This document shows, piece by piece, positions 1 through 64,000 of a stretch of 64,000 nucleotides of DNA. The stretch covers positions 2,692,001-2,756,000 of the forward strand of contig NZ_CP082333.1 of the NCBI RefSeq assembly GCF_019890935.1. The letters are read 5' to 3'. Positions within the stretch are counted from its first letter, which is position 1; each line of letters opens with the position of its first letter. The translations under genes were made by a program, and so were the position numbers. Below the pieces are notes generated by a model that saw only the letters and a program-made list of their open reading frames with translations, did not search any database and was not told the DNA's origin. This stretch comes from Exiguobacterium acetylicum (lineage in GTDB: Bacteria > Bacillota > Bacilli > Exiguobacteriales > Exiguobacteriaceae).

Positions 1-91
1 CAGGATGAGGAAAGGGAGAATGACCGACTCGTTCGTCTTGTGAAAAGACAAACTTCGAAGAGAACCCCTGCATTTACGCGGAAGGGCTCCC

Positions 92-1180
92 CTAGCGTTC
101 CATGTCATCGGCAACGATTTGAATATCGATCCCGCGGACATGACGCATGATTTCATTGATGATCGATCCACGCCGGACTTCCTGCCAACGGGTCCGCGCA
201 GATTGACCGAGGACGATTTGGGTGATGCGATGATGCTTAGCAGCTGCCGTGATCGCTTGGGCGATCGAGCGCTCCCCTTGGATTCGGATCAGCACCTCTG
301 CTCCGAACAAGGAACCACTCTCGCGCACCATCGCAAGCACTTCTTTTTGTTTCGCATTCAATTGATTCTCTGCCGTCGGTAAAATCGTCAGCACATAAAG
401 ATCCGCTTTCAGACGACTCGCCATGCGAAAGCCGCGATAGATCAACTTCCGTGCGTTGTCGTTGAGCTGGATGCAGACGAGAATCCGTTCTTGTAGCGAC
501 GCCGGATCCTTTTCAATCAACAAGCGTGATTGATAGACTTGATCGTCGACTTCGTCTGCGACCTGACGCAGTGATAGCTCACGTAAGCTCGCAAGATTCT
601 GAAGCGAAAAGAACGAATTCAAGCTCTGTTCAATCTTTTCCTTCTTATAGATCTTTCCTTGCTCGAGTCGTTCCCGTAACGTTTGTGGCGTGACATCGAC
701 GAGTAGAATCTCATCGGCTTCCCCGAGAAACGGATCCGGGATGCGTTCCCGCACTTCGACACCCGTCACTTCCTTGACTTTAAAGAGTAAGCTTTCGAAA
801 TGCTGGATATTGACGGCAGAGTAGACATTAATTCCTGCTTCAAGCAATGCAGCAACATCTTGATAGCGTTTCTTTCGTACCGATCCCGGCGCATTCGTAT
901 GCGCCAGTTCATCGATCAGTACGATATCGGGGCGACGGGCAATGATCGCGTCCACGTTCACCTCGGGGAATGTCTTGTCCTTATAGACGACTTCAAGTAG
1001 CGGGACTTGTTCGAGTTGCCCGACCATCTCCGCCGTCTCTTTTCGACCGTGTGTCTCAATCAGACCGATGACGACATCCTTGCCTTCAAGCGTCAATGTT
1101 CGTGCATCGGCAAGCATCTTATACGTCTTTCCGACACCAGGAGCTGAGCCGATGTACAGCTTCAGCTTTCCTCGTGTCAT
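92..1180 (-). CDS. kdpD: KdpD-type sensor, short form without histidine kinase
   Basis: This 362-residue protein holds only the N-terminal half of KdpD. It opens with the KdpD domain, including the P-loop GSAPGVGKT near residue 12 and the LIDELAHTNAPG stretch near 90. A universal-stress-protein-like domain follows from about residue 230. The transmembrane, HisKA and HATPase parts of full KdpD (about 890 residues) are absent, and no kdpE lies beside it. In Staphylococcus the USP domain of KdpD binds c-di-AMP, so this short form may act as a ligand-binding modulator of the Kdp pump rather than as a kinase; that is inference. It is the last gene of the kdp operon and its start overlaps the kdpC stop by 4 nt. 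Confidence 0.9.
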   Translation of the reverse strand: MTRGKLKLYIGSAPGVGKTYKMLADARTLTLEGKDVVIGLIETHGRKETAEMVGQLEQVPLLEVVYKDKTFPEVNVDAIIARRPDIVLIDELAHTNAPGSVRKKRYQDVAALLEAGINVYSAVNIQHFESLLFKVKEVTGVEVRERIPDPFLGEADEILLVDVTPQTLRERLEQGKIYKKEKIEQSLNSFFSLQNLASLRELSLRQVADEVDDQVYQSRLLIEKDPASLQERILVCIQLNDNARKLIYRGFRMASRLKADLYVLTILPTAENQLNAKQKEVLAMVRESGSLFGAEVLIRIQGERSIAQAITAAAKHHRITQIVLGQSARTRWQEVRRGSIINEIMRHVRGIDIQIVADDMER

Positions 1181-1698
1181 GATTTACTCCGATCAAGTGC
1201 TAAGTTCAAGCGCAGGACATTAACGTAATCATGGGTTCCTGCTTCCTTCGTGATTAACTTTCGTACTTCTTCACGCGACAGGTCGCGCGCGGTTGCGATA
1301 CGCTTCGCCTGAACCAAAGCATAATCGACTGAGATGTGCGGATCGAAGCCAGAACCGGATGTCACGAGGGCATCGTCCGGAAGCGAAGCGCCGTCCACTT
1401 GGTTCTGTTTCTGTAATTCCGCCATCTTCGTGCCAAGCTCCGGGTTCGATGCTGCTAGGTTATCCCCAGCAGACGCTCCCGCTAATTGATCGACCGCTGA
1501 TGGACGTCCATGAAAATACTGTTTCGACGTGAACGGCTGGGCAATCAATTCCGATCCGATGAATTTTCCGTTTTCTTGTACTAAAGAACCTTCAGCTTTA
1601 TCCGGTACGAGTAGTTGACCGAACAGGGTCAATAAAGCGGGAAAGACGATCCCGCATAACGCCGTGACGAAGATCGTCACACGAATGGCTTGTTTCAT
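1177..1698 (-). CDS. kdpC: K+-transporting ATPase subunit KdpC
   Basis: KdpC is the single-span accessory subunit of the high-affinity KdpFABC potassium pump and stabilises the complex and its ATP binding. The 173-residue protein has one N-terminal membrane segment (residues about 7-30). The family-typical extracellular part follows, with QPFTSKQYFHGRPSA, SGASA-like and SGSGFDPHIS segments and a C-terminal VNVLRLNLALD. It lies 14 nt downstream of kdpB and overlaps kdpD. It is slightly shorter than the roughly 190-residue E. coli protein but complete. Confidence 0.96.
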   Translation of the reverse strand: MKQAIRVTIFVTALCGIVFPALLTLFGQLLVPDKAEGSLVQENGKFIGSELIAQPFTSKQYFHGRPSAVDQLAGASAGDNLAASNPELGTKMAELQKQNQVDGASLPDDALVTSGSGFDPHISVDYALVQAKRIATARDLSREEVRKLITKEAGTHDYVNVLRLNLALDRSKS

Positions 1699-1712
1699 GA
1701 TTCGTTTTCTCC

Positions 1713-3782
1713 TTAGAGGATGCTTGCAAGCAAGACATCGATGATTTTAATCCCAATGAATGGAACGACGACACCGCCAAGACCGTAGATCAGCAAGTTA
1801 CGACCGAGTAATTGATCCGCCGTCATCGGTTTGTAGGTAACCCCCCGCATCGCGAGTGGAATCAACATCGGAATGATGATCGCATTGAAGATCAAGGCAG
1901 ACAAGATCGCACTCGTAGGTGAATCAAGACGCATGATATTGAGCACTTCCATCTGCGGGATCGCCACCATGAACATTGCCGGGATGATCGCGAAATATTT
2001 CGCGACATCGTTTGCGATTGAGAACGTCGTCAACGCTCCTCGTGTCATCAAGAGCTGTTTCCCGATTTCGACGACTTCGATGATCTTCGTCGGGTTCGAA
2101 TCAAGATCGATCATGTTCGCTGCTTCTTTCGCGGCTTGCGTCCCACTGTTCATCGCGAGACCGACATCGGCTTGAGCGAGTGCCGGTGCGTCATTCGTAC
2201 CGTCTCCTGTCATCGCGACGAGGTGCCCGGCTGCTTGTTCCTGCTGGATGACACGAATTTTATCTTCCGGTTTACATTCCGCGACGAAATCATCGACGCC
2301 TGCTTCACGGGCAATCGTTGCTGCCGTCAACGGGTTGTCACCCGTACACATGACCGTCTTGATCCCCATCTCACGCAACCGATCGAATCGTTCGCGCATG
2401 CCCGGTTTCACCGTATCTTTCAAATAGATGACGCCAAGGATCATTGCGTCGATTGCTACGACAAGTGGTGTGCCACCAAGACGAGAGACTGCATCTACTT
2501 TCTCCTGCAAATCATTTGGAATGGCGCCGCCTTGTTCCTTGACCCATTCTTGAATCGCTTGCCCCGCCCCTTTCCGTACACGGCGACCGTCTCTTAAATC
2601 AAGTCCGGACATCCGTGTCTCTGCGCGGAACGGTACGATCTCTGCTCCATCTAACCAGTGTTGTTCCACCGGCATCGCGCGAAGTTCAGCGAGTTCAAGA
2701 ACGGAACGTCCTTCCGGTGTCTCATCAGCGAGTGAGGCGAGGATTGCCCCCTCAAACGCCTGCTCAGCAGTGCGTCCACCGACCGGCGTGATCTCCGATG
2801 CCATCCGGTTACCGAACGTGATCGTTCCTGTTTTGTCCAGGATGATTGTCTGGATATCGCCTGCTGCTTCGACCGCTTTCCCGCTCATCGCGATGACGTT
2901 GAAACGCGTAACACGGTCCATTCCGGCGATTCCGATTGCTGACAGTAAGCCACCGATCGTCGTCGGGATCAAACAGACGAGTAAGGCGATCAAGATTGGA
3001 CCTGACAGATCAAATCCAAGGTAGTTCGTAAAGACCGGTAATGTCATGACGACAAGTAAGAAAATCAATGTCAAGCTCGTCAAGAGCGTTGATAACGCGA
3101 GTTCGTTTGGTGTCTTCTGACGACTTGCGCCTTCGACGAGGGCAATCATCTGATCGAGGAATGACTCACCTGGATTGCTCGTGATTCGAACTTCGATCTC
3201 GTCACTGACGACGAGTGTGCCACCGATGACCGAGGAGAAATCACCGCCCGCTTCCTTGATGACCGGTGCGGATTCACCCGTGATCGCTGATTCATCAATC
3301 GAAGCAAGTCCTTTGATGATTTCACCGTCACCCGGTACATACTCCCCTGCTCGGACGAAGACGATATCGCCCTTACGAAGAGTCGCCGACGAGACGCTTT
3401 GAATCAGTTGTCCGACACGTTTACGTGCCATGACATCTGCTTTTGACGCTTTCAATGAGTCCGCCTGGGCTTTCCCGCGTCCTTCCGCGATTGATTCCGC
3501 GAAGTTTGCGAACAAGACCGTCAAGAAGAGGATGATACTGACCGTTAAGTTAAAGCCACGCATCTCATCAATGAAGATCGTATAGCCGATTGCAAGCAAG
3601 CAGCCGATCCAGACGACGAACATGATCGGTTGTTTGACCATATTTACGGGATTTAATTTTTTAAAGGCATCAATCGTCGCTTGACGCGCGATCGAGCCAC
3701 TGATTGCTGATTTGGATTGGTGTTCCGGCTCCCCGTTCGGTTGGTGTTCCTCGGGCGTCGGATGCATGATTCGTTCCATCAT
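1713..3782 (-). CDS. kdpB: K+-transporting P-type ATPase KdpB
   Basis: This is the ATP-hydrolysing P-type ATPase subunit of KdpFABC, 689 residues, the usual length. Visible motifs are the actuator TGES (168-171), the phosphorylated aspartate in DKTGT (Asp316) and the hinge [17 protein letters not shown], with membrane helices at both ends. AGGAG lies about 10 nt before the first of two consecutive ATGs. The gene is 17 nt downstream of kdpA and is part of the c-di-AMP riboswitch-controlled operon. Confidence 0.98.
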
Positions 3783-3799
3783 ATGCTTTTATCTCCTGT

Positions 3800-5440
3800 T
3801 CACATCGTCAGCCAATCCGCGACCGGTCCAAGTACGAGCACTGGCAAGAATGTCAATGCACCGACGAGTACGACCGTACCGAGGAAGACTGTTCCGAAGA
3901 GTGGTGTGTCTGTCTTAAACGAAAATTCATCTTGCGGAACCGATTGCTTCGCTTTAAGCGAACCTACGATTGCAAGCATCAAGATCAATGGGATGTAGCG
4001 TCCGAAGAACAATGCGAATGACGTCGAGACGTTCCAGTAGACGTTTGCGTCGCCGAGTCCTTCAAAACCGGATCCGTTGTTCGCCGTCGCGGACGTGAAC
4101 TCATACAAGACTTGCGACAATCCGTGATAACCTGGGTTCGAGATGCCGGCGACGCCTGGTGCAGCGTACATCGAGATTGCCGTTCCGACGAGAATCAGGA
4201 ATGGCGGCACGAGTAGCGCAATCGCGATCATCTTCACTTCGAACGTCTCGATTTTCTTCCCGAGGAACGTCGGTGTCCGACCAATCAAGAGACCTGTCAG
4301 GAAGACTGCGACGAAGGCATAAAGTAAGACGTTCAGGAATCCTGCACCTGCTCCACCGTAAACGACGTTGAGCATCATATTGCCGAGTTGGATCAATCCA
4401 GCAAGTGGATGCAGTGAGTCGTGCATCGCGTTGACCGCACCAGTTTCAGCTGCCGTCGTAATCGAACTGTAGAGCGCCGTTCCGATTTGACCAAATCGTA
4501 GTTCCTGACCATGTGCCGTTGGATTCGCAAGTAAGCTCCCTGCCATCCCGACTGTCATCATGATGAAGAGAAGCGTCATGACACCAAGGAATAGTCGTCC
4601 TTGTTTCGCTGAACCGATGATTTTTCCGTAAGCGATCGGAAGTGACATCGGAATCAGCAGCATCAAGAACATCTGGATGAAGTTGACGAACTGGTTCGGG
4701 TTCTCAAATGGATGCGCTCCGTTGGCACCAAAGAAACCACCACCGTTGTTTCCGAGCTGTTTGATGACTTCAAAAGCAGCGATCGGTCCGCGGTAGATCA
4801 ACTGCTTCGCTCCTTCGAGCGTCGTGACGCTGACTGCACCACCAAATGTCTGCGGTACACCGAGTAGGATCATCGCTAAACCGAAGACGAACGAAATCGG
4901 TAAGAGAATTCGGAAGATGAAGCGGAAGAAGTCGGCATAGAAGTTACCGAGTGGTTTGTTCGCAAGACCACGAATGACAGCGATACAGACCGTGAATGCC
5001 ATCGTCGGAGCGACGAATAACATCGTTCCGAGGACGAACGTTTGCGAGAGATACGAGAGTGCCTCACCCGAATAGTGTTGTTGATCGGTATTCGTCATGA
5101 AGCTGATCGTCGTATGAAGCGCCGTCGACCAATCGAGATTCACAGCATCGTTCGGATTTAAAGGTAGACTGCCTTGGAAGCGAAGTAACAAATATCCACC
5201 GATGAAAAATAACAGGTTGACGAGCAAGAGGCTCTTCGAATAGCCGACCCACGATTGATCGTGTTTCTTTTCATCGACACCGAGTAACAACAACAGTCGT
5301 CGTTCGACCTTACCGATTTTATCGACCCGACGCTCTGCGACAGGTGCGAAGTATACTCCGATGTAGCGACCAAGTAAGACCGCTGCACAAAGTGCGATGA
5401 CGAGTAGGATCCAAAATTGGATCATGAATTGAGTCCACAT
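3800..5440 (-). CDS. kdpA: K+-transporting ATPase subunit KdpA
   Basis: This is the channel-like, K+-selective subunit of KdpFABC (546 residues, about ten membrane helices). The four pore-loop selectivity sequences can be read: SFMTNTDQQHYSGE, NNGGGFFGANGAHPFENPN, ETGAVNAMHDS and TSATANNGSGFEGL. It is the first large gene of the operon, 23 nt after kdpF. Length and all four filters are intact, so the pump should be functional. Confidence 0.98.
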   Translation of the reverse strand: MWTQFMIQFWILLVIALCAAVLLGRYIGVYFAPVAERRVDKIGKVERRLLLLLGVDEKKHDQSWVGYSKSLLLVNLLFFIGGYLLLRFQGSLPLNPNDAVNLDWSTALHTTISFMTNTDQQHYSGEALSYLSQTFVLGTMLFVAPTMAFTVCIAVIRGLANKPLGNFYADFFRFIFRILLPISFVFGLAMILLGVPQTFGGAVSVTTLEGAKQLIYRGPIAAFEVIKQLGNNGGGFFGANGAHPFENPNQFVNFIQMFLMLLIPMSLPIAYGKIIGSAKQGRLFLGVMTLLFIMMTVGMAGSLLANPTAHGQELRFGQIGTALYSSITTAAETGAVNAMHDSLHPLAGLIQLGNMMLNVVYGGAGAGFLNVLLYAFVAVFLTGLLIGRTPTFLGKKIETFEVKMIAIALLVPPFLILVGTAISMYAAPGVAGISNPGYHGLSQVLYEFTSATANNGSGFEGLGDANVYWNVSTSFALFFGRYIPLILMLAIVGSLKAKQSVPQDEFSFKTDTPLFGTVFLGTVVLVGALTFLPVLVLGPVADWLTM

Positions 5441-5463
5441 GTTTTTCTTTTCTCCCTATGCGA

Positions 5464-5544
5464 TTAGAATTTTTCTGGATACATCAGACAATAACCGAGA
5501 TACAAGAAGACGAGGCAGCCCGTCGCCAGTAAAAACCATGTCAT
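5464..5544 (-). CDS. kdpF: K+-transporting ATPase subunit KdpF
   Basis: This 26-residue hydrophobic peptide runs from MTWFLLATGCLVF to a short charged tail ending YPEKF. KdpF is a single-helix lipid-like stabiliser of the KdpFABC complex, normally 25-30 residues and encoded immediately before kdpA, as here. Its ATG overlaps the stop of the preceding small ORF in an ATGA arrangement, which implies translational coupling. Confidence 0.85.
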   Translation of the reverse strand: MTWFLLATGCLVFLYLGYCLMYPEKF

Positions 5545-5648
5545 TTGCGGTCACCTGCTCTCCACTGGACGCGTTCGATCAGATGAATCATCCCGAACGT
5601 CGTACCGAAGAAGAAGGCAAGTAGTAAAATACTCCACAGCTCTCCCAT
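5541..5648 (-). CDS. Small membrane peptide at head of kdp operon
   Basis: This is a 35-residue peptide, the first translated frame after the riboswitch terminator. GGAGG lies about 10 nt before its ATG. It starts MGELWSILLLAFFFGTTFG and continues into a charged tail (LIERVQWRAGDRK). One membrane helix with a basic C-terminus is predicted by eye. It is coupled to kdpF by a 4-nt stop/start overlap. I do not recognise it as a named Kdp subunit. It may be an extra small subunit or assembly factor of the pump, which is inference from position. Confidence 0.75.
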   Translation of the reverse strand: MGELWSILLLAFFFGTTFGMIHLIERVQWRAGDRK

Positions 5649-5696
5649 TATGAAATTACCTCCATATTATTCAATATTTTTACAATTAAACACGAC

Positions 5697-5736
5697 AAAA
5701 AGACGATGTGAGGCGAAAAACGGCCCCAGCATCGCC
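5697..5736 (-). terminator. Intrinsic terminator of the kdp riboswitch
   Basis: Read on the minus strand, GGCGATG (5730-5736) pairs with CATCGTC (5702-5708), including one G-U pair, and a T tract follows at once (5697-5701). It sits between the riboswitch aptamer and the first kdp reading frame, as expected for the expression platform of an OFF switch. Confidence 0.8.
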
Positions 5737-5761
5737 TTTATACCTTGGCATACTGAAAAAG

Positions 5762-5928
5762 AGTCGTTCCCTCCTAAAAACGCCTGCGAGGTTAGCTGTC
5801 GGATTCGGGCATACCTAGGAATTCGCCCTACCTTTCCCGTTCGGAAAGGATTCACCCCGTGTCACGTGTCGTGACGATTGGGTCCCCCGCTTCAATCATG
5901 AATTCGGCGTACTTTGAGATCGAAGCAT
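5762..5928 (-). ncRNA. c-di-AMP riboswitch (ydaO-yuaA class)
   Basis: On the minus strand this stretch carries the conserved ydaO/yuaA blocks in order: GGGGGACCC, GGGGTGAATCC, a variable AGGTAGGGCGAA hairpin part, then CCGAATCCGACAGCTAACCT, CGCAGGCG and a purine-rich GGAGGG. This class binds cyclic di-AMP and typically shuts off K+ importers when the second messenger is abundant. Its position between a sigma-A promoter and an intrinsic terminator upstream of kdp fits that role. Identification is by recalled consensus, not a covariance-model search. Confidence 0.93.
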
Positions 5929-5957
5929 TAACATGTTAGTGTTCGTTGATGAGATGG

Positions 5958-5986
5958 ATATTACTCCGATTTTTTAGAGTTGTAAA
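5958..5986 (-). promoter_or_regulatory. Sigma-A promoter of the kdp operon
   Basis: On the minus strand a TTTACA -35 (5981-5986), a 17-nt spacer and a TAATAT -10 (5958-5963) lie just upstream of the riboswitch. This predicts a transcript start near 5951, about 20 nt before the aptamer. Confidence 0.75.
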
Positions 5987-6070
5987 TAGAAAAGTTGAAA
6001 AAAAAATAGTCTGATTTTTTAATGACTTACTTTCGAAAAATAGTGTTTTTCAACCCTATGCTATAGAAGA

Positions 6071-6145
6071 AAAAAAACCGCAGAAATCGATTCCTTCATC
6101 TAAAATGGAGGAACTCCATTTTAGCGAGAATCGTTCCGCAGTTTC
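6071..6145 (-). terminator. Long hairpin terminator
   Basis: A perfect 11-bp stem (CTAAAATGGAG, loop GAA, CTCCATTTTAG, 6100-6124) sits inside an imperfect outer stem. On the minus strand a run of T follows, so it terminates the small membrane gene upstream on that strand. It separates that gene from the kdp promoter region. Confidence 0.8.
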
Positions 6146-6160
6146 ATGAACGAACAATGA

Positions 6161-6355
6161 TTATGATTGCTGATTCATTTTGGCATGGACCGTCAAAGGA
6201 GCTAGCATCGTCACCCATAGGGCAACCACTCCAGAAACAAGAATCACAATATCGCGTTCGAACCCAAGCGTCAGTAACGTGATACAACTACCGACCAGGA
6301 CGAGACAAAGCGTCGCGATCATGACGAACCGCGATTGTTTCAACATTTTTCTCAT
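6161..6355 (-). CDS. Small two-helix membrane protein
   Basis: This 64-residue hydrophobic protein has two likely membrane helices (about residues 11-31 and 37-57) and a short polar tail HAKMNQQS. The chosen ATG (MRKMLKQ) has AAAGGAGAG about 6 nt upstream; a longer in-frame start at 6391 has no such site. It is monocistronic with a strong terminator. I do not recognise a family. Confidence 0.6.
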   Translation of the reverse strand: MRKMLKQSRFVMIATLCLVLVGSCITLLTLGFERDIVILVSGVVALWVTMLAPLTVHAKMNQQS

Positions 6356-6525
6356 GTGGCATCTCTCCTTTCCTTCCATATTCCTTTTCATCGTAACAAA
6401 GATTCATCGAAAAATCGTCGCTGACACCCGATTGTGATGTTTCTGTCATCTCGCAAGTAACGATAGAAGACGACGAGAAAACGGATTTGTTACACTGGAG
6501 AAGTACTTAAAAAGGGGGAATCGAT

Positions 6526-7005
6526 ATGTTACAAGATCATTCATTTCAACGCGTCGACGGAACGTCGGCATCCTTAAGTGACTACCCAGCTCAAGCATGG
6601 CTGATCGTCAATACAGCCAGCAAATGTGGCTTAACGCCACAGTTCGAAGGACTCGAGCAATTGCATCAAGACTATCGTTCGCAAGGATTAACCGTACTTG
6701 GTTTCCCATGTAATCAGTTCGCGAATCAAGATCCGGGAACGGACGAGGAGATTCAGTCGTTCTGCCAAGTCAACTACGGCGTGACATTCCCCGTCTTCTC
6801 AAAAATCGATGTCAACGGTGAGCAAGCCCATCCGTTATTTGAGGAACTGAAAGCACAAGCACCAACGACGGACGGTACAACAGACGTCGAGTGGAATTTC
6901 ACGAAATTCCTCGTGACCCGTGATGGAGAAGTAACGCGGTTCTCACCAAAAACGAATCCAACTGATTTGACGGCAGCAATTGAACGATTGCTCGTTCAAG
7001 TCTAA
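6526..7005 (+). CDS. Glutathione peroxidase family thiol peroxidase
   Basis: This 159-residue GPx-family enzyme reduces hydroperoxides; in Bacillales these are Cys enzymes, usually thioredoxin-dependent (BsaA type). The peroxidatic cysteine is in NTASKCGLTPQF (near residue 34). The catalytic Gln is in FPCNQFANQDPG, where the nearby Cys is the usual resolving residue, and the Trp/Asn pair is in VEWNFTKFLV. AAAGGGGG precedes the ATG by about 7 nt. It stands alone between two terminators and is likely cytoplasmic. Confidence 0.96.
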   Translation: MLQDHSFQRVDGTSASLSDYPAQAWLIVNTASKCGLTPQFEGLEQLHQDYRSQGLTVLGFPCNQFANQDPGTDEEIQSFCQVNYGVTFPVFSKIDVNGEQAHPLFEELKAQAPTTDGTTDVEWNFTKFLVTRDGEVTRFSPKTNPTDLTAAIERLLVQV

Positions 7006-7055
7006 AAAAATAAGCTTCCTTCCTTCTCTCTTGAAGGAACGGAAGCTTATTTTTA
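7006..7055. terminator. Bidirectional terminator
   Basis: AATAAGCTTCC and GGAAGCTTATT form a long stem with A and T tracts on the two sides. It separates the convergent peroxidase and hypothetical genes. Confidence 0.9.
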
Positions 7056-7622
7056 TGTTGTTCCCGGCTCAAGATGACGGCTGATCATCTCTTCCGCCAA
7101 TCGTTTGACGTCATCGATGTCACGCATTTCCGTGAACGGATGCCCCCAGACGACCAGCTCTTCGATTTCTTCAATCGGTTGCGTCGTATAGCGTGTACCA
7201 TCGGCAACGAACTCTTGCGCAATCGTAGATTCAAAAGCTGCATATTTCAGGAGCCACGGCTTTTCACTTAAGATTTTTTGCGCATGTTTTGCTTGCTTGA
7301 ACGCAACATCACCGACGAGGACGACCGGATCGAATCGTTCATGGAGCGGATGCGTATATTGAACAGAGATCAGCAATCCATGTTGGTTCGTTTTTTCTTG
7401 TTGCCTGACATACGTCCGTGTTAAAAAATGCGGCACGAGTGACTCCGCACTCTCCTTCGTCTGATGGATGCTCAGACCATGTTCCGTTTGGACGACTTCC
7501 GGGAGAACCGGTTCGTATCCACGGTTTGCTAATTGTTGATCGAGCTCTTTGAATAATAGCAGGGTATGTTCGACCAGTGCTCGGACTTGGCGAAACGATA
7601 ATTGAATCGATTGATTGATCAT
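7053..7622 (-). CDS. Hypothetical cytoplasmic protein
   Basis: This 189-residue protein has no signal peptide or membrane segment and no motif I recognise. It starts with an amphipathic helix-rich region (MINQSIQLSFRQVRALVEH). Its middle part has a beta-rich look (HGLLISVQYTHPLHERFDPVVLVGDVAF), followed by an acidic region. AAGGTAGG precedes the ATG. It appears monocistronic, with the shared terminator behind it. Function unknown. Confidence 0.75.
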   Translation of the reverse strand: MINQSIQLSFRQVRALVEHTLLLFKELDQQLANRGYEPVLPEVVQTEHGLSIHQTKESAESLVPHFLTRTYVRQQEKTNQHGLLISVQYTHPLHERFDPVVLVGDVAFKQAKHAQKILSEKPWLLKYAAFESTIAQEFVADGTRYTTQPIEEIEELVVWGHPFTEMRDIDDVKRLAEEMISRHLEPGTT

Positions 7623-7685
7623 ACGATGACCTACCTTCTCTAAAAGTATGGCAATATACAGTTATTTACCCAAACTTTTCCGACT

Positions 7686-8759
7686 TCATCCCTGTTTCAG
7701 TGAAAGTTCCTCGAGCCACTTACGTGCTTGTTCGCTCATACGAGCCATCGTCTGTTCTCGCTCGAGCGTGATTGCTTGTCCGGCATGGATCGAGCGACAA
7801 TCGAGTGCATGCGGCATGTTTTCTTCGACGATTCCAGCAAGGATCAGACAAGAAACATCAGCGGCTTTTGCCATCCGCGTGACTTCACCTGGTAACTTAC
7901 CGATTTGACTTTGACGGTCGACGCGTCCTTCTCCTGTCCAAACATAATCGGCTTGTTTCATCCGCTCTGCTACGCGAAGATGTTGCAAGATCGTCTTGGC
8001 TCCCGGAACGATCGTGCCGCCCAGCGCATAGATCGCTCCCCCGAGTCCACCGGCTGCTCCAGTTCCTTTAACATTTTCTAGTCCAAGTAACCGCCCGATC
8101 CGTTCAAGTTGCTGATCGAGCTTTACGATGTCTTCTCGAAGCAGTCCTTTTTGCGGACCGAACAGATACGCTGGACCATCTGGACCATGATAAAGAGCTG
8201 TCACATCGACGAGCGCTTCCAGTTGAACAGGATACGCTGGGCATTGAATAGTATGCGTCTCAAGTAACGGATTCGTTTGAAACGAAATCAAATCACCAGA
8301 CGCATCTTCAAGTCGACAACCGACTTCTGCGAGTAAACCGAGTCCGCCGTCCGTCGTACCAGTCCCGCCTAAGGACAGTCGGATCTGCGTGATTCCCTGA
8401 TCGCGTAACTGAGCAATCAAACGACCGACACCACGCGTATTCATTCGAACGGGATCATCCTCGTTTCGCCGCATCGGCAGTCCACAAATACGCGCGACTT
8501 CGATGACGGCGTCTGTACCCTTGACAGCGTACTCTACTTCACACGGACGACCTGCCAAATCCATCGTCATCGCCGTCTTCACGTCATATCCGAGTGCGAG
8601 ATAGACATCGAGCGTTCCCTCCCCGCCGTCCGCAACAGGCGAAGAATCGATGATCGCTGTCGGATCATACGCTCGGATCCCGGAGGCGACAGCTTCTGCC
8701 GCCTCTTTCGAAGAAATACTCCCTTTGAATGCATCCATCAAAATCAGGTGACGTCCCAT
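7686..8759 (-). CDS. glxK: Glycerate kinase (GlxK/GarK family)
   Basis: This 357-residue glycerate kinase phosphorylates glycerate with ATP to 2- or 3-phosphoglycerate, feeding glycolysis from glyoxylate or serine breakdown. The family signatures are present: DAFKGSISSKEAAEAVASGI at the N-terminus, GGTGTTDGGLGLL near residue 115-130, and GAAGGLGGAIYALGG near 225. AGGGGG lies upstream of the ATG. It is monocistronic and divergent from the zinc-ribbon gene. The exact product isomer cannot be told from sequence. Confidence 0.93.
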   Translation of the reverse strand: MGRHLILMDAFKGSISSKEAAEAVASGIRAYDPTAIIDSSPVADGGEGTLDVYLALGYDVKTAMTMDLAGRPCEVEYAVKGTDAVIEVARICGLPMRRNEDDPVRMNTRGVGRLIAQLRDQGITQIRLSLGGTGTTDGGLGLLAEVGCRLEDASGDLISFQTNPLLETHTIQCPAYPVQLEALVDVTALYHGPDGPAYLFGPQKGLLREDIVKLDQQLERIGRLLGLENVKGTGAAGGLGGAIYALGGTIVPGAKTILQHLRVAERMKQADYVWTGEGRVDRQSQIGKLPGEVTRMAKAADVSCLILAGIVEENMPHALDCRSIHAGQAITLEREQTMARMSEQARKWLEELSLKQG

Positions 8760-8890
8760 CTGTACATTCCCCCTAAAAAACTCATATCAAGTTTTGATTG
8801 CGTTTCCAATTAATGTTACGATGATACTAATTTCAAATTACCATTACCTTATCTGACATTTCATTTTACATACACAGGAGGTCTTATTTC

Positions 8891-9580
8891 ATGGAACGCT
8901 GTTCGTTATGTGGTACACCACTTCGTCAACACGATACGACTTGTTCTCATTGCCAACATCCTGTCATCAAGAAAGAACGACCAGCTGAACCACCCGCTCC
9001 GTCCTCTTCACGGACTTGGCTCATCAGCACCTGTCTTTTGCTCTTTCTCGTCGGAGGAGCCGGTTTCCTGTGGTATTCGCTAAAAGATCCCGTTTCGCCG
9101 GAAGCCGGTCAGACGCCTAGCGTCGAAGCACTCGCTCTTTCTGAATGGTCCGATGAACAAACGGCTTACAATCAAACGTATTCGAAAGATCGGCCTCCGA
9201 CATCCTATGATGTCCTTCGTTTCGTCCGCCAATACACACGAACGATTCCAGAGCTTGCGACGTATTCCAAGAAATACGATTCCATCGAGACGTTTTCCGC
9301 CATCCAGTTTACGACCTTAAAGGTGTTCGAATCCGAGTTCGACCATCTCGAGCAGTTGACAAATGCCGTTGATGCCCCTGTCGCTCCAAGTGTTCTTGCC
9401 GTGACATTCCAAAAATTTACGTCAAAAGGCACTACGTATCACTTGCGTACGCAGGAAACGTATCAAATCGCGACAGCAACGGGTTCAAAGCCTGTGACCT
9501 ACCGCGTCCATTATCGTTTGAAAGTGCATACGGATCATCTGCAAATCATTGATGTCAATCGAACGGAGGTGACCTCATGA
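8891..9580 (+). CDS. Zinc-ribbon membrane protein with TcaA-like extracellular domain
   Basis: This 229-residue protein has an N-terminal zinc ribbon (CSLCGTPL and CSHCQHP), a Pro-rich linker, one membrane helix (about residues 42-62) and an extracellular part. The C-terminal part, from about 120, looks like the NTF2-like domain of TcaA/YvbJ proteins, envelope proteins linked to glycopeptide resistance and cell-wall polymer handling. Its stop overlaps the start of the next gene (ATGA), so the two are coupled. The domain assignment is by resemblance only. Confidence 0.75.
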   Translation: MERCSLCGTPLRQHDTTCSHCQHPVIKKERPAEPPAPSSSRTWLISTCLLLFLVGGAGFLWYSLKDPVSPEAGQTPSVEALALSEWSDEQTAYNQTYSKDRPPTSYDVLRFVRQYTRTIPELATYSKKYDSIETFSAIQFTTLKVFESEFDHLEQLTNAVDAPVAPSVLAVTFQKFTSKGTTYHLRTQETYQIATATGSKPVTYRVHYRLKVHTDHLQIIDVNRTEVTS

Positions 9581-10197
9581 AACGAGTGCTCCTCTGTCTG
9601 CCCCTTTGTCTCCTGATGGCGTGTTCGCCCGAAACATCCAAGATTCAAGAACAGCTCGAACAGCAAACTTATACCCGCGCCGTCGAACAATCGAAACAAG
9701 ACATCGATGAACCGGCTGCTCGGCTGATGGTTCAGCTTGAGCGACAGCTTGCCGGTTATCAACTGCGTGATGTCTTAAAAACGGCGGAGGCGATCGAACG
9801 TCTTCAACTCGCAACGGATCACCCTGTCCGAAAGCGAGCAGAAGCCATCGCTCTCAGTGCAAGAGAGACGTTGCAACAAGTCAAACAGTTCGAAGGTACG
9901 TATGAAGTCGAACGAAGTACGCTCGAAGACGAGCCGTTCGATGGAACCGGGCGCATCCATGTCTCTTTTGACGAGCAAGATACGTTCATCGCGACGCTTC
10001 GCTTTGATCAGTTCGGTCTCCCGGACGCACTCCGAAACGACGAAGAAATCATTCGTTTTGAACCGGACCTCTCCGCTCGTGTCAGTTTATCTGGAGGACA
10101 AGTCAGCTATCGCTTCGTCCGTTCGACACTCCGCGTGACGTTCGAAGGACCGGGCGGTAAGCGAATCTATCAACTCAAACAACTGTCAGATAAATAA
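9577..10197 (+). CDS. Putative lipoprotein
   Basis: This 206-residue secreted lipoprotein starts MKRVLLCLPLCLLMACSPE, with a lipobox LMAC and Cys16 as the predicted lipidation site. The mature part is helical at first (residues 20-110). It then turns beta-rich (residues about 110-200, GTGRIHVSFDEQDTFIATLRF). Translation is coupled to the zinc-ribbon gene by a 4-nt overlap, so they probably work together at the cell surface. No family recognised. Confidence 0.85.
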   Translation: MKRVLLCLPLCLLMACSPETSKIQEQLEQQTYTRAVEQSKQDIDEPAARLMVQLERQLAGYQLRDVLKTAEAIERLQLATDHPVRKRAEAIALSARETLQQVKQFEGTYEVERSTLEDEPFDGTGRIHVSFDEQDTFIATLRFDQFGLPDALRNDEEIIRFEPDLSARVSLSGGQVSYRFVRSTLRVTFEGPGGKRIYQLKQLSDK

Positions 10198-10202
10198 CCA
10201 GT

Positions 10203-10251
10203 AAAACGCCGCTTTACTTGAGACGATCCTCGAGTGAAGCGGCGTTTTTTT
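10203..10251 (+). terminator. Intrinsic terminator
   Basis: A stem of AAACGCCGCTT paired with AAGCGGCGTTT is followed by a T tract. It lies between the convergent lipoprotein and oxidoreductase genes and can act on both strands. Confidence 0.9.
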
Positions 10252-10262
10252 ATGATTTAAAT

Positions 10263-11174
10263 TTAACGTGTTGCTTGAACTTGCTCATACACCTGTTGAC
10301 ATAATTCATGTGTCGCGAGGCTGTCAGAAGCTACGACCGACTCGGACGGTTCCCCTTTGACCGTCCGAAGGAACGCATCCAGCATATCGACGAATCCACG
10401 GCGCTTTAGCGTCGCTTCCCAGTTATCGAGCGGATACCGAAGCGTGCCTTGTTTCGTCAATTGATCGAGTGTCGTCACGTCCGTTGCGATTCGTTTTTCT
10501 TCCGGTCCCATCACTTCGACGCGTTCTTCCGTGATGCCGTTATTGCGGTTCATGACACCGATTGCCGTGATACCGTTTGAGACGAATTGAATCGTTACGT
10601 GATGCAGACCGCTTGCGTCTTGCTTACTCTTGACGTGTAGGTCTTCAATCTCACCGCGTCCTGTCAAGAAACGCAGCGTATCCGCGACATGAATGAAATC
10701 GTCGAACAGAAACGGCTTAGCGTCCTCGATGAACGACGTCCGATTCTTTTGCATGAGGACGAGATTCGGAGCGTTGACCTCAAGCAAGCGCTGATGCGCT
10801 GAAGCGAAGCGTCGATTGAATCCCGTGATGAACGGTAACTGTTTCTCCTCTGACAGACGTGTCAGTTCACGAATCTCTTCGATTTCCATCGAGACCGGCT
10901 TATCAACGTAGACGGCGATTCCTGATTCAAGCGCTTGCCGTGCCTGCTCCGCATGGACGACAGTCGCTGAATGAATCATGACTGCATCGATCCCCTTCTG
11001 TACGGCGTCAGTAAACGTCGCATATGTTCCTGCAAAGCGATAGGCCGCTTGCAATCGTTTTGCTTTCTCTTCATCTCGCGAGATCAGATACACCTCGATA
11101 TCGGATCGTTCGGCATAAACGGGTAAGTAGGCTTTTTGTGCGATGTCCCCTAGACCAATGACTGCTAATTTCAT
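10263..11174 (-). CDS. Gfo/Idh/MocA family oxidoreductase
   Basis: This 303-residue NAD(P)-dependent sugar or inositol-type dehydrogenase has an N-terminal Rossmann fold with VIGLGDIAQKAYLP. The catalytic-type motif YVDKPVSMEIEE lies near residue 90-100, and the C-terminal substrate domain follows. AAAAGGAGGAG stands just before the ATG. It is monocistronic. The substrate cannot be told from the sequence. Confidence 0.93.
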   Translation of the reverse strand: MKLAVIGLGDIAQKAYLPVYAERSDIEVYLISRDEEKAKRLQAAYRFAGTYATFTDAVQKGIDAVMIHSATVVHAEQARQALESGIAVYVDKPVSMEIEEIRELTRLSEEKQLPFITGFNRRFASAHQRLLEVNAPNLVLMQKNRTSFIEDAKPFLFDDFIHVADTLRFLTGRGEIEDLHVKSKQDASGLHHVTIQFVSNGITAIGVMNRNNGITEERVEVMGPEEKRIATDVTTLDQLTKQGTLRYPLDNWEATLKRRGFVDMLDAFLRTVKGEPSESVVASDSLATHELCQQVYEQVQATR

Positions 11175-11346
11175 GTGAACTCCTCCTTTTCCTCTGTTGC
11201 TTACATTCCCTATGATACGTCAATTGACACGAAAAGATGGAAATCAGCTCGTCACAGGATTCGAATTCCTTTTTTTGAAAAGAAGTGAATTTCCTTTTTT
11301 TGTTTTATGATAAAACCATATTTGAACAAGGAGGGAATGAGTTTTT

Positions 11347-12600
11347 ATGAAGCGCTTGCTCCGTACTAGTCTTACGCTCTTATTATTGTTCGCTTTATGT
11401 CTTCCTGCCATACCTGCAAAGGCAGCCAGTTACCAAGTCGTCGTCACTTCGACGATTGGGGCGAACATCCGCTCAAAGCCGAGTACAGCCTCGTCTGCGA
11501 CGATCGTCCGACGTGCCGCGTACAAGGCAAAATTCACAGCCGTCTCGTATACGAATGGCTGGTATAAGATCAAGGACGGAGGTACATATCGTTATCTATC
11601 GAACCAAGTCGCTAAAAAAGTGTCGAGTAGTTCCGTAAAGACGTACAAAATCGTCGTCTACTCGAAAGCTGGAGCGAACGTCCGGACATCACCAAGCACG
11701 GCCTCATCAAAGAACATCAAACGACTCGCATCCTACAACTCGAAGTTCAATGCAGTCTCGTACTCGAACGGTTGGTATAAGGTCAAAGGGAAAGTGAATT
11801 ATTATTACGTCTCTAGCCAAGTTGCCCGAAAAGTGACGACGAGCAGCCCTAAACCATCGAGTGGCAGTTATCCGGTTGCCTCGATGCGGTATTTCAAGCT
11901 TGGATCGTCAAGTTATCAATTGACGAAAGAAAGCTTCGTCCGCCGTTATCCAGCGAGTACGACGAAACTGTTGACGGGAATCGTCGCGTACGACGAAGCG
12001 GCACGTAAAGGCACGCTTGATCAAACGTTCACCCTGACGTCTTCGATGTTATCCGTTCCTGCAGGTAGCAGTGTCGCTGGCTTCCGTGCTGGCGATAAAG
12101 TCACGATGCGTCAACTCTTGAACGGGATGCTGATCCGCTCTGGTAATGATGCAGCAAAAGCGATTGCTGTCCGGACAGCAGGTTCTGAATCGAAGTTCGT
12201 CTCGTACATGAACAGTCGCGCCCGTTCGATCGGGATGAGTGCGAGCCATTTCATGAACCCACACGGCTTCTATCATCCAAGTCATTACACGACGGCTGCT
12301 GATATGCAAAAACTCGCGAATACATATGCGAAGTACAGCGCACTCATGACGATCAGTGGACGAAAATCATACCAGACGACTGTCAAAGGACCGTATGCAC
12401 GGACGTTGACGTGGTATCACACGAATACTTCACTTCCAGGTGATACACGTGTTTATGCGAGCAAGACCGGTTACACTCCGGAATCTGGCTACACACGTGT
12501 CTTCTTCATCAAAAAAGGCTCGACGCGATATGGTCTTGTCACACTGAAAGGATCGTTGTCTCAAACCGAGACGACACTCCGCTCCGTCTTGAACCAATGA
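11347..12600 (+). CDS. Secreted D-alanyl-D-alanine carboxypeptidase with two SH3b domains
   Basis: This 417-residue S11-family penicillin-binding protein trims the terminal D-Ala of peptidoglycan stem peptides outside the cell. A signal peptide ends near AKAAS (residue 28). Two bacterial SH3 repeats follow, each with an ANIRSKPST or ANVRTSPST core and a GWYK motif (about 29-85 and 95-150). The catalytic domain has STTK (Ser204, Lys207), SGN (265-267) and KTG (373-375), all intact. Two N-terminal wall-binding repeats are unusual compared with classical DacA, which has a C-terminal membrane anchor; none is seen here. GGAGG precedes the ATG. Confidence 0.93.
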   Translation: MKRLLRTSLTLLLLFALCLPAIPAKAASYQVVVTSTIGANIRSKPSTASSATIVRRAAYKAKFTAVSYTNGWYKIKDGGTYRYLSNQVAKKVSSSSVKTYKIVVYSKAGANVRTSPSTASSKNIKRLASYNSKFNAVSYSNGWYKVKGKVNYYYVSSQVARKVTTSSPKPSSGSYPVASMRYFKLGSSSYQLTKESFVRRYPASTTKLLTGIVAYDEAARKGTLDQTFTLTSSMLSVPAGSSVAGFRAGDKVTMRQLLNGMLIRSGNDAAKAIAVRTAGSESKFVSYMNSRARSIGMSASHFMNPHGFYHPSHYTTAADMQKLANTYAKYSALMTISGRKSYQTTVKGPYARTLTWYHTNTSLPGDTRVYASKTGYTPESGYTRVFFIKKGSTRYGLVTLKGSLSQTETTLRSVLNQ

Positions 12601-12610
12601 GCTTTTAATC

Positions 12611-12649
12611 AACAACCTGATTCCCTTTCCGGGAGTCAGGTTGTTTTTC
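12611..12649 (+). terminator. Intrinsic terminator
   Basis: ACAACCTGA-TCCC pairs with GGGAGTCAGGTTGT and a T tract follows. Confidence 0.9.
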
Positions 12650-12746
12650 ATTTTGTCTCTAAAATTATGCTTGCGCTGAAAACGAATTCATCTTAGAGTT
12701 AAGTTTAGAATCAGACGTCTGACGTCTTAATGAAGGAGAGTTTTAC

Positions 12747-13352
12747 GTGGGAAATGTCAGTTTGTTATTTGGGGGCGTCGCGCTCTTTTTAAATAGTTTG
12801 ACCTTGTTCGGAAAAGTCGATCTCCGTAGCGCGGGTGTCTTCAGTCTCATCACCGGTTTATTGCAGACGTTCATCGCAACCTATCTCGTCATCGGTGCCG
12901 CTGGTGATCCAGCGTTGACGTTCGGATACGCGAGCATCTATCTGTTTGCCTTTACGTACGTTTACGTCGGGATCACGTTCTTGTTCAATCTCGACGGGAG
13001 CGGGGTCGGTTGGTTTTCCTTGTTCGTTGCGATTGCCGCATTGTTTTATGCATTCGTCAGCTTCACGACAAATGACATCATCGGTGGTGTGACCTGGTTG
13101 TTCTGGGCATTGCTCTGGAGCCTGTTCTTCCTCGGCATGGGGATGAATCGCCCGATTGATGCAATCACTGCCCGTGTTGCTCTCGTCTTGAGCTGGTTGA
13201 CGTTGATCGTACCGGCACTGATTGGGCTTCGATTCGGCTACTTCAGTTCGGCATACCAGTGGTTATGGAGCGGTGCTGCTGTTCTGACTGTTGTCTATTT
13301 CCTCTATACGATGATGAAATTCTCGATGCTTCGGACGATTCGCTCGTCGTAA
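12747..13352 (+). CDS. AmiS/UreI family channel protein
   Basis: This 201-residue integral membrane protein with six or seven helices resembles AmiS/UreI proton-gated urea or short-amide channels. The family-like LLFGGVALFLNSLTLFGKVD start and the WLFWALLWSLFFLGMG segment are visible. It begins with GTG, preceded by AAGGAGAG at a good distance. No urease or amidase gene is nearby, so the substrate (urea, acetamide or other) is open. A perfect CAGACGTCTG palindrome lies 26 nt before the start codon. Confidence 0.88.
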   Translation: MGNVSLLFGGVALFLNSLTLFGKVDLRSAGVFSLITGLLQTFIATYLVIGAAGDPALTFGYASIYLFAFTYVYVGITFLFNLDGSGVGWFSLFVAIAALFYAFVSFTTNDIIGGVTWLFWALLWSLFFLGMGMNRPIDAITARVALVLSWLTLIVPALIGLRFGYFSSAYQWLWSGAAVLTVVYFLYTMMKFSMLRTIRSS

Positions 13353-13370
13353 CGTGTTAATCGATCCATC

Positions 13371-13421
13371 AAAAAAAGATGTCCATTTTCGGTTATGAAT
13401 CGGAGATGGACATCTTTTTTG
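13371..13421. terminator. Bidirectional terminator
   Basis: GATGTCCAT and ATGGACATC flank a loop, with seven A before and a T tract after. It lies between the convergent channel gene and the exopolysaccharide operon. The 160 bases between it and the LCP gene hold no supported gene. Confidence 0.85.
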
Positions 13422-13585
13422 TTCTATTTGTAGTACACGACAAACAAAAAGCAAAGTAATTTGTTCGCTCGACATCGCTTCCTAGGGAAATACAAGCAAG
13501 AGTGACCCTGCAGCGAAGCGGCACGATGCTTGTCCCAGGAAAACGATGCGAGACGAATAAAGCGTACGTTCGTTCTTCCCTCATG

Positions 13586-14486
13586 TCATTTCAATGCTTC
13601 CTGCAGTTGAGCTTGAACTTCTTTCAATGACTTATCCGTCGGATGCCAATAGTAGATGCCATCCGATTCGATCCCACCTTCTCCGTCGAGTGATAAGGTC
13701 TCGACGTTGCGTAAGGCATCCCGGTAATCCGTCGCGACGGTCCGGGCAACGGAAAACGGCACGTTTGTCTTAACGTTTTTCCCGAGTGCTTCCAGGACGG
13801 CATTGAAGCGACGAATCGAAAAGTCCTCCGTCATCTTATCAGCGACTGCCTGAACGACTTGCCGTTGGCGGATTTGTCGTCCGAAGTCCCCTCGTGGATC
13901 GTCATGCCGCATCCGCGCATAAGCGAGTGCTTCTTTTCCGTTCAGTGATAGTTCTCCTTTTGGAAACTGCATCTCATAGTACGAAAAATTGATATCGTTA
14001 TTGACCCTGACCCCCATCGACGGCATTAACGAGATCCGTAAACCCGTCTAGATTGATTTCTGCGAAATAATCGAGTCGGATATCAAGCAAATGACTGACC
14101 GTATCGAGTGCCATCTGTGGACCACCGAAGGCATAGGCATGATTGATCTTATCGTTCGATCCGTTACCAATGATTTCGGTCTTCAAATCACGCGGGATAC
14201 TGATCATTTGGCTCTTATTCGTCTTCGGATCAATCGTCACAACGATGATCGTATCACTGCGTCCCGTCTCGTTTTTTCGTTGATCCACCCCGAGTAAGAG
14301 GAAGGAAAGTCCTTTTTTCTGTTCGACGGCTTTCTCTGTCTCGACGCTCGCTTTGACGGGGACCTGTACTTGGACTTCTTGCATCGTCCGACTCGCTTTT
14401 TGATAAACGTATCCGCCTGAACCGAAGAGAAGGAGCAGGCATATCCCCGTCAGTGTCAACACGATCCATTTCCACTTCTTCATCAT
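13586..14486 (-). pseudogene. LytR-CpsA-Psr (LCP) ligase interrupted by a frameshift
   Basis: LCP enzymes attach polysaccharides or teichoic acids to peptidoglycan outside the cell. The first part (14486 to about 14016) has an N-terminal membrane anchor and the LCP core: LLLGVDQR, GRSDTIIVVTIDP, ISIPRDL and an INLDGFTDLVNAVDG segment. Reading then fails in a run of five G on the minus strand (14011-14015). The remainder continues in another frame to 13586 with the expected VNNDINF, LNGKEALAYARMRH and DFGRQIRQRQVV motifs. Removing one G restores a normal LCP protein of about 300 residues. It is the last gene of the exopolysaccharide operon, a position that suits polymer attachment. It could be a sequencing error, a real loss or a phase-variable tract. 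Confidence 0.85.
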
Positions 14487-14512
14487 CCATTCTCCTTTTC
14501 TTCGATCTGCAC

Positions 14513-15256
14513 TCAGGACGGTCGTTGTGCTTCAAGTACGAGCAAAGCATTGCGCCAGCTACCGAATAAGGCGGTGATGACACCAATACTTGGTGCATCA
14601 CGCCCGATGCTGAACCGTTGGTAACTTGCGATCGTCAGATGTTCCGTCTCTTTTGCGGCTGCAGCGAGCACGTCGAGTACTTCCTCTTCTCGCCAGCGTT
14701 TCCGCGGAAATTCGATGCCGATGATTTCAAGGGCGTTTGACCAAGAGCCGTACCGGCGGGCAATCGTTGCGACGGTCGGACGATTTTGACCAGCCGCCCA
14801 CTTCGTGTAGGTCTGGCTCGTCAAGACCGGCAAGGCACCTTGCGCTTCAAGTAATGACTCGATGATCCGTTGTTCCATTTCCTGGACGCGTTCCTTCAAG
14901 ATATCCGCTTCTGACAATGCTTGCTGCCACGAGTTGAATTGATGGACGATATCCGTCAGGCTAGGTGCTTGCTTTTGTTGCGCCCATTCGCGGTACGTCG
15001 CGCTCGTGAAAGGATCGAGTTCCTCCCGTGCCTGACGCAAGGCGTCAATGATTTCCGACTTCGTGAACGTCAAGCGGGCATGTCCGATGCCAGCTCGTTC
15101 CAAGGCGATTTGCCACGACCCAAACAGCATCAGGATTTCCGCGACGCTTGGATGAGTGGTGTTCAATTGCCAGCGGAAATAGGTATTGGCCGTCAATTCA
15201 TTTTTCCCGTTCGCAGCGAGACGGAGTGCGTGGATCGCTTCCTCCATATCGCGCAT
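14513..15256 (-). CDS. Four-repeat HEAR (homing-endonuclease-associated repeat) protein
   Basis: This 247-residue protein is made of four repeats of about 60 residues. Each has a helix-rich opening (IIDALRQAREEL type), a TY-x2-W or TY-x-RW motif and an ending like PSxxxIxxxFGSWxxAL. This matches the homing-endonuclease-associated repeat, a small helical, probably DNA-binding unit. No nuclease domain is present. The chosen ATG has GGAAGGGGA upstream; an alternative ATG at 15283 overlaps the aminotransferase stop. It is the penultimate gene of the exopolysaccharide operon, and a paralogue sits at 29663. A regulatory, DNA-binding role is inference. Confidence 0.8.
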   Translation of the reverse strand: MRDMEEAIHALRLAANGKNELTANTYFRWQLNTTHPSVAEILMLFGSWQIALERAGIGHARLTFTKSEIIDALRQAREELDPFTSATYREWAQQKQAPSLTDIVHQFNSWQQALSEADILKERVQEMEQRIIESLLEAQGALPVLTSQTYTKWAAGQNRPTVATIARRYGSWSNALEIIGIEFPRKRWREEEVLDVLAAAAKETEHLTIASYQRFSIGRDAPSIGVITALFGSWRNALLVLEAQRPS

Positions 15257-15279
15257 GACGATGTCCCCTTCCCATATAT

Positions 15280-16431
15280 TCATGACTGGACGTTCCGGCG
15301 TACGGTCGTCTGCAAGGCATGACGAACGTTTCGGATGACGACGGCTTGTTCGGTGAACGTCATTTGTGATGCAGATGGGAGGCAGATTCCGTCTTCAAAC
15401 AGGCGACGGCTGATATCATCTCCTTCTGCTGTGACGAATGGTACGTCGCGATAGACGGGCTGTAAGTGCATTGGCTTCCAGACCGGACGGGATTCGGCGT
15501 TCGCTTGTTGGAGCGTCTGGATCATCGCATCGCGTTGCACTTGACCGCCTGGTAAAAGAAAAGCACTGAGCCAACGGTTGGCGAACGTTCCGGTCTGCTC
15601 GACTTGCGATGTGACGCCGTCCGGCGCAAAGGCACGTTCGTAACGATCAAAGATTTTTCGCCGTGCGTCGACGCGTTGATCAATCACTTCGAGTTGTCCG
15701 CGTCCGATCCCAGCAGCGACATTGCTCATCCGGTAGTTGTAGCCGACTTCCGTATGCTCGTAATGGAGGACCGGTTGTCGTGCCTGTGTCCCGAGATAGA
15801 AGGCGCGTTCGATCAAGGCTGGATCATTTGCGACGAGCATTCCGCCGCCTGACGTCGTGATGATCTTGTTGCCGTTGAAGGAGTAGATCCCGAACGTCCC
15901 GAACGTTCCTGTCATCCGTCCGTTGACGCGTGTTCCGAGTGATTCTGCCGCGTCTTCGATCAACGGGACATCGTACTCTTCACAGAGCGCGGCGATCTCC
16001 TCGATTTGCGCTGCAACGCCGTACAGATGAACGACGATGACGGCTTTCGGAAGTTTTCCTCGCGTTGCCGCCTGGATTAACGCACGTCGGAGTGCGACGG
16101 GTGACATGTTCCACGTCTCCTCTTCCGAATCGATCAGGACGGGACGGGCACCGACGTAGCGAATCGGATTCGTCGAAGCGATGAACGTCAAGGATTGACA
16201 GAAGACGTCATCCCCCGTCGTGACACCAAGCGTCGCGAGTGCCAAGTGAATGGCTGCCGTACCACTGCTCGTCGCAAGCGCTGCGCGAGCTCCCGTGTAG
16301 GCGCGCATATCTCGTTCGAAGGCGTCGACGTTCGGTCCAAGCGGTGCGACCCAGTTCGTCTCAAGTGCTTCCGTGACGTAACGTGCTTCTTGACCACTTA
16401 AGTGCGGGATGGAGAGCGGGATGTGTTTCAT
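15280..16431 (-). CDS. DegT/DnrJ/EryC1-family sugar aminotransferase (EpsN-like)
   Basis: This PLP-dependent nucleotide-sugar aminotransferase of 383 residues puts an amino group on a keto sugar, probably the 4-keto product of the EpsC-type dehydratase in this operon. Motifs are ALATSSGTAAIHLAL, IEDAAESLGT (PLP-binding Asp) and FNGNKIITTSGGGML (Schiff-base Lys). A GGGAGG site stands 7 nt before the chosen ATG; the longer frame to 16491 lacks one. It overlaps the upstream gene by 4 nt. Confidence 0.93.
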   Translation of the reverse strand: MKHIPLSIPHLSGQEARYVTEALETNWVAPLGPNVDAFERDMRAYTGARAALATSSGTAAIHLALATLGVTTGDDVFCQSLTFIASTNPIRYVGARPVLIDSEEETWNMSPVALRRALIQAATRGKLPKAVIVVHLYGVAAQIEEIAALCEEYDVPLIEDAAESLGTRVNGRMTGTFGTFGIYSFNGNKIITTSGGGMLVANDPALIERAFYLGTQARQPVLHYEHTEVGYNYRMSNVAAGIGRGQLEVIDQRVDARRKIFDRYERAFAPDGVTSQVEQTGTFANRWLSAFLLPGGQVQRDAMIQTLQQANAESRPVWKPMHLQPVYRDVPFVTAEGDDISRRLFEDGICLPSASQMTFTEQAVVIRNVRHALQTTVRRNVQS

Positions 16432-17501
16432 GATGTTTCCTCCCTTCGAGGTGACAGCTGACGGAGCGGCGTCCGGTAGATCGGGAACCACTGTCCTGTC
16501 TCGACTTCCGGATGTTGTCGTTTCATTTGTCGTACGAGCCGGTCATAAATCGTTGAATCAAGAATCGATGTACCGAGTCCGAAAAACGTTCGATTCGCTT
16601 CACCAAAGGATCGTTTGTAGGCGAGTAAGCTATCTGCATCGGATCGTGTCGTTCCGCCACCGAGATGCAACGCTTGCAGACCAGCTTGTTTTGCCCAGCG
16701 AATCATCTCCGCGAATAATAGGTGATTCGGGCGAAGCGACAAGTAAGCAGGATCTGAAGCACCGAGATGATAATGTGCGAACTGGCGACCCGTCAGGACG
16801 ATGCATCCAGCGATGATCCGTCCCTCTTGTTCGGCAAGCAACAGGACATTTTTGATCCGTCCTTCGGCGAAGTGATCGAAGTAGGTCTGATCAAAGTAAT
16901 ACCGCGCATCGGCTTGATGTTTATCCATCGTCATCTGGTAGAGACGGGCGAAGTCCGAGTACTCTTCCGGACGTCCGAGGCGAATCGTGACCCCTTCGCG
17001 ACGTGCCTTCCGGATGTTGCGCCGTGTCATTTGCGAGAATCCATTTTCGATTGTCTCGAATGGGTCTGTCAGTTCGAGTGTCACGGTCGGTTGCAAAATA
17101 TTCGTTTGACGGCACCAGTATTGACCGAGTTCCTGATTGTGAAGCAAAGGGTGGAAACGAACTGTCTCGGTGACGATTCCGGTTTCACTACAGTATTGTT
17201 CGAATCGCGCGCGGGCTTCGCGAATCTGATCGAGTGACCAGATGCCTGTGAAGTAAGGACCCCCATAGCCGTAAGGTGTCGTGATGTCCTCAAAGCGTGT
17301 GCCTGGAATCGGTCGCCGCAAGTACGGATAGATCAACGTTCCGAACTCCGTCGGATAATAAAATAATTCAGGAATCTCATCGTGCTCCTTCGCAAGTTCG
17401 AAGTAAGCATGTTCGTAATAACAATCGAGTTGATAGGTTGCGACGAGCGCGTCCCATTCGCGTGGATCCCGAATCAATCGTTCATCGCTTAGCGACATCA
17501 T
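16428..17501 (-). CDS. FemAB/GNAT-like transferase in EPS operon
   Basis: This 357-residue protein has the double-GNAT look of FemAB-type aminoacyl transferases. Clues are the N-terminal ELFYYPTEFGTLIYPYLRRP, the TRRNIRKARREGV loop, and the C-terminal LGGGTTRSDADSLLAYKRSFG. FemABX enzymes add amino acids from tRNA to peptidoglycan; relatives in polysaccharide loci are thought to acylate amino sugars with amino acids or acyl groups. The start is the first of two ATGs, 8 nt after GGAGG. It overlaps the end of the sugar transferase gene by 20 nt. Confidence 0.8.
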   Translation of the reverse strand: MMSLSDERLIRDPREWDALVATYQLDCYYEHAYFELAKEHDEIPELFYYPTEFGTLIYPYLRRPIPGTRFEDITTPYGYGGPYFTGIWSLDQIREARARFEQYCSETGIVTETVRFHPLLHNQELGQYWCRQTNILQPTVTLELTDPFETIENGFSQMTRRNIRKARREGVTIRLGRPEEYSDFARLYQMTMDKHQADARYYFDQTYFDHFAEGRIKNVLLLAEQEGRIIAGCIVLTGRQFAHYHLGASDPAYLSLRPNHLLFAEMIRWAKQAGLQALHLGGGTTRSDADSLLAYKRSFGEANRTFFGLGTSILDSTIYDRLVRQMKRQHPEVETGQWFPIYRTPLRQLSPRREETS

Positions 17502-18102
17502 GGGGAACACCTCCGTCGAGACCCTTGAACTCACCCATACCGGTCTGGTGAGCCGTCGAGTTCCCTTCTGACGAGATGACCATCTTGAACGTCTTAAACA
17601 GGATATAGAGATCAAGTCGGAACGTATGATTGGCTGCATACCATTGATCTTGCTCGAGGCGTTGCTGCCACGTCGTTGCATTGCGGCCGTGAATCTGTGC
17701 CCAGCCTGTCAGACCAGGCAGGACATCATGCCGTGTCATCTGCTCCTTCGTATAGTGATTAAGATAACTGACGAGCAACGGACGCGGTCCGACGAAACTC
17801 ATCTGTCCACGGAGGATATTAAAGAACTGCGGGATCTCATCAAGGCTTAAGCGACGGATCCACTCGAGCGATGCTGGGATCCGGTCCGCGTCCGGAAGAA
17901 GTTTTCCATCGGCATCCGTTTCGTTCGTCATCGTGCGAAATTTATAGATTTTGAACAGCTCGCCCTTGTAGCCGGGGCGGACTTGATTGAAGAAGATCGG
18001 TCGTCCGAGTTTCGTGTAGATGACTAAGGCGACGACGGCATAAACAGGAAGTAGAATGAGGATGGCGATAAGACTAACCGTGAAGTCGAATAGGCGTTTC
18101 AT
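17482..18102 (-). CDS. Undecaprenyl-phosphate sugar-phosphate transferase (EpsL/WcaJ type)
   Basis: This 206-residue initiating glycosyl-1-phosphate transferase loads the first sugar phosphate onto undecaprenyl phosphate at the inner face of the membrane. It has one N-terminal membrane helix and then the family core: KIYKFRTM, RRLSLDEIPQFFNILRGQMS, FVGPRPLL and DVLPGLTGWAQIHGRN. It is the short form, as in B. subtilis EpsL. The 15-nt gap to the upstream glycosyltransferase indicates co-transcription. Confidence 0.95.
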   Translation of the reverse strand: MKRLFDFTVSLIAILILLPVYAVVALVIYTKLGRPIFFNQVRPGYKGELFKIYKFRTMTNETDADGKLLPDADRIPASLEWIRRLSLDEIPQFFNILRGQMSFVGPRPLLVSYLNHYTKEQMTRHDVLPGLTGWAQIHGRNATTWQQRLEQDQWYAANHTFRLDLYILFKTFKMVISSEGNSTAHQTGMGEFKGLDGGVPHDVAKR

Positions 18103-18117
18103 GATGACGTCCTCCTT

Positions 18118-19227
18118 TTACATAGCTGAAAAGAGATCAAGTTGTCGTTTGATGACGTCGGCTTCGTTGAAATGTTTCATGGCACGGTCAAATCCATTCC
18201 GTCCCATCTCGTTGGCACGGTCCGGGTGTTCGACAAGTGTGTTCATTCGTCTGACAAGTTTTGCGATGTCGCGGACTTCAACGAGATACCCCGTTTTCCC
18301 CTCGACGACCTCTTCGCGGCAGCCGCGGATATTTGTTGCGATGACCGGTTTTGCGCTCGCCATCGCTTCGATGATCGATCGTGGGACGCCTTCGCGATGC
18401 GACGGTAAGACGAAGGCATCGACTTGTTGGAACAAGCTCGGTACATCTTCGACGAATCCGAGGTAATCGACATTCGGAATCTCACGGATCCGTCGTAAGA
18501 AGAGATGTTTCGTCGTCTGATCGCGCTCGCTTGCCATCATCTCACCGGCAATGACGAGACGGGCTTCCGGATGACGATAGACGACATCCTCGAACGCATC
18601 GAGCAGTTCGAGAATCCCCTTTTCTTCGACAATCCGACCGATGAAGAGGAAGGTAAACGGTGCGCCTGCTTCACGCGGGCGTGGATAGAAGCGCGTTAAG
18701 TCGATCCCATTTCCAAGGTGCATCAGACGCGTATTCGCTTTGAAACGTTTGCGCTGGGCGAGTTGATAATCTTCCTCGCTTTGAAGGAGCAAATAATCGG
18801 TTGCGAGACGTGCTAGCCACTTTTCAACGGAATACGTCAGCTGGTACGTCACCCGCCCCATCTTCTCGTGGAAGTAAAAGCCGTGTGCCGTGTAGACGAT
18901 ATGCTTTGTTCCGGCCCGCTTCGCGGCGACGCGTCCGAGGGCGGCGGCGACTGGTGTGTGGACATGGACGGCATCGTAGCCGTCCTCCTTCAAGATTCGC
19001 GTGATTTCACGGATCGTCCGCCAGTTACTCGTCCAGTCAATCCGGCGCTCAATTGGAATGTCGTGCATCCGAAAGCCTTTCGCTGCCAGTTTTGCCGAGG
19101 CACCGGTGTCGGCACAAGCGATACCGACGTCGTGCCCGGCGTTTTGTAAAGCGAGTAAGAGCGGCTGCAACATCGTCTCTGCCGTCGTATCGAGAGCACA
19201 GACTTGAAGGATTTTTAGAGGCGCCAT
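18118..19227 (-). CDS. GT4-family glycosyltransferase
   Basis: This 369-residue retaining glycosyltransferase has a GT-B fold. The N-terminal half has KILQVCALDTTAETMLQPLL and an HVHTPVAAALGR segment. The C-terminal half has FLFIGRIVEEKGILELLDAF and the EX7E-type motif in SHREGVPRSIIEAMASAKPV. The start is the ATG with GAGGGGG upstream, lying 13 nt inside the preceding dehydrogenase gene. It resembles EpsD/EpsF proteins and presumably adds a sugar to the lipid-linked repeat unit. Confidence 0.94.
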   Translation of the reverse strand: MAPLKILQVCALDTTAETMLQPLLLALQNAGHDVGIACADTGASAKLAAKGFRMHDIPIERRIDWTSNWRTIREITRILKEDGYDAVHVHTPVAAALGRVAAKRAGTKHIVYTAHGFYFHEKMGRVTYQLTYSVEKWLARLATDYLLLQSEEDYQLAQRKRFKANTRLMHLGNGIDLTRFYPRPREAGAPFTFLFIGRIVEEKGILELLDAFEDVVYRHPEARLVIAGEMMASERDQTTKHLFLRRIREIPNVDYLGFVEDVPSLFQQVDAFVLPSHREGVPRSIIEAMASAKPVIATNIRGCREEVVEGKTGYLVEVRDIAKLVRRMNTLVEHPDRANEMGRNGFDRAMKHFNEADVIKRQLDLFSAM

Positions 19228-20558
19228 ACGTGGACCCCCTCTGGTTGTTCTGACCGTGGCAACATCCCTTTGATGTCGACGACGATGCCGCGTCCGACTT
19301 TGAGCAGATGTTGTGCTAGATTCCAACCGCCTTCGACGTATTCTTCGTGTGAGACAGCGAAGATGACGACGTCGGCTGGTTTGAGTTCGCTCATCTCGAG
19401 CAAGTCGATGCCGTACTCGCGTTTCGCTTCACTCTTTTCGACGAGTCGATCCGTCACCTGGACGTCGATGCCGAACTCTTCGATTTCGCGGACGAGGTTC
19501 GCGACTTTCGAGTTCCGGATATCGCTGACGTTCTCCTTGAACGATAAGCCAAGGATTGTGACGCGAGCGCCGAGGACCGGCATGTTCTGTTTAATCAAGT
19601 TCTTGACGAGCGCTGTTGCGATGAAGCGTCCCATCGTATCGTTGATCCGGCGTCCAGCGAGAATGACTTCCGGATGATAGCCGAGTGACTCAGCTTTCAT
19701 CGTCAGATAGAATGGATCGACGCCGATACAGTGACCACCGACGAGACCTGGACGGAACGGAAGGAAGTTCCATTTCGTACCGGCTGCTTCAAGGACCTCG
19801 AGCGTATCGATCTCCATCCGGTCGAAGATGATTGCCAGTTCGTTCATCAAGGCGATGTTGAGATCGCGTTGTGTGTTTTCGATGATTTTTGCGGCTTCTG
19901 CGACCTTGATCGATGAAGCACGGTGGACACCGGCTTCGACGACCGCTTCGTAGACTTCTGCGACGATGTCGAGTGTCTGTTCATCCTGGGCAGAGACAAT
20001 TTTTTTGATCGTCTTGAACGTGTGCTCGTGGTCGCCCGGATTGATCCGCTCTGGTGAGTAGCCGACGAAGAAGTCGACGCCAGCGCGTAAGCCGGATGCT
20101 TCTTCAAGAACCGGGATACAATCTTCCTCCGTCGCCCCTGGGTAGACCGTCGACTCGTAGACGACGATGTCGCCTTTATTGAGCTGGCGACCAACGAGAT
20201 GTGAGGCCCGTAAGAGTGGCGTTAAGTCCGGTTGATTCTGCGCATTGATTGGTGTTGGAACAGCGATGATGATGAAGTCGCTTGCTTGGAGAGCAGAAGG
20301 ATCCGAGACGTAATCGACGGTTGCGTTCTTCAACGTGAACGGACTCAGTTCGAGTGTTGCATCGATACCTTCTTGCAGTTCTTGGATTCGTTGTTCCTTG
20401 ATGTCAAAGCCGACGACGTCTGTCTTTTCACCGAACGCGACGGCGACGGGAAGTCCGACGTATCCGAGTCCGACGACGGCAATCGAACGGTTGGCAATGG
20501 GAAGTGAACCAGTTTGGGCTGCTGTCGTATCTACGATGTGTTTGACTGCCTTGTTCAT
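19215..20558 (-). CDS. Nucleotide-sugar dehydrogenase (UDP-HexNAc type)
   Basis: This 447-residue UDP-glucose/GDP-mannose dehydrogenase-family enzyme oxidises C6 of a UDP-sugar to a uronic acid with two NAD+. The Rossmann motif VVGLGYVGLPVAVAF is near residue 30, YESTVYPGATEE is near 140, and the catalytic Cys is in GLVGGHCIGVDPFYL near 270. Similarity in style to TviB/WbpO suggests UDP-GlcNAc or UDP-GalNAc as substrate. With the epimerase of the same operon this would give a HexNAc-uronic acid. Confidence 0.93.
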   Translation of the reverse strand: MNKAVKHIVDTTAAQTGSLPIANRSIAVVGLGYVGLPVAVAFGEKTDVVGFDIKEQRIQELQEGIDATLELSPFTLKNATVDYVSDPSALQASDFIIIAVPTPINAQNQPDLTPLLRASHLVGRQLNKGDIVVYESTVYPGATEEDCIPVLEEASGLRAGVDFFVGYSPERINPGDHEHTFKTIKKIVSAQDEQTLDIVAEVYEAVVEAGVHRASSIKVAEAAKIIENTQRDLNIALMNELAIIFDRMEIDTLEVLEAAGTKWNFLPFRPGLVGGHCIGVDPFYLTMKAESLGYHPEVILAGRRINDTMGRFIATALVKNLIKQNMPVLGARVTILGLSFKENVSDIRNSKVANLVREIEEFGIDVQVTDRLVEKSEAKREYGIDLLEMSELKPADVVIFAVSHEEYVEGGWNLAQHLLKVGRGIVVDIKGMLPRSEQPEGVHVWRL

Positions 20559-20570
20559 GGTGGGTTCCTC

Positions 20571-21920
20571 CTATTTCATCGACTGTTTGACGATCAACGT
20601 TTTTCCGTTTGGCTCTTGTTTGACTTGTTCGACTGGCTCGAGGACGATCTTCATCTCGGAGCCGAGTAGCTTGCGCATCTCGTTTAAAAGAATCTGTTCG
20701 TGTTTCGGATGGAAACGTTTCGTATCTGGAATATAGCGAAGTGTCACGTGATTCAGCGCGTGCTGCTCGACTTGGAGTCGTAGAACCGAATTCGGTAGTT
20801 CCCGGGCAATCGTCGTGATATCCCCTTCGAACACCTTGCCCCGCTTCTCGCTGACGATATAACTCGTTCCCCGTCCATCGATCGAAGCGATGACCGGTCC
20901 GTTTAAGCCGCAGCTACAGGTCTCGTCACTGAGCGTCATCCGATCACCGATCCGGTAACGAATCAGCGGTGTCCCGCGTGTCGTAAAACACGTGACGACG
21001 ACCTCGCCATCCTCTCCATACGGTTCGATGATGCCCGTCTCGTGATGGAGATGTAGTTTTCGATGACTGCACTCTGAGATGATCGGTGCGCCTTCTGAGG
21101 AACCGTATTGATCGAAAACTGGAACACCGAACGCTTCCTCAAGGATTGAGCGCATCTCCTCCGTCACCGTTTCCGATGTTGGGAAGATGGCAATCAGCGG
21201 ACTCTCCAGTCGAATGTGATGCTTCAGCATATAGCGGGCGATTTCGACCATCGCCGTCGGTGTGCCATCGAGCGCTCGTGGCTGGAAGCGATTCAGCTCC
21301 TCGATATAAGCGGGAAAGTTCTCTTCCTTCATGTGAAAGATTGAAAGCAATAACTGATTGAGTGGTCGGTTCATCCGCCAGAAAATCGGTTTCTTTTGAT
21401 CGACGGCTGTCAGTGTCCGACCGGTGAAGCTCGCCCGCCGCATCCCGGCATGAAAACCGTGACGTTCCTTGAAGTAGTCGAGATGCGCCATCCGTTCTTG
21501 GACGTCCTCGCGCATGAACGCGACTTGGAGCGACTTTCCGCTCGTTCCGCCCGTTCGCCCTCGGACCGGCGCATCGACGCGGGACATGAATGCATCGTTA
21601 TTTTGGCGAAGCGTCTCTTTTTCAAGGATCGGGATTGTCTTCAGCTGCTCGAGTGATGTCAACGGTAACTGGATGTCATGTTCGTGAAAGAGTTGCGTGT
21701 AGTACGGTGTATGCGTCACGACGAAAGCGAGAAAGGCATTCAGGCGATCGAGTTGTTCCGCTTTATAATCCTGCGTCCGATCCTTCATCCGGAGCTCCTT
21801 CATCTTCTGTTCATAGAAGGGACCGTATCGTTCTTGCATTAACTTGCGACCATATAACGATGTCAGCCAATTTTGGATGAAAATCGGGGAGCGGTAGTAG
21901 AATTCCTCCTTAAGCGCCAT
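20571..21920 (-). CDS. CapK-like adenylate-forming enzyme (phenylacetate-CoA ligase family)
   Basis: This 449-residue protein of the AMP-forming acyl-CoA synthetase superfamily has the short CapK/PaaK architecture. The ATP-binding loop is GRTGGTSGKSLQ and the adenylate motif is DQYGSSEGAPIISEC. RYRIGDRMTL follows, with a Cys pair (TCSCG) like a metal site. CapK-type genes are common in capsule loci, where they may activate an acyl substituent. It overlaps the epimerase stop by 11 nt. Confidence 0.9.
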   Translation of the reverse strand: MALKEEFYYRSPIFIQNWLTSLYGRKLMQERYGPFYEQKMKELRMKDRTQDYKAEQLDRLNAFLAFVVTHTPYYTQLFHEHDIQLPLTSLEQLKTIPILEKETLRQNNDAFMSRVDAPVRGRTGGTSGKSLQVAFMREDVQERMAHLDYFKERHGFHAGMRRASFTGRTLTAVDQKKPIFWRMNRPLNQLLLSIFHMKEENFPAYIEELNRFQPRALDGTPTAMVEIARYMLKHHIRLESPLIAIFPTSETVTEEMRSILEEAFGVPVFDQYGSSEGAPIISECSHRKLHLHHETGIIEPYGEDGEVVVTCFTTRGTPLIRYRIGDRMTLSDETCSCGLNGPVIASIDGRGTSYIVSEKRGKVFEGDITTIARELPNSVLRLQVEQHALNHVTLRYIPDTKRFHPKHEQILLNEMRKLLGSEMKIVLEPVEQVKQEPNGKTLIVKQSMK

Positions 21921-22944
21921 CTTGGATTTCCTCCTTCAGCAAGTAGTGACTCTCATACCAGTCGATGAATGCGTTGACACCGGCTTCGACCGTCGTCTGT
22001 GGACGGTAGCCGATCGTTTCGAACAGTGAGGAGACGTCAGCAAAGCTTTCTGGAACGTCGCCTGGTTGAAGTGGCATGCCATTTTTAATTGCCGTCTTGC
22101 CGAGTCGCCGTTCGATCAAGGCAACAAATTCGTTCAGTCGAATCGGGCTGTGACTGCCGATGTTGTAGACGCGGTACGGAACGTTGCTGCGGTCCGGTAA
22201 CGGATTCGAGGCATCGAACGCTTCATCGACTTCCGGTTCAGTCTGGAACAGGCGATAGATGCTTTCGATGATATCGTCGACGTAAGTGAAGTCCCGCCCC
22301 ATCTCGCCGTAGTTGTAAAGATCAATCGGTTCGCCCTTCGCAATCGCCTCTGTGAACTTGAACAGTGCCATATCCGGGCGTCCCCAAGGACCGTAGACAC
22401 TGAAGAAGCGAAGGCCTGTCGTCTTGATCCCGTAGAGACTGCTGTAAGTGTGAGCCATCAGTTCGTTCGCTTTTTTTGAAGCGGCGTAAAGGCTTAGCGG
22501 ATGATCGACGGCATCCGTCGTCGCGAACGGCATCTTCGTATTCGATCCGTAGACGGAACTGGAGGAAGCGTAAATCAATTGTTCGACTGGGTAATGCCGA
22601 CACGCCTCTAGAATCGAGAGAAAGCCGACGATGTTTGACGTCATGTAGACGTCCGGTCGATCGATGCTGTAGCGTACCCCTGCTTGTGCTGCCAGGTGGA
22701 GAACGAGATCAATCGATTCCTGTTCGAAAACCTGCGCGACGGCTGCCGTCTCTTCGAGTGAGACCCGGTAAAACGTGTAGTTCGTTCCGAGTTCAGCGAG
22801 CCGGGCTTCTTTTAACGTCGGGTCGTAATAGTCGTTTACTTCATCGAGTCCGATGACCCGGTAACCCTCCCGGATGAAACGACGTGCGGCGTGAAATCCA
22901 ATGAAGCCTGCGATACCTGTAATTAAGATCGTTTTATTCGGCAC
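21910..22944 (-). CDS. NAD-dependent nucleotide-sugar 4-epimerase
   Basis: This 344-residue extended short-chain dehydrogenase probably interconverts UDP-HexNAc or UDP-uronic acids at C4. The NAD motif GIAGFIGFHAA is at the N-terminus. A YASSSSVYG serine and the catalytic YAASK are also visible, with SVYGPWGRPDMALF after them. The start is GTG, 9 nt after GGAGG; the longer frame upstream overlaps the polymerase gene and has no such site. The protein ends within the CapK-like gene. Confidence 0.93.
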   Translation of the reverse strand: MPNKTILITGIAGFIGFHAARRFIREGYRVIGLDEVNDYYDPTLKEARLAELGTNYTFYRVSLEETAAVAQVFEQESIDLVLHLAAQAGVRYSIDRPDVYMTSNIVGFLSILEACRHYPVEQLIYASSSSVYGSNTKMPFATTDAVDHPLSLYAASKKANELMAHTYSSLYGIKTTGLRFFSVYGPWGRPDMALFKFTEAIAKGEPIDLYNYGEMGRDFTYVDDIIESIYRLFQTEPEVDEAFDASNPLPDRSNVPYRVYNIGSHSPIRLNEFVALIERRLGKTAIKNGMPLQPGDVPESFADVSSLFETIGYRPQTTVEAGVNAFIDWYESHYLLKEEIQDGA

Positions 22945-24220
22945 GGTGTTCGACCTCCTCGAAGTAGTGGCGCGCTTGCCAGCGCATGTAGTGAACGGAT
23001 GTGTAGACGATGAGTAACATCGGGAACAACTTATACCGGTGTCGGATGGCCGTTCCGACATTGCCGGTTCCTAGACCGAAGATGACCGCGTTAAGCGCAA
23101 AGAGAAGGAAAAAGAAGAAGAGAACGCTGCCCAATGGATGCTGACGGATCAGTTTAAAGGACCGGATGATCGCAAAACAGGCAATGAAGTAGAAGATGGC
23201 GTCAAGGAAGAAAATCAGAATGTTCATGACGCTCGACCATTGCCACGGGAACGGTGAGAACAGGAAGTAAATCGTCCGGATCGGTGAGTAGAGAATCATG
23301 TCACCTGGACCCGTCACCGTCAATCCGTTCAGATAAGCGGAGCCGCCACGGTCGTAACTCATTCCGCTGAACAACTGTCCGTTTTCTGAAACGTGGGTGA
23401 ACTTCGCGAACAAGACGTCCTGGAAGCTGTAGACGATGAAGCCGACGATCAGTACTTGAAAGATCAGTCGTTGCACCTTCGTTGGTTCAAAGTCCATTCG
23501 TCGTGTCTCATGACTGTAAAACGAGAAGTAGACGAGTAAGACGATGATGCCGACAGCAAGACCGGAGTGGAACATCGTACTGACGAAGTAGCCGAGATAC
23601 GCGAGCGTCATATACCATCCGGACTTCTCTTCCGTCCAGCGCACCATGTAGTAGAGTGTGTAGACGATGCCTAGGGCGACGATCTGGTCACGTAAGAGAA
23701 TCGGTGAGAGTAACAATCCTTGTGGGAAGAAGGCGAAGATCAGTGTTGCTGCGAACACATAACGTTCCGGTAAGCGTAACCGTTGCAGCGTTTTCGCTAG
23801 AATGACGACGGCGACGACGCCGAGGATGACGTTGAAGAACTGAGCGAGAATTCGTTCCGGACCGAACATCAGGTAGAAGATTCCGAGAAACTTGGAATAG
23901 GTGCCGCGAACGACATCATTGAAGGTCGACGGATCAGTAAAGATTTGGACACCTTCGAGATGAAAGGCTTCCGTATCGTCCCCGCTGTGGGGCGGTAAAC
24001 GAAACAACTCGAGATCGATGAACATCAGGACCAGTCGGACGAAGAAAGCGGTGATGAAGACGAGAAAGAGTGGCGTCGTCTCTGCCTGACGGAGCAGATA
24101 ATAAAGAAACAACACCGAGTTGATGAGCAGCAAGGCGGTCACGTAGGTGTCCGGGAAGAGCGACCGGGCGAATTGACAAACGAGCGTTTCGATGACGATG
24201 AGTAGTAGGATTGGTCGCAT
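22934..24220 (-). CDS. Multi-helix membrane protein, probable Wzy-type polymerase
   Basis: This 428-residue protein has about ten to twelve membrane helices and a large loop near residues 260-310 (FSGMSYDRGGSAYLNGL). Placed between flippase and sugar-processing genes, it is the best candidate for the repeat-unit polymerase, acting outside the membrane on lipid-linked oligosaccharide. Polymerases are too variable for a motif-based proof. It overlaps the epimerase start by 11 nt and lies 12 nt after the flippase gene. Confidence 0.75.
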   Translation of the reverse strand: MRPILLLIVIETLVCQFARSLFPDTYVTALLLINSVLFLYYLLRQAETTPLFLVFITAFFVRLVLMFIDLELFRLPPHSGDDTEAFHLEGVQIFTDPSTFNDVVRGTYSKFLGIFYLMFGPERILAQFFNVILGVVAVVILAKTLQRLRLPERYVFAATLIFAFFPQGLLLSPILLRDQIVALGIVYTLYYMVRWTEEKSGWYMTLAYLGYFVSTMFHSGLAVGIIVLLVYFSFYSHETRRMDFEPTKVQRLIFQVLIVGFIVYSFQDVLFAKFTHVSENGQLFSGMSYDRGGSAYLNGLTVTGPGDMILYSPIRTIYFLFSPFPWQWSSVMNILIFFLDAIFYFIACFAIIRSFKLIRQHPLGSVLFFFFLLFALNAVIFGLGTGNVGTAIRHRYKLFPMLLIVYTSVHYMRWQARHYFEEVEHRAE

Positions 24221-24232
24221 CTTCTTCCCTCC

Positions 24233-25492
24233 TCAGCTGCTTTGTTCGACGACGAGCGTGACGTTCCGTGGATATAAGGACCGATACAGTGCCGGTAACA
24301 ATAGGACGATTTGAGTGACAGCGCAGAGGGTGTAAGCAATCGTCGCACCGTATAAACCATACAGCGGAATCAATAGGCTACAAGCGATCAGGTTGACGAC
24401 GACACTGCCGAAGATCGAGATCGTCTGGATCCGGAACTGCTGGAAGCCGGTCAAGAGTGCCTGAATGACGGTCGAGTTGTAGAAAAAGAGTGAGGCGACC
24501 ATCATCAAGACGAAAATCAGATGGTATTGAACGAACGATGCGTTGTAGAAAATCGTCAAGCCCCACTTGCCGAAGAAGATCGCTCCGACAATCAACAGGA
24601 TGCCGACGATGTTCGTCATCAGTAACATCGAGCGGGTCAGCTTGCGCAGTTCCGGTAAACTTTGGCGTTCGCCCGTCTCAGACGAGAAGTTCGGCAACAA
24701 GACGGCAATCAAGGAATGAATGAACAGGCTGCCCAGTACGAGTAGATAGGCGATGCTGGCGTAATATCCAAGCTCTTCCGTTCCGATTGCATGACCGACG
24801 AACAATCGTGGGATGTTTGCATTCAAGGCGATCAGGAGAGCAACGAATCCAAGCGGCATTGCTTTAAGGAACAGCTCTTTGCCTGACCGGTATCGTAAGT
24901 CGAGTGCTTGATTGTCAAAGCCGCGACCGACGCGGCGAATCGTCGGTAAGTCGTATGCGAGTAGCATGATCAAGTTTCCGGCGATCAAGGCGAGCACGAA
25001 TCCGTGAATCGAATGGGTCGTAAAGAGGACGAGTGCTGCACCCGACACGTTCAAGAGACTCCGGAAGATTTTCGAGATAGCGACTTCCTTGAAGGCAGTG
25101 TGTCCTTGCAGGAAACCATAAGCGAGATCGGCGAACGATTCCATGTACTTGTTGAGATAAACGAGTAGTGTCAGGAGTAAGATGTCCGCTTCACCGAAGA
25201 AATAATAGACTCCAAGGAGGACGAACACACCTGCCGAGAGGAGTGAAAAACGAGTCTTGATGAAGAGCCAGAAGTTCGTTAGTCCAGCCCGTTCTGCCGT
25301 CAGGATCGTACTGGCGTTCAGCCAACAGAACATGACGATCGGTGCAGTGATGGCAAGGGCGTAGTTGAAATAACCGATGTTGAGCGGTGTGCTCCATTTG
25401 ATCAGGAGCGTCAAAATCATCCATTGATGGAGCGAATACGCCGTATCGGCAATGAAGATGAGATTGAAGCGGGACAGCCGGGCCGTTTTCAT
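24233..25492 (-). CDS. Oligosaccharide flippase (Wzx/EpsK type)
   Basis: This 419-residue MATE-like (MOP superfamily) exporter has about twelve membrane helices. It would flip undecaprenyl-linked repeat units to the outside. Typical features are the helix pairs AITAPIVMFCWLN, a LIFVLMMVASLFFYNSTVIQ segment and the C-terminal LIPLYGLYGATIAYTLCAV. It lies 15 nt downstream of the dehydratase gene, inside the operon. Confidence 0.9.
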   Translation of the reverse strand: MKTARLSRFNLIFIADTAYSLHQWMILTLLIKWSTPLNIGYFNYALAITAPIVMFCWLNASTILTAERAGLTNFWLFIKTRFSLLSAGVFVLLGVYYFFGEADILLLTLLVYLNKYMESFADLAYGFLQGHTAFKEVAISKIFRSLLNVSGAALVLFTTHSIHGFVLALIAGNLIMLLAYDLPTIRRVGRGFDNQALDLRYRSGKELFLKAMPLGFVALLIALNANIPRLFVGHAIGTEELGYYASIAYLLVLGSLFIHSLIAVLLPNFSSETGERQSLPELRKLTRSMLLMTNIVGILLIVGAIFFGKWGLTIFYNASFVQYHLIFVLMMVASLFFYNSTVIQALLTGFQQFRIQTISIFGSVVVNLIACSLLIPLYGLYGATIAYTLCAVTQIVLLLPALYRSLYPRNVTLVVEQSS

Positions 25493-25507
25493 CGTTTCCC
25501 CTCCTCT

Positions 25508-27373
25508 CTATTTGCGTGCGATCCGCATCGTCGGTGCGACCGGGTCGGCATCGGTTTCATTCGTGACGTCTAACAAATACTGGCGGAGTACCTCGTCCTG
25601 ACCGAGCGCTTGAGCGATTTCCCGCAAGTACGGGTCGACAGATCCAAAAGGTCGGGTCTTCCCGACAAGGATCTTGTCAAAGACGAGTTCGTCATGCACT
25701 TCATCGCGAGCGAGCAGTTCCTCGTAGAGTTTCTCGCCTTTTCGAATGCCGCTGTAGACGATCGGAATCTGCTCTTCCGTGAAGCCACTCAAGTGAATCA
25801 AGTTCTTCGCCAGTGTCGTGATGTGGACTGGTTCCCCCATATCGAGGACGAACACTTCGCCACCTTTCGCGAGGACACTCGCTTGAATGACGAGCCGACT
25901 CGCTTCCGGGATCGTCATGAAGTAGCGTGTCATCCGGGGATCGGTGATCGTGATCGGTCCGCCTTTGGCGATTTGTTCCTTGAACAGTGGAATGACGGAA
26001 CCACGGCTCCCGAGGACGTTTCCGAACCGGACGACGGCGAACGTCGTCTCGCTGTTACGCGCCATCTGCTGGATGACCATCTCGGCGATTCGTTTCGTCG
26101 CCCCCATCACACTCGTCGGGTTGACGGCCTTATCGGTCGAAATCATGACGAAGCGTTTGACACCAGCTGCTTCCGCCGCTCGAGCGACGTTGCGTGTGCC
26201 GTAGATGTTGTTCTTGACGGCTTCGCTCGGGTTATCCTCCATCAGTGGCACGTGCTTGTGAGCTGCCGCATGATAGACGAGATCCGGTTCGAAGCGTCGC
26301 ATGACTTCAAGCATCCGGTCACTGTCCTGCACATCGGCGATGACGGATTCGAACTGGATGTCCCGGCTGAGACATTCGAGCTCCCGGCGGATCAGGTAGA
26401 TGCTGTTTTCGCCGTGTCCGAGAAGGATGAGCCGTTCAGGACGGAAGCGAATCAGTTGCCGGCAAATTTCGGAACCGATCGAACCACCGGCACCGGTGAC
26501 GAGGACGGTCGCGCCATGAACGCTTCGTTCGATTTCCGTAATATCGAGTTCGACCGGTTCCCGACCGAGTAAGTCAGCGATCGAGACTTCACGGATCTGT
26601 TTAATTGAGACCTTTCCGGATGCCAGTTCGACGAGCATCGGTAACGTATGCGCTTCGACTTGTGTTTGTTTGATCCGGTTCAGCAATTCAACTCGCTGTG
26701 GATACGGTAACGATGGGATTGCGAGGACGACTGCTTCAATTTTTTGTTCTTCGATGATGCATTCGAGTTGGTCGATTGCTCCGATGACGGGAACACCGTG
26801 AATCCGCATCCCGCGTAGTTCGAGCGAATCATCAAGTAATCCGACGACGTTTAAGATATGCGATTTCTTTTGCTTCAGTTCTTTTGTGATCATCTGACCG
26901 GAGGCACCGGCACCGATGATCAGCGTTCGTTTGCCGAGCGTCTTATTGTCAGGAACGAGTCTTAAGCTACGTCCACGAATCAACAATCGAACGAATAAGA
27001 TACCGTTCAAGACGAGTCCGGTCTGTAAGAAGATCGCTCGTTCGACCGCGAAGTCGAATAACGCGTATTCAAGACCAAGTAAGACGAAGCTGCTGGCGAG
27101 GACGACGACGAGGAGAACGGCGAGATCACGAAGACTCGCGTAACGCCAGATGATTTGATAGAAGCGCATCCAGTGTGCAACGAACGTGAGGGCGATCCAC
27201 TGAATGAGAGCGATCTCGAGTGCGTCCTGCAACTCGAAGTTGACGGTGAGATGGAGCGGATTAAAGAAGTAGAACGTAACGACAGTCGCGAGTGCGATGA
27301 TTCCGGCGTCGATCAGGCGAAGGAGTCCGATTTTCAACTGCCGACGGTACGGGGTGAGCGGGGAATGCTGCAT
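25508..27373 (-). CDS. Membrane nucleotide-sugar dehydratase (EpsC/CapD type)
   Basis: This 621-residue protein starts with four or five membrane helices (1-125). A first Rossmann-like domain follows (IIGAGASGQMITKELKQ). The catalytic SDR domain comes next, with VTGAGGSIGSEICRQ near 290 and MISTDKAVNPTSVMGATKR near 410. The active-site Tyr of the YxxxK motif is Met here, as in the long CapD/PglF/WbpM subgroup. These enzymes make UDP-4-keto-6-deoxy-HexNAc, the likely substrate of the aminotransferase in this operon. Confidence 0.94.
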   Translation of the reverse strand: MQHSPLTPYRRQLKIGLLRLIDAGIIALATVVTFYFFNPLHLTVNFELQDALEIALIQWIALTFVAHWMRFYQIIWRYASLRDLAVLLVVVLASSFVLLGLEYALFDFAVERAIFLQTGLVLNGILFVRLLIRGRSLRLVPDNKTLGKRTLIIGAGASGQMITKELKQKKSHILNVVGLLDDSLELRGMRIHGVPVIGAIDQLECIIEEQKIEAVVLAIPSLPYPQRVELLNRIKQTQVEAHTLPMLVELASGKVSIKQIREVSIADLLGREPVELDITEIERSVHGATVLVTGAGGSIGSEICRQLIRFRPERLILLGHGENSIYLIRRELECLSRDIQFESVIADVQDSDRMLEVMRRFEPDLVYHAAAHKHVPLMEDNPSEAVKNNIYGTRNVARAAEAAGVKRFVMISTDKAVNPTSVMGATKRIAEMVIQQMARNSETTFAVVRFGNVLGSRGSVIPLFKEQIAKGGPITITDPRMTRYFMTIPEASRLVIQASVLAKGGEVFVLDMGEPVHITTLAKNLIHLSGFTEEQIPIVYSGIRKGEKLYEELLARDEVHDELVFDKILVGKTRPFGSVDPYLREIAQALGQDEVLRQYLLDVTNETDADPVAPTMRIARK

Positions 27374-27394
27374 GACGGTGTCTCCTCTCCTCTC

Positions 27395-28039
27395 TTATGA
27401 ATGACTGCGGGGAATCGCTTTCGGATAATTATCAGTGGATTCACGTGTCGCTTCCTTTTTGTTTAGCGAGCGAGAATAGACGATCAGGAGTCCGAGCATC
27501 AGACCAAGGACACCACCGATTCCTGTATTCATCAGAATGTTCGGTGATACGGGATTCGTTGGAATCCGTGCACTCGAGAACACTTCAGTCTTACTCGTGT
27601 TGATCAGTTGTGGAAGATAATCCTGGAAGACTTCCGTCATCGTATTCGCCTGGATGGCTGCCTGCTCCGCCGAACGATCCGTGACGGATAAGGCGATGAC
27701 TTGCGAATCCAGATTGCTCGAGACCGTCAGACGATCCGTCAAATCGAATAATCGCTTGTCGGTGACGTCCATTTTTTGGGCGACCTGATCGACGACCTCT
27801 GGGCTTCGTAGGATATCTTGATAGGTACTGACGAGTGTCGGCGTCGATGTCGTCTCTGCGTTCGCTTGAGGAACGACGAGGATGTAGGCCGTCGCCTCGT
27901 ATGTCTTCGGGATGACATACGTGCTAAGCGCATATCCGGCTCCCGCAAAGAGAATCATGAAGAGTGCGAGTAACCACCAGCCGCGTCGGAGTGTCGTCAA
28001 ATGATCTCCGAAGGTTTTTCTTTGATGCATCGAGCTCAC
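27395..28039 (-). CDS. Wzz/YveK-type chain-length regulator (EpsA-like)
   Basis: This 214-residue polysaccharide co-polymerase has two membrane helices (about 18-40 and 168-190) flanking an extracellular helical domain. YEATAYILVV and the RIPTNPVSPN motif before the second helix are typical of the family. In B. subtilis EpsA pairs with the tyrosine kinase EpsB. No BY-kinase gene is present in this window. It begins with GTG 7 nt after AGAGGTG and is the first gene of the operon. Confidence 0.92.
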   Translation of the reverse strand: MSSMHQRKTFGDHLTTLRRGWWLLALFMILFAGAGYALSTYVIPKTYEATAYILVVPQANAETTSTPTLVSTYQDILRSPEVVDQVAQKMDVTDKRLFDLTDRLTVSSNLDSQVIALSVTDRSAEQAAIQANTMTEVFQDYLPQLINTSKTEVFSSARIPTNPVSPNILMNTGIGGVLGLMLGLLIVYSRSLNKKEATRESTDNYPKAIPRSHS

Positions 28040-28368
28040 TGTTGTTCACCTCTTTCTGGCTTGACCGAATGGATGGACATTGGTTATGTCTACACCTTAT
28101 TTCCAATCGACTCCCAAAACAATTAGAGCTTGGTGGAAATGATTATATTTTTTTCGGTAGCTATCTCGCTTGCGTGACACTAGTTCACAGCATGAATTCA
28201 TATCACGAAAAAAACGCGATTCACGAAAAAATGATCACGTTTTCCTTAATATTTTTTCATTTATCTACATGATGTTTTGAAAGATAAGGGTAAATACCAA
28301 TTTGATGATTAAAAAGTGCTCAAATCGGTAATAAGTCCTATATGAAGGGTGGATAGTCTTTAGAAATC
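28040..28368. promoter_or_regulatory. Divergent regulatory region of the EPS locus
   Basis: This gap of 329 bases lies between the minus-strand EPS operon and the plus-strand ligase-type gene. On the minus strand a perfect TATAAT (28142-28147) has no good -35, suggesting an activator-dependent promoter about 95 nt before the first gene. Two direct copies of TCACGAAAAAA (28203-28213 and 28221-28231, 18 bp apart) lie upstream and may be a regulator site. No gene is supported in the gap. Confidence 0.5.
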
Positions 28369-29634
28369 ATGTTAAAATCAGCCAATATACCCACATCGTT
28401 TGCCTTATCCATCCTAGTCGTTTGGATTATGCTCGATGCTTGGATTCGTCCCTTATCCTTCACGGACGAAGTGTTGCCGAAACAGTGGTCTCTTTGGTTG
28501 CTTCCGGTCTACATCGTTCTGTTCAGTGTCTGTTGGCTCATCTTACGACCGTTCTATCGCGCCAACCGAGCGACTGGGCATCAAATTGCACTCATTTTTC
28601 TGATTTATCTGACATTTCATATCGTTTTTTTCTTCTTTAACACGAATACAGATCATATTCTTGCTTCGCTTTACCTCATCTCGACTTGGCTGTTCGTTGG
28701 CATCGTCTCTTCGCTCTCGTGTACATCGATCGAACAATGGCAACGACTGTTGTGTCACTTTCTTTATGGACAAGCCGTCTTTCTCGCTTCCTATGCCCTC
28801 ATCGTCTCCTTTGGTTCAGAGTATGTCCCGGTCGAAAACCTGCAATGGCTTCGAATCGGTCCTTTGTCGTTTCCTCAACTGTACGTCGGGGAACAAGGCT
28901 CGTTCCTTCGCCTCGCTGGTCTGATGAATAATCCGAATACGTTTGCAGCGTGGCTTGTTCCAGGCGGACTGTTTGCTTGGTTCTATCTGCTCAGACAGTT
29001 CCCGCGTCGGCAAAGCTTTCTGCACGCCGTACTCCTCCTTCTCATCATCATCGCGTTACTCAGAAGCGGTTCGCAGACAGGTATCTATTCTTTTCTCCTC
29101 CTTGCTCTGCTGACGAGTATTCGAATGGTTCCGGGAACGAGACGGTTGCAGGTGACAGCATGTTACGTCATGGGTAGCTTGATCCTCCTAGCCGTCTTTG
29201 CATTTCAAGGACTGCTTCCCCGTTTGCTCAGTCTCAACGGACGATCTACGCTTTGGCAGGCAGGATGGCGTGCTTCCGCTGATTCACTTTGGTTCGGGCA
29301 CGGAATCGGAAGTGCTCCACGCGGACTGCAGGAGCAACTGAATGAACAAGTTCTTTATACGTTCCACAGCACACCGATTACCTATCTCTATGAATTCGGA
29401 CTGATCGGTTGTTTGCTGTACGGTGTAGTCTTTCTGTATCTGTTCTATCGACTGTTTCGGATTCAGACGACGGATCTCGCGTTTCTCACCCTGTTGCTTG
29501 CTAGCTGGCTCGGACTACTTCAATTCACGGAAAGCATTCTCGTCAGACCGAGTGGATTTTATTTCATTTGGCTTAGCCTTCTCGCTTATACGTCGCTTCG
29601 TCGACTTCCACCTCACGACAGTACCCACACCTAG
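28369..29634 (+). CDS. O-antigen ligase/polymerase (Wzy_C) family membrane protein
   Basis: This 421-residue protein has about ten membrane helices and one large outer loop. It holds the Wzy_C signature around RSTLWQAGWRASADSLWFGHGIG, with short flanking segments such as LRLAGLMNNPNTFAAWLVPG. Such proteins polymerise or ligate lipid-linked glycans. It is transcribed away from the EPS operon and shares its divergent regulatory region. No clear ribosome binding site precedes the ATG; AAGGGTGG lies about 16 nt upstream. Confidence 0.85.
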   Translation: MLKSANIPTSFALSILVVWIMLDAWIRPLSFTDEVLPKQWSLWLLPVYIVLFSVCWLILRPFYRANRATGHQIALIFLIYLTFHIVFFFFNTNTDHILASLYLISTWLFVGIVSSLSCTSIEQWQRLLCHFLYGQAVFLASYALIVSFGSEYVPVENLQWLRIGPLSFPQLYVGEQGSFLRLAGLMNNPNTFAAWLVPGGLFAWFYLLRQFPRRQSFLHAVLLLLIIIALLRSGSQTGIYSFLLLALLTSIRMVPGTRRLQVTACYVMGSLILLAVFAFQGLLPRLLSLNGRSTLWQAGWRASADSLWFGHGIGSAPRGLQEQLNEQVLYTFHSTPITYLYEFGLIGCLLYGVVFLYLFYRLFRIQTTDLAFLTLLLASWLGLLQFTESILVRPSGFYFIWLSLLAYTSLRRLPPHDSTHT

Positions 29635-29662
29635 AGCACCTACATGAAAGGGGTATGACATC

Positions 29663-30421
29663 ATGAAGAAATGGACAGAACAACAAGTCATCGATAGCCT
29701 AATCGAAGCTAGTATCGAATATCCCGCTCTCGACGCAAAGACGTATGCGCGCTGGTCGGTCGGAAAAGACATTCCATCGATCACGACGATCATCAATGTA
29801 TTTGGCTCTTGGCGTGAAGCACTCCAAGCGGCTGGTCTCTCATCAATCCGTCCGTACTTTTCAGATGAAGAGATTCTTGCTTTCATCAAGGAAGCATCGA
29901 CACGCTTACACCCGTTCCATAGCAACAGCTACCGGGAATGGGCAAAAGCGAAACATGGACCATCCTTGACATTGATCAACTTACGCTTCGGTTCTTGGTC
30001 ACGCGCACTGGAAGAAGCACAAATCGAGATGACACGTTCCATCTCGATGACCGAAGAACGGATCATCACAGCCTTACTCGAAGCTTCTGATGTCCTCCCC
30101 CGTCTGACGACACAGACGTATGCGATTTGGGCACAGGAAAATGGTCATCCGACAGTCGCGACGATTGCCCGTAAATACGGTTCATGGGCAGATGCCCTCG
30201 CTTGCCTCGACATCGCACCGCCTCGCCGGAAATGGGTCGAAGAAGATGTCCTTGAAGCACTGCGGCAGGCACAAGAAGAATTACCTTCCCTCAGTATCAT
30301 TCATTACCGGAAATGGGCAGAAGGTCGTTCGGTTCCGAGTACCTCGACGATCAACGCTCTCTTCGGTAGCTGGACCTCCGCCGTGCAATGCCTCAAGCGT
30401 GCACGCGTCTCTCTTTCTTGA
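29663..30421 (+). CDS. Second four-repeat HEAR protein
   Basis: This 252-residue paralogue of the protein at 14513 also has four repeats of about 60 residues, each ending FGSW or YGSW plus xxAL. Repeat three is nearly the same in both (PTVATIAR, R or K, YGSW). The basic linker before repeat four (PPRRKW here, PRKRW there) is conserved too, so the pair arose by whole-gene duplication. AAAGGGG precedes the ATG by about 9 nt. It follows the ligase-type gene by 28 nt and is probably co-transcribed. No nuclease motif is present. Confidence 0.82.
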   Translation: MKKWTEQQVIDSLIEASIEYPALDAKTYARWSVGKDIPSITTIINVFGSWREALQAAGLSSIRPYFSDEEILAFIKEASTRLHPFHSNSYREWAKAKHGPSLTLINLRFGSWSRALEEAQIEMTRSISMTEERIITALLEASDVLPRLTTQTYAIWAQENGHPTVATIARKYGSWADALACLDIAPPRRKWVEEDVLEALRQAQEELPSLSIIHYRKWAEGRSVPSTSTINALFGSWTSAVQCLKRARVSLS

Positions 30422-30437
30422 TTCTGCTCTTCTACCT

Positions 30438-30479
30438 AAAAGGAGTGACCCGGTATCACTACCGAGTCACTCCTTTTTC
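30438..30479. terminator. Bidirectional terminator
   Basis: AGGAGTGACCCGGTA pairs with TACCGAGTCACTCCT, with an A tract before and a T tract after. It separates convergent genes. Confidence 0.9.
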
Positions 30480-30485
30480 GTGCGT

Positions 30486-31481
30486 TTATGGTTTTTTGAT
30501 TTGCTCAAGCAGAGATGCAGGCAACAGCGTCACCGTGTCGTGCTTCAATAAATAGATGTCTTCCGCATATGCCCCGATGCGTCGGGGATTACGTCGTCTC
30601 TGCAAATTGTTTCGGATCGCTTTCGGAAAATTGACGCCGCATTCATAAGCATGTGGATATCCCCCACCGAATCGCGGATTGATTTCCGATAGGTAGAGCG
30701 TTCCGTCAACATCGAACAGGTCGAAATCAAGCGGTCCGACGAGACCGGTTCCATGTAAGACCTGCTCGACCATTTCAAAGACATCGTCGCGTTTAACGGA
30801 GCGACTCTTATCCGTTTCCCCTGCACGCATGACGAGTTTCTCCTTGATGAAGATATCGGTCACTTCATGCGTCAACCAGTCGACATAGACATCGACACCG
30901 AGCTCTTGTCCTCTTAAGTATTCTTGAATCAATAAATCGGGATAGGTAGCGAATAATCCTTCGACGACCTCAAGTGAAGAAACTGCCTGGACATGGAGAC
31001 TGGCACTCCCATTGCGTGGTTTGACGAAGACCGGAAACTGGACCTCTCCTTGCGCAAGTGCATTTCGGAAAGCCTCAAGCGTCACGTATGTCCGCGCATG
31101 CGCGATTCCTTCCGCGACACAATACGTATACATCGCGTACTTGTCGAAACAGAGACGACAAGCATCCATCGGTGAGACAAGGACTGTGACACCGATGGCT
31201 TCAAACCGTTCCGTCGCCGCTGCCAGCAATTCCAGTTCAGGATCAATCAATGACAAGAGCGCCGTCACCTGTTCGCGCTGACACAATTCCAGTAAGTGAT
31301 CGATATAATCCGGTGCATCGATGCGGGGGACGAGATGGTGACGTTCTGTCATATAGAGACCCGGTGCGAGTGGACTACAGTCCGCGGTACTGACGTGACC
31401 GTCCGGCATCTCACGGACGAAATACTCGACCAGCTTTGTCCGGCGACCAACGCTCGTCATCAACAAATGGGAAGTCTTCAT
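30486..31481 (-). CDS. ATP-grasp family ligase
   Basis: This 331-residue protein has an N-terminal pre-ATP-grasp domain (LLMTSVGRRTKLVEYF). The ATP-grasp fold follows, with FPVFVKPRNGSASLHV, LIQEYLRGQELGVDVYVD, the acidic GPLDFDLFD and SEINPRFGGGYPHAYECG. Such carbamoyl-phosphate-synthase-like ligases make amide bonds with small acids or amino sugars and are frequent beside polysaccharide loci. The chosen ATG has GAAGGAG upstream. It lies 16 nt after a VanZ-type gene. Confidence 0.88.
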   Translation of the reverse strand: MKTSHLLMTSVGRRTKLVEYFVREMPDGHVSTADCSPLAPGLYMTERHHLVPRIDAPDYIDHLLELCQREQVTALLSLIDPELELLAAATERFEAIGVTVLVSPMDACRLCFDKYAMYTYCVAEGIAHARTYVTLEAFRNALAQGEVQFPVFVKPRNGSASLHVQAVSSLEVVEGLFATYPDLLIQEYLRGQELGVDVYVDWLTHEVTDIFIKEKLVMRAGETDKSRSVKRDDVFEMVEQVLHGTGLVGPLDFDLFDVDGTLYLSEINPRFGGGYPHAYECGVNFPKAIRNNLQRRRNPRRIGAYAEDIYLLKHDTVTLLPASLLEQIKKP

Positions 31482-31497
31482 AGGGCAGTCTCCTTCG

Positions 31498-32022
31498 TTA
31501 AAAGTGATGCCTGTTCTTTTCGTGCTCGAAGGAAAGACTTCCTGCTTGGCGTCGGACTTTTTTCCTATAGATGAGTACATAACATCCAATTCCAATCAAG
31601 GCACCCGTTCCATCGAGTAAGACATCTTGGATGAGTCCAGTCCGGTCCCCTGTCAAAATCTGATGGAATTCATCAAAAACAGCGACCGTGATCGCTAACG
31701 AATAGGCGAACAAGACGGCAAGTCCTGGTGTCAGACGACGACGTGTTAAATCGATCAATCCGATCCCTAATACGAGAAATGTCGAGACATGGGCTGCTTT
31801 TCGGATGAAAAATTCAATGAAGCCACTTCGTCCAAGGGCGGCGACACTGACTTCTCCATGATAGGAAAAGGAGATGAAACGCAGATGATCGACGAATCCT
31901 AACGGAATGAATCGGGATAATCCTGGTTTGATGGATTGCGCTTGATACGGCATCGAACTTGAGATGAAGAGGATCAATAGAACGGCAAGGACGACGTAGC
32001 CGGACCACGTGATTTTTTTCAT
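31498..32022 (-). CDS. VanZ-family membrane protein
   Basis: This 174-residue protein has four membrane helices. The VanZ signature is seen in FFIRKAAHVSTFLVLGIG and AVFDEFHQILTGDRTGLIQDVLLDGTGALIG. VanZ homologues influence teicoplanin resistance or wall lipids, with no known enzyme activity. AAAAGGAGTG lies close to the ATG. A related protein is encoded at 44802. Confidence 0.9.
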   Translation of the reverse strand: MKKITWSGYVVLAVLLILFISSSMPYQAQSIKPGLSRFIPLGFVDHLRFISFSYHGEVSVAALGRSGFIEFFIRKAAHVSTFLVLGIGLIDLTRRRLTPGLAVLFAYSLAITVAVFDEFHQILTGDRTGLIQDVLLDGTGALIGIGCYVLIYRKKVRRQAGSLSFEHEKNRHHF

Positions 32023-32147
32023 GAAGACACTCCTTTTTTAATATCACTTTAGAATAGCATGGACCTCAAAAAATTGGCGGATTCTTTCTAAAATTCAATT
32101 TCTAGTTTAACCCAAATTAATTTTTTAGTTTCCTTGAAAAACGATAT

Positions 32148-32175
32148 TTTACATTTCGAAGGTTTCTTTTATAAT
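32148..32175 (+). promoter_or_regulatory. Sigma-A promoter of the XRE gene
   Basis: TTTACA (32148-32153), a 16-nt spacer and TATAAT (32170-32175) lie about 55 nt before the XRE gene. Confidence 0.7.
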
Positions 32176-32230
32176 GAAAGTGGTTAATTAGTACTATACA
32201 CGATGACCTGAAGAATAGGAGTGGAGTGCC

Positions 32231-32650
32231 ATGAATCGTGCACTAGGTAAAAAAATCATGCAACTGCGCAAACAACACAAGTATACTCAAAAGTTTTTAG
32301 CTGAACGATGTGGTGAATCAGCAACGGACATCTCCGCTTACGAACGTGGTCAGCGCATGCCCTCTCCTCAAGTCCTGGAACGATTGGCTCTTGCTTTAGA
32401 CACGACGGTCATTGATCTCATCGATCCGAAGTATGTACAGCATCCTTCGTTGAATGAATTCATGCAACAAGCGCTTGAACCCTCGCAACCGCTTGATCTG
32501 AAGCTCATTCTCGAGGACTTACTCGTTCACCTCAGTCTATCAAAGGAAATCTATTTCGATGGTCGCCTCGTCTCAGCGGACGTCCGAGATGAGATGGCGA
32601 CGTCCATTGATCAGGCACTAAAACGAGGGCTTTCCTCCATCGAGGCGTAA
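32231..32650 (+). CDS. XRE-family HTH transcriptional regulator
   Basis: This 139-residue protein has an N-terminal Cro/CI helix-turn-helix (residues 6-60: KIMQLRKQHKYTQKFLAERC and ISAYERGQRMPSPQVLERLA). A helical C-terminal region without recognisable domain follows. It may be a local repressor, and its targets are unknown. GGAGTGGAG precedes the ATG. It stands alone between its own promoter and a strong terminator. Confidence 0.92.
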   Translation: MNRALGKKIMQLRKQHKYTQKFLAERCGESATDISAYERGQRMPSPQVLERLALALDTTVIDLIDPKYVQHPSLNEFMQQALEPSQPLDLKLILEDLLVHLSLSKEIYFDGRLVSADVRDEMATSIDQALKRGLSSIEA

Positions 32651-32691
32651 AAAAAAGGAATCAAAATCAGCTGATTTTGATTCCTTTTTTT
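32649..32691. terminator. Strong bidirectional terminator
   Basis: AGGAATCAAAATCAG and CTGATTTTGATTCCT form a perfect 15-bp stem with A and T tracts on either side. Confidence 0.95.
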
Positions 32692-33001
32692 ATTCCGTTT
32701 GAACAATATGGTCAATGTACAATTGTCCGTCTTCATATGTCGCTTCTAGTAACTGACGAAAAAACGTATTCTCACTTGTTTTCTCGGATACGAATACGCG
32801 TGCGTAGCGCTGATGCGCCTGCGCGAGTACGCTGAATTTCAGGGTACGGACCGGTGAAGAGAAGAACAATTGTCGACCGGGATGCCCAAAGGCGTCCGTT
32901 GCTTTCGATTCTTCTAAGAAGTAAAAAGATTCATCTGGAAACAAGGTCTCAATGAACGATAAACAGCTTTGCTGAAAGGTACTTCCGCTCTGATTTTCCA
33001 T
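32690..33001 (-). CDS. Small hypothetical protein
   Basis: This 103-residue soluble protein has no recognised motif. It begins MENQSGSTFQQSCLSFIETL and appears alpha/beta. It follows the methyltransferase-like gene by 141 nt on the same strand and ends at the strong terminator, so it could be a distal member of the peptide operon or independent. Confidence 0.65.
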   Translation of the reverse strand: MENQSGSTFQQSCLSFIETLFPDESFYFLEESKATDAFGHPGRQLFFSSPVRTLKFSVLAQAHQRYARVFVSEKTSENTFFRQLLEATYEDGQLYIDHIVQTE

Positions 33002-33142
33002 GATGTGTCCGGCTCCTCTTTCTCATGATGTACTTCGAATCGTGAAAAGGAAACTACTCTATCACATTACCCAGTCTTTAGACCTATCCAAACCAGTATA
33101 TTACATATGTTTTTAATTATATCGTTACATTATATTATTCGA

Positions 33143-33880
33143 CTACTGTTTTTCGAATTCCAGTACCAGCATCGTTTTTCCTTCATAAAGAAATTGTCCT
33201 TGATAGCGTGATAACGTCGCAAATTCAAACAGTGTGTTCGGCTCATACAAATATTCAATCGCATAACTGACCTTTTCCTCTTTGCCCGATTTGAGGTAGG
33301 CGTTGAACAATAAACGTTCGCCGTCAACTTGATAGCCATAAAACAGCAACGTCTTTTGAAAACGTCGCGTCGCAATCGGATGCGCCATCGATTTTAGATG
33401 ATCGACATGATATAAGGACACAAGCAGTCGTCCACTTGGTCGTAGCAATTGACGGATGTTTCGAAAGAACAACAGCAACTCCCCACGCGTATAACGTAAA
33501 ATCGTCGTTCCCGGTAAGATGATCCGGTCAAAGTACTCAGGACCGACAACGTCCGTCACATCATGACTCCAGCCGTAAATCTTATGCTGATACTTCTCCG
33601 CAATCTGTTTCGTCCGCGCAGCTTCCGGTTCGATTAGATAAAGATCGTATCCTTCATCCGATAAGAGATTAAAGAGTGATGGATCAAACGTTCCATGAAA
33701 CAGGATCCGCTCCCCTTTTCGTAAATAACGCCGATACAGCATCAGCTCATCGACCTCAGTTAACTGTTGCGCTTCCTGATACAATTGACCGAATCGTTCA
33801 TCCGCCTGAACATGATTCAGCACTTCGACGCGCGAGTAGCTCCCTTTACGCAAGAATGGACCAAATAAGACATCACCCAT
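33143..33880 (-). CDS. Methyltransferase-like protein of the peptide operon
   Basis: This 245-residue protein has the layout of a class I SAM-dependent methyltransferase. It has a strand and loop (RILFHGTFDPSLFNLL) where motif I should be, an acidic strand end LYLIEPEA, then YFDRIILPGTTILRYT and LLRPSGRLLVSLYHVD. Motif I lacks the usual GxGxG, so binding may be altered or lost. It overlaps the upstream gene by 8 nt, implying coupled expression and a joint role, possibly in maturing the 48-residue peptide. Function is inference. Confidence 0.65.
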   Translation of the reverse strand: MGDVLFGPFLRKGSYSRVEVLNHVQADERFGQLYQEAQQLTEVDELMLYRRYLRKGERILFHGTFDPSLFNLLSDEGYDLYLIEPEAARTKQIAEKYQHKIYGWSHDVTDVVGPEYFDRIILPGTTILRYTRGELLLFFRNIRQLLRPSGRLLVSLYHVDHLKSMAHPIATRRFQKTLLFYGYQVDGERLLFNAYLKSGKEEKVSYAIEYLYEPNTLFEFATLSRYQGQFLYEGKTMLVLEFEKQ

Positions 33881-35078
33881 GATACATCAACTCCTTGTAA
33901 TGCTGAATCGCTTCTGCATAATCTGCGCCGAGTCGCTCCGGTAATACGTCGAACTGTTCTTTTTGATCCGCTTCGAGAATCCAGAGAAATGCTTCGTTCG
34001 TCTCAAATAGACGCAACGTCGTCCGGTCGAACGCAAAACAACCTTCCTCGTTTTGAATGCCGATCAACGTCAACGGTCCGATTCGCCCGGACGTCCGAGG
34101 CAATTCGAGATCAGAGTACGGTGTGATGAAACGGCTCGTTCCTTGAAACGTTCCAGCTAGTTGATACAGCAACGGAAACAGCTCTAATTCAGTTTGTGAT
34201 GCCAGCGCGTCAGGTTGAGGTTGCTGTTCTCGGAAAGACTCGATATCAACGGATAGGTCTGCACTTAACTGAATCGTCTTCTGTCGATCGGCGTAAATCC
34301 CGTCCGCAAAGAAGAACAGTCGATGCGAGACGCGTAATCCACTTAACGTCGCATAATCAAGGATCCCTATCGATTGATCGTTTTGAATCCGCCCCGTTTG
34401 TTGCCAGTCCACTAATCGCTCTGCTAGCGCGTCACGCGATAAGACCGTTAGTTGCGAATTAAGCGAGGGAGAAAGACGATCGGAAAACGTCAACAGAATC
34501 GGTGTCCGGCTCATCAGTTCGATGATCGGTAAATCGTGACGCATCGGATGATCGAAATAGATGACACTATTGATCGTCATCGCCTGGAAATTGCTTGCCG
34601 GAATCTTCTCCAGTAATGAGCTGTCTTCGATGTAGACATGACGCAACGGTTGCGGATGATGTGGCACCGACGCTGGGTACACACCTGTCATCAATGAGAG
34701 GAGCGCATGATGGACAGCTGGAACGGATGCAGAAGCAGGCATGTCTTCCTGCGGTAAGAAGAGACCATTCAGGAAATCCGGTTGTCCAAACAGGACTTCT
34801 CCATTTGGACGAATCAAGTGGAACTGAACATGCAACATCTCGTGTTGCAAATACGCGACGAGTCGTAACGTCCGTTCGCCTTCCCCTTGGAGGACGAAGA
34901 CGTAATGCTCATACTCCTGAAAATCCATATAATCGAGTAAATCATGGAACGTATGTGTGTCGTAATCAAACGCGTCGAGCGAAATACGGTGCGTCTCACA
35001 AAACGTTTGCAGATCAAGCGATGGTAGAGAACGTTGCAGCCAGCCGTCTTGTTCCGATAAAAGCGATAATCCGATCAT
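33873..35078 (-). CDS. Unknown protein with PqqD-like C-terminus
   Basis: This 401-residue protein has no membrane segments and no motif I can name in its first 330 residues. The last about 60 residues (CFAFDRTTLRLFETNEAFLW, ILEAD, then a helical tail) resemble PqqD/RRE domains that grip RiPP leader peptides. AAGGAGAGAGG precedes the ATG. It sits between a small peptide gene and a methyltransferase-like gene, an arrangement typical of peptide-modification loci. The RRE resemblance is judged by eye. Confidence 0.6.
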   Translation of the reverse strand: MIGLSLLSEQDGWLQRSLPSLDLQTFCETHRISLDAFDYDTHTFHDLLDYMDFQEYEHYVFVLQGEGERTLRLVAYLQHEMLHVQFHLIRPNGEVLFGQPDFLNGLFLPQEDMPASASVPAVHHALLSLMTGVYPASVPHHPQPLRHVYIEDSSLLEKIPASNFQAMTINSVIYFDHPMRHDLPIIELMSRTPILLTFSDRLSPSLNSQLTVLSRDALAERLVDWQQTGRIQNDQSIGILDYATLSGLRVSHRLFFFADGIYADRQKTIQLSADLSVDIESFREQQPQPDALASQTELELFPLLYQLAGTFQGTSRFITPYSDLELPRTSGRIGPLTLIGIQNEEGCFAFDRTTLRLFETNEAFLWILEADQKEQFDVLPERLGADYAEAIQHYKELMYHG

Positions 35079-35106
35079 GTCCTCTCTCCTTTCTCATCAA
35101 ATGATT

Positions 35107-35146
35107 GAAAAAAGGGCTTCATTCTAATAGCCGAATGAAGTCCTTT
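35107..35146 (-). terminator. Terminator/attenuator between peptide gene and maturation gene
   Basis: On the minus strand GGACTTCATTC pairs with GAATGAAGCCC across a 8-nt loop and six T follow. It lies right after the 48-residue peptide gene and before the 401-residue gene. Such leaky terminators often give excess precursor over modifying enzymes. Confidence 0.85.
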
Positions 35147-35154
35147 TGTGTGGA

Positions 35155-35301
35155 TTAAGCCGATTTAACGTTTGCCTTAGGTTTCGTAGCAGTCCGGTCC
35201 ATTTCCCGATGAGCGAGGGGGGCGACGGAGACGGTAGCAGGATTGAGACACCAAGCGCATGAAGTCATGTTACGTCGCGTTTCTTTTAAGATGAGTGTCA
35301 T
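35155..35301 (-). CDS. Candidate precursor peptide with CAWC motif
   Basis: This 48-residue peptide begins MTLILKETRRNM. The centre is TSCAWCLNPATVSVAPLAH, and the tail is basic and polar (KPKANVKSA). Two Cys in a C-x2-C and several Thr/Ser give modifiable residues. AAAGGGG lies 8 nt before the ATG, so translation is likely. It heads an operon with a terminator before the presumed maturation genes and is divergent from the PlcR-type regulator. No exporter is visible. A RiPP precursor is the best guess; it matches no family that I recognise. Confidence 0.6.
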   Translation of the reverse strand: MTLILKETRRNMTSCAWCLNPATVSVAPLAHREMDRTATKPKANVKSA

Positions 35302-35387
35302 GGGTGTACCCCTTTCTGAATCAAGTGAGATGGTCGTTGAAACATTGATACGAAATCGAGTAAATCAGTAGTATCTAGTTTAGTTCG

Positions 35388-35418
35388 CTTCTATAATAGA
35401 AGTTGGTACCCTATACCA
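35388..35418 (+). promoter_or_regulatory. Promoter and palindromes of the PlcR-type regulator gene
   Basis: A perfect TATAAT (35392-35397) is embedded in the palindrome CTTCTATAATAGAAG (35388-35402). TGGTA-N5-TACCA (35404-35418) follows at once. There is no good -35. A palindrome over the -10 suggests repression, perhaps autoregulation. Confidence 0.5.
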
Positions 35419-35448
35419 GTTCAATCTCCACGAAAGGACGAGGAGCCG

Positions 35449-36336
35449 ATGGATCAATTCATGTCACCGCAAATCGGCTTAGCATTACGCCGACTGCGGA
35501 AGAAACATAATCTGACACAAAAGGATTTAGCGAACGGAATTTGCAGTCAAGCAGAGATCAGTAAGATCGAGAGTGGCACACATTCACCGACAGTCGAACT
35601 ATTGTATGCTTTATCAAAGCGATTACAAGTACCCATAACAATGTTTCTTAATGAGAAAAGTTCATTAGAATCATTACGAATCGTTGATGACAAACTTTTA
35701 ACAAAATTTCAAAACAGCGAATACTCTGAAATTCAGGCTGTATCTAAAAAACAATTAAATTCCTTAGATCCTAACAGTGAACTAGCGACACTTTACTCTT
35801 ATTACATGCATCTAAGTTCATTTAGAATAGGTAATATCGATTACCGTACCTGTATTATCGAACTACAACGTTTGGCAGAGAAATGTGTCCAGTACTTTTA
35901 TTCACCTAAAATGATTTTCCGCATAAAATCCGCTATTGCTACGATTTATTATGAAAAAAATCATTTTAACTATGGTTTAAAGGTCTATGAAGAGTTACTC
36001 ACATTTAGTTACGATACAGACGAGATATTAGTAGAAAAAATTCGTTTATTATACAATTTATCGAAAGTACTAGTAGAACTTAAACAAAATGAGAGGGCTC
36101 TAAAACATATCGATGATGGTATCTATCTCAGTATACGCTTCAAGGATATGTCATTACTCGGACAGCTTTATTATCAGAAAGCATATTTAATGGAATATGT
36201 TTCTCCTGAATCACAAGAAGTTACAGATTCATTCGTCAAGGCATATACTATATTCGATATTTTGGGAATGACTGAGTATAAAAATTTAGTAATTAAATTC
36301 CATAAAACGCATCTTTCTCATTCTAGTTTAGTTTAG
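35449..36336 (+). CDS. PlcR-type quorum-sensing regulator (HTH plus TPR)
   Basis: This 295-residue RRNPP-family regulator has an XRE-type helix-turn-helix at residues about 8-62 (ALRRLRKKHNLTQKDLAN, then CSQAEISKIESGTHSPT). Five or so TPR repeats run to the C-terminus. It parallels Bacillus cereus PlcR (285 residues) throughout: SQAEISKIESG matches SQSEVSRIESG, LLGQLYYQK matches LIGQLYYQR, and AYTIFDILGMTEYK matches ASFFFDILEMHAYK (recalled sequence). PlcR is activated by an imported PapR peptide and binds palindromic boxes. GAGGAG precedes the ATG. The convergent pheromone gene ends 15 nt downstream. The gene is AT-rich compared with its surroundings. Confidence 0.9.
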   Translation: MDQFMSPQIGLALRRLRKKHNLTQKDLANGICSQAEISKIESGTHSPTVELLYALSKRLQVPITMFLNEKSSLESLRIVDDKLLTKFQNSEYSEIQAVSKKQLNSLDPNSELATLYSYYMHLSSFRIGNIDYRTCIIELQRLAEKCVQYFYSPKMIFRIKSAIATIYYEKNHFNYGLKVYEELLTFSYDTDEILVEKIRLLYNLSKVLVELKQNERALKHIDDGIYLSIRFKDMSLLGQLYYQKAYLMEYVSPESQEVTDSFVKAYTIFDILGMTEYKNLVIKFHKTHLSHSSLV

Positions 36337-36351
36337 TTAGATCAAACTGAG

Positions 36352-36690
36352 TTAAGCTTTGTCGAATACCAAGTATTCTGGCGGAAGATGTCCTGCTACA
36401 TTCTTAACTGAGTACTCTGGCGGAAGATGCCCTGCTACATTCTTAACTGAATACTCTGGTGGAAGATGTCCTGCTACATCCTTAACCGAGTATTCTGGTG
36501 GAAGATGTCCTGCTACATTCTTAACTGAGTATTCTGGTGGAAGATGTCCTGCTGCTACATTCTTAACTGAGTACTCTGGTGGAAGATGTCCTGCGGTAAT
36601 TTGTGAGGCATTGTTTGATACTGACACACCAAGTCCTAATACTAATAAAGCACTTGTGCTAGCTACGACTAATTTATTTTTCAAGTTCAT
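36352..36690 (-). CDS. Secreted precursor of a PapR-like pheromone, six repeats
   Basis: This 112-residue protein has a signal peptide (MNLKNK, then a hydrophobic stretch to about residue 26, then SNNAS). After it come six copies of AGHLPPEY. Five are joined by SVKNV or SVKDV linkers (one with an extra Ala) and the last ends LVFDKA. The core LPPEY resembles the LPFEF/LPFEY end of PapR peptides, the activators of PlcR. Secretion, processing in the linkers and re-import would yield several pheromones per precursor, as in yeast alpha factor. GGAGG lies 8 nt before the ATG. The PlcR-type gene is convergent and adjacent. Confidence 0.88.
   Translation of the reverse strand: MNLKNKLVVASTSALLVLGLGVSVSNNASQITAGHLPPEYSVKNVAAGHLPPEYSVKNVAGHLPPEYSVKDVAGHLPPEYSVKNVAGHLPPEYSVKNVAGHLPPEYLVFDKA
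36374..36595 (-). repeat. Tandem 39-bp repeat array encoding the pheromone units
   Basis: Six units of 39 bp encode a 13-residue period, with one 3-bp insertion (an extra GCT-type Ala codon) between units one and two of the protein. Synonymous differences between units show the array is not a recent exact amplification. It is coding and is not a CRISPR array. Confidence 0.95.
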
Positions 36691-36734
36691 TTAAATAACC
36701 TCCTATTATTTTTCGTATGGCTTCGTAACAACAT

Positions 36735-36775
36735 CATATAACCTTAGACCCCCTCTGAATATTCGAATACGAATA
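36735..36775 (-). promoter_or_regulatory. Promoter with palindromic operator of the pheromone gene
   Basis: On the minus strand a TATATG -10 (36735-36740) lacks a consensus -35. The expected -35 position overlaps the end of a perfect palindrome TATTCGAATACGAATA (36760-36775, arms TATTCG and CGAATA). The layout suits an activator such as the neighbouring PlcR-type protein, whose relatives bind 16-18 bp palindromes. Confidence 0.5.
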
Positions 36776-36806
36776 ATTATGGTATTTTACACATTATTTT
36801 CACTTT

Positions 36807-36831
36807 ATATGACTTTTGACTCGGGTCATAT
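36807..36831. promoter_or_regulatory. Inverted repeat ATATGAC-N11-GTCATAT
   Basis: These are perfect 7-bp arms 11 nt apart, upstream of the pheromone promoter. The TATG and CATA ends recall PlcR boxes, but the spacing is longer. The rest of the gap 36691-36937 is AT-rich and holds no supported gene. Confidence 0.3.
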
Positions 36832-36937
36832 GTCCTTAATACTGTGTGTTTTTTACAAATCATCCATCAATGTGTCGAAATTGTGTATGAAAATAGATTT
36901 TTTTGAATATTCCATCATGATAAAATTCTATAACAGA

Positions 36938-36985
36938 CAAAAAGAGAGCCCGTCCAACTCCTACGAATCGAACGAGCTCTCTTTA
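36938..36985 (-). terminator. Intrinsic terminator
   Basis: On the minus strand AAAGAGAGCTCGT pairs with ACGGGCTCTCTTT and a T tract follows. It terminates the small membrane gene just upstream. Confidence 0.85.
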
Positions 36986-37156
36986 TTTTGAGGATTGTCG
37001 TAACGCGATGACGTAAAAGATACCGAGGACGACAATCACACCTAGTAGTATTGAACTAATCGTCGTTCGCGTCGACGTATCCGGCATCCATATCCCAAGT
37101 CCTAAATTGATTGCTGCGATAATTAGGACGAGCCAAACAATCGTACGTGGTCGCAT
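36983..37156 (-). CDS. Small two-helix membrane protein
   Basis: This 57-residue protein reads MRPRTIVWLVLIIAAINLG, GIWMPDTST, then a second helix near ISSILLGVIVVLGIFYVIAL and a QSSK tail. AAAGGAGA lies 5 nt before the ATG and a terminator covers its stop. I do not recognise a family. Confidence 0.75.
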   Translation of the reverse strand: MRPRTIVWLVLIIAAINLGLGIWMPDTSTRTTISSILLGVIVVLGIFYVIALRQSSK

Positions 37157-37235
37157 ATCGATCTCCTTTCTGGTCTACTCTGCCGTCTGATCACCGAATA
37201 TGCTATGGTGAAGATAACGAAGGAGGTTCTGTTTC

Positions 37236-37817
37236 ATGAATAGACTTGCTGTATTTTGTGGTTCCAAAGATGGTGCTAGCCCAGTCTTTCGCGAGGAAGC
37301 GGGTACGCTTGGTCAAGCGCTCGCCGCGCGCGGCATCGGACTCGTATACGGCGGTTCCCGTGTTGGAACGATGGGGGCTGTCGCGGACGCAACGCTTGCT
37401 GCTCAAGGTCAGGCAATCGGTGTCTTGCCTCATTTTCTACAAGAAAAGGAACTTGCCCACCCTGGACTGACTGAACTGCATCTCGTTCACTCGATGCATG
37501 AACGAAAAGCGAAGATGTCAGAACTCGCTGACGGCTTCATCATTCTTCCAGGTGGTCCCGGTACGATGGAGGAATTTTTTGAAGTCTTCACGTGGGCGCA
37601 ACTCGGTCTACACGAAAAGCCGTGTGGTGTACTCAATATCGACGGATACTATGATCCCTTGATCGCCCTATTTGACACGATGGAACGTCAAGGATTCCTG
37701 ATTCCGGAACATCGTGCGATGCTGATCGTCGAGTCAGATTCTGATCGTCTTCTTGAACGTTTCGCGACGTATGAAGCGCCACACGTCAAAACCTATATGG
37801 ATCGCTCACAAACTTGA
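37236..37817 (+). CDS. LOG family protein (nucleotide 5'-monophosphate phosphoribohydrolase type)
   Basis: This 193-residue protein of the LOG/YvdD family is related to cytokinin riboside 5'-monophosphate phosphoribohydrolases, which release a base from a nucleoside monophosphate. The motifs VYGGSRVGTMGAVADA, MHERKAKM and PGGPGTMEE with its catalytic Glu are intact. AAGGAGG stands before the ATG. It is monocistronic. Its bacterial substrate is probably AMP-like and is not certain. Confidence 0.94.
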   Translation: MNRLAVFCGSKDGASPVFREEAGTLGQALAARGIGLVYGGSRVGTMGAVADATLAAQGQAIGVLPHFLQEKELAHPGLTELHLVHSMHERKAKMSELADGFIILPGGPGTMEEFFEVFTWAQLGLHEKPCGVLNIDGYYDPLIALFDTMERQGFLIPEHRAMLIVESDSDRLLERFATYEAPHVKTYMDRSQT

Positions 37818-37821
37818 TGCA

Positions 37822-37848
37822 AACGGAGTCCTCGACTCCGTTTTTTGT
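37822..37848 (+). terminator. Intrinsic terminator of LOG gene
   Basis: ACGGAGTC-CTC-GACTCCGT is followed by a T tract. Confidence 0.92.
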
Positions 37849-37930
37849 ATGGATTCCAAGCTCTTCCGATTCTACTTCTCTCTCGTTACTCATTTTCTCT
37901 ACGCTCACGTAAGAATCCTACTTTACCGCA

Positions 37931-37959
37931 CAAAAAAACCAGATGCGCATGCATCTGGC
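37931..37959 (-). terminator. Intrinsic terminator of tagGH
   Basis: On the minus strand CCAGATGC and GCATCTGG pair and seven T follow, just after the tagH stop. Confidence 0.88.
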
Positions 37960-37965
37960 TTAACA

Positions 37966-38919
37966 TTAAAAGAACTTCAAGATCGCGTCGCTGAGGTTCG
38001 TCAAAGACGGTGTCTCGTCAATGACCATCAAACTGCCTGCTGCGAGGACGATGAGACCAAGACCCGACAAAATCCAACCTGGATGCTTGACCGTGTCCGC
38101 TGAATCCGCGTTCTCTTTACCCGACCGCGCATTTGCTGCTTGTTCTTTCAAGCGATCGCGACGGTATTGATGTTGTTCCTCTTTCGACCACTTCTTATAT
38201 TCAGCGAGGAACTTCTTATACTCCGGCAAGACATCCTTCGTCGTTCCGTCGAGGCGGACTTGACCGTACTCGAGCCAGACGACCCGCTCACAGAAGCTCT
38301 TGATTTGCGAGAGCGAGTGACTGACGAAGATGATTGTCTTGCCTTCTTCCTTGAATTCGTTCATCTTATCGATACAGCGGTTATAGAAGGTTTGGTCCCC
38401 GACCGATAACGCTTCATCGACGATCAGGATGTCAGCGTCGACATTGACCGCGATCGCGAAGCCGAGACGCGACTTCATCCCACTCGAGTACTTCTTGATC
38501 GGCTGATCAATAAAGTCACCGATATCAGCGAAATCGATGATGCCGGGCATCCGACGTTCGATTTCCGCATCGTCCATCCCGAGCATGAGACACTTCAAGC
38601 GAATGTTCTCACGACCTGTCAGGACGTTCTTTAATCCTTGTGAGACGGCGATGATCGCAACTTCACCATTGATCGCGACGTCTCCTTCATTTGCATAGAT
38701 GATGCCTGAGATCAAGTTCGATAACGTCGATTTACCCGATCCATTGATACCGACGAGTCCGACGACTTCTCCCGATCCAATCTCGAGCGAGACATCGCGT
38801 AGTGCAGTAAATGTTTTAACGCTCTTGCTTTGATTCTTGAACAAGAGCTTGAATTTTTCTTTCGTAGTCGTGACCATGTCGAAGCGTTTCGTGACATGGT
38901 CGAGTTTAATCATAGACAT
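37966..38919 (-). CDS. tagH: Teichoic acid ABC exporter ATP-binding protein TagH
   Basis: This 317-residue ATPase subunit drives export of wall teichoic acid or a similar polymer with TagG. Walker A is GINGSGKST (near residue 58), the signature is KYSSGMKSRLGFA, and Walker B is DILIVDEALSVGD. A C-terminal extension carries a basic helical region and a single membrane helix (about 285-303), shorter than in B. subtilis TagH. It lies 15 nt downstream of tagG. Confidence 0.94.
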   Translation of the reverse strand: MSMIKLDHVTKRFDMVTTTKEKFKLLFKNQSKSVKTFTALRDVSLEIGSGEVVGLVGINGSGKSTLSNLISGIIYANEGDVAINGEVAIIAVSQGLKNVLTGRENIRLKCLMLGMDDAEIERRMPGIIDFADIGDFIDQPIKKYSSGMKSRLGFAIAVNVDADILIVDEALSVGDQTFYNRCIDKMNEFKEEGKTIIFVSHSLSQIKSFCERVVWLEYGQVRLDGTTKDVLPEYKKFLAEYKKWSKEEQHQYRRDRLKEQAANARSGKENADSADTVKHPGWILSGLGLIVLAAGSLMVIDETPSLTNLSDAILKFF

Positions 38920-38934
38920 GGCGATTTCCTTCCC

Positions 38935-39768
38935 TTAGACGAGCTCAGTGAATGATTTACGGAACTTGATGTGCAAGAATGTTCCCGCTGTGAACAACAG
39001 GAGTGTCACACTCCAGAAATACAGACCGGTCGGCCACTCCTGCCAGACCCAATGCCCTCCGAGCAAGCTTGCTCTATATCCCTCGACGAGATAAAAGACC
39101 GGGTTCAAACGAAGGACGCCGTGTAAGAAGTCCGGGAACCGTTCAATGTTCCAGAGGATCGGTGTCATATAAAAGAGCATCCGCATCATCGATTGCAAGA
39201 AGAGCTGGATGTCCTTGACGAGTGTGATGAGTGTTGAAAAACAAAGTGAGAACGCATAGACGAAAATGTACGTCGCGATCATATAATACGGCAACTGGAG
39301 TAACTTCCATGTGATTGGGATACCGTTTGCGATAATGACGATGAAGACGATCAAGAGCATCGCAAAATGTTGATACATCCGCGATAGGATGACATACGAT
39401 GGAATCGCACTCATCGGGAAACGCATCTTCGTCACCATTGCGAGACGACTGTTGATTGAGTTCGAGCCGCGAAGTAATGCGTCATTGATGAAGAACCAGA
39501 CGACAATCCCGCAAAGGAGCCAAACGATGAATGGAATGTCGCCATCCACGTTCTTATTTCCTTTAAGACCGACCCCAAAGACGAACCAATAGATGAAGAT
39601 TTGGAGACCCGGATTGAGGAGCTCCCATAAAAGGCCAAGGCGTTGCTCTGCATGCGCTGATTTGATTTCATATCGCGCCAACCGGCGAATCAAGGGGAAA
39701 TTTTCCACCTGTTCCCGGATGATACTTCTCATTTCTTTCAGCATAAGTGTAAGTTCCTTCCGATTCAT
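38935..39768 (-). CDS. tagG: Teichoic acid ABC exporter permease TagG
   Basis: This 277-residue ABC-2 type permease has six membrane helices and an N-terminal amphipathic stretch (QRLGLLWELLNPGLQIFIYW). It moves undecaprenyl-linked teichoic acid outwards together with TagH. The conserved YMTPILWNIE and LNPVFYLVEGYR segments are present. It is the first gene of the tagGH operon. Confidence 0.95.
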   Translation of the reverse strand: MNRKELTLMLKEMRSIIREQVENFPLIRRLARYEIKSAHAEQRLGLLWELLNPGLQIFIYWFVFGVGLKGNKNVDGDIPFIVWLLCGIVVWFFINDALLRGSNSINSRLAMVTKMRFPMSAIPSYVILSRMYQHFAMLLIVFIVIIANGIPITWKLLQLPYYMIATYIFVYAFSLCFSTLITLVKDIQLFLQSMMRMLFYMTPILWNIERFPDFLHGVLRLNPVFYLVEGYRASLLGGHWVWQEWPTGLYFWSVTLLLFTAGTFLHIKFRKSFTELV

Positions 39769-39951
39769 GATACATGTATTTTATTTTCATATTCGTTGAT
39801 TCCACTCAAAAAAAGACAGATGCCGTCCGCGATTGCTCAAACGAACGCTCTCTCCGTGTGAACGGGACCTTGCCCGGTCGATTCCGACTCGCCTCCTTTG
39901 TCCACTCATTCGTGCATGGCAGAAGCAATACTTCCTATATACACTTAATCA

Positions 39952-39980
39952 ATTCTAGCTATCGTGAAAAAGCGTGTCAA
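39952..39980 (-). promoter_or_regulatory. Sigma-A promoter of tagGH
   Basis: On the minus strand a perfect TTGACA (39975-39980), a 17-nt spacer and TAGAAT (39952-39957). The predicted leader of about 175 nt (39769-39945) contains no gene that I can support and no riboswitch that I recognise. Confidence 0.85.
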
Positions 39981-40022
39981 TGTATTGGACGAACCGACAC
40001 CAAACTGTAGTTTTTCAGGCAC

Positions 40023-40050
40023 GACAAAAACCGGCGGGTCCACCACCGGT
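40023..40050 (-). terminator. Intrinsic terminator
   Basis: On the minus strand ACCGG and CCGGT arms are followed by TTTTTG, after the 40-residue membrane peptide gene. Confidence 0.7.
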
Positions 40051-40069
40051 CATCTCCTAGTTTGTTTCC

Positions 40070-40192
40070 TTACGCATGATTAAAATGTGGAAACTCAATC
40101 GTCGTCGGCGGTGATGCGAGCCCCCATACGAGGAGGAGCGTGATCACACAAATAATGCCGACGAGGACACCGCCTCGAATCGTATCATTCAT
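40070..40192 (-). CDS. Small single-helix membrane peptide
   Basis: This 40-residue peptide reads MNDTIRGGVLVGIICVITLL, then LVWGLASPPT and a short tail TIEFPHFNHA. One membrane helix is predicted. AAAGAGG lies upstream at an acceptable distance and a terminator follows the stop. No family recognised. Confidence 0.6.
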   Translation of the reverse strand: MNDTIRGGVLVGIICVITLLLVWGLASPPTTIEFPHFNHA

Positions 40193-40337
40193 CCATCGTT
40201 GCCTCTTTTCATCCGAACTGTCTATATACTGATATCATACAATATTTAGCAATTCATAACCACTAAAAAATCGACATTTAATGGGAATGTTTAACGATTG
40301 GTAATATTCTTTCGTTTCATTTTTAATTAAGACAAGA

Positions 40338-40526
40338 TATAATGAAAGCGTTATCATTTTATTGTGAAGGCGAACGTTCGGATTCTAAGGCTTGCGAGCA
40401 AACGACTTCCGTGGGTTGTCTTGTCGTCGGACCTAAGAATTTACGTTATTTACAAAAGGTTCATCCCACGAAGCTTTCCGAACCCTTTATAGTAGAAGAA
40501 GAGGTCAACGATCGCATCGCGACCTT
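40338..40526 (+). promoter_or_regulatory. Promoter and structured leader of the 5'-nucleotidase gene
   Basis: TATAAT (40338-40343) starts a leader of about 215 nt. It can fold into nested stems: GTTCGGA (40376-40382) with TCCGAAC (40477-40483), CGTGGG (40410-40415) with CCCACG (40465-40470), and GGACC (40429-40433) with GGTTC (40458-40462). A second hairpin built on AGGTC and GACCT (40502-40526) follows. No terminator is seen. A long in-frame extension of the gene through this region is unlikely because the real start has its own GGAGG. Confidence 0.5.
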
Positions 40527-40563
40527 GCATTCATACCCCACTCTTGAAGGAGGATTTTTACGT

Positions 40564-42660
40564 ATGTACAAATCAAAACCGCTTTACGCGGCAGCTGTTG
40601 CTGTCGCCCTGACGACATCGGCAATCGTGCCCGTTGCTCAAACGACAGTTTCGGCTGCAACACATGTCAAAGTCAAAACGGTCAAACTCAAGTCACTCGT
40701 CTTCACGAAAGGTGCTCCGGTCAAACTCCCTGCTACATATAAAGGTGAGAAGATCACGTGGAAATCTTACGATCGCCATGCGTTCAACCGTTATCAAACG
40801 GTCAAAGGCACATACGGCAAGAAAAAGAATCCAATCGAAATCAAGATCTACATTCAGAACTACGCAGTGAAGTTCGTCGAGAAGGTCGCGGATCAGACGA
40901 TCTATGTCGATCAAAAACCAGAATTGCCGAAAACACTAGCTGTTCTCTATGCGACAGGTCGCATCTATGACAAGCCAGTCCGCTGGTCGAAGGTGGATAC
41001 GAGCGAAGCGGGTGTGAAATATGCGGTCGCAAGTTATACGCGTCTTGGTAAGACGATTACATTAAAAGCAAAAATCACGGTGCTCGACGTCAACACGGAT
41101 GACTTCTCGATTGGTTTGATGCATACGAACGATACGCATGCAAACCTCGATAAAGCACCGAAGCGGGCAACTGTCATTAAAGAACTTCGCTCTGCTTACC
41201 GCGCAGAAGGTAAACCATCGCTTCTTTTAGATGCTGGTGACGTCTTCTCTGGATCACTCTATTTCAACAAGTTCCTTGGACAAGCGGATCTTGAACTGAT
41301 GAACTACATGAAGTACGACATGATGACATTCGGTAACCACGAGTTCGATCTCGGCGATACAGACAACAACATCGCTTTGAAAAACTTTGTCACGAAAGCA
41401 AAATTCCCGTTCATCACGGCGAACGTCGATTTCAGTAAAAATGAACTCTTCAACGGTCTACAAAAGAAAACGATCACAGCCGGACCAGAGCGTGGCAAAA
41501 TCTATCAAGGGATCATCAAGGAATACAAAGGACAAAAAATCGGCTTCTTCGGTTTGACGACAGAAGAAACGGCTGATATCGCAAGCCCAGGTACGGTGGC
41601 GTTCGCGAACTACATCACGAGTGCGAAAGCGGCCGTGAAGAAACTCGAAGATCGTGGCGTCAATAAAATCTTCGCCTTGACACATATCGGATTCGATGAC
41701 AACGAAGCAATCGATAACGATCAACTGCTCGCACGTAACGTCGACGGGATCGACGTCATCGTCGGTGGTCACTCGCATACGAAACTTGAAAAACCAGTCG
41801 TCGTCGACGAAACGGTCGTACCAGGCAAATCAGAACCAACGATCATCGCGCAAGCATACCAATACGGTGATTTCCTCGGAAATCTTGATTTGACGTTCGA
41901 CTACAAAGGGAAGTTGACGGAGTACAACGGATCACTGATCGACGTCTCAAAAGCAGCTGAAGACGTCCGTGCAGCTGAAATCCTCAAACCATATGCCGAT
42001 CAAATCGCTGAATTGAAAAACGAAGAAGTCGGTGCGAATATCGTCAACGCTCTTCCAAACCCACGTGGTGAAGTCAGTGTCCGTAACAGCGAAACAGCTC
42101 TCGGAAACTTGATCACGGACGGGATGCTCAAAAAAGCAAAAGAATACAATAAAGATACAGTCATCGCGATGCAAAACGGTGGTGGTATCCGTGCTGCTAT
42201 CGATGCCGGACCACTGACAGTCGGTGAAGTCTTAACGACGCTTCCATTCGGTAACACACTTGCGACAGCGAAAATGACAGGAGAAGAAATCAAGGCTCTC
42301 CTCGAAATCAGTGTCGGGATTGCACCAAAAGAAAATGGTGGTTTCCTCCACGTCTCTGGTATGAAATTCGAATACGATAGCACAAAAGCGGCCGGTGAAC
42401 GCGTCACGAAGATGGAAGTCAATAACAACGGCACATTCGAAGTCATCGATCCAGCGAAGACATATGTCATCGCAACGAATGCCTTCACAGCTAAAGGTGG
42501 CGATGGTCTCACACCATTCGAGACAGCTTACAAAGCTGGTCGCGTCACGGACCTCGGTCTCTCGGACTGGGAAAACCTACGTGATTTCACGAAATCACTT
42601 GGTCAAGTCGACTACAAGATTGAAGGTCGCATCGTCGATACATCAAAACTTCCAAACTAA
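40564..42660 (+). CDS. Secreted 5'-nucleotidase/metallophosphoesterase
   Basis: This 698-residue extracellular enzyme of the UshA type removes phosphate from nucleotides. A signal peptide ends near VSAAT. Two Ig-like repeats fill about residues 35-175. The metallophosphoesterase domain has MHTNDTHANLD, LLDAGDVFSGSLYF, TFGNHEFDLGD, LTHIGFDD and GGHSHTKL, with all metal ligands present. The C-terminal nucleotide-binding domain has AMQNGGGIRAAIDAGPLT and ends the protein. No LPxTG anchor is seen. The start is the ATG 9 nt after GGAGG. Confidence 0.94.
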   Translation: MYKSKPLYAAAVAVALTTSAIVPVAQTTVSAATHVKVKTVKLKSLVFTKGAPVKLPATYKGEKITWKSYDRHAFNRYQTVKGTYGKKKNPIEIKIYIQNYAVKFVEKVADQTIYVDQKPELPKTLAVLYATGRIYDKPVRWSKVDTSEAGVKYAVASYTRLGKTITLKAKITVLDVNTDDFSIGLMHTNDTHANLDKAPKRATVIKELRSAYRAEGKPSLLLDAGDVFSGSLYFNKFLGQADLELMNYMKYDMMTFGNHEFDLGDTDNNIALKNFVTKAKFPFITANVDFSKNELFNGLQKKTITAGPERGKIYQGIIKEYKGQKIGFFGLTTEETADIASPGTVAFANYITSAKAAVKKLEDRGVNKIFALTHIGFDDNEAIDNDQLLARNVDGIDVIVGGHSHTKLEKPVVVDETVVPGKSEPTIIAQAYQYGDFLGNLDLTFDYKGKLTEYNGSLIDVSKAAEDVRAAEILKPYADQIAELKNEEVGANIVNALPNPRGEVSVRNSETALGNLITDGMLKKAKEYNKDTVIAMQNGGGIRAAIDAGPLTVGEVLTTLPFGNTLATAKMTGEEIKALLEISVGIAPKENGGFLHVSGMKFEYDSTKAAGERVTKMEVNNNGTFEVIDPAKTYVIATNAFTAKGGDGLTPFETAYKAGRVTDLGLSDWENLRDFTKSLGQVDYKIEGRIVDTSKLPN

Positions 42661-42667
42661 TACGAAC

Positions 42668-42720
42668 AAAAAACAACCGCAGGTCTTCTCGATTCACTCG
42701 AGAACGCCTGCGGTTGTTGT
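42668..42720. terminator. Bidirectional terminator
   Basis: AACAACCGCAGG and CCTGCGGTTGTT pair around an inner CTCGA hairpin. It separates convergent genes. Confidence 0.9.
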
Positions 42721-42721
42721 G

Positions 42722-44170
42722 TTATAGTGTCTGCGCTGAGTTTTGCTTCAACAGCTCAATGATTTCATCGAGTTCATACTCTTGTGCCAACATAAGTGGC
42801 GTAAAGCCATCCGCGTTTTTGATCGACGGATCCGCACCATGCTCGAGTAAGAGCTTGACGGTCTCGTTCCCTTCCCCTTCAACAGCGTGATGAAGAGGCG
42901 TGAACTTGTCGGCATCTTGTTGATTGACCTTTTCGCCTCGCTTCAAGTACAGATCAACGAGCTCATCGTTGTTACTGAAGACTGCCGTAATGAACGGTCG
43001 TTCGCCAAACTCATTGACAGCATCGACATCACTGCCCGCTGCGAGCAACTCCTTAAAGACCGATTCGAGTCCTGTGCTCGATTTCCGGTACCCGAGATAA
43101 TGCAATGCCGTATCGCCATCGGCATCGACTGCCTTCATATCACTTTCCGGAATTAATCGATGAATGTCTTCGAGTTTCCCTTTTTGAATCGCTGCCATCA
43201 ACTCCGTCTCGTTGAGATCCTGACCGCTCGTCTTCGCCGTGACATTCTCTTCACTCGCTTCTTTCGCTTCTTTTTTAGCCTCAATCGCCCCTCCGTCTAA
43301 CAGCATACCTGCCGTCGTGCTAACGAGGAATATTGCGAGTAGAATACTACCTGCGACGACGAAGCCTTGACTATATCGAAAGAGTGGTCGTGGACGTTCG
43401 ATTGGCTCACCCGTTAAGTGCAACCGTTCGAGTAAAGAAAGTTCGGTTTGTAACGCTTCATACAATAAGATAGAAAACGTCCGTCGCTGCCGTTTCTCCT
43501 CGACATAGATAACTGTATCTGTCGTTGCTAGAAGTGTTGGTCCGAGCACATCCTCAAACATGGCTTGTCGCGCGTATACGGGCGAAACAAGTGGTAGGAC
43601 CATCTGATGACGGGTCCGAGCACATGCCCGCATGTAAGCCGGACGTAAAAACGGAATCCAGCTGCCAATCCATAGTAAGATTTGCTTTTCCTGATGGTTC
43701 CGTTTGATTCGTGCCAGTTCAAGTAACAATCGGAAACGACGAATCTCTGTCAATTCTAGATACGACGTCGGTAGGACAATCAAATATTTTTGGAATAGAC
43801 CAATGACGTGCGGTCGTTTCACGTCATCTTGGAAATAGATTTCTGGCATCCGCCATAGTTGCAACTGTTCTGTATGTATACGGATTTGCTCGAACAACTC
43901 TGGAAACTGCTCGGCACTCAAGCGAACTCCTTCACTTCGAATCCGGGAGACCCGTTGCCATTGTCGTAGCCAGAGTATTAACAATAGGATCACAAGACCC
44001 ACCATCACATAAATACCGGGCTGCCCTGTTTCAAAGACTAATCCAATGATCGCACCGACCGTCACGATGGCGATGCCTAACAACAAACTAAAGTAGGTGG
44101 TCTCCTTGCGGGTCACCGCTCTTCTGATCCGGTGCGCGGGATCAATCCGTTCGTTCGTCTCCTGCTCCAT
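42722..44170 (-). CDS. Membrane protein fusing a degenerate M48-like domain to ankyrin repeats
   Basis: This 482-residue protein has two N-terminal helices (about 25-70), then a region like M48/HtpX metallopeptidases (PEIYFQDDVKRPHVIGLFQKYLIVLPTS, broken here into known segments). Where HExxH should stand it reads LLLELARIKRNH, so the zinc site is lost. A third membrane helix lies near 270-290. Four ankyrin repeats end the protein (DGDTALHYLGYRKSS, DADKFTPLHHAVEGEG, NADGFTPLMLAQEYE). It is probably a protein-binding pseudo-enzyme; its partner is unknown. Confidence 0.75.
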   Translation of the reverse strand: MEQETNERIDPAHRIRRAVTRKETTYFSLLLGIAIVTVGAIIGLVFETGQPGIYVMVGLVILLLILWLRQWQRVSRIRSEGVRLSAEQFPELFEQIRIHTEQLQLWRMPEIYFQDDVKRPHVIGLFQKYLIVLPTSYLELTEIRRFRLLLELARIKRNHQEKQILLWIGSWIPFLRPAYMRACARTRHQMVLPLVSPVYARQAMFEDVLGPTLLATTDTVIYVEEKRQRRTFSILLYEALQTELSLLERLHLTGEPIERPRPLFRYSQGFVVAGSILLAIFLVSTTAGMLLDGGAIEAKKEAKEASEENVTAKTSGQDLNETELMAAIQKGKLEDIHRLIPESDMKAVDADGDTALHYLGYRKSSTGLESVFKELLAAGSDVDAVNEFGERPFITAVFSNNDELVDLYLKRGEKVNQQDADKFTPLHHAVEGEGNETVKLLLEHGADPSIKNADGFTPLMLAQEYELDEIIELLKQNSAQTL

Positions 44171-44491
44171 GCGTCATCTCCCTCATCTATCACGTAATTC
44201 ACCGTTTTCTCTTCCTTCTTATCTTAACGGTTATTCCCTCGAAGTTCCAAGGGAATCCTTTCCTAACATACCAAAAGAATATTCAGATAACTTATATTTT
44301 CACCTATCCTTTGATAACGTAACTTTTTTTCCTGATTATTCATTATATATGGAATAAAATTTCATACATTCTATTTTAGAGCGGTTTTTATTGATTTTTC
44401 AGCATTCATACGCAATTCTCATAATAAAGCAACCTGTCGTTCGGACCACTATCTTTTTATTTATAGGTAGGACAAAAGTCACTTTTTTTGA

Positions 44492-44520
44492 TTGCAGAAA
44501 TATTTGGGATACCATATAAT
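44492..44520 (+). promoter_or_regulatory. Sigma-A promoter of small gene
   Basis: TTGCAG (44492-44497), a 17-nt spacer and TATAAT (44515-44520). The rest of the gap from 44171 holds AT-rich sequence with no supported gene. Confidence 0.75.
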
Positions 44521-44539
44521 AACTAACAGGAAGAAGATT

Positions 44540-44749
44540 ATGGGAGTGAAATTCTTGGGATTATTTAATTTTACGAAAAAGGACTATACTGTCCAATATC
44601 AAGTTTTACGCGGTGATGAGGTCATCGATACAGATCGATTAAACGTACGCGCAGGCGATCACACGACAGCACGAAAAAAAGCCGACAACATGTTAAGAAA
44701 AGAATTTGGACGCACTCAGTATAAAATTGAATGGGTACAACGATTCTAA
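44540..44749 (+). CDS. Small hypothetical protein
   Basis: This 69-residue basic protein begins MGVKFLGLFNFTKKDYTVQY and contains TARKKADNMLRKEFGR and a C-terminal IEWVQRF. It is beta/alpha and soluble. The ATG at 44540 is only about 13 nt from the predicted transcript start. A TTG at 44555, 6 nt after GGGAGTG, is an equally good start and would give 64 residues. Function unknown. Confidence 0.6.
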   Translation: MGVKFLGLFNFTKKDYTVQYQVLRGDEVIDTDRLNVRAGDHTTARKKADNMLRKEFGRTQYKIEWVQRF

Positions 44750-44754
44750 TCGCT

Positions 44755-44803
44755 AAAATAACCCATCGCCTCAGTCATGTGATTGAGACGATGGGTTATT
44801 TTC
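44755..44803. terminator. Bidirectional terminator
   Basis: AAAATAACCCATCG and CGATGGGTTATTTT form a 14-bp stem between convergent genes. Confidence 0.93.
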
Positions 44804-45314
44804 ATGCACGCCGCTGTTCTTGCTCTCGCACAATCTGATCAGCTTTCAAATAAAGACGGATTGCTGTGTACAATACGATACCAATCAATGATCCACTGCC
44901 ATCAATCAACACATCACCGACAAGTGGCGTTCGTCCACCCGTCAATTGTTGATGGAATTCATCCATGACACCAATCGTCATCGCTGTCGTGAAGGAAAAA
45001 AAGGCAGCTGGTAATGCCGCGTAGCCTCGTCCACGTAAGAAATGAACGATACTGATCCCAAGGATGAAGAACAATCCAGCGTGCATTCCCTTCCGAATGA
45101 AAAACTCAAGGAACGCTGCAGGTCCCAGTGACGCGACACTGATCGGAACTTCATAATGGAACGACACGAAGGAAAATGCATACACCCAATCGAGTGGGAT
45201 ATGTTGCGTCAAAAACGGAATCAAGGATTGTTGCTGGTACGTCATCGAACTGAAGACGAATAAGGAAAGTAAGATGGCTCCTCCTATATAAACGGAAATG
45301 GGTATCCGGCGCAT
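44802..45314 (-). CDS. VanZ-family membrane protein
   Basis: This 170-residue, four-helix protein is related to the one at 31498. The shared pattern is SSMTYQQQSLIPFL, FFIRKGMHAGLFFILG and VMDEFHQQLTGGRTPLVGDVLIDGSGSLIG-type segments (given here in parts). The role of this family in envelope or antibiotic tolerance is poorly defined. It is monocistronic. Confidence 0.88.
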   Translation of the reverse strand: MRRIPISVYIGGAILLSLFVFSSMTYQQQSLIPFLTQHIPLDWVYAFSFVSFHYEVPISVASLGPAAFLEFFIRKGMHAGLFFILGISIVHFLRGRGYAALPAAFFSFTTAMTIGVMDEFHQQLTGGRTPLVGDVLIDGSGSLIGIVLYTAIRLYLKADQIVREQEQRRA

Positions 45315-45431
45315 CCTGCACTCTCCTTTCTATTAGTACATCCTACCATGGATGCTCATCATGAACATACGCCAAAAGGCGGACTTATCTTACTCTAGTT
45401 ACCTGTTGATTCCCTCTTTTGCTTCCAACAC

Positions 45432-45473
45432 AACAAAAAACACCCCATCCAAGTGGACGAGGTGCAGTTCCTT
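45432..45473 (-). terminator. Intrinsic terminator of desaturase gene
   Basis: On the minus strand CACCTCGTCC and GGATGGGGTG pair with a small bulge, followed by a T tract. Confidence 0.8.
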
Positions 45474-46491
45474 ACAACGATGACGTCTTTGGTTCGCGTA
45501 AGAGGTGTTTGATGTCGTGGAACGTCACGAACGTTCTGTTCTTCGCATCGTATAGTTTATAGCGAAGCGATTTCAGGCTCGAGAATAAACCGATCTTCGT
45601 CGCCTTCTGAAGTGGTGGTGTCGAGACATGCGCTTTTTCGAGATGATAGTTCGGGACGCGCGGGCTGAGATGGTGAACATGATGGAAGCCAATGTTTCCT
45701 GTCACCCATTGCAAGACCTTCGGCAACTCGTAATACGAACTACCTTCGATTGCCGCCTTGACATAATCCCATTCACTCTCATCCTCGAAGTACGAGTCTT
45801 CGAACGTATGTTGAACGTAGAATAACCAGATTCCAAGGACGCCTGCTGTGAACATTGTCGTGCCTTGGATGATCAAGAAGGCTTGCCAGCCAATGAAGTA
45901 AATCAGGATACCGTACAGGACGATCAGCGACGCATTGATGACATGTGTGTTGATGCGTTCTTTTTTGCGAGCATCCTTCCGATTGAAGCGGCTCGAGACG
46001 AGAATCAACAAGAGCGGTCCAAGACCGAACATGACGAGTGGATTCCGGTACAGACGATACTTGAGGCGTGTGAAGCGTGACGCTTCGATGTATTCCTCAA
46101 TCGTCATGACCCAGATGTCACCGACACCGCGCTTATCGAGATTTCCACTTGATGCATGGTGGATCGAATGCTCTCGCTTCCATTTCTCATACGGGAATAA
46201 CGTCAAAATACCAGTGATCGTACCGACGATCGCATTCGCTTTCTTATTCTTGAAGAATGAACCGTGCGTACAATCATGGAAGATGATGAACATCCGGACG
46301 ACGAATCCAGCGGCGAGGATCGCCAAAGGAATTGCGAGGAACACAGATAGCTTCAGGGCCTGATATGCCAGAAACCATAGGACGAGAAATGGCAGAATCG
46401 TGTTGATCATCTGCCGGACGCTGGCTTTGATGTCTGCCTTTTCAAACGGCGACACATGTTTGCGCAGCTGGGCAATCTTTTCTTTACTCAT
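45472..46491 (-). CDS. des: Membrane fatty acid desaturase (Des type)
   Basis: This 339-residue di-iron acyl-lipid desaturase introduces a double bond into membrane phospholipid acyl chains and is usually induced by cold. The three histidine boxes are HDCTHGS, HSIHHASSG and HHVHHLSPR, with four membrane helices. The chosen ATG (MSKEKIAQ) has GGAGG about 10 nt upstream. No DesK/DesR pair lies nearby. A long 5' leader precedes it. Confidence 0.93.
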   Translation of the reverse strand: MSKEKIAQLRKHVSPFEKADIKASVRQMINTILPFLVLWFLAYQALKLSVFLAIPLAILAAGFVVRMFIIFHDCTHGSFFKNKKANAIVGTITGILTLFPYEKWKREHSIHHASSGNLDKRGVGDIWVMTIEEYIEASRFTRLKYRLYRNPLVMFGLGPLLLILVSSRFNRKDARKKERINTHVINASLIVLYGILIYFIGWQAFLIIQGTTMFTAGVLGIWLFYVQHTFEDSYFEDESEWDYVKAAIEGSSYYELPKVLQWVTGNIGFHHVHHLSPRVPNYHLEKAHVSTPPLQKATKIGLFSSLKSLRYKLYDAKNRTFVTFHDIKHLLREPKTSSL

Positions 46492-46660
46492 AGTGGTGCT
46501 TCCTCCTCGGGTTGTTTCAGCGTTCACGACGCTAAGTAAAATAGTGAAACTAAAATATGAAACCAGTGAGCGGTGGTCGTGACGGTGCCTCTACAACACG
46601 ATTCAAAAGCGGCACTCTAATTGTTTATCGCTAAAATATTTTTAATACCAGGTAATTATA
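46492..46660 (-). promoter_or_regulatory. Promoter and long leader of the desaturase gene
   Basis: On the minus strand a TATAAT (46655-46660) with a poor -35 starts a leader of about 160 nt. It contains a hairpin (AGCG, loop, CGCT) flanked by GTTTC and GAAAC arms just upstream of the GGAGG. Long leaders are common on cold-regulated genes; regulation here is inference. Confidence 0.45.
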
Positions 46661-46727
46661 GCACATATCATAAATCGTCTACGAAATATTTTTTTAAAAT
46701 TTAAAAAGCAGAGACAAGTGCCTCTGC

Positions 46728-48254
46728 TTACTCGATCGATTTAAGTGGATTGACAGCTGGCCCCTCTAGCACCTCTCCTGTCGGACCGAATCGTGAACCA
46801 TGACACGGACAATCCCATGACCGTTCTGCTTCATTCCATTTCGTATCGCACCCCATATGGGTACAGGTCGTCGAGACGAGATGAAGGTTCCCTTCCGAAT
46901 CGCGGTATCCACCGACCGTCTTCCCGTGATGGGTGACGAGTCCACCTTCGTCCAGCTGTAATTCATCGGCTCGACGACGTGCTTTCGTCAGCTTCCCTTT
47001 GACAAGCTCGATGGCGACGTCCGCGTTGTTCTTGACGAACTGTGTTGCGTCCTTCGCCTTTAGCTTCGATCGGGTCGGGTCAAATAAATGGCGAAAACGA
47101 TTGGGGGTTCCCGTCAACAAATCGCTCAGCAACAATCCGGCTGCGATACCGTTCGTCATCCCCCACTTCGCAAAGCCGGTCGCAACGAACACGTTCGGGT
47201 CATCCGCTGTCATCTGTCCGATATAGGGGATCTTGTCGAGCGTAATCAAGTCTTGCGCTGACCAAAACTGATTGAACGACTCGACATGAAATTCACTACG
47301 TGCAAAGTCAGCAAGATGTTCATAGCGTTGCATCGTCTCCGTCTCGTGACCGGACAAATGATTCTCACCGCCAAACAGACCAAGGAGACGCCCGTCTTCT
47401 GTTCGCGTGTGACGCAGAGAACGACTCGGTTGATCGGCACTCATGAACATCCCGTCTGGAAACGTCTCATCGACCTGACCCGACACGATAGACGAGCGAT
47501 GGACTTCGAGTTTTGAGAAGTATAAGCCCTTGAAGTCATGAAATGGAAAATGGGTCGCGACGACGACCTTCTTCGCCTCGATTCGGTGACCGTTCTCCAG
47601 GATGACAGTTGGCGTCCGATTCGATTCGAGCGATACGGCTCGTGTCTGTTCATACACTTTCCCACCCTGTTGGACAATTTGTTGCGCAAGTCCTTGAAGA
47701 TATTTGACGGGATGGAACTGCGCTTGATCGCGCAAGACGACAGCTCGTTTAACATCGTACGGCAACTTACTTCGGACTTCTTCCGTCGCCTCGCCACCGT
47801 TTAACCTTAACCGTTCATAGGCACGGACTTCCCGTTCCATCGCTTGCTCTTTTGATGTTGCCGCGTAGAGATAAGCGTCTTGCGTTTCAAGTTCGCAGGC
47901 AATGTCGAGTCGTTCCACTTGATGACGTAAAAACGTGATTGCTTCTTCATTCGCTTCATAATACAGTCGCGCTGACTCCTCGCCAACGGTTTGGATCAGC
48001 GTGTCGTAAATCAAACCGTGTTGTGAGGAAACTTTAGCCGTCGTATAACCTGTCGTACCGGCAGCAACGTCACCTGCTTCGATCACAGCGACATCATATC
48101 CCCGTTCCGTCAATTGCATGGCCGTGACGAGTCCAGCAATCCCAGCCCCAATGACGACGACATCATGCTTAGTATCTTGATTGAGAGCGGGATAGGAAGT
48201 GGCAGGTGCGCTTTGTTTCCAATAAGACGAGGGAAATCCAGATAAGTAAGGCAT
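46728..48254 (-). CDS. FAD-dependent oxidoreductase with C-terminal Rieske domain (YhfW-like)
   Basis: This 508-residue protein starts with a DAO-type FAD domain (VVVIGAGIAGLVTAMQLTER near residue 32, GTTGYTTAKVSSQHG near 66). The C-terminal 90 residues form a Rieske [2Fe-2S] domain with CTHMGC and CPCHGSRF. The layout matches B. subtilis YhfW. It is predicted cytoplasmic and its substrate is unknown. The ATG 7 nt after AAGGAG is chosen over an upstream TTG. Confidence 0.93.
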   Translation of the reverse strand: MPYLSGFPSSYWKQSAPATSYPALNQDTKHDVVVIGAGIAGLVTAMQLTERGYDVAVIEAGDVAAGTTGYTTAKVSSQHGLIYDTLIQTVGEESARLYYEANEEAITFLRHQVERLDIACELETQDAYLYAATSKEQAMEREVRAYERLRLNGGEATEEVRSKLPYDVKRAVVLRDQAQFHPVKYLQGLAQQIVQQGGKVYEQTRAVSLESNRTPTVILENGHRIEAKKVVVATHFPFHDFKGLYFSKLEVHRSSIVSGQVDETFPDGMFMSADQPSRSLRHTRTEDGRLLGLFGGENHLSGHETETMQRYEHLADFARSEFHVESFNQFWSAQDLITLDKIPYIGQMTADDPNVFVATGFAKWGMTNGIAAGLLLSDLLTGTPNRFRHLFDPTRSKLKAKDATQFVKNNADVAIELVKGKLTKARRRADELQLDEGGLVTHHGKTVGGYRDSEGNLHLVSTTCTHMGCDTKWNEAERSWDCPCHGSRFGPTGEVLEGPAVNPLKSIE

Positions 48255-48457
48255 CAAAAAACTCCTTTCGAAAAAATACGACAGATGACATGCTTAATCG
48301 TTCCCTGAACGACGCAAAAACATGCGTAAATCATATTGTTTTAAAAAGAAGCTCTAATTCAAAGGAATTAATTTACTTTAATGAAAAATAATATGGAATA
48401 ATTAGGTTTATTATTGTTTATACTACAGTTAATAAGCATAAGAGAGGAGTTTACTTC

Positions 48458-48904
48458 ATGAAACTGGGGCGCCATATAATTGAGACCTTTCGTCGTTTTA
48501 CGCTTGCAGCAAGTATTGATGAATTCGACCTTGCCAGTGTGCTGACAAAAGAAATTCCAGAACTGACAGATATCTGCGTCACGATTCGTCCGACGCATCT
48601 TCACCTTCAAGCCGCTGTACCGTTGACACGTTATGGTCTAGAGCGTGACTTACCGGTCGAATTGACGCTCCAATTGCGGGCAGTCGATAAACGCACCATC
48701 ACGTTCGAAGTCTTTGATGTCTGTCCTCATGATACCGAATCCTTTAATGAAACCTATCTCATTCGTCCACCTTATCTGCGTTATGCAAATCGACTTCTGA
48801 CCGTCGATCTTTCCTTCTATTTTCCTTTCCGTCATGCTCGTTACCGCTCGATTCGTCACGTTAAACTGGAAGAAGGTTTTCTGCTTGCTTATTTGTCTCA
48901 CTAA
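48458..48904 (+). CDS. Hypothetical protein
   Basis: This 148-residue soluble protein has no recognised motif. It starts MKLGRHIIETFRRFTLAAS and is followed by beta-rich segments (DICVTIRPTHLHLQAAVP, RTITFEVFDVCPHD) and a basic C-terminus. GAGAGGAG precedes the ATG. It is monocistronic with its own terminator. The pattern suggests a lipid- or ligand-binding fold, but I cannot support that. Confidence 0.7.
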   Translation: MKLGRHIIETFRRFTLAASIDEFDLASVLTKEIPELTDICVTIRPTHLHLQAAVPLTRYGLERDLPVELTLQLRAVDKRTITFEVFDVCPHDTESFNETYLIRPPYLRYANRLLTVDLSFYFPFRHARYRSIRHVKLEEGFLLAYLSH

Positions 48905-48906
48905 AC

Positions 48907-48947
48907 AAAAAGATCCTCTTCCGAATCAATTGGGAAGAGGATTTTTG
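48907..48947. terminator. Bidirectional terminator
   Basis: AGATCCTCTTCC and GGGAAGAGGAT pair, with A and T tracts on the two sides. Confidence 0.9.
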
Positions 48948-48948
48948 A

Positions 48949-49848
48949 TTAACGAATTTTAAAGTAAAGCTTCGTTTGTAAGCCGTAGTTATACTCTTGA
49001 AAATCCCATATTTCGTTTCCGGCTTTTAATGCGATATGATGATAACCGTTCCAATCAATTTTACTCGGTCCACTTCTAAGCGTCCGATAAAGATACTGGG
49101 ATTCGTCCTTTGGATCTTCCCGAACGATTGCAAAAGTATCTCCTTTTTTCAAACTAACGTGACGAGATGTGCTGAAATACCCCTGTTTCCCTGTGCGGTT
49201 CAGCTTCAGTAATTTCGTCACCTTACCTGCCAGATCACGATCATCCTGACCGTTCCCTATCCGATGCTTCCATCGTTTATCTTCAAAACGGTACGTGTCA
49301 TAGACGATTGAGGCTGTTCCAGCGTATAGGGTGTTATTTTTAATGACGACTTGTCCAAAAGCATAACTTTTATTGGGTGCCAGTAATCGTTTGACGTGTT
49401 TTCCATCGATTGAACCAACGACTTCAGGAATAATGATTCCTCCACTGCCAAAGAAAGGACCAACGACTAAATGTTCCAGTTCATTATCCAGTAGTTTTCC
49501 TTTATCCAAAACAAAAGATAGACCTTGCTGATCATACGAAAATCGTTTATAAATCGTCTTCCATTGTTTCGCCTTCTTTTGATAAGTTTGTGCTCTGTAC
49601 ACGACATCCTTCAACCCGACTCCACGCTCGTAAATCGTAAATGTCTCTGGCATCTCGTTTCCTAACAAACGAACGGTCACGACTTCGCTGGCTTTATATC
49701 CACCCGCTAACTTGCTTTTCTTCAACAGTTTCACCTGACGGGTTAATTCCGCTTGATTACTTGTGCTTGCCTGAACAGGTAGTGATTCAATCAGGAGAAA
49801 AGTGAAACACAGAAATATCGCTACGACTAGATTTAATGGCTTTCCCAT
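48949..49848 (-). CDS. Secreted hypothetical protein
   Basis: This 299-residue protein has a clear signal peptide (hydrophobic residues 6-22, cleavage near VQAST). The mature part is rich in Lys and beta strands, with RLLGNEMPETFTIYERG, GIIIPEVVGSIDGKHVK and a C-terminal LQTKLYFKIR. No catalytic motif or anchor is seen. It lies 62 nt after the broken Ig-like gene on the same strand and may be co-expressed. Confidence 0.75.
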   Translation of the reverse strand: MGKPLNLVVAIFLCFTFLLIESLPVQASTSNQAELTRQVKLLKKSKLAGGYKASEVVTVRLLGNEMPETFTIYERGVGLKDVVYRAQTYQKKAKQWKTIYKRFSYDQQGLSFVLDKGKLLDNELEHLVVGPFFGSGGIIIPEVVGSIDGKHVKRLLAPNKSYAFGQVVIKNNTLYAGTASIVYDTYRFEDKRWKHRIGNGQDDRDLAGKVTKLLKLNRTGKQGYFSTSRHVSLKKGDTFAIVREDPKDESQYLYRTLRSGPSKIDWNGYHHIALKAGNEIWDFQEYNYGLQTKLYFKIR

Positions 49849-49871
49849 TATTTCATCTCCTTTTTACAAGT

Positions 49872-49899
49872 GGGACTGTTCCATATTTAGAACAGTCCC
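49872..49899 (-). terminator. Hairpin after the Ig-like gene
   Basis: GGGACTGTTC and GAACAGTCCC form a perfect 10-bp stem with an 8-nt loop. The following T tract is weak, so termination may be partial. Confidence 0.6.
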
Positions 49900-49910
49900 A
49901 GTTTCGTCAA

Positions 49911-51728
49911 TTACGGTTTCGTTCGAACGACATGCACCTTCCGGATGACAGTTGTCTGATTGCCTGAGGCATCTTTTACCGAATAGAGAATCGGATAAAT
50001 ACCTTTTTTAGAAGTATTGACGGTTCCTGAAATCTGAATCTTTTTCGTCAAATCTCCGTCTACTTCATCAAATGCGGTCACGCCACGCTTCGGTCGGAAC
50101 GTTTCATTCATCTTAATCGTCACATCATCTGCTCCTGAAATAGTAGGACGTGCTTGATCTTTGACGATGATCATTCGCTTGACTTGACTGTAGTTCCCCG
50201 CAAAATCACTAGCCCGATACGTCAACCAGTAACGACCTGGACGATTCACATCCACTTCTCCTTCAAGCTCTAAGCGGTCTGTAATATCACCGTTCGTCTC
50301 ATCGATTACACGTACATCCCGGAACGGTTAGAATCGACGTCCTGCAGGAATCGTCTTTTCTAACGCACCTTGAATGCGTGGAGCGATGACATCATCAACC
50401 GGGATCATGATGTCATAGACTACTTCTCCTTTTTTATCTTTCACTTCAAAGAAGACAGTTGTTCCACCAACTAACACGACATCTTTCATCGTGAATTTAC
50501 CCTGTGTATTTGCTTGAACCGTTCTTTGTTCTTGTCCGATTTGAGCAGTCACCGTAAAACCGGATTTTGTCTTTCCAGAAATAAGGTTCGATCGATTATT
50601 CAAACCATGTACTTGAAACGGAACAGCTGGTTTATTCGGTTCAACGATGACTTCATACCCACGACTACGATTACCTGCCACATCTTTAACGTAGACCATT
50701 AAATGCGTACCGATGCTTTGACGTGGCAAATCGATGTAATACATGTCGGCATAGCGACTCGGACCAGTATGACGCATCGCGATCCGTTCCTGACCGCGAT
50801 ACACTTCGATGATCGTGTCTTCTCCTTCCGTCGCGACAGGTAACATCGTTTGCGTTTCTGGTAATTTCCCGACATGTAGGACTTCAGGTGCCGTCACATC
50901 GTTTAACCAGACGACTTTCGTTTCGCTGATACGGTTTTCTACTTGTGCTTCGATTTTGATATGCTTTCCGCTATCCGGATATCCAAAATCAACTGCAAAT
51001 TTTCCAAACTCGTCAGCTGTCGCTCCAAAGGTTTCTTTCCTGAATGTTTCGCTCGTGACCGTGACGTCTGCAAAAGGTTCAGTCGTTCCTGTGATTCGAA
51101 GCTGATCATCATTGATGGACGTTGGGACATCGAGATAAACGCTCTGTTGTTCCTGCACCTCAAGCGTACTACTCGTCTCTTGGTCATTATAAATGGCGTT
51201 CACAGTCAAGACAGTTCCTGTAGTTTGCTGCGGAATGTCAGATTCGAATTGACCGTTTCCATCCACTGTTGCCTCGGCAAGTAGCTGAAGACCACTGCGA
51301 AATTGGAGCTTCATCCCCGGTACTCCAACTCCTTTGACTTTTGTTTCCGATTGCGCGAGCGGATTCACATGATAAAACGAATAGTTGTGATACCTCACTT
51401 CTGAGCGATTTCCTTCTCGATCAATCGTCACATACTTGAGCTGCGTCGTCTGATTCAAGAAAATCGGATTTCCCGAGTAATATTTATGGCTATCCTCGGT
51501 CGGTTCAGATCCATCTCGGGTATAATAGACACTTTGATTCGGTTCTACAGAAAACGTCACGAATTGAGGACTACTATAGATACCTCCTTCTAGATTGATT
51601 TCTGCTTCTTGAAGATGCAGTTGTTCGATTTGCGCGTGTGCGACTTCGACTTCTAAAAACGGTACGGGTAAGATTAATGAAGTGACGAGTGTCGGTACGA
51701 TGAATGCTTTCCACGAGAAATTCGACAT
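49911..51728 (-). pseudogene. Ig-like repeat surface protein interrupted by an in-frame stop
   Basis: Reading from 51728 gives a signal peptide (ending near VAHAQ), a chitobiase-type C-terminal-like module (YYTRDGSEPTEDSHKYYSGN) and several Ig-like modules. It halts at TAA (50328-50330). The same frame then continues without a break to 49911 with further modules of the HYR/DUF5011 kind (DETNGDITDRLELEGEVDV, RYWLTYRASDFAGN, VKDASGNQTTV). One nonsense change therefore splits a protein of about 605 residues. No sorting signal is visible at the end. AGAGGAG precedes the start ATG. Confidence 0.8.
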
Positions 51729-51942
51729 GTGTTTGCTCCTCTTTGATTTTTTATGAACAGAATTAAAATGAATATATATTCCATTTAATTCTATATTATT
51801 CACAATAAAGAATTGTTCCGTATTTCATTACTTCTATCAATCGAATCCTCAGGATTTCAGTAGTACCTAGACGATTTTTTCAATGTATTACGAATGATTT
51901 TGAATAGTCCTCTTTTTCAAAGCAGTTCATTTCCATCACTAC

Positions 51943-51986
51943 GAAAAAGCGATCTTCACCTTCTCCGAAGGGACGACCGCTTTTTC
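51943..51986 (-). terminator. Intrinsic terminator
   Basis: On the minus strand AAAAAGCGGTC pairs with GATCGCTTTTT. It ends the sugar-phosphate transport operon. Confidence 0.85.
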
Positions 51987-51996
51987 TAACATTCCA

Positions 51997-53406
51997 TTAA
52001 GAACTCAACTTATCCGCTTGACGCTCTAACAGTCCGAGGCGACGAATCTTTTTCTCCTCGACGACGGCGACGATCGCGAGGGCGATCAAACCGAACAGTA
52101 ACGCCGCATTGAAGATGATAAATGTATCACTCCAGCCGTGTAATGTAACCGAACCAATCGTTAGACCGTTCGTCTCCGGGTCAGCGATTTTCGCTAGACC
52201 GACTTTTGCGATTGAATCACCGAACAAGTAACCGAACGTACCGACCATCCCGTTCGTGACCGTCGTCGCTTGTTTTGGTGCGAAGCTGATGACCGAGACA
52301 CCGATCAAGAGCTGTGGTCCGTAGATGAGCGCACCGAGTGCAAATAGTGACGCGTAAATCATAAGTTCACTCGTACCGTAACGATAACCGAGGACCGCGA
52401 CAGCCGTCAGTAAGAGACAAATCGCTGCGACGAGCGCCCGGCGTCCCTTGAGTAAATCGGACACATAACCCCAAATCATACTGCCGCATAAGGCGCCGAT
52501 CTCAAAGAAGAAGATCGTATTGACGGCACTCTCCGTACTGAAGTGCAAGTGTTCCGTGACATAGAGCGGCGCCCAGTTATCAATCCCGATTCGGACGATG
52601 TAAACGAAAACGTTCGCGATACAGAGCGTCCAGATCCAGGGGTTCGAGATGACGTACGTTTTGAAGATTTGCCATTTCGTCATACTTTCAGCAGCAATGT
52701 TTTCCGGTTCAATCGGTTCCTCGAAGATTTCTTCACTCCGGTTCCACCCGAGTTCCTCCGGATCATCCTTCCCAATGAACAGACCGACAATTCCGATGAC
52801 GAGTGCGATCGCAGCTGGGAAGATGAACATCCCGACGACACTTCCGTTAAAGAAGACATTCGCTCCCCACAGTGCGAGACCACCGGCAATCGCTCCACCG
52901 ATGTTGTGCGAGACGTTCCAGAAACCGAGGTAACGCCCACGTTTTTCAAACGGTGTCCAGCGAGCAATCGTCGAATACGACGATGGTCCCCCGACCGATT
53001 GGAAGAACCCACTGAGTCCCCAAAGAACCATCAAGAGACCGACCGGACTTCCACCAGCACTCATCAAGAGTCCCATCGCCGTGACGATCAAGGACGAGAG
53101 AATCAATAAGAATGAGATGACACGTTTCGTATTTTTTCCGTCCACGAAATAACCGAGCAATGTTTTCCCGATTCCGTATGTAATCGAGAAAGCGAAACCG
53201 ATATAACCAAGTTCCGTCGTCGTAAAGCCCAGTTCCTCTTTCAAGAGTGGTTGCGCTGCCTTGAAGTTGTTTCGGATGAGATACATCGCCATGTATGAGA
53301 AGAAGACGACTAAGAATGCCTTTAAGAATTGTTGTAACCATTGTTTCCGTTGTACTTCGATTGGTATGCCGGCATTCGGCAATTTTTTGATGCTGAAGAA
53401 GCCCAT
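51997..53406 (-). CDS. Sugar-phosphate antiporter of the UhpT/GlpT family
   Basis: This 469-residue major-facilitator protein has twelve helices and belongs to the organophosphate:phosphate antiporters. Typical features are YLIRNNFKAAQPLL near the first loop, ITYGIGKTLLGYFVDGKNTK in the helix 2-3 loop, and ARWTPFEKRGRYLGFWNVSH. Substrates of the family are hexose phosphates or glycerol phosphate. The linked sensor genes favour hexose phosphate, as in Staphylococcus HptRSA-UhpT. It follows the solute-binding gene by 35 nt. Confidence 0.93.
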   Translation of the reverse strand: MGFFSIKKLPNAGIPIEVQRKQWLQQFLKAFLVVFFSYMAMYLIRNNFKAAQPLLKEELGFTTTELGYIGFAFSITYGIGKTLLGYFVDGKNTKRVISFLLILSSLIVTAMGLLMSAGGSPVGLLMVLWGLSGFFQSVGGPSSYSTIARWTPFEKRGRYLGFWNVSHNIGGAIAGGLALWGANVFFNGSVVGMFIFPAAIALVIGIVGLFIGKDDPEELGWNRSEEIFEEPIEPENIAAESMTKWQIFKTYVISNPWIWTLCIANVFVYIVRIGIDNWAPLYVTEHLHFSTESAVNTIFFFEIGALCGSMIWGYVSDLLKGRRALVAAICLLLTAVAVLGYRYGTSELMIYASLFALGALIYGPQLLIGVSVISFAPKQATTVTNGMVGTFGYLFGDSIAKVGLAKIADPETNGLTIGSVTLHGWSDTFIIFNAALLFGLIALAIVAVVEEKKIRRLGLLERQADKLSS

Positions 53407-53441
53407 CTTCCATTTCCCCTATCTGAATCAGAGTCTTCGCA

Positions 53442-54431
53442 TCATTTGTCTTGGAGCTGATTGAATCGACGGAGATAGTCCCGGTAATCGGCGACGATAT
53501 CCTGTCCGACATTTTGCTGGATCGGTTGTGTCTTCGCGATCGCATAGGTCGGCGTACCGAACGAGACCTTCCGCAGAATCGCCTGACCGTCAGCCGAGAG
53601 CACGAAACGCATGAAGGCGTTCGCCTGCTTTTGTTGCGTCCGTCCTTTCAGCTTTGAGATCGCGTTGATCGAGTACGTATCGAGTGGGATGCTTTTGACC
53701 GGATAATACTTTTCACGCAGCGATTGTTGATCCCCGATGAAATTAACCCCAAGCATCGCTTCCCCACTGGCGACGTACGACGTCGGTGCAAAGCCGTTCG
53801 CCGTGAATAGTCGCGTTCGCTCGATTAGCTCGCGTAAGACATCTTCCGCCTTCGTTCCGTATCCGTCAAAGACCGCTTGCAGAATCGTCGCACCGGTACC
53901 GGAGTGGTTCGGATCCGGCAAAATCAACGCGTCCTGATACTGCTTCGCCGTCAAGTCAGCGAGTGTCTTCGGATATGGTGCCGCCCCGAATCGGTTGTTC
54001 CAGACGTCCGTATTGATGACGATCGCGAGGCGTTCGACTTCGTAGCCGATCCAGTAGCGATCCGGATCCTGTAGTTCTGCTTGATCCATGTCGCTTGGGA
54101 ACGGTGTCGACAATCCGCGTTGCTTAAGCGTCTGGTGGGCATCCCACGTTCCGCCGATGATGACGTCGGCGCGCGGATGATCCGCTTCCTTCGTCACACG
54201 CCGGACGAGTTCTTCTGTCGAGAGACGCACGAACTCATACGTACACCCCGCCTGCTCACAATACGATGACAGCAAGGCGCGACCGATATCCTCTTTCGCA
54301 GAGACATACGCCGTCAAATGCGGAACGGTTTCCCGAGCAGCTGTTCCCTGCTTCGTCTGTTCATTGTTGCGGACAATCCAAATGCTCATGAGACAAATGA
54401 TACTCAGCAAGAAGAGCATTCCTTTTCTCAT
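53442..54431 (-). CDS. Extracellular solute-binding sensor protein (HptA-like)
   Basis: This 329-residue protein has an N-terminal membrane anchor or uncleaved signal (residues 5-20). A periplasmic-binding fold follows, of the iron/polyamine type (TAYVSAKEDIGRALLSSYCE, RADVIIGGTWDAHQ, PDPNHSGTGATILQAVFDG). No ABC permease is present, so it probably serves as an outer sensor for the kinase. In S. aureus, HptA senses phosphate or hexose phosphate for HptS. Its start overlaps the preceding stop (ATGA). Confidence 0.88.
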   Translation of the reverse strand: MRKGMLFLLSIICLMSIWIVRNNEQTKQGTAARETVPHLTAYVSAKEDIGRALLSSYCEQAGCTYEFVRLSTEELVRRVTKEADHPRADVIIGGTWDAHQTLKQRGLSTPFPSDMDQAELQDPDRYWIGYEVERLAIVINTDVWNNRFGAAPYPKTLADLTAKQYQDALILPDPNHSGTGATILQAVFDGYGTKAEDVLRELIERTRLFTANGFAPTSYVASGEAMLGVNFIGDQQSLREKYYPVKSIPLDTYSINAISKLKGRTQQKQANAFMRFVLSADGQAILRKVSFGTPTYAIAKTQPIQQNVGQDIVADYRDYLRRFNQLQDK

Positions 54432-55204
54432 CGATCTGCCTCCTTCCCGGTCGGCAGGAGTTGTCCTTTTAAATAGAAGGTGTTTCCATTGTCATCATCC
54501 ATGTACTGGACGCTGAACAATGTCTCATACACAGTAATATTCATTAAGTTGGCACGCGTATTCTGCTCATTCTTGAACCGCTGGAGCTTGAGAATGCGCG
54601 GCTGTCCCTGACTGGCATCGAGTGCTTGACCGACTTCTTCATAGTCCGTCATCGGCTCTGCCTGCGCCAGGCGACGCTTGACGTCTTCTCGCTCACGCGC
54701 AGTCAAAGAACGAGATCGTCCTGCTGCATACACGGTCACGACTTCCGCCTCAGCGAACTGACGCGCGAGCTGTTCTGGTTCGTGATAGGCGTTCAAGAAG
54801 CGTGCTTTTAATGTCGTCGTCTGAGTGCTAGGACGTTGCGCGACACATTTTCCATTTAGCGTCATACTTTCTCCGAGCGAGAACGTCCATGTCGTTCCGT
54901 TCAAGAAACGGAGCGTTCCGGTAAACGTCGCCGTATCCGCCGGACAAGTCCCGTTTGTCACCGTCTTCATTTGCTTCAATAGTGTCGTGATGCGCTGGAC
55001 TTCCGTTCCGTCTTCTACCGTCTGCTCCCCCCATGCCCGGTGACGTAACGTCAACTCGGTCGGGAGCGAGTCATCGGAAGCATTCAGTCGTTTCGGTCCA
55101 TCGAGGACGTGTAAGCTTCCGAAGACCGTCTGCTGAAGCAAAAGAAGACCGAGGGCAAACAAGATGCCCATTAGGAAGAGATAAGCGATGGTCGATGCTT
55201 TCAT
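54428..55204 (-). CDS. Membrane-anchored protein of the sugar-phosphate sensing operon
   Basis: This 258-residue protein has one N-terminal membrane helix (about 7-27) and an extracellular domain. That domain has two Cys (NGTCPADTA and NGKCVAQRP), which may form a disulfide around a beta hairpin. No family recognised. It is the first gene after the operator region and is coupled to the solute-binding gene by 4 nt. A role in signalling to the kinase is inferred from position. Confidence 0.75.
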   Translation of the reverse strand: MKASTIAYLFLMGILFALGLLLLQQTVFGSLHVLDGPKRLNASDDSLPTELTLRHRAWGEQTVEDGTEVQRITTLLKQMKTVTNGTCPADTATFTGTLRFLNGTTWTFSLGESMTLNGKCVAQRPSTQTTTLKARFLNAYHEPEQLARQFAEAEVVTVYAAGRSRSLTAREREDVKRRLAQAEPMTDYEEVGQALDASQGQPRILKLQRFKNEQNTRANLMNITVYETLFSVQYMDDDNGNTFYLKGQLLPTGKEADR

Positions 55205-55228
55205 GATTCCTCTCCTTGCTTGATTCTT

Positions 55229-55277
55229 AGATTACGGGGCAATTGTTTCGTAAATCCGGTCGAATTGTTTCGTAAAT
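55229..55277 (-). promoter_or_regulatory. Paired direct-repeat operator and promoter
   Basis: On the minus strand two exact copies of ATTTACGAAACAATT (55263-55277 and 55241-55255) lie 22 bp apart, two helical turns. They end 6 nt before a TAATCT -10 (55229-55234). Direct repeats over the -35 position are the usual binding mode of OmpR-type response regulators, so the regulator encoded upstream is the likely activator. Confidence 0.7.
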
Positions 55278-55284
55278 GTATCAT

Positions 55285-55300
55285 TTGTAAGCGATTACAT
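55285..55300. promoter_or_regulatory. CcpA cre box
   Basis: TTGTAAGCGATTACAT fits the cre consensus WTGNAARCGNWWNCAW at every position. It lies just upstream of the direct-repeat operator and at the very end of the kinase gene, implying catabolite control of the transport operon. Confidence 0.75.
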
Positions 55301-56685
55301 TAAGTCTGATTCGCTAATCGGAAAGTTAATGTGATACGTGTGCCGCTTACATCACTTTCCAGTGCAAAATCGCCACCTTGTTCCTGCATCAGACGTCGGC
55401 ATAGCGGTAGACCGAGTCCATTCCCACTCGCCGTCGTCAGACTATGCTGCTCGTCCTCCCATTCGGCAAGCACTGCTGGATCAACACCAATTCCGTCATC
55501 TGTCATGAGGAGTTGTAGGGTCGTATCCGTACTGACGGTCGAAAACGTCACCGTCATCGCGTCACTGTATTTGACGGCATTCTCGAGAAGATTCAACAAG
55601 ACTTGTTTCGTCTGATCGGGTTGCCCAAGCACGTAGATCGGTGGAACATCTTGTTTAACTTGAATCCCTTGTCCTTCAAGACGCAATTGCATGATGAATA
55701 AGGCGTCGGCAAGCAAGGCGTCGAGCGCGAACATCGTCGACGTCATGTGACGTTCGTTGCGCTGTTGTTTCGCCTGTTCGAGATTATGCGAGACGAGTCG
55801 TAACAAGCGCTGGCTCTCGACTTCGATGTAGTGATAACAATGCGCCGCTTCATCTGGGGGTAGCTTGGGGATCAACTCGACATAGCCCATGATGGCCGTC
55901 ATCGGTGTCCGAAGTTCATGAGTGATGTGATCGATGAACGTCTGTTGGTCGCTTCGTTGTTGTTCGAGCTGTCCGATGTTGTGCTGAATCGCGTCAGCAA
56001 GCGTCGAGAAGTCCGCTGCCAGTCGGTTCAATTCCTCATATGGATACGCCGGTAGCGCATGCGCGTAGTGTCCTTTCGTCAAGGCGTGCGAGACACTCCG
56101 TAAATCATCGATCGGTCCAATCAACGTCTTTGCCATCCGCCGTGCTGTCCAAACGGCAATTACGATCAAGATCAGAAAGACGCCCGTGAAAACATAGGTG
56201 AATTGCCGCAGCAGTTCGGCTTCCGTCCGCAGATCAACAAGAAAACGGACCGAGCCGATGACGTCTGTTTTGCCATACAGCGGACTCGAAAAGAACAGCA
56301 CCGGAACATCGGTTTCTTTCAGAAAGAGATAACTCGACTTCCCTTTTAACGCTTGATCGGTGTCTCCCGCGAGAAGCGGCAATTGATCGCGTTCCGAATC
56401 AGCAAGAAGTTCCGCATTTGGTCCGAATAATTGGACGCGTGCATCGAAGCGGTCCGCGAGATAGGAAGCGATCGGGACTGCCGTATCGGCGAGCGAGTCC
56501 GTCTCTTCACTTGCGAGGTAGTTCATCGTGTAGAGCTCCGCTTCCCGACTTAGTTTTTGGACGGACTCGACGGCGTTCTCGTATAGGTTCGATTGGATGA
56601 AGGCATAGAGAATCAAGAAGAGGACGAGCAATGCCGGAACGAGGAGCAAGACGAAGTTTTCCGTGATGACCTGGCGTAGCTTCAT
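55300..56685 (-). CDS. Sensor histidine kinase of a two-component system
   Basis: This 461-residue membrane kinase has two helices (about 12-32 and 162-182) that bracket an extracellular sensor domain, followed by HAMP. HisKA holds the phospho-His in DHITHELRTPMTAIMGY. HATPase has LLNLLENAVKYSD, DDGIGVDP and GNGLGLPLC. The start ATG overlaps the regulator stop in ATGA; a GTG 12 nt upstream is the alternative. It probably senses sugar phosphate with the solute-binding protein. Confidence 0.94.
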   Translation of the reverse strand: MKLRQVITENFVLLLVPALLVLFLILYAFIQSNLYENAVESVQKLSREAELYTMNYLASEETDSLADTAVPIASYLADRFDARVQLFGPNAELLADSERDQLPLLAGDTDQALKGKSSYLFLKETDVPVLFFSSPLYGKTDVIGSVRFLVDLRTEAELLRQFTYVFTGVFLILIVIAVWTARRMAKTLIGPIDDLRSVSHALTKGHYAHALPAYPYEELNRLAADFSTLADAIQHNIGQLEQQRSDQQTFIDHITHELRTPMTAIMGYVELIPKLPPDEAAHCYHYIEVESQRLLRLVSHNLEQAKQQRNERHMTSTMFALDALLADALFIMQLRLEGQGIQVKQDVPPIYVLGQPDQTKQVLLNLLENAVKYSDAMTVTFSTVSTDTTLQLLMTDDGIGVDPAVLAEWEDEQHSLTTASGNGLGLPLCRRLMQEQGGDFALESDVSGTRITLTFRLANQT

Positions 56686-57353
56686 GCGTCGACCCACTTG
56701 TAGCCAACACCGTAAATCGTCTTGATCCGTTCGCCTTGTGCTCCGAGTTTTTTCCGTAAGCGCTGGACCATGATATCGACGGCGCGGGTCTGACCGGAGA
56801 AGTCAAAGCCCCAGACTTGCTCGAGCAGTTCATCTCGCTCGAAGACCCGTTTCGGATGCGTCAGGAAGAGCGCGAGCAGCGCATACTCCCGGTACGTCAG
56901 CGGCAATGGTTGACCGTCGAGCCGAATAACTCGTTCTTCGGGATCAACAGATAAGAATGGATCAGTCGCGACAGGTACGGGTGGCGCGACCGTCTTCGTG
57001 CGTTTCAACAGGTTTTTGACACGCAAGACGAGCTCCGTTCCGTTAAACGGTTTCGTCATATAGTCATCCGCTCCGAGCTGCAGCCCGATGATTTTATCGT
57101 TCATCTGATCACGTGCGGTCAGCATCAAGATCGGTAAGTCAGGCGTCGTCAGTCGCAGTTTTGGAATCAAATCGAAACCGGTCGTATCCGGAAGCATCAA
57201 ATCGAGGACGATCAAATCAAAGGTCTGCGTCTCCTGCAAGGCGAGTGCTGCTGCTCCATCGGCTGCCGTCTCGACCGTCTGACCATCAAGCTCGAGTTGC
57301 AATTTGACGAGATGCCGGATGCTCGCCTCATCATCAACGACAAGAATATGCAT
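56682..57353 (-). CDS. OmpR-family response regulator
   Basis: This 223-residue regulator has a receiver domain with the acidic pair in VVDDEAS, the phospho-Asp in LIVLDLMLPD and a conserved Lys in DDYMTKPF. A C-terminal winged helix follows (RAVDIMVQRLRKKLG and TIYGVGYKW). It likely activates the operon at 55204 through the 15-bp direct repeats. Staphylococcal HptR is of the AraC type, so this system uses another regulator family for a similar job. GAAGGA precedes the ATG. Confidence 0.95.
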   Translation of the reverse strand: MHILVVDDEASIRHLVKLQLELDGQTVETAADGAAALALQETQTFDLIVLDLMLPDTTGFDLIPKLRLTTPDLPILMLTARDQMNDKIIGLQLGADDYMTKPFNGTELVLRVKNLLKRTKTVAPPVPVATDPFLSVDPEERVIRLDGQPLPLTYREYALLALFLTHPKRVFERDELLEQVWGFDFSGQTRAVDIMVQRLRKKLGAQGERIKTIYGVGYKWVDA

Positions 57354-57398
57354 TGGGATTCCTTCTTTCTGGACAAGTTTTCTGTCCCCTAGCGTATC

Positions 57399-57414
57399 AT
57401 GAAATCGTTTGCAA
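57399..57414. promoter_or_regulatory. CcpA cre box before the two-component genes
   Basis: Read on the minus strand, TTGCAAACGATTTCAT matches the cre consensus at every position. It lies about 46 nt before the regulator start, within the expected promoter, which fits repression in the presence of preferred sugars. Confidence 0.75.
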
Positions 57415-57433
57415 TCACACCAGCAGGACAAAT

Positions 57434-57470
57434 GAAAAAGCCAGCTCCCGAAGTAATCTGGGACTGGCTC
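57434..57470 (-). terminator. Intrinsic terminator
   Basis: On the minus strand AGCCAGTCCC pairs with GGGAGCTGGCT (small bulge) and a T tract follows. It ends the island gene upstream and insulates the two-component promoter. Confidence 0.8.
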
Positions 57471-57585
57471 GAACTTATTTCATCATAACAGGCTAGATTA
57501 AAAATCCGCCCCAAACATTTATCTTTTAACGCTCGATAACTTAGCAAAATACCAGATGTTGCTTTTTATATTTATAGAAAAAAGG

Positions 57586-58275
57586 TTAATCCTTTTCTTT
57601 TGTGACATCTACAGTATAATCACTCTCATAATTAATCGGAACAATTTGTCCATCTATCGTTAAACGAAATCCTCTTTGTTCGAGCTCAAGCTCCATTTTC
57701 ATATCAGCAGGAGTATGTCCTTTTAAATCTTCAAGCCACACATCAGGTTTTGGATAAAAATTAGCTGGACGATTTTCGAGAATGGACAAAGCTTTCTCAA
57801 GACCATCATAGTATCCATTCATATATGAATTGTAGTCTGCTGACACGTCTTCTAATGAACTCGATATAAAATCACGGATGATTAATGATTGTGGAAATAG
57901 TACTCCGGCTTCCAGATGGGGCGTCATTTTTTCCTTAAGCATTTCGTATAACTTTTCTTCTGACTCTTTTTCTTTATGTAATAAGTAGTATTCTACAACT
58001 TCAAGTATTTCATCAACAGTTGCACCATAATCTGCATCAAAGCTTTTTGAACCGAAACTAAGCATTAATTCTGGATTTTCATCTGAAATAATACTTGCTG
58101 ATATTGAGACAGGTTCTATCCAAAACGCAAAGCGAATCATTCCAAAAGAATTCTCTCTCATAATTTCAGTCAGTGGTTTCCCCTCGTTTAGTTTAAATAG
58201 AATTTTTTCCGATGCTTCTTCTATCATATCATCCGCGGTATAAATTAATATCTTTTCTTCTTCTGAACAATACAT
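57586..58275 (-). CDS. Hypothetical acidic protein of the AT-rich island
   Basis: This 229-residue acidic, helix-rich protein has no signal peptide. Visible segments are KILIYTADDMIEEASEKILF, SFDADYGATVDEILEVVEYY, and a C-terminal QRGFRLTIDGQIVPINYESD. No family recognised. AGGAGG lies just before the ATG. It differs from genes to its left by much lower GC. The gap 58276-58495 upstream is AT-rich with no supported gene. Confidence 0.7.
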   Translation of the reverse strand: MYCSEEEKILIYTADDMIEEASEKILFKLNEGKPLTEIMRENSFGMIRFAFWIEPVSISASIISDENPELMLSFGSKSFDADYGATVDEILEVVEYYLLHKEKESEEKLYEMLKEKMTPHLEAGVLFPQSLIIRDFISSSLEDVSADYNSYMNGYYDGLEKALSILENRPANFYPKPDVWLEDLKGHTPADMKMELELEQRGFRLTIDGQIVPINYESDYTVDVTKEKD

Positions 58276-58495
58276 GAACCATTCCTCCTATACGTATCAA
58301 CTCTTTTTATGCTTACTAAAAAACGAGTATAAGCTTACTTACAACCAGCGAAGCATACTTAAAAATAACCACTCTTTAATTATATGTTAATTTTTGATAT
58401 TTTATAACTTATTTTGTTTTCTTCACGCAATTTAATTATACAGATTTCTTTTTTTCACATTGATGATCAAAGATTACTTACGACTTACTTAAAAT

Positions 58496-58527
58496 TAAAA
58501 AAGTCTCCTCGTTCGAGAAGACTTTTA
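58496..58527 (-). terminator. Intrinsic terminator
   Basis: On the minus strand AAAAGTCTTCTCG pairs with CGAGGAGACTTTT and T residues follow. It lies after the isoprenoid-synthase-like gene. Confidence 0.88.
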
Positions 58528-58536
58528 TCAAAAATA

Positions 58537-60027
58537 TTATATACTAAATTCTCTTTTGGATTTTATATATAAGAGTGCATTTTTAAATTCTGCGAAAGTT
58601 GCCATTGAGTCAATTTCAATTTTGTATTTCTTTGATATTTTTTCAAAGTCTACTCCTGTATGCGAACTAATACTATTCAAAAAATCATCTTTGAAATAAG
58701 TTTGATTGATCAGATAGAATTTTAATAGATCTAAACGAACTGCGAAGAGTTCCATTCTTCTAAAAAATACTGGTCTTTGTAACGAAGGAATCAATGTTGT
58801 AATTTCTTCGAATTTTTTTTGTAAGCCAACAATCCCATACAATGCATCTTCAACATTCTTATCCTCCATTATTCGTTTTGACCAAATTGTACTTATCCCC
58901 TCTTCTAAATCAATCTCGATATCGTGTAAATCATCCATTAGTTGAAAGATTGCACCCATCCCAAAAAAGTGCCGGAATGCCATTTTGTCGAGTTTACCTA
59001 GCGCAATATAACCATAAAACGCAAATGCATAACCACCCTTTTTTAAAGAAATTTCTATGATATCTTTCTCATCTAGTGTTTCATTTTTTTGACGCAATGA
59101 ATGAACTTGCCATTTATGCAATTCTACTAATATTTCAACTAATTCAGGGTTTGACTCCACTGGGTATTCATCATAAATAATATCGATAAGACGAAACACA
59201 GCATTTAATTCTTCGTATTCACTAATGATTTCTTGCCCTTCGATTTTCTTCTGCATTTGTTGAAGCATCTCATCAGTGACATCATTTCGATCGATAAAAT
59301 CATCTTCAGCCGGATGAATTGCTGAAGCTGCAAACATGATTCTTCTCATTTTTTCAGGTAATAACAATTCTCCGGTAGTCATGACACCGTGTATGTATAA
59401 ATTGAAATAATTAAAGAGACATCGTTGTTCTCCATCTTCAACATATGAAATTTCATATTTATTACTAAATCGCATTAAATCTTCTAGGCACTCATAAATG
59501 ATATACCAAATAGCAACTGCATAATGTTCCACTTTAGGTTTCCAAAAAGAACGGTGACTATTATCAATATACTGATTCAGCTGACGAAACATGTCTTCTA
59601 ACTTTAGTTCTTTCGACTGCTGTATATCAGCAAAATGATTATCTAGTACCTTAATCATTTTTTCATTTTTATCTATTTCAGGAATAGCAAAATAGTCAAA
59701 TAGACTTACTTCTTTTTCTTTAATTGACTTAAAATACTCTTCAGAGAACGAGTCTACAATGAAATTTACCTCTTCTTCAATAGTTTCATGAGTACTTGGA
59801 ACGTCTTCGTTGTCGTTGTACATGGATATAGCAAATTCCGCCAAACTATCAATTGAACTTTTGCTAAACTTTAGAACTTCAGTTTCCTGCTGCTGATATA
59901 CACGAATTTCTTGATGAAGATGCTTCCGTAACTTAAACTGTTCAAGTTTATGAATTTTTTTATTGAAATCGTATTGAACCCATTTCATATAAATTTTTTT
60001 AAATAAATATTTTTTTACCATTTGCAT
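58537..60027 (-). CDS. Isoprenoid-synthase-like protein with two DDxxD motifs
   Basis: This 496-residue protein has two aspartate-rich motifs in the order and surroundings of class I isoprenoid synthases. DDFID sits in IHPAEDDFIDRNDVTDE (near residue 250). FQLMDDLHD sits in GAIFQLMDDLHDIEIDLEEG (near 375), like the FQxxDDxxD second motif of prenyl diphosphate synthases. The first 170 residues are an extra basic and coiled helical part. Such enzymes bind Mg-diphosphate of prenyl substrates. Product and pathway are unknown; no terpenoid genes are near. AGGAG lies 6 nt before the ATG. Confidence 0.7.
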   Translation of the reverse strand: MQMVKKYLFKKIYMKWVQYDFNKKIHKLEQFKLRKHLHQEIRVYQQQETEVLKFSKSSIDSLAEFAISMYNDNEDVPSTHETIEEEVNFIVDSFSEEYFKSIKEKEVSLFDYFAIPEIDKNEKMIKVLDNHFADIQQSKELKLEDMFRQLNQYIDNSHRSFWKPKVEHYAVAIWYIIYECLEDLMRFSNKYEISYVEDGEQRCLFNYFNLYIHGVMTTGELLLPEKMRRIMFAASAIHPAEDDFIDRNDVTDEMLQQMQKKIEGQEIISEYEELNAVFRLIDIIYDEYPVESNPELVEILVELHKWQVHSLRQKNETLDEKDIIEISLKKGGYAFAFYGYIALGKLDKMAFRHFFGMGAIFQLMDDLHDIEIDLEEGISTIWSKRIMEDKNVEDALYGIVGLQKKFEEITTLIPSLQRPVFFRRMELFAVRLDLLKFYLINQTYFKDDFLNSISSHTGVDFEKISKKYKIEIDSMATFAEFKNALLYIKSKREFSI

Positions 60028-60114
60028 TGTCAACTCCTAACAATTCTAAATTTCATTACATAAAAACAGAAGCATCTAAAAATACGAATAGATGATTCCA
60101 GCGTAAGATATCGT

Positions 60115-61686
60115 CTAAAAATTAAATCGTAATCTAATTGTTTCATTAATCAGTGTTTTATTATGACAATATGTACTTCCTTCATTTCGGAAATACTTAT
60201 TATCACCATCTCCACCTGAATAGGATAAGAAATTAAAACTACCATTTATATAATGAATATCATCACAAATCAATAATTTTTCATGCGTCTGTCCAAATTT
60301 CAATTTAAATAGATCATGATACGGTTCAGCAATACGAACTAATTCTTTAGCAATTTTTTGTGTATTCAAGTCTCTAAAATCTTGTTTCTCATCTAAATGA
60401 TCAGTAATGCCACAAATTATTCGAACCTTTACACCACGTTTTAATAAATTTATTAGATCTCTTTTAAATTCATCGTTAATTATATAATTGTTCATCCACG
60501 GACTAATGATATAAAGTGATTTCTCTGCATTTTTCAAATAACTTAAAAATTGCTCTCGAATATTATAGTTCATAATATATTGAATCGAGACATCTTCAGT
60601 TTTTAAACTTTTAAGATTTGTTAATGACTGTTCATATTCATTTACTTTAATTTTCATTTCTTCGTTATCTAGAATATCGTCTTCATGACGCTCATTTATC
60701 GAAACTTTAGGCTCTTGAATATCAATTACTTCGACAGTTTTATCTTCGGTCGAACTTTGCATTAACTCATTTTCTATTATAGACACTGGTTTTACTAAAT
60801 TAATCATCTCGTTAGCATAGTTTTTCAATGCATTCAAAATAGAATCAATAGATACTTGCTCTGCATCATCAACAATTAAACTATCAAAATAATTATCATC
60901 TGCCAAATTCATGATCGACTCCGTGACTTGTGGGTCAATATAATTTTTTCCACAAGGATCATGAGCTAACAATTTAAACTCTCCCTCAGAGTTTTTAAAC
61001 ACTAAAATACGATACTCATGATAGTACACTTCTCGATCTGTCAATAATTCAAAGTTTTCAATATTAACAATTTTCTGCGATTCGATATTTTCATTTTTTA
61101 CTTTTTCGACTTCATCGATTTTATCAAGAGCTTGCCGAGAAAGCTCTTTAAAATGTAAGTCAGATTCATACTTTGGAAAGACTGTAGGCGTAATGACAAT
61201 TTGATTAGTTGCCTTTTCAATATCTTTAAACTTTTTAAATTGATGCTTCTCAGACGATCCAAAGAAATCTAGTTTATATTGATCACTAAGACCGTCATAA
61301 TACCAATCAGTAAACATATTTTTAGGTTCATATCGCGTTCTCTTTTTAATTAATTTTGTGCCCATAGTTGTAAATTGATATGTTACTTGACCATTTATAT
61401 TTTTTGTAGCCAAGTAATTACTATCCAACAATGGTTTTACTGCTGCTTCAAAAACTTCTTCATCCAACGCAAGTACGAACATAATTTTTTCTCTTACCGA
61501 AATACCACGCTCTATGCACCTACATATAAAATCTTCTACCATTTTCAAATCAGATTCATATAAATAATCCATCTGTAAAGTAACTTTGAAAAATGGAATC
61601 CACACTCCATAAGAACCGCTTAAATGAAACTCATCCATGTAGGCCTCATACCTCTCATGGATTCGTTCAATTGTATTTAATTCCAT
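60115..61686 (-). CDS. PLD-superfamily protein, candidate nuclease
   Basis: This 523-residue protein has a C-terminal phospholipase-D-like domain. It shows LYIISPWMNNYIINDEFKRD, RGVKVRIICGITDH and the catalytic HxK motif in QTHEKLLICDD, followed by NGSFNFLSYSGG. Only one HxK is seen, so a dimer would be needed. The N-terminal part looks like a helical or winged-helix region and the middle is unknown. Its start overlaps the helicase stop by 10 nt, so the two are translated together. PLD nucleases beside helicases are frequent in phage-defence loci. Confidence 0.78.
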   Translation of the reverse strand: MELNTIERIHERYEAYMDEFHLSGSYGVWIPFFKVTLQMDYLYESDLKMVEDFICRCIERGISVREKIMFVLALDEEVFEAAVKPLLDSNYLATKNINGQVTYQFTTMGTKLIKKRTRYEPKNMFTDWYYDGLSDQYKLDFFGSSEKHQFKKFKDIEKATNQIVITPTVFPKYESDLHFKELSRQALDKIDEVEKVKNENIESQKIVNIENFELLTDREVYYHEYRILVFKNSEGEFKLLAHDPCGKNYIDPQVTESIMNLADDNYFDSLIVDDAEQVSIDSILNALKNYANEMINLVKPVSIIENELMQSSTEDKTVEVIDIQEPKVSINERHEDDILDNEEMKIKVNEYEQSLTNLKSLKTEDVSIQYIMNYNIREQFLSYLKNAEKSLYIISPWMNNYIINDEFKRDLINLLKRGVKVRIICGITDHLDEKQDFRDLNTQKIAKELVRIAEPYHDLFKLKFGQTHEKLLICDDIHYINGSFNFLSYSGGDGDNKYFRNEGSTYCHNKTLINETIRLRFNF

Positions 61687-63746
61687 ACGGCTTCACCATC
61701 CTTTACAAAGTTCTTTAAAGGTAGAACTGAATTTTTATTTTTTAAATCCTTTATCATTCGATCAATCTTTCTTACTTTTGATTGATTACTATCGATGAAA
61801 TTGATATTGCCAATAAAAATAGATAATTCTTGTGCTCTAGATAAAGCAACATTCATTCGAGATTCTTCTCGAATATGTCCAATTTGTCCATTGTGGTTAT
61901 TTCGTACTAGACTATTGATTACGATATTTTTTTCTCTTCCTTGGAATGCATCAACTGTATTAATTTCAATATCAAGCATTGTATACTGCTTCGTATCAAT
62001 AAATTCTAGCAACTTATGCATCTGCGCTTTATACGGACTGATGATCCCTACCGTTTTAGGAACTTCCAAATGATCATTTAACCAATTAAGGATAGATTCA
62101 ATAGCAAAAACTTCTCCTTCATTCGAGAAAGAAGTATTTTCTTTTTTCTCAAGGAATCGATCCGTATTCGGAGTATCTACCCAATAAAATGCATTAGAAA
62201 GAATATTTTCTAATGAATGTTTTTTATCCTTTACGTTATCACCATCTAGTAACTTATTGTCATAATAATATCTAGATACTGCATCCGAAATTCCTGGACT
62301 CATCCGGAATTGTTTATTTAAAAAAGTCTTTAACATTGGATGTGCGTCTTCATACATTAATCCAAATAATGACTTTTTATATACATTATTAATTTCTTCA
62401 GAATCAACAATGTTATCTTTTTCTAACTTCACTAAAATATCTCGTTCTAATGTCGGACTAATTTGTTTATGGTCACCAACTAATACAATCTTCTTTCCTC
62501 TGATTAAAGGAATGAGTAACTCCATACTAGAGGCGCGGGCTGCTTCATCTAAAATCACATAATCAAATTCAGTATTTAAGAAGTGATTGTTATTTGTTGA
62601 GGCAATTCCTAAGCACGTTGCGCAAATAAGATTCGAAGAGTTAATATAAATGTCTTCAAAATTTTCTTGATAATATTGCAATTTTTTATTCCATTCATTT
62701 TGAATATCTTGAGACATCTCGTACAATTCTAATTCTTCTTTGTTGAATTTATACGATGAAATAAAATTAGATGTACGTTCTAACTCTTGAGAAACAGAAA
62801 GACTTTCAAAAGTTATTCCATAGTATGACAAGTACGTTTGAATATGATGATTTTGCTGATAAGTCAATAACGCTTCTTCAAATTTCTTAATTATCGCCTT
62901 CTTTTTGGCTCTTTCTACATCAAGTTCCGAAATACGCACTTCTTGTTTCTCCATGGCATTTTGAATCGAAATTATTTCTTCATGTTCTGTTAGCTGATTT
63001 AATAAATGGACATACGATATAACCGACGAAAATTCTTTTTTAAACTGATCGATATCACTCCACAATGTTATGAATTTTTCTTTAGAAATTGAAGAAGTAC
63101 CGAAATGTTTTTCCCAAATAGAAGAGTTATTAGAAATTGCTTTTTCAATCATCTCTTTTATTTCTAAAGCTAAATTTCTTAAACCAAGTGCCTTTTTATT
63201 CATGCCAGACATCTTTTCATCAATTTTTGACAACTTATATTTATACTCGTGTAAATCCATTTCAAGATCATTCATAGCGGCATTTAGATTTTGGATATCT
63301 TTCATCAAATAAGTTTTCATTTGTTCTGATAAACCATTATATTGATTTTCTAAATCACTGATTGCACTATTTATTTGTTGCATTTCTTCAACGATTTGCT
63401 CCATTTCAGAAATACTTAGTACTCTTTCTTCTTTCAATGATTTAATTTCAGCAACTATCGCTTGGATTTCTTCAATCAAACCCTTATAAATACTCAAGTT
63501 GTTAATATTTTCTTCCGATAGTCGAATTTTATTCATTAAATCAGCACTCAATTTATTTTTTTGTAAACTATTTAAACTATTTGCTTGAATTTCCTTAATA
63601 TGATTTAAATAACTTAAGTTTTCTCCAAGCAGTTTATTTTTTGTTTGAAATTCTATATTTAATACGCGTAATTTATCTTTTAAAGAAGTAAGCTTATGCT
63701 CAAGTTGAGAAAATGCTTCATTATTTACAGTATAGTTTTGCTTCAT
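61677..63746 (-). CDS. SF1 helicase, coiled coil and C-terminal motor part
   Basis: This 689-residue frame begins with about 330 residues of coiled coil. The UPF1-like SF1 helicase core then follows from motif II on: FDYVILDEAARASSMELL, VLVGDHKQISPT, KQFRMSPGISDA, VDAFQGREKNIVINS and MNVALSRAQ. Walker A is missing here; it must lie in the upstream frame, whose last codons overlap this ATG. A coiled coil between motifs Ia and II is known in such helicases. The two frames therefore look like one protein cut near a run of seven A. Confidence 0.82.
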   Translation of the reverse strand: MKQNYTVNNEAFSQLEHKLTSLKDKLRVLNIEFQTKNKLLGENLSYLNHIKEIQANSLNSLQKNKLSADLMNKIRLSEENINNLSIYKGLIEEIQAIVAEIKSLKEERVLSISEMEQIVEEMQQINSAISDLENQYNGLSEQMKTYLMKDIQNLNAAMNDLEMDLHEYKYKLSKIDEKMSGMNKKALGLRNLALEIKEMIEKAISNNSSIWEKHFGTSSISKEKFITLWSDIDQFKKEFSSVISYVHLLNQLTEHEEIISIQNAMEKQEVRISELDVERAKKKAIIKKFEEALLTYQQNHHIQTYLSYYGITFESLSVSQELERTSNFISSYKFNKEELELYEMSQDIQNEWNKKLQYYQENFEDIYINSSNLICATCLGIASTNNNHFLNTEFDYVILDEAARASSMELLIPLIRGKKIVLVGDHKQISPTLERDILVKLEKDNIVDSEEINNVYKKSLFGLMYEDAHPMLKTFLNKQFRMSPGISDAVSRYYYDNKLLDGDNVKDKKHSLENILSNAFYWVDTPNTDRFLEKKENTSFSNEGEVFAIESILNWLNDHLEVPKTVGIISPYKAQMHKLLEFIDTKQYTMLDIEINTVDAFQGREKNIVINSLVRNNHNGQIGHIREESRMNVALSRAQELSIFIGNINFIDSNQSKVRKIDRMIKDLKNKNSVLPLKNFVKDGEAVWN

Positions 63747-64000
63747 ATTAATAATTTTTTTATTTCATTGTTCATATATTCATGAGCTTGAAATAGTGAT
63801 TTAGTTTTTTCTAATTCTGTTCTCACTTTCTTAAAATGGTTAGGACGATTTGATAATGTAGTAGTAATTTCTTTTTGCAAATTCTCGACGCGCTGCTCTA
63901 ACGCATACTGGATACTGTCTAATTCAAATTTTTCTTCAGAGCCAATACGAATAGCACGCACATTATCCTTATGACCAATTCTTTGTAAAACATTATCTAC
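63743..64000 (-). CDS. SF1 helicase, N-terminal part (continues beyond window)
   Basis: The frame is open to the window edge. It reads VDNVLQRIGHKDNVRAIRIG, typical of the stretch after motif Ia in UPF1/DNA2-type helicases, then coiled coil (ALEQRVENLQKEITTTL) ending NNEIKKLLI. The Walker A motif should lie just outside. Its TGA overlaps the ATG of the following frame. A -1 shift at AAAAAAA (63755-63761 on the complementary strand) would join both frames. Confidence 0.75.
   Translation of the reverse strand, partial: VDNVLQRIGHKDNVRAIRIGSEEKFELDSIQYALEQRVENLQKEITTTLSNRPNHFKKVRTELEKTKSLFQAHEYMNNEIKKLLI

Follow-up and report, generated by a model that had tools for sequence, protein, structure and literature searches.

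Daptide clusters have been described as multi-enzyme pathways for membrane-active peptides. Their gene set comprises an RRE-bearing protein of unknown function, an oxidative decarboxylase, an aminotransferase, a methyltransferase and an RRE-peptidase, the oxidoreductase being of the SDR type in the clusters of Bacillota (PMC10036551). In published DapB proteins, the RRE is found at the C-terminus. The class is further characterized by a dimethylated amine at the former C-terminus and by precursors with an invariant C-terminal Thr and a hydrophobic core.

Here, a three-gene operon of Exiguobacterium acetylicum is described, which lies in a window of 64,000 nucleotides (contig NZ_CP082333.1, positions 2,692,001 to 2,756,000) and encodes a precursor-like peptide (pep48), an RRE-like protein (P401) and a methyltransferase relative (MT245). 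The operon resembles daptide clusters, such as the mpa cluster of Microbacterium paraoxydans and those of Bacillota (PMC10036551), in that an RRE-bearing protein is encoded next to a methyltransferase and the leader motif of the precursor is conserved. It differs from them in having one precursor, which is devoid of the C-terminal Thr and hydrophobic core, in being without oxidoreductase, aminotransferase, M50 protease and exporter, in the missing GxGxG of its methyltransferase relative, and in being chromosomal and fixed in the genus. It is quite probable that the operon descends from a daptide cluster of the Bacillota type and that Exiguobacterium has retained it, in a reduced form, for another role that is still under selection, in which binding of the leader by P401 and the partnership with MT245 would take place, most likely, inside the cell. 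A previous sequence-only reading of this DNA had recognized a RiPP-like layout, but considered that no known RiPP class was evident; this view no longer holds, relatives of P401 and MT245 being found in daptide-type clusters, both on plasmids (Priestia, Weissella and S. epidermidis) and in the genome of one further member of the Bacilli.

The operon seems to have been overlooked by standard RiPP mining, since a survey called RiPPs rare in the family (PMC8143284). Among the article texts searched, none named both Exiguobacterium and daptides; an Exiguobacterium entry in the supplement of the daptide study is possible.

Organization of the operon and its conservation in the genus

All parts of the operon were located on the minus strand (table 1), in the order pep48, T-tailed hairpin, P401 and MT245. 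The 8-nt overlap of the P401 and MT245 genes noticed in the window recurs across the genus, the start of MT245 overlapping the end of P401 in all 19 genomes. The hairpin that had been reported after the peptide gene is also real: it folds with -16.4 kcal/mol (z -6.1) and has counterparts in relatives, where a T-tailed hairpin is likewise found just 5′ of P401 and, in three other lineages including E. flavidum, folds in spite of a different sequence (z -4.4 to -5.5). As a likely leaky terminator, it would keep pep48 in excess over its partner proteins. No family was returned by an Rfam scan of the locus. After MT245, in 19/19 genomes, a 103-aa gene without a Pfam family is found (window 32690-33100); it is preceded by a sigma-B-like pattern (GTTT...GGGTAA, recognized by eye), and is probably a unit separate from the operon.

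Table 1. Features of the operon and of the adjacent regulatory system, in window coordinates.
Feature	Position	Strand	Basis
pep48, divergent daptide-type precursor peptide, 48 aa	35155..35301	-	19/19 genus genomes; FKE-type leader and Trp common to Priestia/Weissella daptide-cluster precursors
pep48 leader motif, residues 1-7, MTLILKE	35281..35301	-	aligns with FKE of daptide-cluster precursors
pep48 invariant W17-C18	35248..35253	-	19/19 sequences
T-tailed hairpin, likely leaky terminator, between pep48 and P401	35117..35140	-	scan; folding z; counterparts in relatives
P401, DapB-type protein with C-terminal RRE-like domain, 401 aa	33873..35078	-	full-length Priestia homology; 19/19
P401 RRE-like C-terminal domain, residues 333-401	33876..34082	-	predicted structure compared with lasso B1 RREs
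MT245, DapM-type methyltransferase relative, 245 aa	33143..33880	-	Priestia cluster homology; 19/19
MT245 degenerate SAM-binding motif I, residues 59-70, ILFHGTFDPSLF	33671..33706	-	GxGxG absent 19/19
PlcR-type (RNPP) regulator, neighbour	35449..36336	+	RNPP_C E 1.4e-34; PlcR 2qfc E 1.2e-32
Multi-copy PapR-like pheromone precursor, neighbour	36352..36690	-	six AGHLPPEY-type repeats after signal-like N-terminus
Palindrome AATATTCG-N4-CGAATATT, likely regulator operator, upstream of pheromone gene	36758..36777	.	invariant at this place across the genus

Conservation was assessed in a sample of one genome per species, which included 19 genomes of the genus Exiguobacterium and 19 of its sister genus, and in a plasmid collection. 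The three genes are syntenic in all 19 Exiguobacterium genomes, with constant order and place, and the peptide frame is itself conserved at the syntenic position in each of them. P401 and MT245 are found in none of the 19 sister-genus genomes; a P401 profile built from Exiguobacterium has no match in about 360 other sampled Bacilli, and a broadened one retrieves a single further genome (G304, other Bacilli), where the match falls within a daptide-type cluster. Viral contigs held no relatives.

Comparisons among close species gave pN/pS values of 0.05-0.09 (P401 and MT245) and 0-0.33 (pep48), the latter reaching 0-0.54 when sequences of the whole genus are compared with the window copy. These ratios indicate that all three genes are under purifying selection, and this selection shows that the operon is still functional. 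That it is instead a decaying, functionless remnant of a daptide cluster could be argued from the loss of most pathway genes and of the C-terminal Thr of the precursor, but the integrity of all three genes in 19/19 genomes and their strong constraint make this reading extremely improbable.

The precursor-like peptide pep48

Across the genus, pep48 retains M1, E7, S14, W17, C18, N20, V26-A27-P28-L29, R32 and M34. The C-x2-C core initially proposed for the peptide is confirmed for its second Cys, invariant in 19/19 sequences, but not for the first, position 15 being Cys, Tyr or Ser, so that only W17-C18 is invariant in this region. The peptide takes the forms MNLTFKESRR..SCGWC or MTLILKETRR..SCAWC, followed by a conserved polar core and a basic tail; it ends with A or S (R in E. 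flavidum), and both a C-terminal Thr and a hydrophobic core are absent.

The leader motif M..[LFIV]x[FL]KE is present in 18 of the 19 pep48 sequences, as compared with 0.055% of shuffles. Small ORFs of the Priestia and Weissella clusters follow the pattern M..[LF]xFKE....LN...W...(hydrophobic)...T, and one of those of Priestia contains NCGWC; the FKE-type leader motif and the Trp are common to pep48 and these precursors of Bacillota daptide clusters. When pep48 was used alone as the query, no credible relative was found among plasmids.

Synonymous changes are fewer in pep48 than in P401 (Fisher p 2e-5 to 3e-7 in three comparisons) and, therefore, codon bias or a constraint at the nucleotide level appears to act on the peptide gene. 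Compared with neighbouring genes, window positions 35155-35460, which hold pep48 and the region upstream of it, show unusually high conservation of synonymous and non-coding sites.

In the member that diverges most, E. flavidum, the pep48 stop codon is overlapped by an additional ORF of 59 aa that contains two hydrophobic stretches (L057:8912-9320), and in Priestia a 55-aa ORF with two TM segments stands in a like relation to the second precursor. Position and hydropathy suggest that the two ORFs are homologous; the former looks like an intermediate stage of the reduction, and possibly encodes an immunity-type protein lost in the other species.

P401 and its relatives in daptide-type clusters

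Profile searches with P401 gave no Pfam, NCBIfam or PDB sequence match. Among plasmids, a full-length relative is encoded on those of Priestia, in a daptide-type cluster (33% identity from end to end, E 4e-80), and a partial one on a Weissella plasmid, the latter supported by profile comparison (probability 96%, E 4e-9). The Priestia and Weissella clusters contain small ORFs, the P401 relative, a methyltransferase, a class III aminotransferase, an M50-type protease, an SDR oxidoreductase and an ABC transporter, and are assigned to the daptide type because this gene set matches the published description (PMC10036551); the same set is found on an S. epidermidis plasmid and in genome G304. On the S. 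epidermidis plasmid pHD17-1_1 (L111) and on that of Weissella confusa (L109), the P401 relatives are annotated merely as hypothetical proteins. The NCBIfam daptide_RRE model matches neither P401 nor its Priestia relative, and the identification of P401 as a probable DapB is drawn from homology and gene context. When the P401 profile was compared with proteins of a single daptide cluster (L080), namely the E1-like protein, the long RRE protein and the protease, nothing was returned.

The RRE is a PqqD-like fold with a three-stranded sheet and helices, to which a leader peptide binds. The suggestion that the C-terminus of the 401-residue protein is RRE-like is in keeping with its predicted structure. 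The last 70 residues are modelled with pLDDT mostly of 85-90, and the model of residues 333-401 matches, with modest scores, the RREs of lasso-peptide B1 proteins, namely 6jx3 (VIA Z 4.2, 2.7 A, 69 residues) and TbiB1 (5v1u/5v1v). The domain layout agrees with that of published DapB, the RRE-like part being C-terminal in both. With respect to the B1 proteins, the predicted fold is alike, but in P401 the domain forms the C-terminus of a 401-aa protein and neither a lasso cyclase nor a lasso peptidase is encoded beside it. The model of the whole protein has no confident fold match.

The oxidoreductase and the class III aminotransferase that are present in other daptide-type clusters are not found in any of the 19 Exiguobacterium neighbourhoods, nor are an M50 protease or a cluster exporter; an ABC match does occur at window 38212-38847, but the ATPase concerned is distant and belongs to another system. 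Genome-wide, the M50-type leader protease is also absent from the 19 Exiguobacterium genomes at E 0.01, a threshold to which this absence applies; with this query, the protease is recovered from four other clusters of the daptide type. As for azole RiPPs (TOMM/LAP), their YcaO cyclodehydratase is absent from the same genome, in a search whose controls were matched.

MT245 and the proposed present role of the operon

The presence of a methyltransferase-family protein in the operon, originally judged from likeness, is established by homology of MT245 to the methyltransferase of the Priestia cluster (24% identity over 241 ungapped residues, E 8e-36). A match to the NCBIfam daptide_MTase model was dropped as a clue, and the daptide link of MT245 rests on this direct homology, because the model matches all 399 sampled Bacilli. 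Motif I is E-[IL]-[GA]-x-G-x-G-R in 5/5 methyltransferases of daptide clusters; in the Exiguobacterium proteins it is G-[TNA]-[FL]-[DS]-[PA], itself conserved, and GxGxG is absent in 19/19, while the Glu of motif II and a TT-I segment are retained. The non-canonical motif I would point to loss of methyl transfer, but is not in itself proof that SAM binding has been lost.

Since the precursor is devoid of the C-terminal Thr and of the hydrophobic core, the partner enzymes and the exporter are missing from the locus and the canonical SAM-binding motif of MT245 has been lost, formation of a daptide by the known route is impossible here. General aminotransferases or oxidoreductases encoded elsewhere in the genome could supply the missing steps. 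The operon probably does a different job now, since both the class-defining enzymes and the residue on which they act are absent.

The main competing view is that the operon is an active RiPP pathway, related to that of daptides but new: P401 would present pep48 to MT245, which would methylate the conserved W-C-x-N core by means of an unusual SAM site, and maturation and export would be left to proteases and transporters of general function. The high conservation of the S-x-x-W-C-x-N...VAPL-x-R-x-M core, the RiPP-like layout of precursor, hairpin and coupled enzyme genes, and the possibility that the altered but conserved motif I serves a function speak for such a pathway. It has to be set against the loss of GxGxG throughout the genus, a locus without protease or exporter, and a core that, unlike many bacteriocin cores, is nearly fixed genus-wide, and we regard it as a possible, rather doubtful explanation.

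According to the preferred reading, that of a reduced daptide-type operon with a different role, the C-terminal RRE of P401, a DapB-type protein, would serve to recognize pep48 by its FKE leader, and P401 would act together with MT245, the product of the overlapping gene, presumably in a complex. The absence of a dedicated protease and exporter is the sole ground for placing this action inside the cell, most likely as a pep48-P401-MT245 assembly or as a small peptide product that is not exported. A more specific form, held tentatively and at somewhat less than an even chance, is that of a domesticated RiPP pathway: precursor, RRE protein and pseudo-methyltransferase would make up a conserved, non-secretory complex, whose role, regulatory or structural, does not depend on any natural product.

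The neighbouring PlcR/PapR-like system

The divergent neighbour of the operon encodes a PlcR-type HTH and RNPP_C receptor protein, next to which a gene for a secreted PapR-like peptide is found, as expected for a PlcR-PapR pair. Like PlcR-PapR of the Bacillus cereus group, the system combines a PlcR-homologous regulator, a pheromone with the LPxE[YF] repeat pattern and, at the pheromone gene, a palindrome whose 6-nt arms are separated by 4 nt. It differs in the many pheromone copies per precursor, in having only two strong boxes per genome, and in a receptor part that is highly diversified between close species.

Indeed, the DNA-binding part of the regulator is 82-100% identical across the genus and the remainder, namely the receptor part, 37-57%; pheromone repeats also differ between species. 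In the closest clade, the synonymous sites of the regulator are near saturation (pS 0.62-0.71, against 0.08-0.61 in neighbouring genes). Both the contrast between the two parts of the regulator and its nearly saturated pS suggest that receptor-pheromone (pherotype) alleles have been exchanged.

The palindrome upstream of the pheromone gene is invariant genus-wide, and each genome has one other strong site. This second, perfect copy (G000:C1:1852577-1852596; L100:5078-5097) precedes a 265-aa gene for which Pfam has no family, and is conserved across the genus. The palindrome at the pheromone gene is likely to be the operator of the regulator, and the 265-aa gene is probably its other target. 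Six PlcR-type regulator paralogues are found in tandem (G000:C1:1868899-1874357) about 16-22 kb from the second palindrome, and most other genomes have similar arrays, with two to five matches.

The divergence of the operon from the PlcR-type gene had been taken to suggest control by the pheromone. Under such control, the peptide product would be made at high cell density. The arrangement stands, adjacent and divergent in 19/19 genomes, and the regulator, like P401, is absent from the sister genus; from these two facts, a link between regulator and operon is possible. Control is nevertheless unsupported, because the likely operator is at the pheromone gene and the distal 265-aa gene rather than at the operon: in no genome does the intergenic region between regulator and peptide, upstream of pep48, hold a copy of the palindrome better than shuffles. 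The operon is, therefore, an unlikely target of the pheromone system.

Implications

The pheromone neighbour is a clear example of a receptor that has switched while its DNA-binding domain stayed fixed. The operon itself is a minimal three-gene system in which the non-RRE part of DapB can be probed. That only a precursor, an RRE protein and a methyltransferase relative devoid of its SAM motif are maintained across the genus suggests that the recognition machinery of a RiPP pathway can outlive its chemistry.

Follow-up and report, generated by a model that had tools for sequence, protein, structure and literature searches.

A Putative Two-DDxxD Class I Isoprenoid Synthase Encoded at the End of a Mokosh-like Operon in Exiguobacterium acetylicum

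Class I isoprenoid synthases form a superfamily that is recognized by two Asp-rich motifs. In the trans-isoprenyl diphosphate synthases, the second motif has the form that we take to be PROSITE pattern PS00444, while PS00723 presumably describes an RR[GH] stretch after the first motif. RR[GH] holds the diphosphates in chain-elongating synthases. Class I terpene cyclases combine a DDxxD first motif with a second motif of the NSE/DTE type. Mokosh type I is a defense system in which MkoA, a UPF1-like helicase, lies next to MkoB, a phospholipase D (PLD)-family protein, and MkoA carries an N-terminal protein-kinase part. Fungal chimeric terpene synthases (PTTS) are reported by a 2021 paper to occur only in fungi (PMC8307374).

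The window is a stretch of 64,000 nucleotides from the Exiguobacterium acetylicum genome and contains the gene for P0001, a protein of 496 residues. P0001 is reasonably likely to be a metal-dependent enzyme with the class I isoprenoid-synthase fold that belongs to a family undescribed in Pfam and NCBIfam and is encoded by the last gene of an acquired, Mokosh-like operon.

The P0001 Gene and Its Asp-rich Motifs

The original prediction placed an isoprenoid-synthase-like gene at 58537-60027, and this span is correct, with the gene on the minus strand (Table 1). Translation starts at an ATG at position 60027, with the ribosome-binding site TTAGGAG just 5′ of it, and stops at 58537; frame 1 of the plus strand contains many stops over the same stretch. 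The core of P0001 that aligns with its relatives covers approximately residues 225-460 and is preceded by an N-terminal helical region (residues 1-220). This region had been described as a basic extension, which applies to residues 1-60 (14 Lys and Arg versus 6 Asp and Glu) but not to residues 61-230, which are acidic (18 versus 33).

Table 1. Features of the P0001 locus, with positions in the window
Feature	Position	Strand	Basis or remark
Island left end, ~47-bp terminator-like sequence	57437..57483		Imperfect repeat at the right end, ~70374, outside the window
229-residue orphan protein	57586..58275	-	Last gene of the island, beyond the terminator
Terminator-like hairpin, 12 pairs and T-rich tail	58499..58526	-	Directly 3′ of the P0001 stop
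P0001, two-DDxxD class I isoprenoid-synthase-like protein, 496 residues	58537..60027	-	ORF, motifs, relatives
Second Asp-rich motif with context, GAIFQLMDDLHDIEID, residues 358-373	58909..58956	-	Sequence, alignment
First Asp-rich motif DDFID, residues 242-246	59290..59304	-	Asp-242 and Asp-246 invariant in 34 of 34 members
PLD-family protein, MkoB-like (P0005)	60115..61686	-	PADLOC MkoB, E 2.8e-42
UPF1-like SF1 helicase, MkoA-like, C-terminal part (P0004)	61677..63746	-	MkoA, E 5.5e-96
Helicase N-terminal part, Walker A (P0003)	63743..64000, on to ~65158 outside the window	-	MkoA, E 1.5e-35

The two DDxxD motifs reported in the same prediction are real. They start at residues 242 and 365 (DDLHD) and lie 123 residues apart, a plausible spacing for the two Asp-rich motifs of the class I superfamily. 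Because only 37 of 20,000 shuffled P0001 sequences give two DDxxD motifs 100-150 residues apart, and because both motifs are conserved in relatives, they are not attributable to chance. Conservation was assessed in an alignment of 34 members consisting of P0001, three relatives of ~400 residues, and 30 N-domains of larger proteins (the 30 of the 83 family matches described below that have a locus entry). Its invariant positions, in P0001 numbering, are Asp-242, Asp-246, Glu-287, Gln-307, Gly-358, Gln-362, Asp-365, Asp-366, Asp-369, Asp-373, and Thr-380. A Lys located 35 residues before the first Asp of motif 2 is present in all 30 N-domains and in all four other members.

The second motif of P0001 has the prenyltransferase signature in its PS00444 form (MGAIFQLMDDLHD at residue 357). 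This strict form is shared by two of the three ~400-residue relatives and by none of the 30 N-domains; the relaxed form GxxxQxxDDxxDxxxD is found in all 34 members. Of the 1,856 ORFs with 200 residues or more, 24 contain the strict pattern, and all 24 encode members of the P0001 family, synthase domains fused to them, or the two polyprenyl synthases of the host. RR[GH] after the first motif, as in PS00723, occurs in none of the 34 members versus all 30 fused C-domains. The NSE/DTE-type second motif of terpene cyclases is likewise found in none of the 34. The lack of both RR[GH] and NSE suggests that the P0001 family ionizes one allylic diphosphate and does not add IPP.

The GxxFQxxDDxxD form of motif 2 is that of prenyltransferases and would also suit a chain-elongating trans-prenyltransferase like the host's own. 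This role is very unlikely for P0001, since RR[GH] is missing throughout its family and the genome already encodes two normal polyprenyl synthases. Both lie away from P0001, in agreement with the earlier statement that the gene is far from terpenoid genes.

Family Assignment and Relatives of P0001

P0001 reaches no Pfam or NCBIfam cut-off. Below threshold, SQS_PSY matches residues 221-289 (E 0.087) and polyprenyl_synt (PF00348) matches residues 295-373 (E 0.0085), so that the two occupy consecutive places; the PF00348 score is 15.8 bits versus a cut-off of 27. The best Pfam match by E value is KH_SLS1_2 (0.0013), which is also under its cut-off; a KH domain was considered and rejected. P0001 has no match among solved structures by sequence. 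Profile-profile comparison with polyprenyl and prenyl-diphosphate synthases gives weak links, with values of 14% (pairwise E 0.002) for profile A2, which is built from P0001 and its three ~400-residue relatives as matched in the phylum search, 7.8% (0.0045) for P0001 alone, 1.3% (0.041) for the three relatives, and 0.3% (0.18) for the N-domains alone. Unrelated controls give 0.0-0.4%.

Single-sequence AlphaFold prediction yields a pLDDT of 37.7 for P0001 and 47.1 for residues 215-470, which is too poor to judge the fold. Searches of the poor 215-470 model with Foldseek and VIA-align 2 return no match at E <= 0.001, and the hits are dominated by designed repeats, 14-3-3 proteins, and TPR-like chains; the prenyltransferase-domain row 9b3t_F (Z 5.0) is level with unrelated rows and is given no weight. 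The class I fold of the original prediction, although unconfirmed by these models (pLDDT 38 and 47), is suggested by the geometry of the motifs, the GxxFQxxDDxxD sequence, the consecutive sub-threshold Pfam matches, and a relative that is fused to a prenyl-diphosphate synthase.

The weak profile links and low-confidence models would also be expected of a pseudo-enzyme, or of an all-helical protein of unrelated fold in which the DDxxD motifs serve some other metal-binding function. Such a protein is highly improbable here, given that eleven positions around the motifs are identical in all 34 members, which span distant Bacillota, and that some relatives carry a fused prenyl-diphosphate synthase domain. 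The P0001 family is instead taken to represent a third kind of class I isoprenoid synthase, the “two-DDxxD” type, and its standing as a putative isoprenoid-synthase-like family that is undescribed in Pfam and NCBIfam is well supported by sequence, though not by structure.

In a phylum sample of 398 genomes, P0001 matches itself and three relatives of 397-419 residues (E 2.7e-20, 5.8e-16, and 4.2e-21), which come from other Bacillota and carry both Asp-rich motifs. Among 38 genomes of its order, only its own genome matches, and 398 Bacilli genomes contain no genuine relative, with a single chance match (L004) that is read as a YycH-like protein. No relatives are found in plasmids, phages, or viral_contigs, nor in genome_contigs by peptide patterns. 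Over the same 398 phylum genomes, A2 adds one further genome, in which it matches the N-terminal half of an ~800-residue protein (E 1e-6). Its five matches in 185 Bacilli comprise P0001, known bidomain proteins or near copies in two genomes (G095 and G201), a further bidomain protein in G197 (L158), which is from a different family of genomes, and a match in G047 (L159) that is read as chance, none of the listed ORFs there carrying the motifs.

This ~800-residue, Paenibacillaceae-type protein is composed of an N-domain of the P0001 family and an FPP-synthase-like C-domain. By Pfam, the C-domain is a polyprenyl synthetase (E 1.2e-49), and that of L127 matches NCBIfam FPPsyn (E 2e-64). The kinship of its N-domain with P0001 follows from profiles built without any bidomain protein. 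A profile of the three ~400-residue relatives alone detects P0001 (E 2e-28) and the Paenibacillaceae-type N-domains (from about 7e-9 and weaker), and finds nothing beyond the P0001 family among 7,602 ORFs. In profile-profile comparison, A2 matches an alignment of eight N-domains over residues 231-387 with 96% probability (E 4e-9); P0001 alone gives 3%, which is not significant. Motif 1 is preceded by 165-172 residues in the ~400-residue relatives and by about 235 in the Paenibacillaceae-type relatives, so the length of P0001, which had been called unusual, is less odd than it appeared.

Profile A3 consists of A2 and one bidomain protein, and its matches measure spread rather than kinship with P0001. 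It matches 83 of 148 genomes of this Paenibacillaceae-type family, or about half; one match is partial (E 4e-4), and the remaining matches fall within open reading frames of ~790-875 residues. No gene neighbor is common to at least 4 of 11 bidomain loci. Bidomain genes are located at L125:829-3222, L127-L156, and L158, and their product resembles a bacterial version of the chimeric terpene synthases of fungi.

A Mokosh-like Operon in an AT-rich Island

P0001 lies in an AT-rich island, as originally described: the GC content is 30.2% for positions 57483-64000 and 48.9% for 1-57482. The island extends from ~57482 to ~70374, past the end of the window, and covers 12.9 kb with 31% GC. The left flank was searched in seven congeners. 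In three of them (G020, G030, and G035), the flanks adjoin, one copy of the ~47-bp sequence is present, and the island is absent; G028 shares the flank in rearranged form, and G021, G022, and G037 have only short matches.

The gene order is Hsp70, MkoA-like helicase (split), MkoB-like PLD protein, and then P0001 as the last gene before the terminator. The Hsp70 gene (Pfam E 3.4e-103) is upstream of the helicase on the same strand, and P0001 is downstream of P0005, from which it is separated by 87 bp without a terminator-like site. The hairpin that follows P0001 is the probable end of the operon. The original prediction that P0001 sits alone is thus wrong, as its gene closes a run of genes on the same strand. 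The same prediction named neighboring helicase and nuclease genes but understated the context, since these genes form a Mokosh-like defense operon that ends in P0001. The adjacency of an MkoA-like helicase and an MkoB-like PLD protein is that of Mokosh type I. The kinase part of MkoA is not matched: in the MkoA profile, the N-terminal part of the helicase aligns from position 317 onward only, and its 25 best listed Pfam matches include no kinase.

The two helicase parts overlap by ATGA (63743-63746), after a run of seven A (63755-63761), and the C-terminal part is read in frame -1. The split may reflect a frameshift, an indel, or an assembly error. Ahead of Hsp70, the operon begins with genes for three smaller uncharacterized proteins (L002:8854-10700), one of which (L002 10293-10700) has a CFVATAAYG-type stretch in the second half of its sequence. 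For the 229-residue orphan protein, a Csx1 match (E 0.02) was rejected.

Related operons occur elsewhere. Among 92 loci with a relative of P0005 (L022-L113), 81 have a helicase relative and four (L031, L033, L077, and L078) also have an Hsp70 relative. None of the 92 carries a P0001 relative, an absence that is incomplete because some loci end at contig ends. The closest operon, from Carnobacterium jeotgali, encodes the helicase as one ORF of 1,143 residues and lacks a P0001 relative, and no Mokosh-like genes are found near the three ~400-residue relatives. The differing neighbors of the helicase-PLD core suggest that it takes varied partners, and P0001 could be one such partner, from one genome.

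Among these neighbors, L031 (5920-14008), L033, L077, and L078 have MkoA-MkoB followed by an uncharacterized protein of 665-679 residues and an Hsp70-like protein, and the L031 operon is flanked by rpoC and the rpsL region. In Carnobacterium jeotgali (L034:2458-11365), two dynamin-like GTPases, one of them LeoBC-like according to PADLOC, are encoded directly upstream of the MkoA/MkoB-like pair.

P0001 stands about an even chance of being an ordinary enzyme of secondary or lipid metabolism that is unrelated cargo of the island and has no defense role, which is compatible with its assignment as an enzyme. The 92 PLD loci (81 of which include a helicase relative) and the Carnobacterium jeotgali operon are in keeping with this, as are the ~400-residue and Paenibacillaceae-type relatives, which lack Mokosh-like neighbors. 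The position of P0001 argues for a closer tie, as the gene is co-oriented with the operon, follows the PLD gene at the short distance given above, and precedes the terminator; the island holds little besides the operon.

P0001 might alternatively act as a Mokosh-like effector or modulator, such that infection leads it to consume or divert prenyl diphosphates and thereby halt growth, or to make a membrane-active terpenoid. Its place at the end of a defense operon in a mobile island and its conserved ionization motifs speak for this role. The association with defense rests on a single case, and the literature searched contains no paper that joins Mokosh with an isoprenoid synthase; an effector is unlikely. 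Nor does any paper in that literature combine Mokosh with Hsp70 and a helicase. It is similarly doubtful that an Hsp70-containing, Mokosh-like anti-phage system employs P0001 to couple phage sensing to prenyl-diphosphate consumption or conversion, and we know of no such effector chemistry in bacterial immunity.

Proposed Reaction and Comparison with Known Systems

As a class I enzyme, P0001 would use its two Asp-rich motifs to hold three Mg2+ and to anchor an allylic prenyl diphosphate by its diphosphate group, and the conserved Lys upstream of motif 2 may aid diphosphate binding. The substrate is probably FPP or GGPP from the cell's own polyprenyl-synthase pathway. Because RR[GH] is absent, one substrate would most likely be ionized and then cyclized or released as an alcohol or olefin. 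The gene is carried last in a horizontally acquired operon of Hsp70, MkoA-like helicase, and MkoB-like PLD genes, with which it is most likely co-transcribed.

The P0001 family has neither the elongation hallmark nor the classical cyclization hallmark and is absent from Pfam and NCBIfam. Its FPP-synthase-like fusion predicts self-sufficient bacterial terpenoid enzymes. If the link to defense is true, prenyl-diphosphate chemistry would join the known anti-phage effectors.

P0001 shares a DDxxD first motif, GxxFQxxDDxxD, and a Lys upstream of motif 2 with the trans-isoprenyl diphosphate synthases of PF00348, but it lacks RR[GH], falls below the family cut-off, and has a long N-terminal region. 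It has the DDxxD first motif in common with class I terpene cyclases, whereas the second motif of its family is DDxxDxxxD rather than NSE/DTE, and no terpene-cyclase family matches it above its cut-off. Fusion to a prenyl-diphosphate synthase, as in some P0001 relatives, is described for fungal PTTS (PMC8307374); the P0001 family is bacterial. The N-domain of the ~800-residue Paenibacillaceae-type protein is homologous to the P0001 family across motifs 1 to 2, but P0001 itself has no fused synthase domain and resides in a defense island. As in Mokosh type I, the neighbors of P0001 are a UPF1-like helicase and an adjacent PLD protein; unlike Mokosh type I, the helicase is in two ORFs, its kinase part is unmatched, and the pair is flanked by Hsp70 upstream and P0001 downstream.
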